Source: Gemmatimonadota bacterium
GTDB lineage: Bacteria > Latescibacterota > UBA2968
Reading direction: 5' to 3'
DNA length: 25,988 nt
NCBI GenBank assembly: GCA_002714465.1
Contig: PAXL01000016.1
Coordinates: 70,355-96,342 of the forward strand
A model generated the notes under the pieces. The model searched no databases. It was given only the letters and a program-made list of their open reading frames with translations, and was not told the origin of the DNA. Of the stretch, positions 1 through 25,988 are shown in pieces. Each line of letters opens with the position of its first letter. Position 1 is the stretch's first letter. The position numbers and the translations under genes were made by a program.

Positions 1-1385
1 CACAACTCATCCAGCGTCACCCCTGCATCCTGAGCCTTCTCTGACAGGTAACCCAGCGCCGCGTCTTCAAATGCCAGCCTGATCCCGTAGGCCTTCTCGA
101 AGGATGAGGTGAAGCTGACAACCTGCGACTCACCCAACACACGGCCAAGTCCTCCGGCTGGGTCGTCGACGATCTCCCTGTCGACCACGAGTGATTTCAC
201 CTCACGCGTGGGCAGCGCCTTCTCGAACTTGATGAGCACTCGCTCCGCGACGGACACAAGGCTACGTGCCCCAGTCTGCTCTTCGGCAGCGAGTTCGGCC
301 ATCTGTCTGAGGGCGTCGTTCTCGAAACTGAGCTCGATCCCGTACGCCAGAAAGTCACGCTTCTTTCCAACGGTCACGGAACAGGTCGGGTTCATCAGAA
401 TCTCGTAGAGATCATCGACGCTGAGCGGATCCAGAATCGCAGTTACAGGAAGTCTTCCCACAAATTCCGACTCGAACCCAAACTCGATCAGGTCCTCGGA
501 CCGAAGCACGCGGAGGTAGGTCGTACGATCCTCGACATCCGCCTCGCCGTTCGTTTTAAAACCGACACGAGTCTTGTTCAGCCGCCGCTTCACGATATCC
601 TCAAGTCCCGTAAAGGCTCCGCTCACGATGAACAATATGTTCCGTGTGCTGATCTTCTTCTTCTCCATCTTTCCGCTGCGCTGGAACTGCATCATAGACT
701 CCATCTGGGACGCCAAATCGTGCGGCGCTTTCAGATCGACGTCTGTCTCTTCCATCAGCTTCAGCAGGTTCCGCTGAACACCAGTCCTGGATACATCCGG
801 GCCTTTGAACTGCCCCGTCGACGAGGCAATTTTGTCGATCTCGTCAATATAGATGATCCCGTACTGCGCCTTTTCGATGCTTCCTTCGGCCTCGCGGACG
901 AGCTCCCGTACAAGGTCTTCAACGTCTCCCCCCACGTAACCCGTCTCGCTGAATTTGGTGGCGTCCCCTTTTACGAACGGCACGCCTATCCTGTCCGCAA
1001 TTAGCTTGATCAGGTACGTCTTCCCAACTCCAGTCGGACCGATCAGCATGATGTTGTTCTTAATATTACCGATGAAGCCGTTCCTGAAATCCGGGTCCTC
1101 TCGATCAAGCTTCATGCGATTGTAGTGCGTGCAGATCTTGGTCGCCAGGATCTCTTTGGCCTCGGCCTGCTTGACCACATACTCGTCTAGGTAGGCCTCG
1201 AGCTCCTCAGGCTTCAGGTCGAACTCGATGTCGTCTTCGATGGGGACCTCATCAGTCGGAGGACCCATCGAGGTGCCTTCTGGCTGTGAATCAGGGAAGA
1301 CCACCTGCGCGCCATACTTATTCTCGATAAATTCCTTTAGATCTTTCTGGATATCCGCCGGATTCACCGGCTTACTCTCGGACAT
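1..1385 (-). CDS. ClpX-like AAA+ protease ATPase, no zinc finger (partial)
   Basis: This is a ClpX-family AAA+ unfoldase; the family threads substrates into a partner peptidase, usually ClpP. About 461 residues are present and the C-terminus lies beyond the left edge. Visible motifs are Walker A GPTGVGKT (about 116-123), pore loop GYVG (149-152), Walker B IIYIDEID (177-184), and the ClpX-like stretch EFVGRLPV. A V-G-F tripeptide (about 274-276) sits where ClpX carries its IGF-type ClpP-docking loop, so docking to ClpP is plausible. Unlike standard ClpX, the first 60 residues have no Cys4 zinc-binding domain; they are acidic and Pro-rich instead. The chain also continues past the usual ClpX end. 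ATG at 1385 is preceded by AGGA at 7 nt. The gene is divergent from the cNMP-binding protein gene, with its own promoter-like site. The family call is firm; that it is the cell's main ClpX is uncertain. Confidence 0.88.
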   Translation of the reverse strand, partial: MSESKPVNPADIQKDLKEFIENKYGAQVVFPDSQPEGTSMGPPTDEVPIEDDIEFDLKPEELEAYLDEYVVKQAEAKEILATKICTHYNRMKLDREDPDFRNGFIGNIKNNIMLIGPTGVGKTYLIKLIADRIGVPFVKGDATKFSETGYVGGDVEDLVRELVREAEGSIEKAQYGIIYIDEIDKIASSTGQFKGPDVSRTGVQRNLLKLMEETDVDLKAPHDLASQMESMMQFQRSGKMEKKKISTRNILFIVSGAFTGLEDIVKRRLNKTRVGFKTNGEADVEDRTTYLRVLRSEDLIEFGFESEFVGRLPVTAILDPLSVDDLYEILMNPTCSVTVGKKRDFLAYGIELSFENDALRQMAELAAEEQTGARSLVSVAERVLIKFEKALPTREVKSLVVDREIVDDPAGGLGRVLGESQVVSFTSSFEKAYGIRLAFEDAALGYLSEKAQDAGVTLDEL

Positions 1386-1401
1386 CTAACATTCCTATTT
1401 T

Positions 1402-1429
1402 TTGCAGTGCGTTTTGGGCAGCTTATAGT
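1402..1429 (+). promoter_or_regulatory. Candidate sigma70-like promoter for the cNMP-binding/RqcH pair
   Basis: TTGCAG (1402-1407), a 16-nt spacer and TATAGT (1424-1429) lie about 95 nt before the ATG at 1523. The site partly shares the divergent intergenic region with the promoter of the opposite gene. It is a weaker match than that promoter. Confidence 0.35.
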
Positions 1430-1451
1430 ACTTTATCGTGCTGTAGTCGAA

Positions 1452-1480
1452 ACAATATCCGTTCCTTTGGCGCTTGTCAA
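1452..1480 (-). promoter_or_regulatory. Sigma70-like promoter for the ClpX-like gene
   Basis: On the minus strand a perfect TTGACA (1480-1475) is followed after 17 nt by TATTGT (1457-1452). This lies about 65 nt upstream of the ATG at 1385. It is a pattern match only; no start-site data exist. Confidence 0.55.
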
Positions 1481-1522
1481 GACGGGGGCGTTTCAGAGAA
1501 ATCATAGACGGAGACCATTTCC

Positions 1523-2008
1523 ATGGAGACGAATCAACTTCGTAATATTATCCGCAGAATCCCGATTCTGCACGGATTCACGAACGATCAGGTCGAAAGA
1601 GTCATCGACGCCTGCAGAGAGGAAGCTTTTGGTGAAGGCACCTCGGTCTTCCAAGAGAGTGATGAACCTCAGGGCATCTACATTCTGTTATCAGGGCTGC
1701 TCCAAGTGCAAACGCCGACAGGAGGCGAAATTGCAACGATAGGTGAGATGGGCGTGGTCGGCGAGATGGGTGTCCTGACTGGAGAGCCGAGAGCAGCGAG
1801 CGTCGTCGCCTTGCGGGACTCGAAGACGCTTTGTATCGGCAAACAAGCCCTGTTCGAATTGATGGACTCGGACAAAGACATGGGCTACAAGATCTACCAG
1901 AACGTGACTCATATCCTCGCAGATCGTCTCAGGGACAACAACATACTGCTCGAGCAGCAGTATTTGGTTCTGGACGACCTCGTCGGCGGCGGACGCGGCG
2001 GGGCGTGA
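1523..2008 (+). CDS. Stand-alone cyclic nucleotide-binding domain protein
   Basis: This 161-residue protein is a single Crp-type cNMP-binding beta-roll. The phosphate-binding cassette is clear: G-E at about 80-81, then LTGEPRAASVVA, with R90 where the family binds the cyclic phosphate. The C-terminal 60 residues are helical and carry no helix-turn-helix, so it is unlikely to be a DNA-binding CRP/FNR factor. A ligand sensor acting by protein contact is more likely (inference). ATG at 1523 has a GGAGA about 8 nt upstream. Its TGA overlaps the GTG start of the RqcH gene (GTGA), which implies translational coupling. The ligand (cAMP, cGMP or none) cannot be read from the sequence. Confidence 0.85.
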   Translation: METNQLRNIIRRIPILHGFTNDQVERVIDACREEAFGEGTSVFQESDEPQGIYILLSGLLQVQTPTGGEIATIGEMGVVGEMGVLTGEPRAASVVALRDSKTLCIGKQALFELMDSDKDMGYKIYQNVTHILADRLRDNNILLEQQYLVLDDLVGGGRGGA

Positions 2009-3708
2009 ACCTCAGCCACCTGACGCTACGACGCCTGCTTCTGGACCTAAAGCCGCTCGAAGGCTCGTTGATCCAGGACGCCTCGCTCGCTCAGCCGAAC
2101 ACGCTCATACTCGATTTAGCTAAGACTGGTGGCGCACCCGTCACCCGCCTTCTGGTTTCCGGTTCACGGTCACAATCCCGCATCTGCATAACCGAATTCG
2201 GATTCCCCTCAAGCCCCGACCGCCCCCCGTGGGTCGAACGCTACCTGCTAAAAGCCCGCATCCTGTCGATTAGCCTCCAGCCCGACGACCGCATCTTGGC
2301 CGTAAAAATGGACAAGCAGGATCGTGTTGGGAGCCGCTATACCTCTACCTTGGTGATCGAGATGATCGCTCAGGACAGCAACGCGATCCTTGTCGACCCA
2401 AGCGGAAAAATCCAGGGGCTGCTTCGAACCCATACATCGGAGCGCAGAAAGCTCCACCCCGGTGCCACATTCTCAGCCGCCCCCCCCCAGGATCGCGCGC
2501 TCCCCGAAAGTATTGACGCCACCCGATTCAGATCCTCAGTCTCCGCCGCCGAAGACCCTGTTGACGCGGTCATCTCGCTCTGCGCCGGCATGGATAGAAA
2601 CCTAGCTAGGGAGTTGGTCTACCGAGCTGAGCAATTAAATTCAGACCTCCTGACCACAATCCGAGACATCTACACCGAACCGCCCTTCGATGAATCTCCC
2701 GGATGCATCCTCTCTCCCGCAGGACGCCGAACCGCCCCCGTAGCCTACAAACCTTTGCACCTTTCAGACGAGCGGTTCGAGGCGACCGAGACGATCAGCG
2801 TCGCGATCGAACGCACTTTTGAGGATGGACTCAAGGGAATCGAGAAACGGGGAAAAAAGAAGGATCTCCTCCGTACGGTAACGCGCGCAGTCAAAACCGC
2901 GATTACCAAACGAGAACGGATCGCCTGCGATTTAGAGAAGGCTCGTGATGCCGACACATTGGAAAAGAAAGGCAGCCTAATCCTGGCTAATCCGCAAGCC
3001 ATCGAACCTAGAGCTTCTTCGGTCGATCTGAAGGACCTGTTCAGCGACACACCGGCAACAGTCACGATCAAGCTGAATCCGAACCAAAGTCCGGCAGAGA
3101 ACGGCGAGGGCTACCTCAAGCGAGCAGCCAAGGCCAGAAAGTCTGTGCCCGTTCTCGAGCGACGACTGAGGCAGACCGGAGAGACGATCGCTGAACTCGA
3201 GTCGCTTTCTCAGGAGCTAGAAGGACTTGAGGGCGAGTCGGCCATCGACGCCTTCAGGACACAGCTCGTCGATCGTGGTCTGATTCGTGCACCGCGCCCC
3301 AAGACAAGACCCGGCAATCCGGACTCATCAGGCTTTCATCCCCGCCGTTACCGCACATCCGACGGATGGGAGATTTGGGTCGGCCGAAACAACTCTGAAA
3401 ACGACCGGATCACCAAGACCGCTCCCAGAAACGCGATATGGTTCCACACTCACGGTTGTCCGGGTTCTCACGTATTACTTCGCCCCCGTGACCAGCGTGA
3501 GCCTTCCGCCGAAGCACTCAACGACGCAGCCAGCCTCGCCGCCTACTGGAGCAAGGCGCGCGGCTCGAAAACCGTCCCCGTCAACTACACCGAAGCCCGC
3601 TACGTCCAGAAACCCAAAGGAGCGCCTCCAGGTCTCGTCACTATCCGAAACGAGAAAACGCTTTTCGTACGACCTCACGAAATCGACAGGTGGAATTTAG
3701 AGGAGTAG
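2005..3708 (+). CDS. rqcH: RqcH/NFACT family ribosome quality control protein
   Basis: This is an NFACT-family (Rqc2/RqcH, formerly 'fibronectin-binding') protein of 567 residues. RqcH binds stalled 50S subunits with peptidyl-tRNA and recruits tRNA-Ala to add alanine tails for degradation. Visible parts are the NFACT-N domain with a D-R pair at 95-96 (PDDRIL), matching the Asp-Arg pair needed for tail synthesis in characterised RqcH; a central charged coiled-coil region (about 270-420); and the C-terminal NFACT-R domain with WVGRNNSENDRIT, IWFHTHGCPGSHVLLR and VNYTEARYVQKPKGAPPG. I chose GTG at 2005 because the open frame upstream only overlaps the preceding gene, and homology begins with NLSHLTLRRLL. 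It overlaps the upstream stop by 4 nt. The alanine-tailing function is inferred from the family. Confidence 0.88.
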   Translation: MNLSHLTLRRLLLDLKPLEGSLIQDASLAQPNTLILDLAKTGGAPVTRLLVSGSRSQSRICITEFGFPSSPDRPPWVERYLLKARILSISLQPDDRILAVKMDKQDRVGSRYTSTLVIEMIAQDSNAILVDPSGKIQGLLRTHTSERRKLHPGATFSAAPPQDRALPESIDATRFRSSVSAAEDPVDAVISLCAGMDRNLARELVYRAEQLNSDLLTTIRDIYTEPPFDESPGCILSPAGRRTAPVAYKPLHLSDERFEATETISVAIERTFEDGLKGIEKRGKKKDLLRTVTRAVKTAITKRERIACDLEKARDADTLEKKGSLILANPQAIEPRASSVDLKDLFSDTPATVTIKLNPNQSPAENGEGYLKRAAKARKSVPVLERRLRQTGETIAELESLSQELEGLEGESAIDAFRTQLVDRGLIRAPRPKTRPGNPDSSGFHPRRYRTSDGWEIWVGRNNSENDRITKTAPRNAIWFHTHGCPGSHVLLRPRDQREPSAEALNDAASLAAYWSKARGSKTVPVNYTEARYVQKPKGAPPGLVTIRNEKTLFVRPHEIDRWNLEE

Positions 3709-3798
3709 ATACTCTTCCTGCGAAGGCTCGACGCGAAAAAGTGTAACCAATTCCTCTCGCAAGAGTTCGGGGTGCTGCCAGAGTTCCAGTTTCAGCGA

Positions 3799-3814
3799 CA
3801 ACCCTTAAGGGTTG
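3799..3814. repeat. 16-bp perfect palindrome between convergent genes
   Basis: CAACCCTTAAGGGTTG is fully self-complementary and would form a 6-bp stem with a TTAA loop on either strand. It sits in the 155-nt gap between the stop of the RqcH gene and the stop of the barrel-like protein gene. No T-run follows on either strand, so a canonical intrinsic terminator is not supported; a bidirectional transcription-end hairpin is possible. Confidence 0.5.
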
Positions 3815-3863
3815 ATTCATACGGGGTCATCAGACCGATCGGGCTCGTTTGAAAGTTGACCGA

Positions 3864-4598
3864 TCACCTGCCCCTTACTACCTCCACCCGCACCTCCCAG
3901 ACCCGTCCACCACCATCCTCAAGCACATTCTTCAAGTGCCCCCCTAAGGTCACTTTCTCGACCACCCACAACCTTGCACCGACACTCAGATTCCCTCGCC
4001 CGAGCGCCTGTCCCCCGTTGTCGTTGAACCCAAACTGATACTCTACGAGCAATGAAAATCGCTCCGAAATTTCGAGGTCGGCGCCAAGGAACCCGGTCAG
4101 GGAATCATCGCCATCGTCGTCCTCCAGACTGCGGTTAAGACCAAAGTGCACGCCGCCCTGACCGATCGGGTTTGCATAGTTGCGGCTGAACACGCCGTAT
4201 ATACCGAGCGACTTCGATGCGTAGCGTTCAAGCTGGTCGTCATAGGGCCCGAAACCCTGAGACCGGAAACCGATCGCAAAGGCCGGACGCGACGAGGTTT
4301 CGTTCAGTATACGGATCCGACCGGACACACCCGGGTCGGGGTTCCAGTTCACCGAACCGTCACCGATCAGGGCCGAGCCACCGAAAGACATATTGACGAC
4401 CACCCGCCCCCAGAACCCGTAGCTGATTCCTCCCAGCAGACCAACGCCCTCTGAGGCAAGCAGATCGGCAGACATGACCCCGTGCGGGAGTGTGCCTGCG
4501 GTGGGCGTTTCGACTAGCCATCGTGGTTCGACCGCAAGGCCAGATGCGGGACTCCATGCGAAAACAATCCCGAACAGGAAGCCGAACACCCTACACAT
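3864..4598 (-). CDS. Secreted, probable outer-membrane beta-barrel protein (YjbH-like)
   Basis: This 244-residue protein begins with a signal peptide: a short N-terminus, the hydrophobic run VFGFLFGIVFAW, then a likely cleavage around ASGLA. The remainder is rich in Gly, Asn and aromatics with alternating amphipathic strands, and ends with a barrel-like stretch. Stretches such as FAIGFRSQGFGPYDD and YGVFSRNY resemble YjbH-type barrel proteins, so the family assignment is tentative. The open frame continues upstream to 4727, but I chose ATG 4598 because the signal peptide starts there and it overlaps the tsaE stop by 8 nt. It is the last gene of the leftward PorX cluster. Export and an outer-membrane location are inferred; the function is unknown. 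Confidence 0.68.
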   Translation of the reverse strand: MCRVFGFLFGIVFAWSPASGLAVEPRWLVETPTAGTLPHGVMSADLLASEGVGLLGGISYGFWGRVVVNMSFGGSALIGDGSVNWNPDPGVSGRIRILNETSSRPAFAIGFRSQGFGPYDDQLERYASKSLGIYGVFSRNYANPIGQGGVHFGLNRSLEDDDGDDSLTGFLGADLEISERFSLLVEYQFGFNDNGGQALGRGNLSVGARLWVVEKVTLGGHLKNVLEDGGGRVWEVRVEVVRGR

Positions 4599-5049
4599 CC
4601 GCGGCCAACCTTCCCCACCGAACGTTGAAGTGACGCACATTCTCGCCGGCGTGTTCAATCTGTATCGATGTGTGGTCTTCGGGCAGCAGATCACCTGCCA
4701 TGTCCGCCCACTCCACAAGGCAAACACCTTGACCGTAGAAGTAATCTTCGCAGCCCAGATCGAGCAGCTCTTCCTCGCCCATTAGCCGGTAGAGGTCAAA
4801 GTGATAGACCGGGAGGGAACGGCCTCCAGCGCCGATACCGTTGTATTCGTTGATGAGGATGAAGGTAGGGCTGGTGACGTGCTCGGTCACACCAACAGCT
4901 TCGCACACAGACTGAACGAGGCAGGTCTTTCCACTGCCGAGCTGTCCGATCAGTCCGACCACCGCTCCCGGTCTCAATAGTGCCGCAAGTCGCCGACCAA
5001 ACGCCTGCGTCTCGGCGGGCGCGTTTGTTGTGAAGCTCTCTGAGGGCAC
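4591..5049 (-). CDS. tsaE: TsaE, tRNA t6A modification ATPase
   Basis: TsaE is the ATPase partner of the TsaD-TsaB complex that makes threonylcarbamoyl-adenosine at position 37 of ANN-decoding tRNAs. The 152-residue length is normal. Motifs are Walker A GQLGSGKT (35-42), TSPTF (59-63), HFDLYRL (83-89) and VEWAD (112-116). The start is GTG at 5049, 7 nt after the porX stop, and the gene's own stop overlaps the start of the barrel protein, so it is embedded in a tightly packed unit. tsaB, a frequent neighbour, is not seen in the window. Confidence 0.95.
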   Translation of the reverse strand: MPSESFTTNAPAETQAFGRRLAALLRPGAVVGLIGQLGSGKTCLVQSVCEAVGVTEHVTSPTFILINEYNGIGAGGRSLPVYHFDLYRLMGEEELLDLGCEDYFYGQGVCLVEWADMAGDLLPEDHTSIQIEHAGENVRHFNVRWGRLAADV

Positions 5050-5056
5050 GACAGTA

Positions 5057-6631
5057 CTACTTACCTTCCATCACGGCTACCGGGAGTATCATCTCCTCAA
5101 GCGAGACCCCGCCGTGCTGGAAGCTGTCAGCATACTTCTGCTCATACTCGTTGAACTTCGTGGGATACACGAAGTAGTAGTCTTCCTTCGCAAACATAAA
5201 GTTCGTCCCCGATCCAACAGTTGGGAGCCCGAAATGATCCGGATCTTTCAGATGCACCGAATTCCTAGCGTCGCTTCGAAGGCTCTTGCCGAACTTGTAT
5301 CGAAGATTCGTTGAGGTGTCCCGGTTACCGTAAGCGACGGTCGCATGCGAGCTGAGCACACAACCGTGATCCGTCGTCAGAACGACCACCGAGTCTGTAG
5401 CAGCCAGCTTGCGCAGCATCTCGAACAACGAGGAGTGTGAGAACCAAGATCTAGCCAGCGATCGGAAAGCCGACTCGTCGGGCGCCATCTCCTTCAGAAT
5501 TTCGGACTCTGAACGCCCGTGCGTCAGCATGTCGAGGAAGTTGTAGACAACTGACATCAGAGGGAAGGCCCTGTAAGAATGGACCTTCTTCACCATGTGG
5601 TTACCCTCAGCGATGTCGAGAACCTTCACATATCGCGTCTCCATACGGAGCTTTGGGTCGATCTCCGCAAGTTGCCGATCCATCAGCTGGTGTTCGTGCC
5701 GATTGCGGCTTCCTTCGTCGTCTCTCGTGCCCTTCCACTCGTCCGGATAGAGCTTAGCCACATCGCACGGGAACAGCCCGCTGAAGATCGCATTGCGCGA
5801 GTAGGGCGTCGCCGTCGGCAGGATGGAGTAGTGATACTCCATCTGGATGTTGAAGTGATCCGCGAGCAGAGGTTGGATCGCCATCCAGTGATCGAGCCGC
5901 ATACAATCCACGACGATAAAGAACACCTGGCGACCGTCCAGAAGCGGTGGTGTGACGAACTCAGAAACGATATCGACCGAGAGCAACGGCGAATCTTCCT
6001 CGTCCAGAATCCATCTCGCATAGTGCCTTTCTACAAACTTCCCGAACTCTTGGTTGCACGATCGTCTCAGGTCCCTGTGCATCTGGAGCAGACCAGGGTC
6101 GTGGAACAGGTCCAGCTGGATATCCCATTCCGAACACCGAACGTGCAAATCAATCCAGTCCTGCCACGATGAGGCCTGCGAATTCTGATCTCTCAGCCGG
6201 TTCGCAGCGGCCACGTAGTCCCTACCCATCCGGTCCTTCTGAATCTGCCGGGCGTCCAGCAGCTTCTTGCACGCCATCAGGATCTGACTCGGGTTGACCG
6301 GCTTAGTCAGGTAGTCATCAATCCGATGACCCAGAGCCTGCTCCATCACCCGCTCTTCCTCATTCTTCGTGATCATGATAACCGGGATGTGCGGATTGAA
6401 ATCCTTGATCACCTGCAGGGTCTTCAGTCCGTCTTTGCCCGGCATCATCTCATCCAGCAGTACCACATACGGTGCCTGACGTTTCACGGCCGCGATCGCG
6501 TCATCACCGTTGGTCACCGGATCGACATCGTAGCCCCGGTCCTTCAGAAAGATGATGTGTGGACGCAGCAGCTCAATCTCATCGTCCGCCCACAGAATCT
6601 GCTTCTGATCAGTTTCTGTAACTGTCGCCAT
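5057..6631 (-). CDS. porX: PorX-type response regulator with C-terminal PglZ phosphatase domain
   Basis: This 524-residue protein has two parts. Residues 10-125 are a CheY-like receiver with acidic D16-D17, phosphoacceptor D60 (VVLLDEMMPG) and K110 (DYLTKP). Residues about 235-524 are a PglZ/alkaline-phosphatase-superfamily domain with D242 (VVDCMRLDHW), T275 in PTATPYSRNAIFSG, D421-H422 (TTDHG) and H506 (FQHGG), the expected metal and catalytic ligands. This matches PorX, known in Bacteroidota as a regulator of type IX secretion, whose PglZ domain hydrolyses phosphodiester or oligonucleotide substrates. ATG at 6631 is chosen because AGGAAGG lies 8 nt upstream and homology begins just after; the frame stays open to 6853 without homology. 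The histidine kinase gene lies 98 nt upstream, a likely cognate partner. A T9SS role here is not shown. Confidence 0.9.
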   Translation of the reverse strand: MATVTETDQKQILWADDEIELLRPHIIFLKDRGYDVDPVTNGDDAIAAVKRQAPYVVLLDEMMPGKDGLKTLQVIKDFNPHIPVIMITKNEEERVMEQALGHRIDDYLTKPVNPSQILMACKKLLDARQIQKDRMGRDYVAAANRLRDQNSQASSWQDWIDLHVRCSEWDIQLDLFHDPGLLQMHRDLRRSCNQEFGKFVERHYARWILDEEDSPLLSVDIVSEFVTPPLLDGRQVFFIVVDCMRLDHWMAIQPLLADHFNIQMEYHYSILPTATPYSRNAIFSGLFPCDVAKLYPDEWKGTRDDEGSRNRHEHQLMDRQLAEIDPKLRMETRYVKVLDIAEGNHMVKKVHSYRAFPLMSVVYNFLDMLTHGRSESEILKEMAPDESAFRSLARSWFSHSSLFEMLRKLAATDSVVVLTTDHGCVLSSHATVAYGNRDTSTNLRYKFGKSLRSDARNSVHLKDPDHFGLPTVGSGTNFMFAKEDYYFVYPTKFNEYEQKYADSFQHGGVSLEEMILPVAVMEGK

Positions 6632-6729
6632 ATCATTGACCTTCCTCTTCCACTGAGGATCGCTTGAACGTCCCCTGGAACCACTTACGTTCTTCTGAAG
6701 CGGTCCACTAGGAACGCCCTTGCTCTTAT

Positions 6730-8040
6730 CTATCTTATCGGCAGCGAGACCTGAAAAGTAGTGCCCACATCGGGCACGCTCGAAAGAACCTCGATCTTGC
6801 CTTTGTGATAATCTTCCACGATCCGCTTCACAAACGATAGCCCGAGTCCCCACCCCCGCTTCTTCGTACTGTAGCCTGGCAGAAAAACCTGCTTCACAGC
6901 GTTCGGTAAGATCCCCTTCCCGTTATCCTCGAAGGTGACGTCGATCCACTCTCCGGCTTCCCGGATCTTCGTCGAGACACGAATTCGTCCGGATGTTCGG
7001 CCTTCGAGCGCATCGGCCGCATTCTTGAGCAAATTCTCGAAAGCCCACCCAAGCAGCTCTCGGTTCATCGGCACCGAAGGCATCGCTTCGGATTCGTAGT
7101 CTAGCGAAACATCGCTAGGCAGCCGATTCCTCAGGTAGGTCGTCGTGTCTCCGATCACCTCGTTAAGACTGCCGATCCGGAGTTCAGGCGTTGAGCCGAT
7201 CTGGCTGAACCGGGACGCTATCTTCGTAAGCCGACTCGTGTCGTTCTCCATCTCCCGCACGATCTGTGTCAAACGCTCTTCTAGCTCGTCCGAATTCGAT
7301 TCCCTTACACGCTCTATCTCACCCTTGAGCAGTTCGGTCCATCCCGATAGCGAAGAAAGAGGTGTCCCCAGCTGATGCGCGGTCTCTCGTGCCAGGCCGA
7401 CCCAGATCGAACGCTGCTCACTGTTTTTGATGTGCCGGAACCCGCCATATCCGACCCCCACAAAGAGTCCCGTCACCAGAAGCGCCACCACGGGCAGCCA
7501 AGACAACCTATCGAGCAGGACCGAATCTCCATAGTGAAGCACAAGATCTCCGATATAGGGCATCTCCATTGGAAGAGGCGGATTCCCAAGATCGAGCCTT
7601 CGAACCACCTCCGTGACGGACTGAATCGTCTCAGGTGTCCGTTCTTCAGGCGAAAACCCGATGTTCTTCCAAACCTGCGGGCTACCATCTCCGTCCGTGA
7701 TCACAACGGGGAAGTCGCTTTGCTGGATCGTCCGAAAGATGATCTGGATGTCGGAGTCAGACTCAGCAACGACGACCGTATCGAGCATGGCAAGTTTATA
7801 CGTGAAGGCATAGAGCTCGATCATGTGCCGGGCCATCTGCCTGGCAGGCCTAACGACGAAGATCTGAGTATAGATCATGAACGCTAGTATCAGGATAGAG
7901 GCTGTCAGGAAGAGGTATGCGCCAAACCGTTGGCTGTTCGACACCACCACCTGCCGGATGGCGCTCCAGGTCCTCGACCAACGTGAGTCCGCGGTGGGCT
8001 CGGGTGGTGCCGCGCGGCTGATGCTTTCAGTAAATACCAT
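6730..8040 (-). CDS. Membrane sensor histidine kinase, likely partner of PorX
   Basis: This is a 436-residue two-pass inner-membrane kinase. TM1 is about 41-60 and TM2 about 181-200, flanking a roughly 115-residue periplasmic sensor region. The cytoplasmic part carries the H-box ETAHQLGTPLSSLSGW with H222, an N-box with N336, N340 and D343, the G1 box DNGKGI (from 372), and the G2 box GWGLGL (396-401). There is no HAMP domain of normal length. The ETAHQLGTPLSSL form of the H-box resembles kinases found in Bacteroidota, including PorY-type kinases, and porX follows directly, so phosphotransfer to PorX D60 is a reasonable inference. ATG at 8040 has a poor Shine-Dalgarno. The signal sensed is unknown. 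Confidence 0.9.
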   Translation of the reverse strand: MVFTESISRAAPPEPTADSRWSRTWSAIRQVVVSNSQRFGAYLFLTASILILAFMIYTQIFVVRPARQMARHMIELYAFTYKLAMLDTVVVAESDSDIQIIFRTIQQSDFPVVITDGDGSPQVWKNIGFSPEERTPETIQSVTEVVRRLDLGNPPLPMEMPYIGDLVLHYGDSVLLDRLSWLPVVALLVTGLFVGVGYGGFRHIKNSEQRSIWVGLARETAHQLGTPLSSLSGWTELLKGEIERVRESNSDELEERLTQIVREMENDTSRLTKIASRFSQIGSTPELRIGSLNEVIGDTTTYLRNRLPSDVSLDYESEAMPSVPMNRELLGWAFENLLKNAADALEGRTSGRIRVSTKIREAGEWIDVTFEDNGKGILPNAVKQVFLPGYSTKKRGWGLGLSFVKRIVEDYHKGKIEVLSSVPDVGTTFQVSLPIR

Positions 8041-8064
8041 GCCGGATACCCATGTAGAGTGAGC

Positions 8065-8088
8065 GTACCGGTGTGTATACTCCGGTAC
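8065..8088. repeat. Inverted repeat in the flippase-kinase gap
   Basis: GTACCGG (8065-8071) and CCGGTAC (8082-8088) are perfect complements around a 10-nt centre. They fall within the 67-nt space between the end of the flippase-like gene and the start of the kinase gene. The T-run on the transcribed strand precedes the stem rather than following it, so this is not an ordinary terminator. A protein-binding operator or an mRNA hairpin are both possible. Confidence 0.45.
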
Positions 8089-8107
8089 AGCCGAAAAAAT
8101 TCCAATC

Positions 8108-9058
8108 TCAAGCAGACTCCAACTCGTCGACTTCTTCCCCCGAGCCAGTCGTCAAAAGAACGACGGCGCCGATTGCAACTGCAAACCAGAGCGTGCACAC
8201 ACGGATCACAAAAGTTGCCGCTGCTGCATCGGCAACCGGCACTCCGCCAAGAACAAGAAGACCCGTCATGCTGCCCTCGGTCGTGCCAATGCCGCCCGGA
8301 AGAAGTGTCAAAGCCCCAAAGATCGTCGCAAAGGCATAGATGAACGTCGCGGCCGAAACATCGACATCGGCCCCGAACCCGCTTAGCACATAGAAGAAAC
8401 CGACGCATTCTGCAAGCCAAGCGACCACACCGATCGAGAGCCCTTTGAGCAATTGATAGGGTGACAGCAGTCGTTTTGCGTTGACGTATGCATCTCTCGC
8501 AGGATGAATCACACAATGGAGCCTCGGAATCCGAACGAGCACGTCAAGAACCAAGGGTATGGCACCGGGGATAAACAGGATTAGGAGTAGACCGCTCGCC
8601 CCAACAGCCACAAATACCAGCGTGTAAACGCCCTCTTCGAGCGCATAGATGCCTACCACACTTATCAGCAGGAGCGAGATGAAATCCGTCAATCGTTCCG
8701 CGAACACAGCGGATATACCCAGACCGATCGGAGCGTCCGACGACTTTTGAACGAGGTAGGCCTTGAAAAGTTCGCCCACCTTCCCCGGGGTGACGGACAG
8801 GGCGAGACCTGACAGAAATATCCGAAAATTCTCCATCGTCGGCAGGATGGTTTTCAGATGTCGCAGGTAGAGGTGCCAACGCAAGAAACGGGCAAGGTAG
8901 TTGACCGCTGCAAGTGCAAGGGCGACAAGACCCGCCGACCACTCGAACCGACCGAAGGCCTGAAATAGTAGTTCTGCATCGACATAGATACTGAACCCGA
9001 GGAAGACAGCTGCCCCGAGACCAATCGACAGGTAGAGTTTGCGGAGAATCAAATTCAA
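8108..9058 (-). CDS. Flippase-like membrane protein (lysylphosphatidylglycerol synthase TM family)
   Basis: This 316-residue integral membrane protein has about eight hydrophobic helices. It shows the two signatures of the LPG_synthase_TM / YbhN / AglD-type family: ALSVTPGKVGELFKAYLV (about 86-104) and LLPGGIGTTEGSMTGLL (about 254-270). The family includes the flippase domain of MprF and proteins linked to moving lipid-linked substrates across the inner membrane; the substrate here is unknown. The start is TTG at 9058, supported by AGGA 6 nt upstream and by the direct onset of the family's N-terminal helix. It is the first recognised gene of the leftward cluster leading to the kinase and PorX. 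Confidence 0.87.
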   Translation of the reverse strand: MNLILRKLYLSIGLGAAVFLGFSIYVDAELLFQAFGRFEWSAGLVALALAAVNYLARFLRWHLYLRHLKTILPTMENFRIFLSGLALSVTPGKVGELFKAYLVQKSSDAPIGLGISAVFAERLTDFISLLLISVVGIYALEEGVYTLVFVAVGASGLLLILFIPGAIPLVLDVLVRIPRLHCVIHPARDAYVNAKRLLSPYQLLKGLSIGVVAWLAECVGFFYVLSGFGADVDVSAATFIYAFATIFGALTLLPGGIGTTEGSMTGLLVLGGVPVADAAAATFVIRVCTLWFAVAIGAVVLLTTGSGEEVDELESA

Positions 9059-9295
9059 GCTGGGTCCTGTTGGATGTTCTGCTTACAGATCGCTACTTCA
9101 TTATTGTTATAGGAACAAGGTCTGATACGGACGACGGGAAAATAGCAACCTCCGGAGTCGAGCTCCGCAGCCTCCTCTAGTCCACCCTCTTGATCGCCCG
9201 GGATAGACAGATCCTGTTTGAGATCAAGACACCACACCTTTTGAGTATATTTCTGAGGTTATGTTCAAACTAGGCTTACCGCGTCAGGACAGATT
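9059..9295. other. Divergent intergenic region, no confident gene
   Basis: This gap separates the flippase-like gene (leftward) from cvpA (rightward), so it should hold both promoters. I see AT-rich blocks such as TATATT (9246-9251, plus strand) and TATAAC (minus strand, near 9110), but neither has a -35 at acceptable spacing. A 60-codon frame on the minus strand (9237-9055, GTG start) ends in a TTGA overlap with the flippase start, but it has no recognisable features. Confidence 0.4.
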
Positions 9296-9919
9296 GTGAA
9301 CGCACTCGACATCGCACTAGTCATCCTTATCGGATGGTCCACCTACAAGGGCTAGAAGACCGGGCTTGTCCAGGCCCTATTGAGGCTTGCCGGGCTCGTG
9401 TTCGCCTATATCCTAGCGCTTGCCTACGGCCAAGCGCTAGGTGAGGGATTACTCGGCGACGACAGCACGCTCTTCGGGATCATCGGCATCATCATCGTGT
9501 TCCTCTGTGTCGTGTTCGCCGTGCACTATGCGGCTCGATTCCTGAAGGTATTCCTGCGAGCCACGCCTCTCGGCATCGTCGATGCCGCAGGTGGGAGCAT
9601 CCTGGGGCTGGCCCAAGGCGTTCTCGCATTCGGTCTGTTGATACTGCTCGCCTACAGCTACCCGCTGCATAACGAGATTCCAGAACAGATCGAAAACTCC
9701 GTCCTGGCAGGACCCGTTCAGCAAGGGGCGCTCGCCTTAGTCGACGCGATCGAGGCCGTCTTCCCCAGGGTCAAGTCGGCGGTCGAGGATCTGGACATTC
9801 GAAGCTCTGACGTCCCCGAAGTGGTCAAGACGCTGAAAACGGGTGCTGACGATGCGCGCCAGAAGCTTGACAAGATTGTGAAAGAATCAAAGCAACGCTT
9901 GGACGACGTCTCAAAATGA
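9296..9919 (+). CDS. CvpA family membrane protein, interrupted by an in-frame TAG
   Basis: CvpA-family proteins are inner-membrane proteins with about four helices, linked in enterobacteria to colicin V production and envelope stress. The natural start is GTG 9296: AGGA lies 6 nt upstream and the reading NALDIALVILIGWSTYKG is the typical CvpA first helix. Codon 20 (9353-9355) is TAG, exactly where the family usually has Tyr, Phe or Trp, and the frame resumes with KTGLVQALLRLAGLVFAYIL and stays open for 188 codons. A hydrophilic, Lys/Asp-rich C-terminal tail follows. The only in-frame restart soon after is TTG at 9380, which lacks a good ribosome site and would lose helix 1. The end overlaps mutS2 by ATGA. 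It is a very recent nonsense mutation, a base error, or a truncated but functional gene. Other genes here use TAG as stop, so general recoding is unlikely. Confidence 0.75.
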
Positions 9920-12291
9920 ACCTGAGTCTAGCCACACAGCAGACGCTCGAATTCGACAAGCTTCGCGAGGAGATCGCCCTGCGCGCGGGGTCGACGCTCG
10001 GTAAGGAAGAGATCCTGTCGATGCTGCCAAGTGACGACGTGGGAGTCATCAAGCAGCGCACGACGCCCGTCCTCGAGACCATCCGTATGATCGCCTTCGA
10101 CGACCCGATCACGCTGACACCCGTTCCGGACATTCGGGCCTCAGTAGAAGCCTGCCGAACACCCGGCGCGATGCTTTCCGTTCCGGAACTGCTCCTGATT
10201 GGCGAAGTCCTCTACGGTTCGAGACGCATACACAACTACGTCGCGAAGCGACGTGAAAAGTATCCCGCACTCAACGAACTGACCACAACGCTGACCCTGG
10301 AGCCGAACTTGGAAGAAGCCCTATCGAGCGCGCTCGAACCCGGAACGGAGACGGTAAGGGATTCGGCGAGCCCGACACTTCAAAAGTTCCGCCGGCAAAT
10401 CGAACAGGTGCGGGGCAGCATCAAGGAGAAGGTCGAAGCTCTCGCAGGCAGCCTGACTGAGACAGTTCTGCAGGACCGGCTGGTCACGTTACGAAACGGT
10501 CGTCACGTGATCCCGGTCCGTGAAAACCAGAAGGGAGCAGTTCAGGGAATCGTACACGACCAGTCCCAAAGTGGTCAAACCCTGTTCATCGAACCGATGG
10601 TGTCGGTGGAGATGGGGAACCGACTTCGTCAGCTTGAGCACGCCGAGAAGCAGGAAGTCGATCGGATTCTCAGGATGCTTACCGAGCGCGTCGCCATCGC
10701 GCACGACAGCATCCAACAGAACCTGAAAGTGCTCGTCCGATTCGACGTCATCTACGCCAAAGCGATCTACTGCAACGAACTCGATTGCACCGAGCCCGTC
10801 TTCAACGATCGCGGTCAGTTCGAACTGCGCGGCGCCCGTCACCCCCTGCTCGCCAACAGAATGCGATCCGAGGAGCGTGAGAAGGACCTAATCCCCCTAG
10901 AGATTTCGCTTGGTGGCAATACCTTCTGGACGTTGATCCTCACAGGTCCGAATGCCGGCGGCAAGACGGTCGCACTCAAGACGGTAGGTCTCCTGACCCT
11001 GATGGCACAGAGCGGGCTGCCCATCCCCGCACGCGAAAATTCCGAACTGCCGGTGCTAAAAGGTGTCTTTGCTGACATCGGAGACAAGCAATCGATCGAG
11101 AACGACCTGAGCACGTTCTCTTCCCACGCTTCGAACCTGGCAGCTATCTGTGACCAAGCAAATAAGGATTCACTCGTCCTGCTCGACGAAGTCGGATCGA
11201 GCACTGACCCAGATCAGGGATCCGCCCTGGCCATGTCTTTGCTTGGCCTGCTTACTGAACGAGGGACGCGAACGATCGCCACGACTCACCACGGCGCACT
11301 CAAAGCCTTCGCCCACAACACAGAAGGTATTGAGAACGGCTCGATGGCCTTCGATGCCAACACCCTCGAACCGACTTTCCTACTTCGCCTGAAGGTCCCG
11401 GGGAGCAGTTATGCCTTCGAGATCGCCCGTCGGTTCGGCATACCCTCGAACGTAGTCGACAAAGCAGCTGAAATCGCCGGTTCAACCGTAGGCCGAGTGG
11501 AATCGTTGATCCAGGACCTGGACGAGACCTATCGCGCGTATGCCGAACAGCTCGAACTGACCGAGATCGAGCGAAAGGAGACGGCCGAAAGGCGTGAGAT
11601 CCTCCAAAAGAGGCTGGCCGACATCGAGGAGCGGGAGAGAAAGCTCAAGCAGGCCGCAGAGGAGGAAGCCAACCGAATCCTCTCTGGGGCAAACGCGCTA
11701 ATCGAAAAGACAGTAGCCGACATACGCGAGAGCAATGCGGACAAGTCCTCGATCCGATCCGCCCACGATGCTATCGCCGATGCGAAAGCTAAACTTCAAA
11801 GATCGCTGGACAGTGCGCCTGTGCCGACGATCGAAGTCTATCCTGGGGACCGCGTGTTTGTCAACCGCCTTGGGAAGGAAGGGACAGTCATCAACGAGCC
11901 GAGCAATTCCGGACGCACGCTCGTCGAAATCGGGGCGCTCCGCGTGGAGGTCTCGCCAGGCGAAGTCGAGGTCAGGCAGCGAGCACGGACGGCTGTGACG
12001 AAGAAGCCTCTAAAAATCGTAGTGGACCGGGACGACTCGATCTCGCTCGACGTCGATCTGCGTGGGCTGACCTTCGACGAAGCTTCCGATGTCGTAGATA
12101 GGTATCTGGACGACCTGAGCATGGCAGACATGGAACGCGCGACAATCATACACGGTAAGGGAACCGGCGCGCTGAGACAGAAGATCGGCGACTTCCTCAA
12201 GAAGCACCCGCTCGTTCGGGATCAGCGGCTAGGGAATCCGGCAGAAGGCGGTGCCGGTGTCACCATCGTGGAACTCGACACCAACAAGTAG
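9916..12291 (+). CDS. mutS2: MutS2 endonuclease/ATPase
   Basis: MutS2 (791 residues, normal length) is a MutS-like ATPase with a C-terminal Smr nuclease domain. It suppresses homologous recombination in some bacteria and acts on collided ribosomes in others. In order it has a clamp and core region without the mismatch-recognition domain I; the ATPase with Walker A GPNAGGKT (344-351), a DIGDKQSIENDLSTFSSH block, LLDEVGSSTDP Walker B and a TTHH signature; a long charged coiled coil (about 515-640); and an Smr domain with D714-L-R-G and H746-G-K-G-T-G. The start ATG overlaps the cvpA stop (ATGA), consistent with coupled translation. An ribosome-rescue role would fit with RqcH nearby, but the two are not in one operon. 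Confidence 0.95.
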   Translation: MNLSLATQQTLEFDKLREEIALRAGSTLGKEEILSMLPSDDVGVIKQRTTPVLETIRMIAFDDPITLTPVPDIRASVEACRTPGAMLSVPELLLIGEVLYGSRRIHNYVAKRREKYPALNELTTTLTLEPNLEEALSSALEPGTETVRDSASPTLQKFRRQIEQVRGSIKEKVEALAGSLTETVLQDRLVTLRNGRHVIPVRENQKGAVQGIVHDQSQSGQTLFIEPMVSVEMGNRLRQLEHAEKQEVDRILRMLTERVAIAHDSIQQNLKVLVRFDVIYAKAIYCNELDCTEPVFNDRGQFELRGARHPLLANRMRSEEREKDLIPLEISLGGNTFWTLILTGPNAGGKTVALKTVGLLTLMAQSGLPIPARENSELPVLKGVFADIGDKQSIENDLSTFSSHASNLAAICDQANKDSLVLLDEVGSSTDPDQGSALAMSLLGLLTERGTRTIATTHHGALKAFAHNTEGIENGSMAFDANTLEPTFLLRLKVPGSSYAFEIARRFGIPSNVVDKAAEIAGSTVGRVESLIQDLDETYRAYAEQLELTEIERKETAERREILQKRLADIEERERKLKQAAEEEANRILSGANALIEKTVADIRESNADKSSIRSAHDAIADAKAKLQRSLDSAPVPTIEVYPGDRVFVNRLGKEGTVINEPSNSGRTLVEIGALRVEVSPGEVEVRQRARTAVTKKPLKIVVDRDDSISLDVDLRGLTFDEASDVVDRYLDDLSMADMERATIIHGKGTGALRQKIGDFLKKHPLVRDQRLGNPAEGGAGVTIVELDTNK

Positions 12292-12300
12292 CGACTCTAC

Positions 12301-14232
12301 ATGATCATCGACGAACTGACAGACCAGCACTACTGCAACTCGACGACAGCCTACTCACGCTACCGTACACGAGAGGTGAACATCGGGAGCGTGGCCCTTG
12401 GTGGGGACAATCCTATCCGTGTACAGTCGATGACGACAACCGACACAATGGATACCGAGGGGACCGTCCTGCAGGCGATTCGAATGATCGAAGCCGGGTC
12501 CGAATATGTTCGCATAACGGCCCCCAGCCAGAACGAGGCCCGCAACCTCGAAAACATCAAGAACGAGCTCTACAAGCGCGGCTATGACACGCCGCTTGTG
12601 GCCGACATACACTTCACCCCGAACGCGGCCGAGATCGCTGCCCGTATCGTCGAGAAGGTTCGCGTCAATCCGGGCAACTACGCGGACAGGAAGAAGTTCG
12701 CAGTCTTCGAGTATACGGATGAGGAATACGCACAGGAGCTGGAGCGGATCCGGCAAAAATTCCTCCCTCTCGTCGAAATATGCCAGACACACGGAACGGC
12801 CATGCGGATCGGCACCAACCACGGCTCGCTATCCGATCGGATCATGAACCGCTTCGGTGACACACCGCTGGGAATGGTCGAGTCAGCGCTCGAATTCGCA
12901 CGAATCTGCGCGAGCGTCGATTACCACGACATTGTGTTCTCCATGAAGGCGAGCAACCCGCAGGTCGTGATCCAGGCCTATCGTCTGCTCGTCAACCGAA
13001 TGGTGGCTGAGGGCATGAACTACCCGCTTCATCTCGGCGTGACCGAGGCGGGAGACGGAGAGGACGGGCGGATCAAGTCGGCTGTAGGGATCGGGGCACT
13101 CTTGGAGGATGGCCTGGGCGACACGATCCGGGTGTCCTTGACCGAAGAGCCCGAAGCTGAGATTCCAGTCTGTAAAAGCCTGGTCAACCGGTACCGGAAC
13201 CGGATGGATCACAACCCGATCCCCGAGGCATCCAAATGGCCAATCGAGGCATTCTCTTACAACAGGCGAAAAAGCAAGATGGTCAACCGAATCGGCGGAG
13301 ACCAAATGCCCGTTGTCATTCTGCCTTCGCCCGAGGGGAGTCAGTCCGATCCTGCCGTGCTTCTAGCCATCGGCTACGAATACGACGCTGCGCTTGACAA
13401 ATGGAACATCGGTGATCAGGCAGCCGACTTCATCCACACCGATCAGGATGTCTCCTACGAGACACCGGGTACGCTAACCCGCATCGTCGAAGCAGGGCTG
13501 TGGGCAGGCGACGAAAACACCTGTCCGCTCCACAGTCTAGAGAAATACGGCTCAGCTCGACGCTCGGACCGGATCAATTTCGTCTCAGCTCGGCTCGACC
13601 AGCTATTAACTCCCACGGTCGACGTGCTGATCGACGATCCTACAGCCGTGCTCGTCCTCTCAACCGACAACTGCCACGCCATGGCAGAGCTTCGGCGGGC
13701 CGCAGTGGAACTCGTGAATCGAGACATCGATTGCCCGATCGTTTTCCGTCGACAATACACCGAGGCTTCGCTCGATGAGGTCATGCTATTCTCGGCAACA
13801 GACCTGGGCGGCCTGATCAACGAGGGCTTCGGCGACGGCATCTGGCTCGACGCTCCTGGGCTCGATACGGAGACACTCAACCGGATCGCCTTCGGCATCC
13901 TTCAGGCCACCCGCACACGCATTTCGAAGACCGAGTACATCTCGTGTCCGTCCTGCGGCCGTACTCTCTTTGATCTTCAGGAGACAACAGCTGAGATTCG
14001 AGGTCGAACGAGCCACCTGAAAGGCGTCAAGATCGGCATCATGGGCTGCATCGTGAACGGCCCCGGAGAGATGGCGGATGCCGACTACGGCTACGTGGGA
14101 AGCGGTCCCGGTAAGATCACGCTGTATCGTGGCCGGGAAGTCGTCAAACCGAACATCCCGACCGCAGAAGCGCTTGACGAGTTGATCGAACTGATTCGGT
14201 CTGATGGCAACTGGGTAGAGGAAGAGCTCTAG
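12301..14232 (+). CDS. ispG: IspG (GcpE), long form, HMBPP synthase
   Basis: IspG converts 2-C-methyl-D-erythritol 2,4-cyclodiphosphate to HMBPP in the MEP isoprenoid pathway, using a [4Fe-4S] cluster. At 643 residues this is the long, three-domain form seen in Bacteroidota, Chlamydiae and plants, with a large insert (about 270-530) between the N-terminal TIM barrel and the cluster domain. Cluster ligands are C549 and C552 (CPSCGR), C583 (GIMGCIVNGPGE) and E590. The N-terminal block ALGGDNPIRVQSMTTTDT is typical. ATG at 12301 is 9 nt after the mutS2 stop with a weak Shine-Dalgarno; it probably sits in the cvpA-mutS2 transcript. Confidence 0.96.
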   Translation: MIIDELTDQHYCNSTTAYSRYRTREVNIGSVALGGDNPIRVQSMTTTDTMDTEGTVLQAIRMIEAGSEYVRITAPSQNEARNLENIKNELYKRGYDTPLVADIHFTPNAAEIAARIVEKVRVNPGNYADRKKFAVFEYTDEEYAQELERIRQKFLPLVEICQTHGTAMRIGTNHGSLSDRIMNRFGDTPLGMVESALEFARICASVDYHDIVFSMKASNPQVVIQAYRLLVNRMVAEGMNYPLHLGVTEAGDGEDGRIKSAVGIGALLEDGLGDTIRVSLTEEPEAEIPVCKSLVNRYRNRMDHNPIPEASKWPIEAFSYNRRKSKMVNRIGGDQMPVVILPSPEGSQSDPAVLLAIGYEYDAALDKWNIGDQAADFIHTDQDVSYETPGTLTRIVEAGLWAGDENTCPLHSLEKYGSARRSDRINFVSARLDQLLTPTVDVLIDDPTAVLVLSTDNCHAMAELRRAAVELVNRDIDCPIVFRRQYTEASLDEVMLFSATDLGGLINEGFGDGIWLDAPGLDTETLNRIAFGILQATRTRISKTEYISCPSCGRTLFDLQETTAEIRGRTSHLKGVKIGIMGCIVNGPGEMADADYGYVGSGPGKITLYRGREVVKPNIPTAEALDELIELIRSDGNWVEEEL

Positions 14233-14594
14233 ACCGCCCGGGCGGCCTTTCGCCGGCGCGACGAACACGGATGATATATGGGGTAACCAGGTTCTGGACC
14301 ACGCCATTCATCCTCGGCTTATCGGATAGAATTCCTTCCGTCGGAGGATGCCGTCTGCGAGGCACTCTCATTCGTATCTCCCAGGCAGCGGAGCGAAGCA
14401 CCGTGTTTCTGGCAGCCTTCCGCTTCCCCTGTTCATCGGTATTCATCCATAGGAGCGGGTGATTCAAGCCTTTGTTTAAACATTCTCAGGTTGTCGATTC
14501 CCCCTCTGGTCATTAGTTTTTAGTTCCTCTCCTCCTGATCCATCGTCTATATCCCCTGCTCTATCAATTTCTCAGCTCCCTGAGGGAAAGCTTC
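14233..14594. other. Gene-free region between ispG and dnaG
   Basis: These 362 nt hold no convincing gene; a 63-codon plus-strand frame at 14271 and a 107-codon minus-strand frame look random. Just after the ispG stop there is a GC palindrome CCGCCCGGGCGG (14234-14245) followed by CCTTTC, at best a weak terminator. From about 14495 to 14580 the plus strand is notably pyrimidine-rich. At the end, AGCTCCC (14574-14580) can pair with GGG-AA-AGCT (14584-14592), a hairpin that would include the dnaG Shine-Dalgarno GAGGG. I see no clear -35/-10 pair. Confidence 0.45.
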
Positions 14595-16466
14595 ATGCCT
14601 CGCATCCCTGAAGAAGCGATCGATCGGATCCGCGATTCGGTCGACATCGTCGACGTAGTCTCCGAATATGTCCAGTTGACGGCTCGTGGGCGGAACCATG
14701 TCGGCCTGTGTCCATTCCATGACGACCACGACCCGTCGTTCAACGTTTCCCAAGAAAAGCAGATCTACAAGTGCTTCGTGTGCGGAGCAGGCGGGAATGT
14801 CTACACCTTCGTGCGCGAGATCGAAGGGATCAGCTTCGTCGAATCTGTCCGCAAGGTGGCTGAAATCGGCGGGCTGCCGGTCCCGGAGCCGGACAAGCGG
14901 ATGAAGGCCAAAGAGGAGGCCTTCGACCCGCTCTACCAATCGATGGATCTCGCCAGGAAGTATTTCAACCACCTGCTGACTGTGAAGTCAGAGGGGCGGG
15001 ACGCACTCGACTACCTTAAGGGGCGTGGAGTAGACAACGCGACGATCGAGGCTTTCTCACTCGGATATGCACCGAAGGCCTGGGATCACCTCCTCCGTGT
15101 CGCGACCTCCCCGAAGCGGAGGGGTGGCGGGTTCAGTCCGGAAATCCTCGAGAAAGCGGGGCTCATCCTCGCTCGCAACAGCGGGAACGGATACTACGAC
15201 CGCTTCCGGCACCGAGTCGTCTTCCCGATCCGGGCACACACCGGCCGCGTCGTCGCATTCAGTGCACGTGCGCTGGACGCGAATGAGCAGGCGAAGTATA
15301 TCAACTCGCCGGAGTCCCCGATCTACCACAAGAGCGCAATACTTCACGGCCTCTACGAGGGTCGCGACGCACTCCGAAAGGAGAAACGTGCCCTTATCGT
15401 GGAGGGGCAGATGGATCACCTCTCCCTGTTCCAATTCGGGATTGAGAATGTCGTCGCGACATCAGGTACAGCTCTTACGATTCAGCAGGCGAAGCTTCTG
15501 AGGCGCTATGCTGAGCATGCTGTCCTGATCTTTGACGGTGATCGGGCAGGAATGTCAGCCGCCTCCAGGGGTATCGCTCCTCTGATCGAGTCGGGAATCG
15601 ACGTACGGGTCGTATCACTGCCTGACGGGCAGGACCCGGATACGTTCATCCGCGAGCACGGAAAGAATGCCCTCCTTGGCGTAGTTAATGAGAGCGTCCC
15701 GTTGATCGACTTTCTGGTAAGCTGGGTCGGCACGCTCGAAGACCTGACTACCTCGGACGGACGTGCGAGGGCGACGCATCATATCGCCGACCTGATTGGA
15801 CGGGTGACCGACCAGACCCTACGTCACCTGTTGATTCGTGATGCTTCGGAGAGAATCGGGATTGAGGAGAGCGTCGTTATCCAGTCTGTTCAGGATGCTC
15901 AGAAATCGCCAAGGCCTCGACGAAGCAAACAGCAGGGAGAAACGACCGTGTCGCTCGCGGAGCAGTTCGACCCGCGGCCCAGGCAGGAGCGTGAACTCCT
16001 AATCCAGTTGATGACGGACAACGAAACGGCCGACATCGTGCTCGAGCAGATCCGGCCGGAAGACTTCACGAACAGCATCTACCGACAGATCGCCAAGATC
16101 GTCCAGAACCAACGAAACAACGGCTGGAGCACCTCAGTCGCACACATCGTCGACTGTCTGACAGACGACGGACTCGCAAGGATTATTAGTTCCTTGTCTC
16201 TGGAAACCGGTATAAGCAACCCGGACCAGGTCGAGCTTCCCGTCCAAGATTATATAAACGCCTTCCACCAGCGCAGGATCGACCGGCAGATCGAGGAGCT
16301 CAACCGGCAGATGCGGAACGCCTCGGCAGACGACCAGATCAAGCTAATGCAGGCGCACAAGCAACTGACGCTCGACCGGAAAGCGATCAAGGAAGGAAGC
16401 AGCTTCAGCCAGCCGGAGGTCAAAATGATCGGCGAAGCGGCCGAACCCATCCTCAACGACGAGTGA
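14595..16466 (+). CDS. dnaG: DNA primase DnaG
   Basis: DnaG makes RNA primers for replication. The 623-residue protein has all three domains. The N-terminal zinc finger has C39, H42, C60 and C63 (LCPFHDD...CFVCG). The TOPRIM catalytic core shows E270-G271 (VEGQMD) and D314-G-D316 (IFDGDRAG). A C-terminal helicase-binding region runs from about 450. ATG at 14595 follows GAGGG at 8 nt. VEGQMD carries Gln where VEGYMD is usual, which is conservative for catalysis since the acidic residues are intact. rpoD, the frequent downstream neighbour, is absent; a tRNA follows instead. Confidence 0.96.
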   Translation: MPRIPEEAIDRIRDSVDIVDVVSEYVQLTARGRNHVGLCPFHDDHDPSFNVSQEKQIYKCFVCGAGGNVYTFVREIEGISFVESVRKVAEIGGLPVPEPDKRMKAKEEAFDPLYQSMDLARKYFNHLLTVKSEGRDALDYLKGRGVDNATIEAFSLGYAPKAWDHLLRVATSPKRRGGGFSPEILEKAGLILARNSGNGYYDRFRHRVVFPIRAHTGRVVAFSARALDANEQAKYINSPESPIYHKSAILHGLYEGRDALRKEKRALIVEGQMDHLSLFQFGIENVVATSGTALTIQQAKLLRRYAEHAVLIFDGDRAGMSAASRGIAPLIESGIDVRVVSLPDGQDPDTFIREHGKNALLGVVNESVPLIDFLVSWVGTLEDLTTSDGRARATHHIADLIGRVTDQTLRHLLIRDASERIGIEESVVIQSVQDAQKSPRPRRSKQQGETTVSLAEQFDPRPRQERELLIQLMTDNETADIVLEQIRPEDFTNSIYRQIAKIVQNQRNNGWSTSVAHIVDCLTDDGLARIISSLSLETGISNPDQVELPVQDYINAFHQRRIDRQIEELNRQMRNASADDQIKLMQAHKQLTLDRKAIKEGSSFSQPEVKMIGEAAEPILNDE

Positions 16467-16483
16467 GGTCTGCAGTCGAAATC

Positions 16484-16513
16484 TTACACCTCCGGAACGC
16501 AAATTGATACATT
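16484..16513 (+). promoter_or_regulatory. Candidate promoter for the tRNA, with flanking direct repeat
   Basis: TTACAC (16484-16489), an 18-nt spacer and TACATT (16508-16513) lie shortly after the dnaG stop and would start transcription a few nt before the tRNA at 16530. A heptamer TCCGGAA occurs at 16491-16497 and again at 16518-16524, flanking the -10. This is a weak consensus match. Confidence 0.35.
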
Positions 16514-16529
16514 GTCGTCCGGAATGTGG

Positions 16530-16606
16530 GGGCCCATAGCTCAGCTGGTTAGAGCATCCGACTCATAATCGGCAGGTCGTAGGTTCGAGTCCTACTGGGC
16601 CCACCA
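16530..16606 (+). tRNA. tRNA with CAT anticodon, probably tRNA-Ile2
   Basis: This is a 77-nt cloverleaf with encoded CCA. The acceptor GGGCCCA pairs with TGGGCCC. The D arm is GCTC/GAGC, the anticodon loop is CTCATAA, and the T arm is GTAGG-TTCGAGT-CCTAC. The top pair of the anticodon stem (T27/C43) is a mismatch. CAT could mean Met, but the loop starts with C (elongator Met loops usually start TTCAT), and the acceptor has C4-G69 and C5-G68, pairs associated with TilS recognition. I therefore read it as Ile2, whose C34 becomes lysidine to decode AUA. In E. coli an Ile2 gene (ileX) likewise lies beside a primase-associated housekeeping gene, rpoD. Confidence 0.93.
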
Positions 16607-16700
16607 CTATATACTTTGATACGCAAGAATTAAGCTTTCTGTTCGTCACGGTGACAAGAATGTGCTGAGCGTAGATGAGAAGGAGAGCCTCGCATCGTAG

Positions 16701-16941
16701 GAGCAAGAGCTAGGCCGAATTCTCTTCGTCGAGGACGGCGACTTCATATGGGGTCGTTCCTCCTGTCCTCCTAAAAACTGGGCACGAGGTCGATTCAGCC
16801 AGCGACGTCGGTGAAGCCCAAGAGTTCTTTTCGAGGAACATTTATGACGCCGGGATCGTGGACCTTGGACTGATTACGATCTCAGGAGATCGTGATGTGC
16901 GCTTCGGCGCCAATTCCGGTGACTTGAGTTGTGACACATAA
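16701..16941 (+). pseudogene. Relic of a response-regulator receiver domain, frameshifted
   Basis: Between the tRNA and the sucABlpdA terminator, frame 1 reads ELGRILFVEDGDFIW from 16710, the classic beta1 and acidic pocket of a receiver. From about 16747 the homology shifts by +1 and continues as VVPPVLLKTGHEVDSASDV, then FFSRNIYDAGIVDLGL and ISGD, ending at TAA (16939-16941). This covers beta1 through the phosphoacceptor D of VDLGL. No start codon or output domain remains, and a TAG (16698) precedes it. It looks like the decayed end of a hybrid kinase or a stand-alone regulator. The rest of 16607-17009 shows nothing else I can support. Confidence 0.65.
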
Positions 16942-17009
16942 CTCCCTGTTGGCTAGAACTGAGTGAGCCAAAGATACGTCGCGCCAAGAGGCTATGTATT
17001 CGGACCAAT

Positions 17010-17038
17010 AAAAAAGGCGATCCTCCGAACGGATCGCC
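17010..17038 (-). terminator. Intrinsic terminator of the sucA-sucB-lpdA operon
   Basis: On the minus strand an 8-bp perfect stem GGCGATCC (17038-17031) / GGATCGCC (17023-17016) with a 7-nt loop is followed at once by TTTTTT (17015-17010) and ATT. It begins 26 nt after the lpdA stop codon, in the right orientation. Confidence 0.9.
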
Positions 17039-17063
17039 CTCTAGCCAGCCTTGGCCCGAACCA

Positions 17064-18461
17064 TTAGATGTGGATCGCCTCCTTCTGAACAGCCAGTGCC
17101 GCCTCCTTCACCGCTTCGGGAAGCGTCGGGTGAGCATGCACTGTGCGGGCGATGTCCTCCGCACTGGCACTAAACTCCATAGCGACCACTGCTTCTGCAA
17201 TCATTTCGGATGCCCGACCGTGGACGATGTGCACACCCAGCACACGATCGGTCTCACCGTGTGCGATGATCTTCACAAGGCCCTCAATATCCTCGAGACT
17301 GTGTGCGCGACCGTTCGCCGCAAACGGGAACTTACCGACCTTAACCTCGCCGTGTTTCTCTCGAGCGGCTTCTTCCGTAAGCCCCACGGAGGCCAGTTCG
17401 GGATGAGTGTACACCACACCCGGTATCGTGTCGTAGTTAACGTGGCCGGCCTTCCCCGACAGAAGCTCCATCACCGCCACACCCTCTTCCTCCGCTTTGT
17501 GGGCAAGCATCGGTCCAACAATGACGTCACCGATTGCATAGACGCCACTTACGCTGGTCTCGTAGCGTTCGTTGACGACAATCCGTTTCCGATCGTCCAA
17601 TTCGATCCCCGCACCCTCCGCGCCCAGCCCGTCCGTGTGGGGCCGACGTCCTACCGCAACTAGAAGGCGATCGCAGACTTCCAGGCGGGTCTCTCCACCC
17701 GCTTCCACTGTCACGTGCACTTGGCCGTCCTTGATCTCGGCACCCGTCGCTTTGGCTTCGAGCTCAAGCACCAGGCCCTCCCTCTCGAGGGACTTCCGAA
17801 GCGTAGCCGCCATCTCCGCATCCATACCGACGCAGATCTGAGGCAGCAGCTCGAGAACCAGCACATCCGATCCCAGTCTGGACCAGACCGATCCAAGCTC
17901 GAGACCAATCGCTCCCGCTCCGATAACGACCATTCGCCCCGGAACGGAGTCGAAGGTCAACGCCTCAGTCGAATTCACTATGTGCTCGCCATCAAAAGGC
18001 AGGAAAGGAAGCTCTACGGGTGAAGATCCCGATGCAATCACAACGTGTTTAGCTTTGTAGGTGCCCGCATCCTTCCCATCGCTAACTTCAACTGAACCGG
18101 GTCCCCTAACCTTACCGAGCCCCTGAAGGTGCGTCACCTTATTCTTCCGGAAGAGTCCCCGAACCCCGCCAGCCATCTTGCGAACAATGCCCTGTTTTCG
18201 CTTCATCATCGCGGACAGATCGAGAGCGACCTCGCCGGTCTTAACTCCGTGCTTGTCGAACGTTGTGTGGGCATCGCGGTAGATCTGGCTCGACTCGAGA
18301 AGGGCTTTGCTCGGAATACACCCGACGTTCAGGCAGGTGCCACCGAGATCCGACTTCTCCACGCAGGCGACCTTCATACCGAGCTGAGCACCCCGGATGG
18401 AGGCAACATAGCCACCAGGGCCTGCCCCTATCACGATCACGTCATAGGATTCGTCTGTCAA
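17064..18461 (-). CDS. lpdA: Dihydrolipoyl dehydrogenase (E3)
   Basis: E3 reoxidises the dihydrolipoyl group of E2 and passes electrons to NAD+. At 465 residues it is standard length. Motifs are the FAD-binding VIGAGPGGY (from 10), the redox disulfide C43-x4-C48 (GGTCLNVGCIPSK), the NAD-binding VVIGAGAIGLELG, the second FAD site GVYAIGD, and the active-site pair H444/E449 (HAHPTLPE). The start is TTG at 18461, supported by GGGAG 5 nt upstream and homology from the first residues. It is third in the operon after sucB, across a 141-nt gap with two stem-loops, and an intrinsic terminator follows. Confidence 0.96.
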   Translation of the reverse strand: MTDESYDVIVIGAGPGGYVASIRGAQLGMKVACVEKSDLGGTCLNVGCIPSKALLESSQIYRDAHTTFDKHGVKTGEVALDLSAMMKRKQGIVRKMAGGVRGLFRKNKVTHLQGLGKVRGPGSVEVSDGKDAGTYKAKHVVIASGSSPVELPFLPFDGEHIVNSTEALTFDSVPGRMVVIGAGAIGLELGSVWSRLGSDVLVLELLPQICVGMDAEMAATLRKSLEREGLVLELEAKATGAEIKDGQVHVTVEAGGETRLEVCDRLLVAVGRRPHTDGLGAEGAGIELDDRKRIVVNERYETSVSGVYAIGDVIVGPMLAHKAEEEGVAVMELLSGKAGHVNYDTIPGVVYTHPELASVGLTEEAAREKHGEVKVGKFPFAANGRAHSLEDIEGLVKIIAHGETDRVLGVHIVHGRASEMIAEAVVAMEFSASAEDIARTVHAHPTLPEAVKEAALAVQKEAIHI

Positions 18462-18479
18462 AGCTACTCCCTGTGTCTA

Positions 18480-18536
18480 CCCGCGGTTCTCCTAGGCTAA
18501 AACCACGGGCTATTCGCGGGTCGCCCCCGAGGGGGC
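18480..18536 (-). promoter_or_regulatory. Two tandem stem-loops between sucB and lpdA
   Basis: In the minus-strand RNA, a GC stem GCCCC/GGGGC with a 4-nt loop (18536-18523) is followed by a 9-bp stem CCCGUGGUU / AACCGCGGG with a 12-nt loop (18509-18480, one G-U pair). Neither is followed by a T-run, so they look like intercistronic mRNA structure, for example a processing or stability element, rather than a terminator. The second stem ends 9 nt before the lpdA Shine-Dalgarno. No promoter-like pair was found in the gap. Confidence 0.5.
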
Positions 18537-18602
18537 TCTACTCCTCGCTACCAATCCGTGTCTTCTGCCTGCAGCGCCGTGGCATAAGCAAAGACGGGTG
18601 GC

Positions 18603-19838
18603 TCATACTTCCAGCATCATCCTAGCCGGATCCTCCAACAACTCCTTCATCCGGACCAGGAAGGTCACCGAGTCGTGTCCATCGACGAGACGGTGATCGT
18701 AGGTCAGGGCCACATACATCACAGGTCGGATCAGGATCTCCCCGTGCACGACCATCGGACGGTCCTTGATGGCGTGCATCCCGAGGATCCCGGTCTGCGG
18801 AGGATTGAGGATCGGCGTCGACAGCATCGACCCAAAGACCCCGCCGTTCGTGATCGAGAACGTCCCACCACTGAGGTCATTGATGCTCAGGTTAGCATCG
18901 CGAGCCTCAAAAGCAACTCGTTTGATCTCGGACTCGATCTCGGCAAACGACATCTGATCCGCATTCTTGAGCACCGGAACTACGAGCCCCCGCTCCGTGC
19001 TCACGGCGATGCCCATGTGGACGTAGTCGTGGTAGACAACGTCTTCTTCTTCGAGGCTTGCGTTCACGGCCGGGTAGTCCTGCAGAGCGATGACGGCTGC
19101 CCGAACAAAGAAGGACATCAGACCCAGTGAAATACCGTGCTTCTCTGTGAAAGGTTCCTTGTAGAGCTTCCGAAGCTCATAGATGCCTGTCATATCGACT
19201 TCGTTGAAAGTCGTGAGCATAGCAGCCGTCTGCTGAGCTTTCACTAAGGTCTTGGCGATCCGCTTCCGGATCCGGGTCAAGGGCTCTCGACGGACGCCGC
19301 CAACGGATTCCTTCACCACTGGCGTCGATGACAAATGAGCTGGATTCGGTTCTCCAACCGGCTCCAGGACTGCAGATTGCGAGGCCTCATTCGAAAGGAC
19401 TTCAAGCACATCATCCTTCGTAATCCGCCCATCCTTACCGGTCCCCAAGATCGCCGATGGATCCAGGTCATTCTCAGTCACAAGCCGCCTGACCGCCGGG
19501 CTAAGCCCATCCTCACCCACCTGATCTTCAGCACCTTCCGCCGCAACCTCGGTGGGCTCTTTCATCTGCTCTCCAGATCCCCCTCTCTCCAAACCGGGTT
19601 TACCTTCCGGATCGATCTCAGCCACCGTTTGCCCGACCCGGATCATATCACCGTCCGAGTTCAACGTTTTGAGCAAACCGGCCGCCGGAGCAGGCAGCTC
19701 CGCATCGGCCTTATCCGTCTCGATCAGACAGACCGGCTCATCCACCTCCACGTATTCCCCGTCTTGTTTCAACCACTCTACAAGGATCGCTTCAGTGACG
19801 GATTCACCCAACTCGGGAATGTCGACATTGATGGCCAT
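18603..19838 (-). CDS. sucB: 2-oxoglutarate dehydrogenase E2, dihydrolipoyl succinyltransferase
   Basis: E2 is the lipoylated core that transfers succinyl to CoA. The 411-residue protein has one lipoyl domain (1-78) with lipoyl-lysine K43 (ETDKADAEL), an acidic/Pro linker, an E3/E1-binding domain (about 112-148, LSPAVRRLVTENDLD), a second linker, and the catalytic acyltransferase domain (about 180-411) with H382 and D386 in DHRLVDG. The ATG has GGGAGG just upstream and lies 9 nt after the sucA stop. The position after an E1o-type sucA identifies the substrate as succinyl rather than acetyl or branched acyl groups. Confidence 0.96.
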   Translation of the reverse strand: MAINVDIPELGESVTEAILVEWLKQDGEYVEVDEPVCLIETDKADAELPAPAAGLLKTLNSDGDMIRVGQTVAEIDPEGKPGLERGGSGEQMKEPTEVAAEGAEDQVGEDGLSPAVRRLVTENDLDPSAILGTGKDGRITKDDVLEVLSNEASQSAVLEPVGEPNPAHLSSTPVVKESVGGVRREPLTRIRKRIAKTLVKAQQTAAMLTTFNEVDMTGIYELRKLYKEPFTEKHGISLGLMSFFVRAAVIALQDYPAVNASLEEEDVVYHDYVHMGIAVSTERGLVVPVLKNADQMSFAEIESEIKRVAFEARDANLSINDLSGGTFSITNGGVFGSMLSTPILNPPQTGILGMHAIKDRPMVVHGEILIRPVMYVALTYDHRLVDGHDSVTFLVRMKELLEDPARMMLEV

Positions 19839-19847
19839 GCTGCCTCC

Positions 19848-22592
19848 CTAAACACTCAAGGCTTCGTTGACGAAGGTGGCGAGTTCCTTTAGATGGATCT
19901 GCGTCACACCGGTCGCCGTGCTCGCCGATGGCGGCCTGCCAGCATATTGGACAGGCAGCCGATCGTCGAGGCACTTCCTGAGCTTCGGCTCGGTGAAATC
20001 CCAACTGCCCATGTTGATCGGCTCTTCCTGCACCCAAAAGACCTCCTCTGCGCCAGCATAACGAGCGAGGATCCCTCTGGCCTCATCCCCTGGGAACGGG
20101 TTCAGTTGCTCAATCCGCACGATCGCTACGCCCTGCTCCCCCCGCTTCATACGCTCTTCTTGCAGGTCGAAGTACGCCTTCCCTGAGCAGAACAGGATTC
20201 GCTTCACGGTCCCGACGTTCTGAACCTTCGGATCATCTAGGACCGGCTGGAACTGCCCGTCGGTCAGGTCTTCCAGACGGCTGACAGAATCCTTGTGTCT
20301 GAGCAGGCTTTTAGGCATCACGAGAATCAGCGGCTTCCGGAAAGCCCGTTTCATCTGACGCCTGAGGATGTGGAAATACTGCGAGGGCAGCGTCGGGATG
20401 GCGACCTGAATGTTGTTCTGGGAGCAAAGCGCAAGATACCGCTCGATTCGTGCGCTCGAGTGCTCCGGCCCCTGCCCCTCGTAACCGTGTGGCAGCAGCA
20501 TGACCAGACCGCACATACGCCGCCATTTCTGCTCAGCCGACGAGATGAATTGGTCGATGATCGGCTGGGCCATGTTCGAAAAGTCGCCGAACTGGGCTTC
20601 CCACATCGTCAGTCGCCAGGGATCCGCTGAACTGATACCGTACTCGAACCCGAGCACGGCTAACTCGCTCAGCATCGAGTTCAGCAGTGTGAACTCGCCC
20701 TGATCCTCCGACAAATTCGCGAGCGGCCAGTATTGGCTCCCATCCTCGTTGTCGTGCCAGACACCGTGTCGATGGCTGAAGGTGCCTCGCTGACAGTCCT
20801 GCCCGGACAACCTGACGGATGTCCCTTCCAGAAGCAGGCTGCCAAAGCTGAGCATCTCCGCACAACCCCAATCCATCGGAGTCTCGCCGAGAACCATATC
20901 CCGACGGGTTTGCAGAAGACGGTCCAGCTTGCGGTAGATCTTGAAGTCCGCAGGAGCCGTGGTCGCCTTCTCTGCGATAAGGGTCAACGTCTCCTTGTCG
21001 ACACTCGTGTCGGCGGACCAGTCATCCCCCGCCCACTCGAGTCCCTGCCAGACACCGCCGAGAGCGTGCATGCTCTCCTCCTGAGGCTTTTCATGTGCTT
21101 CCTCGAGCGCATCCTCAAGCAACCGTCGAACTTCTGCCCTGATCGTATCGACTTCGTCTTGGCTGAGCACCCCGTGATCGATCAGATCCTTCTCGTAGAG
21201 CTTGTCGACGGTAGGATGACCTGCGATCTCCTTGTAGCGGATAGGCTGGGTAAAGACGGGATCGTCACCTTCGTTATGCCCGTGTCGACGGTAGCACCAG
21301 AGATCGATAATCACGTCCGCCTTGAAAGCTTGGCGGAAGGCCATGGCCATTCTGGCCGCGTGAACGACCGCCTCCGGATCGTCCCCGTTCACGTGGATGA
21401 TCGGTGCGTGAATGATCTTGGCCACATCCGAGGGGTAGGAGGTGAAGCGCGTTTGTCTGGGCGTCGCCGTAAAACCGATCTGATTGTTCACGATCACATG
21501 CACGGTTCCGCCTGTGTCGTATCCGTTTAACTGACACAAACAGAGCGTTTCAGTGATGATCCCCTGCCCCGTGAAGGAGGCGTCTCCGTGAATTAGCACA
21601 GGCACGACCTGACCGCACTGGACGTCTCTCTTGGCGGCTTGCTTCGCGAACACGAGCCCCTCGACGACAGGATTCACTAGCTCCAGATGGCTCGGATTCG
21701 GGCTAAGCGAGATGTGGATCGTCTGACCGTCGGGGGTCCTGTGATCGTTCGAGTAGCCTAGATGATACTTCACGTCACCTGATCCGTGGATGCCCTGATC
21801 CGGGATCGTGCCCTCGAATTCGCTGAAGATCTGCGTATACGGCTTGGCCATAGTATGGGCTAGGACATTCAGCCGACCTCGATGCGCCATGCCGAGAACC
21901 ATCTCATCCACACCAAGGGCTGCCCCGGTGTCGGCTAGCGTAGCCAGCAGTGGAATCAGGCTTTCTCCTCCTTCGATGCTGAATCGCTTGTGCCCTAAGA
22001 ACTTGGTATGCAGAAAATTCTCAAACGACTGTGCCGAAACAACATGACGGAAAGTATTCTCGGATTGCTCTCTCGTGAATTTCGGTCGATTAAGCACCGG
22101 TTCCATCTGCTGGAGTAACCAATCCTGCTGACTTTTGTAGGGAATCTCGAGAAACTCTACCCCGATGCTACGACAGTAGGTCGCTTTCAAGCCCTTGATC
22201 AGATTTCCAAGCGTGCCGTCAGCCTGCCCCAAAAAGCCACCTGTTCCGACGACCTTGTCCAGATCTTCCTCGGTAAAGCCGTATTCCGAAATCTCGAGTA
22301 GTGGATGAGGTGGACGCTCGTAGCTGATAGGTGCCAGATCTGCGACGAGGTGTCCCATACGTCGATACGCCGTCACCAGGGCATTTGCTCCCTTCGGATC
22401 GTCTTCGAACGGCATAGCGGCGGGTTGGGAATCCTGGCCGGGATCATCTATACTTCGTGCAATCCCAAGCTCGAACCCCTGAAAAAAGACCCGCCAGTCG
22501 TCGGTGACGCTGTCCGGATCGGATCTAAACCTCTCGTACATCTCGTCGATATAATGAGCATTGCCGATGTTAGTGTAGTCTGGCCTTGACAT
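19848..22592 (-). CDS. sucA: 2-oxoglutarate dehydrogenase E1 (SucA)
   Basis: This is the thiamine-diphosphate-dependent decarboxylase of the TCA cycle. The 914-residue protein has the E1o-specific N-terminal segment (YIDEMYERFRSDPDSV, 14-30). The core has GMAHRGRLNVLA (about 234-245), the ThDP/Mg motif starting GDASFTGQG (336) and ending VNNQIGF (368-374), and RRHGHNEGDDP. The C-terminal transketolase-like domain includes LLPHGYEGQGPEHSSARIER. ATG at 22592 is first in the sucA-sucB-lpdA transcript, with a sigma70-like promoter about 40 nt upstream. It is divergent from the ilv operon. Confidence 0.97.
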   Translation of the reverse strand: MSRPDYTNIGNAHYIDEMYERFRSDPDSVTDDWRVFFQGFELGIARSIDDPGQDSQPAAMPFEDDPKGANALVTAYRRMGHLVADLAPISYERPPHPLLEISEYGFTEEDLDKVVGTGGFLGQADGTLGNLIKGLKATYCRSIGVEFLEIPYKSQQDWLLQQMEPVLNRPKFTREQSENTFRHVVSAQSFENFLHTKFLGHKRFSIEGGESLIPLLATLADTGAALGVDEMVLGMAHRGRLNVLAHTMAKPYTQIFSEFEGTIPDQGIHGSGDVKYHLGYSNDHRTPDGQTIHISLSPNPSHLELVNPVVEGLVFAKQAAKRDVQCGQVVPVLIHGDASFTGQGIITETLCLCQLNGYDTGGTVHVIVNNQIGFTATPRQTRFTSYPSDVAKIIHAPIIHVNGDDPEAVVHAARMAMAFRQAFKADVIIDLWCYRRHGHNEGDDPVFTQPIRYKEIAGHPTVDKLYEKDLIDHGVLSQDEVDTIRAEVRRLLEDALEEAHEKPQEESMHALGGVWQGLEWAGDDWSADTSVDKETLTLIAEKATTAPADFKIYRKLDRLLQTRRDMVLGETPMDWGCAEMLSFGSLLLEGTSVRLSGQDCQRGTFSHRHGVWHDNEDGSQYWPLANLSEDQGEFTLLNSMLSELAVLGFEYGISSADPWRLTMWEAQFGDFSNMAQPIIDQFISSAEQKWRRMCGLVMLLPHGYEGQGPEHSSARIERYLALCSQNNIQVAIPTLPSQYFHILRRQMKRAFRKPLILVMPKSLLRHKDSVSRLEDLTDGQFQPVLDDPKVQNVGTVKRILFCSGKAYFDLQEERMKRGEQGVAIVRIEQLNPFPGDEARGILARYAGAEEVFWVQEEPINMGSWDFTEPKLRKCLDDRLPVQYAGRPPSASTATGVTQIHLKELATFVNEALSV

Positions 22593-22634
22593 AAGTACTC
22601 CGCGGCTCGTTTCGGCAGAAATTAGCTGGCCAAA

Positions 22635-22663
22635 AAAGTACGAGCGGCCTGACGTAATGTCAA
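22635..22663 (-). promoter_or_regulatory. Sigma70-like promoter of sucA
   Basis: On the minus strand a perfect TTGACA (22663-22658), a 17-nt spacer and TACTTT (22640-22635) sit about 43 nt upstream of the sucA ATG. The -35 is consensus; the -10 is weak. Confidence 0.55.
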
Positions 22664-22690
22664 GGTTATCAATGAAATAAGACGATTCCT

Positions 22691-22702
22691 AGACTATAGT
22701 CT
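22691..22702. repeat. 12-bp palindrome between the sucA and ilv promoters
   Basis: AGACTATAGTCT is perfectly palindromic. It lies 28 bp upstream of the sucA -35 and 49 bp upstream of the ilv leader -35, which would suit a shared operator. No regulator is identified. Confidence 0.4.
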
Positions 22703-22751
22703 CAGAGGTGCTCACGGCCCCGCAACGCCTGAGTTTACAAGACCTTTTTTG

Positions 22752-22780
22752 TTGACACCCATCAGTCCATTAGATATTTT
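22752..22780 (+). promoter_or_regulatory. Sigma70-like promoter of the ilv leader and ilvN-ilvC-leuA
   Basis: TTGACA (22752-22757), a 17-nt spacer and TATTTT (22775-22780) are followed by an AT-rich stretch. Transcription would start near 22787, about 50 nt before the leader ORF and about 310 nt before ilvN. Confidence 0.65.
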
Positions 22781-22835
22781 ACTTAATGTTAGAAAGAATC
22801 TAAACCTCTGTTGATACATAAGTAGAGTTGAAACA

Positions 22836-23000
22836 ATGCGCGATTTCTTGAAAAAGTCGATCGATTCTTTCCGGAATCTCAGCCTCGCTCCCGCGTCGGC
22901 ACAGAAATCCGCACGCGCGATTCTTCCTGTTTCAGTCATACTGAGCGCACCCGTAGTACTCGCCTCGCTCATTATTTCAAGCCTTCTAGCCCTACTCTAG
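22836..23000 (+). CDS. 54-codon leader ORF rich in Ile/Leu/Val, upstream of ilvN
   Basis: The ORF runs from ATG 22836 to TAG 22998-23000. The first 28 residues are basic and polar (MRDFLKKSIDSFRNLS...). The last 26 codons (from ATT at 22920) contain 16 Ile, Leu or Val codons, for example VILSAPVVLASLIISSLLALL. The ORF starts about 50 nt after a good promoter, its stop coincides with the start of a strong stem, and ilvN, ilvC and leuA follow. These features match attenuation leader peptides of ilv operons, which sense charged Ile, Leu and Val tRNAs. It is longer than the usual 15-35 codons, and its Shine-Dalgarno is weak. The alternative is a real small single-helix membrane protein, since the C-terminal run is long enough to span a membrane. 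No homolog is recognised. Confidence 0.6.
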   Translation: MRDFLKKSIDSFRNLSLAPASAQKSARAILPVSVILSAPVVLASLIISSLLALL

Positions 23001-23073
23001 GCTCAATTCCGACGGCCCCACACTTTCAGTCGCAGTGAATTGAGCCTCTGGACAACCCAAAGGTCGCTTTTTT
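22999..23073 (+). terminator. Putative attenuator (competing hairpins) before ilvN
   Basis: The antiterminator candidate is an 11-bp perfect stem: AGGCTCAATTC (22999-23009) with GAATTGAGCCT (23037-23047), extendable by CGAC/GTCG. The terminator candidate is GCCTCTGG (23044-23051) with CCAAAGGT (23057-23064), one mismatch and one G-U, followed by TCGC and T6 (23068-23073). The two share bases 23044-23047 and so exclude each other. A ribosome finishing at the leader TAG (22998-23000) would cover the 5' arm of the first stem and let the terminator form; a ribosome stalled earlier on Ile/Leu/Val codons would leave it free. A segment in the leader ORF (GGAAT 22873-22877, AGCCT 22881-22885) is also complementary to 22999-23010. 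The structures are read by eye; no folding energies were computed. Confidence 0.55.
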
Positions 23074-23099
23074 GATGTACGCCTGCTAAGGAACGAACC

Positions 23100-23609
23100 A
23101 TGTTGAAACGACATACCATTTCCGCACTTGTCGAGAACCACTTCGGTGTACTTTGCCGTATAGCCGGTCTGTTCTCGAGCCGGGGCTTCAACATCGACAG
23201 CCTCAGTGTCGGAGAGACCGAAGATCCCGAGATCTCCCGGATGACAATCGTGGTCAAGGGAGACGATCGTGTGCTGGAGCAGGTCGTCAAGCAGCTGAAC
23301 CGGCTGATCGACGTGATCAAGGTCATCGACATCACACACGGAACATTTATTGAGCGGGAGCTTGCGCTCATCAAGGTAAAGACGGACACCTTAACGCGTT
23401 CGGAGGTGATCCAGATAACGGAAGTCTTCAGGGCAAACATCGTCGATGTCAGCACGCATTCGATGACGATTGAGGCGACCGGAAAAGTCGACAAGATCAA
23501 CGCTATGATCACGATGCTGTCTCAATACGGAATCACGGAAATGGCGAGGACGGGCAATGTGGCCCTCCTCCGCGACTCACAAGCTAAAGCAGACACCGAA
23601 CAGCGCTAA
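23100..23609 (+). CDS. ilvN: Acetolactate synthase small (regulatory) subunit
   Basis: This is the regulatory subunit that activates acetolactate synthase and gives it valine feedback control. The 169 residues comprise an N-terminal ACT domain (about 1-75: HTISALVENHFGVLCRIAGLFSSRGFNIDSL in part) and a C-terminal ACT-like domain (about 80-160). ATG at 23100 has AAGGA 7 nt upstream. The catalytic subunit gene (ilvB) is normally directly upstream, but here the preceding 500 nt hold only the leader region and the divergent sucA promoter, so ilvB must be elsewhere. ilvC follows after 12 nt. Confidence 0.95.
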   Translation: MLKRHTISALVENHFGVLCRIAGLFSSRGFNIDSLSVGETEDPEISRMTIVVKGDDRVLEQVVKQLNRLIDVIKVIDITHGTFIERELALIKVKTDTLTRSEVIQITEVFRANIVDVSTHSMTIEATGKVDKINAMITMLSQYGITEMARTGNVALLRDSQAKADTEQR

Positions 23610-23621
23610 GGGAGGGACACG

Positions 23622-24617
23622 ATGCAGATGTATTACGACAAGGACGCCGATCTCGGGCTGCTCAGCGACAAAACGGTCGCTGTAATCGGATACGGGAGCC
23701 AAGGACACGCCCACGCGCTCAACCTTCACGACAGCGGTGTCAAGGTTGTCGTCGGTCTCCGCGAAGGCAGCGCCTCCCGCAAAGAGGCGGCCGACGAGGG
23801 GCTCGAAGTCACGTCGGTCGAAGATGCCGCCGCGCAAGGCGACATCATCATGATGCTCGTCCCTGACGAGCATCAGCGCGCCGTGTTCAACGAGCAGATT
23901 GAACCGGGCCTAAACACCGGTAACGCTCTCGCCTTCGCTCACGGTTTCAACATCCACTATGGTCAGGTAGTGCCAGCCGCCGATGTGGACGTGTTCATGA
24001 TCGCACCGAAGGGCCCGGGGCACCTTGTTCGACGTGTGTTCTCACAGGGCGGTGGCGTCCCCTGTCTGATCGCGGTCCATCAGGACGCGACAGGTCAGGC
24101 AAAAGAGATCGGTCTCGCCTACGGGAAGGGCGTGGGAGGCGCACGCGCCGGAATCATCGAAACAACCTTCCGCGAAGAGACGGAGACCGACCTCTTCGGC
24201 GAGCAGTCGGTCCTCTGTGGCGGCATAACCGAGCTGATTCGCGCCGGGTTCGACACGCTTGTCGAAGCGGGATACCAGCCCGAGATCGCCTATTTCGAGT
24301 GCCTGCACGAGGTCAAGCTAATCGTCGACCTCATATACGAAGGTGGAATCGCAAACATGCGATCCTCCATCTCGGATACTGCCGAGTATGGCGATCTGAC
24401 CCGCGGGAAGCGGATCATCACGGACGAGACCCGCGCGGAGATGAAACGAATCTTGGGAGACATCCAGTCCGGCCAGTTCCCGCGCGAATGGCTAGTCGAG
24501 AACCAGGTGGGTCGCCCGCTCTACAACGCACGCAAGCGGCAGGATAGCGAACACCTGATCGAGGAAGTCGGCGGCAAGCTGCGAGGCATGATGTCCTGGC
24601 TCGACGGGAACCAGTAA
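23622..24617 (+). CDS. ilvC: Ketol-acid reductoisomerase, class I
   Basis: IlvC isomerises and reduces acetolactate and acetohydroxybutyrate in valine and isoleucine synthesis. The 331-residue length is the short class I form. The Rossmann motif [13 protein letters not shown] starts at 23; R47, S50 and S52 in the following loop suit NADPH. H107 (AHGFN) and the Mg ligands D190, E194, E226 and E230 ([13 protein letters not shown]) are all present. ATG at 23622 has GGGAGGG upstream. Confidence 0.97.
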
Positions 24618-24649
24618 TCCGCGAGGAATACGAAAGGGGGTGATGCAGA

Positions 24650-24784
24650 GTGGATCTTGACCTTGGAGACCTTGAGCTTCAAGCCCAAAACATCCTACAC
24701 TTGGAACTGAATGAGCAGATGGCAGACCGTGCCGGATGGATCCATCTGCGTAACCTCGAATCCGGCGGGCAAGGAGTACTGTGA
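24650..24784 (+). CDS. Small ORF (44 codons) wedged between ilvC and leuA
   Basis: A GTG-initiated frame at 24650 has a strong Shine-Dalgarno-like AAAGGGGGTGA (24633-24643) at about 7 nt, and runs without a stop to TGA 24782-24784. That stop overlaps the leuA ATG (TGATG). It would encode an acidic, leucine-rich peptide (DLDLGDLELQ at the start, WIHLRNLESGG near the end) with no membrane segment or known motif. The ribosome site and stop-start overlap argue for real translation and coupling to leuA; the lack of a recognisable family argues for caution. A competing ATG at 24643 gives only five codons. Confidence 0.5.
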   Translation: MDLDLGDLELQAQNILHLELNEQMADRAGWIHLRNLESGGQGVL

Positions 24785-25988
24785 TGTCAGAATCCGACGT
24801 AGATCGCGTATTCATATTCGACACCACATTGAGGGACGCAGAACAGACACCCGGATGCTCCCTCACACCTCGAGAGAAAATGGAAGTCGCGCAGCAGTTG
24901 GCGCGCCTGAATGTCGACATCATTGAGGCCGGGTTCCCGGTCTCCTCGAATGAAGACTTCGACGCTGTACGACGTATCGCCATGGAAGTCGAAGGTCCCC
25001 GAATCTGCGGGCTCGCACGTGCGGTCAACCTGGACATAGACCGTGCGGGCGAAGCCTTGAAGGATGCCCCTCGGACTCGTCTCCACACGTTCATCGGGAC
25101 CTCACCCCAGCACATCGCCATGCTGCGAAAGGCCAAGGGGAACGACGACGTCTTGAAGATGGCTGAGGCTGCGGTGGAGCGTGCTCGCAGCCATTGTGAA
25201 GACGTCGAGTTCTCCCCCATGGACGCAGCTCGTACCGAGCGTCAATTCTTGTATGACGTCGTCGAAGCCACGATCGCTGCTGGTGCCGGCACGATCAACA
25301 TCCCGGATACTGTCGGCTACGCAATTCCGGAGGAATTCGGGAAGCTGATCGCAGATCTATTCGCAAACGTCCCGAACATCCAGGATGCAGTAATCAGTGT
25401 CCACTGCCACGATGATCTGGGGATGGCCGTTACCAACACTTTGTCCGCCATCAAGTATGGGGCCCGTCAGGCCGAGTGTACGATCAACGGACTTGGCGAA
25501 CGCGCCGGGAACGCGTCGCTGGAAGAGGTCGTCATGGCAATCAAAACGCGTGGCGACTACTTCGGCGTCCAGACTCGTATCGTCCCAACCGAAATCGTCC
25601 ATACCAGTCGCTTAGTCTCAAGGCTCATGAACGTCGCCGTTCCGCCGAACAAGGCGATCGTCGGCGCGAACGCCTTTGCCCACAGCTCGGGCATCCATCA
25701 GGACGGTGTACTCAAGAACCGTGACACCTTCGAGATCATGGCCCCGGAAGACGTCGGACTGGAAAAGACAAAGATCGTCCTGACTGCACGATCGGGTCGC
25801 CACGCCCTGAAGCACCGGCTCGAAATCCTGGGTTACAACCTGTCCGACGAGGACCTGAACACGGCCTACGACCGGTTCATTGCCGTCGCCGACAAGAAGA
25901 AGGAGGTCTTCGACGAAGACCTGGTCGCAATCGTAAGTGATGAACTGACGGATATTCCCGAGAAATACAAGCTGGACTATCTACACAC
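24784..25988 (+). CDS. leuA: 2-isopropylmalate synthase LeuA (3' end beyond window)
   Basis: LeuA condenses acetyl-CoA with 2-ketoisovalerate, the first step of leucine synthesis. From ATG 24784 (AAGGAG 7 nt upstream) 401 codons are visible without a stop. The HMGL-like TIM barrel shows DTTLRDAEQTPGCSL (13-27) with catalytic R17-D18, metal ligands D13, H207 and H209 (SVHCHDDLG) and N243 (GERAGNAS), and then the linker signature GANAFAHSSGIHQDG (294-308). The C-terminal leucine-binding regulatory domain would lie past the right edge. The related activities of homocitrate or citramalate synthase are less likely, given the ilvN-ilvC context. Confidence 0.95.
   Translation, partial: MSESDVDRVFIFDTTLRDAEQTPGCSLTPREKMEVAQQLARLNVDIIEAGFPVSSNEDFDAVRRIAMEVEGPRICGLARAVNLDIDRAGEALKDAPRTRLHTFIGTSPQHIAMLRKAKGNDDVLKMAEAAVERARSHCEDVEFSPMDAARTERQFLYDVVEATIAAGAGTINIPDTVGYAIPEEFGKLIADLFANVPNIQDAVISVHCHDDLGMAVTNTLSAIKYGARQAECTINGLGERAGNASLEEVVMAIKTRGDYFGVQTRIVPTEIVHTSRLVSRLMNVAVPPNKAIVGANAFAHSSGIHQDGVLKNRDTFEIMAPEDVGLEKTKIVLTARSGRHALKHRLEILGYNLSDEDLNTAYDRFIAVADKKKEVFDEDLVAIVSDELTDIPEKYKLDYLH

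Follow-up and report, generated by a model that had tools for sequence, protein, structure and literature searches.

A putative leucine- and isoleucine-sensing leader-peptide attenuator before branched-chain amino acid genes in Latescibacterota, kept mostly without a U-tract

What controls the branched-chain amino acid genes near the 3' end of the window, as we call the whole 25,988-nucleotide stretch of DNA analyzed here? On its plus strand, which also carries all parts of the leader described below, ilvN (ORF 23100-23609, a match to family TIGR00119) is followed by ilvC (23622-24617) and leuA (24781-25988, extending beyond the window). An earlier note had proposed that a ribosome-mediated attenuator with an unusually long leader ORF precedes this ilvN-ilvC-leuA cluster. 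The promoter it described was found at 22752-22780, where TTGACA (22752-22757) and TATTTT (22775-22780) are separated by a 17-nt spacer and give 10/12 matches; a promoter scan counted 3 promoter-like sites in 22593-23200, compared to a mean of 0.5 in shuffled sequences. The leader ORF, from the ATG at 22836 to the TAG at 22998-23000, has the 54 codons and the 16 Ile, Leu or Val codons among its final 26 that had been claimed, compared to 23% of such codons in 11 genes of the window. The ilvN ribosome site was also as described, with AAGGAA at 23088-23093 and the ATG at 23100, so that site and gene together span 23088-23609. Elsewhere in the window, on the minus strand at 5057-8040, Pfam matches identified a PglZ-domain response regulator next to a histidine kinase.

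Folding of the leader identified two stems that compete for the same bases. Segment 2 (AGGCTCAATTC, 22999-23009), which overlaps the stop codon, forms a perfect 11-bp stem with segment 3 (GAATTGAGCCT, 23037-23047), and the fold of 22998-23050 reached -21.3 kcal/mol (z -4.6), a value equaled by 0/200 shuffles. The two segments are separated by a C-rich, G-poor stretch (23010-23036). Through its GCCT (23044-23047), segment 3 can instead pair with segment 4 in hairpin 3:4 (GCCTcTGGacaacCCAaAGGT, 23044-23064), which contains a C.A mismatch. A T6 run (23068-23073), exceptional among the relatives examined, is separated from this terminator-like hairpin by a 3-nt CGC, and a TRTRY motif (TGTAC, 23076-23080) lies 11 nt past hairpin 3:4. 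Thus, the positions of the proposed terminator-like hairpin and T6, and the bases shared with the stem, held up, but the hairpin is weak: 23040-23075 folded at -7.4 kcal/mol (z -0.35), 57/200 shuffles did equally well, and a terminator scan found none. The whole leader (22787-23110) folded modestly better than shuffles (z -1.5, 7/100). A further segment absent from the earlier note, segment 1 (AGCCT, 22980-22984), lies inside the leader ORF and could pair with segment 2, although in the window this pairing is weak and no better than in synonymous randomizations of the ORF (0.41 were as good).

Relatives of the locus were then compared. Eighteen close ilvN loci were 76-92% identical to the window ilvN; 12 are labeled Latescibacteria or Latescibacterota, 5 Gemmatimonadetes or Gemmatimonadota and 1 'bacterium', and the nearest relatives of the window are Latescibacterota. 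The phylum group containing the genome of one close locus, L008, comprises 64 genomes, with an ilvN match in 53, of which 20 were at 77-92%. The element was found upstream of ilvN in 21 relatives and also in a second lineage of the phylum, deeply diverged from the first, where it precedes ilvC in 23 genomes. With the window this gives 45 elements: 22 in the ilvN group (the window, L001-L018, L097, L099 and L100) and 23 in the ilvC group. The 22 ilvN-lineage regions have a common layout, in which the leader ORF is Leu-rich towards its end and has its stop beside AGGCTC, followed by GAGCCT and then its downstream partner. As the segments in these regions were located by GAGCCT or GGGCCT, their presence is partly by construction, and a covariance-model search served as the independent test; it failed for L007 and its genome, G005. 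TTGACA was present in the matching upstream stretch of 20/22 of these regions and missing from L006 and L015. Ten ilvN loci of other lineages (L101-L110) had no leader before ilvN, and by eye an apparent ilvB end lies closely upstream.

Searching with R1, a covariance model of the 2:3 region, revealed matches that lie not near ilvN but upstream of ilvC; the ilvN of the genomes concerned shares 42-47% identity with that of the window. A second model (R2), built from the ilvN and ilvC groups, detected the element at E <= 0.003 in 19/20 ilvN-lineage genomes and in 23/25 genomes G041-G065, the misses being G005, G046 and G059; in all 23 ilvC-lineage loci ilvC starts 75-278 nt past segment 3. No genome searched with R2 had a second match below E 0.1. 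Across 17 further genomes (G010-G026) the R2 matches numbered four and were weak (E 0.0096-0.45), and the two strongest have no ilv gene behind them; G027 and G031 had no match, and in nine genomes of other lineages R2 matched twice, weakly (E 0.03 and 0.07). R1 matches at L142 and L145-L148 were rejected since they lie away from ilv genes and most fall inside open frames, R2 matches L159 and L160 were rejected as members, and minus-strand R1 matches overlying the same hairpins were attributed to the symmetry of the stem. Searches of Rfam 15 at the gathering score returned no family for the window element or for the 18 loci searched, and relaxing the search to E up to 5 gave one chance-level match (E 3.9); the sole Rfam match within the window is a tRNA gene at 16530-16603. 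L007 is divergent, with an R1 E value of 0.074, no R2 match, a rearranged 3:4 and a T5 further on.

The genes behind the element all belong to the Leu/Ile/Val pathway in the three genomes compared: the window has ilvN, ilvC and leuA, G051 has ilvC-leuA-leuC-leuD, and G006 has ilvN-leuA-leuC-leuD, with no ilvC between ilvN and leuA (L196:8762-13851). In the ilvN lineage ilvB is far from ilvN (G006, G008); in G051 and G052 ilvB adjoins ilvN, and of these ilv genes ilvC alone lies 3' of the element.

Both stems showed compensatory change across relatives, strongly for 2:3 and more weakly for 3:4. For 2:3 we used an alignment of 30 elements (A4; without L007, near-identical rows and later-found members), which was fitted to the 2:3 structure of the model, so that its pair counts lean towards that structure. 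In A4, 86.6% of cells were paired, compared to 29-53% when the arms were slid, and 24 cells had changes on both sides compared to 8.4 in shuffles (0/500); neither double-changed pairs (4) nor pair types (7) were more numerous than in shuffles. In one group the stem reads AGGCTC/GAGCCT, and some members of the other have AGGCTTCG/CGAAGCCT. For 3:4, 22 distinct hairpins from 29 rows were counted (A5, which excludes L007, the later-found L150-L158 and L006, whose arm is degenerate): 97.7% of cells were paired, and two were double-changed compared to 0.2 in shuffles (2/500). The hairpin follows the pattern GCCT-x-TG..CA-x-AGGY, its internal position being C.A, C.C, C.U, U.C or, in one group, a G.U pair. 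Eight later members carry GCCG in segment 3, with a compensating CGGC present in 5 and missing in 3. Furthermore, in 12 sequences own partners paired better than cross partners for 2:3 (200/20000) and 3:4 (924/20000), and no better for segments 1 and 2 (5227/20000). Against synonymous randomizations of the same 12 sequences, 0/1000 reached the mean segment 1 pairing; taken singly, no sequence except L003 and L015 gave a value under 0.05, and the pairing was unremarkable in the window, L002 and L008.

We also examined the leader peptides, using 20 representatives hand-chosen from the 45 elements, 10 per lineage. Nineteen had an ATG leader, and the final 20 codons of these comprised 39% Leu, 14% Ile and 4% Val, compared to 9%, 7% and 5% in the remainder; enrichment was weak in L007 (7/20), and the Val codons of the window leader are atypical among the representatives. 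Of the starvation sensing proposed for Ile, Leu and Val, the data therefore support the first two, enriched near the stop, but not Val, and the leader appears to sense Leu and Ile rather than Val. The long ORF is typical of the lineage, as had been suggested: when each was read from the ATG that gives the longest ORF of at most 75 codons, leaders were 31-71 codons long in 43/45, and L132 and L136 had no ATG leader by this rule. The peptides themselves are not conserved between the lineages, which share only Leu/Ile richness and the position of the stop, and so the ORF does not look like a conserved protein. The earlier note had also offered a small protein doubling as sensor, and one could go further and take the ORF for a gene of a small membrane protein with incidental hairpins. 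Its hydrophobic end and one near-identical 54-residue protein, the only database relative found, fit such a gene, but there was no NCBIfam match, and we rejected a leader protein family; variation among close relatives fell at codon positions in the numbers 6, 3 and 3, with no third-position excess and mostly within Ile, Leu and Val; and the compensatory RNA changes in 2:3 and 3:4 also speak against it. We consider a membrane protein gene very improbable and the double role disfavored.

The compensatory changes in 2:3 and 3:4, with the kept Leu/Ile-rich ORF end and stop position, support a ribosome-mediated transcription attenuator before ilvN-ilvC-leuA, one that very probably senses how much charged leucyl- and isoleucyl-tRNA is available. 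Transcription would start a few bases past 22780, and the 54-codon leader would be translated close behind RNA polymerase. With ample Leu and Ile, a ribosome at the stop codon would mask segment 2, so that hairpin 3:4 forms and the genes are off, presumably through a premature stop of transcription. When Leu and Ile are short, the ribosome would stall in the Leu-rich end, leaving segment 2 free to form the 2:3 stem in place of 3:4, and the genes would be on.

Predicted folds follow this scheme in most members. In 43/43 leaders segment 2 begins 1-14 nt past the first base of the stop codon, where a ribosome at the stop could mask it, and the replete state was modeled by folding from 13 nt into segment 2. 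With segment 2 masked, the mean probability of 3:4 was 0.76 in the ilvN group and 0.73 in the ilvC group; with it free, that of 2:3 was 0.76 and 0.88, and that of 3:4 fell to 0.20 and 0.08, respectively. Masking thus moves the predicted fold from 2:3 to 3:4 between mutually exclusive stems, as proposed, but not everywhere: 3:4 was still preferred with segment 2 free in 6/45 (L008, L015, L017, L097, L100 and L139), and its probability stayed <0.25 even with segment 2 masked in 9/45 (L003-L006, L133, L140, L143, L153 and L162). The same folds bear on whether the switch might instead act on translation, by opening or closing the ribosome site of ilvN or ilvC. Such a site lies downstream within the same leader, and the accessible part of PMC1262725 gives a precedent in the T-box of ileS in Actinobacteria. 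However, from the replete to the starved fold the mean unpaired probability of the site went from 0.51 to 0.42 in the ilvN group and from 0.46 to 0.45 in the ilvC group (for L010 and L015 the start was taken at the match edge rather than at a verified ATG). This lack of a rise argues against translational control, which we regard as improbable and rejected.

How the off state would end transcription is a separate matter. A stable hairpin immediately followed by a T-run, the mark of a U-tract terminator, was absent from 43/45 elements: it occurred in 2/22 of the ilvN group (the window and L002) and 0/23 of the ilvC group, compared to 18/19 ilvB upstream regions of the ilvN lineage. The detector covered <=90 nt for ilvN and ilvC and 330 nt per ilvB region, and the wider span cannot explain the contrast because the false rate was 1/50 and 1/66 in 80-nt divergent controls. 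Intrinsic termination as a general off-switch is thus not supported; in L002 and the window a U-tract terminator, a weak one in the latter, may be the off device. The ilvB count covers 19/22 genomes, with L213 (cut), L233 (partial) and L234 (a different copy) dropped. By eye, within 330 nt upstream, 12/19 ilvB regions (L210-L212 and L218-L226) have a short ORF with a Val run before the hairpin, for example MTHQITTSHIAITTAVVGRVVVLVPM; in L209, L227 and L229-L231 the hairpin before ilvB may end the preceding gene. Like the element, the ilvB regions place a leader-like ORF and a hairpin ahead of a gene of this pathway; they differ in the canonical T-run and the Val run; the large and small subunits of acetolactate synthase seem to be under different leaders, Val for one and Leu/Ile for the other.

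For the other members a pause hairpin or Rho are the candidates. In an ungapped tail alignment of the representatives, with the hairpin end taken as the first GG[CT] 14-20 nt after GCC, or else 22 (L007), position +14 past 3:4 was T in 18/20 (9/10 per lineage; 0/5000 shuffles, which ignore kinship). A TRTRY motif stood at +12 to +16, a fixed 11 nt past the hairpin, in 13/20 (5/10 in the ilvN and 8/10 in the ilvC lineage), a count reached by 0/5000 shuffles, with 32/5000 reaching the ilvN-lineage value alone, again ignoring kinship; clustering of YG past 3:4 was weaker (18/2000). Furthermore, C exceeded G in the stretch between segments 2 and 3 in 20/20 representatives (0.32 vs 0.11), and a Rho RNA-binding domain was found in 5/6 genomes searched, the exception being G001. 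These features would allow a model that refines the attenuator, in which 3:4 pauses RNA polymerase and Rho loading on the C-rich stretch, open with 3:4 formed and closed in a loop with 2:3 formed, ends transcription in most members. However, the G-poor loop may merely keep the loop open, and the stretch is just ~20-45 nt, which would be short for a Rho site. The conserved T is also ~14 nt from the hairpin, or ~10 nt with a GAC/GTC-like lower stem, compared to the 11-12 nt given for pause hairpins in the accessible part of PMC12288461. We consider this model rather unlikely as it stands.

Alternatively, 3:4 could itself release RNA polymerase with little or no U-run. That 3:4 is kept without one fits this, as does a survey of convergent gene ends, where a hairpin with a T-run was found at 6/60 in G051 and 11/80 in G006 (stretches L163-L202) compared to 18/42 in 150 kb of E. 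coli K-12; given this sparseness, these bacteria may end many transcripts in another way. However, hairpins without T were hardly enriched at the same ends (30/60 vs 25.8 in shuffles for G051, 37/80 vs 28.2 for G006), and T-runs are present in the ilvB regions of this lineage. A non-canonical intrinsic terminator is thus a possibility that we hold only tentatively.

The attenuator resembles known systems to different degrees. Proteobacterial leuL, ilvL and ivbL are Leu and Ile/Val leader-peptide attenuators, whose leaders in E. coli are roughly 30 codons long. They share with the element a leader with control codons, mutually exclusive hairpins, a stop beside segment 2 and the same pathway; the element differs in its longer leader in most members, the lack of a U-tract in 43/45, TRTRY and the mismatch in 3:4. 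The Corynebacterium ilvBNC attenuator likewise combines a leader peptide with three competing hairpins upstream of an ilv operon, but, in the accessible part of PMC11857589, its leader has 15 residues and its Val codons were shown to be important, whereas the leaders here are Leu/Ile-rich and 31-71 codons long. For Actinobacteria, the accessible part of PMC1262725 describes cys leader peptides with no obvious terminators and no conserved hairpins, for which Rho was proposed, and a LEU element with a Leu-codon leader before leuA and a pseudoknot involving the ribosome site. These are alike in an amino-acid-rich leader without a clear terminator and in the Leu-codon leader at leuA; the element here differs in conserving both switch hairpins. 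In the part of the literature covered, we found no paper pairing latescibacter with attenuator, and those pairing it with leader peptide were, as far as their accessible parts go, on secondary metabolites.

Altogether, these data would add a candidate phylum to the range of leader-peptide attenuation, through an RNA element that matches no Rfam family. The switch is kept across two deeply diverged lineages without the U-run sought by terminator-based screens, and the authors of one such screen state, in the accessible part of PMC2965389, that Rho-dependent cases are missed; the ilvB regions of the same genomes provide an internal control for attenuation without a classical terminator. As a bolder and still speculative reading, the element could be a leader-peptide attenuator as old as the phylum whose off state is not a U-tract, the mismatched 3:4 and the fixed-distance TRTRY forming a programmed pause, a Rho-linked or an otherwise new stop device. 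Within the same cells it would stand beside a canonical U-tract attenuator of ilvB, apparently Val-sensing, so that the two subunits of acetolactate synthase would answer to different amino acids.
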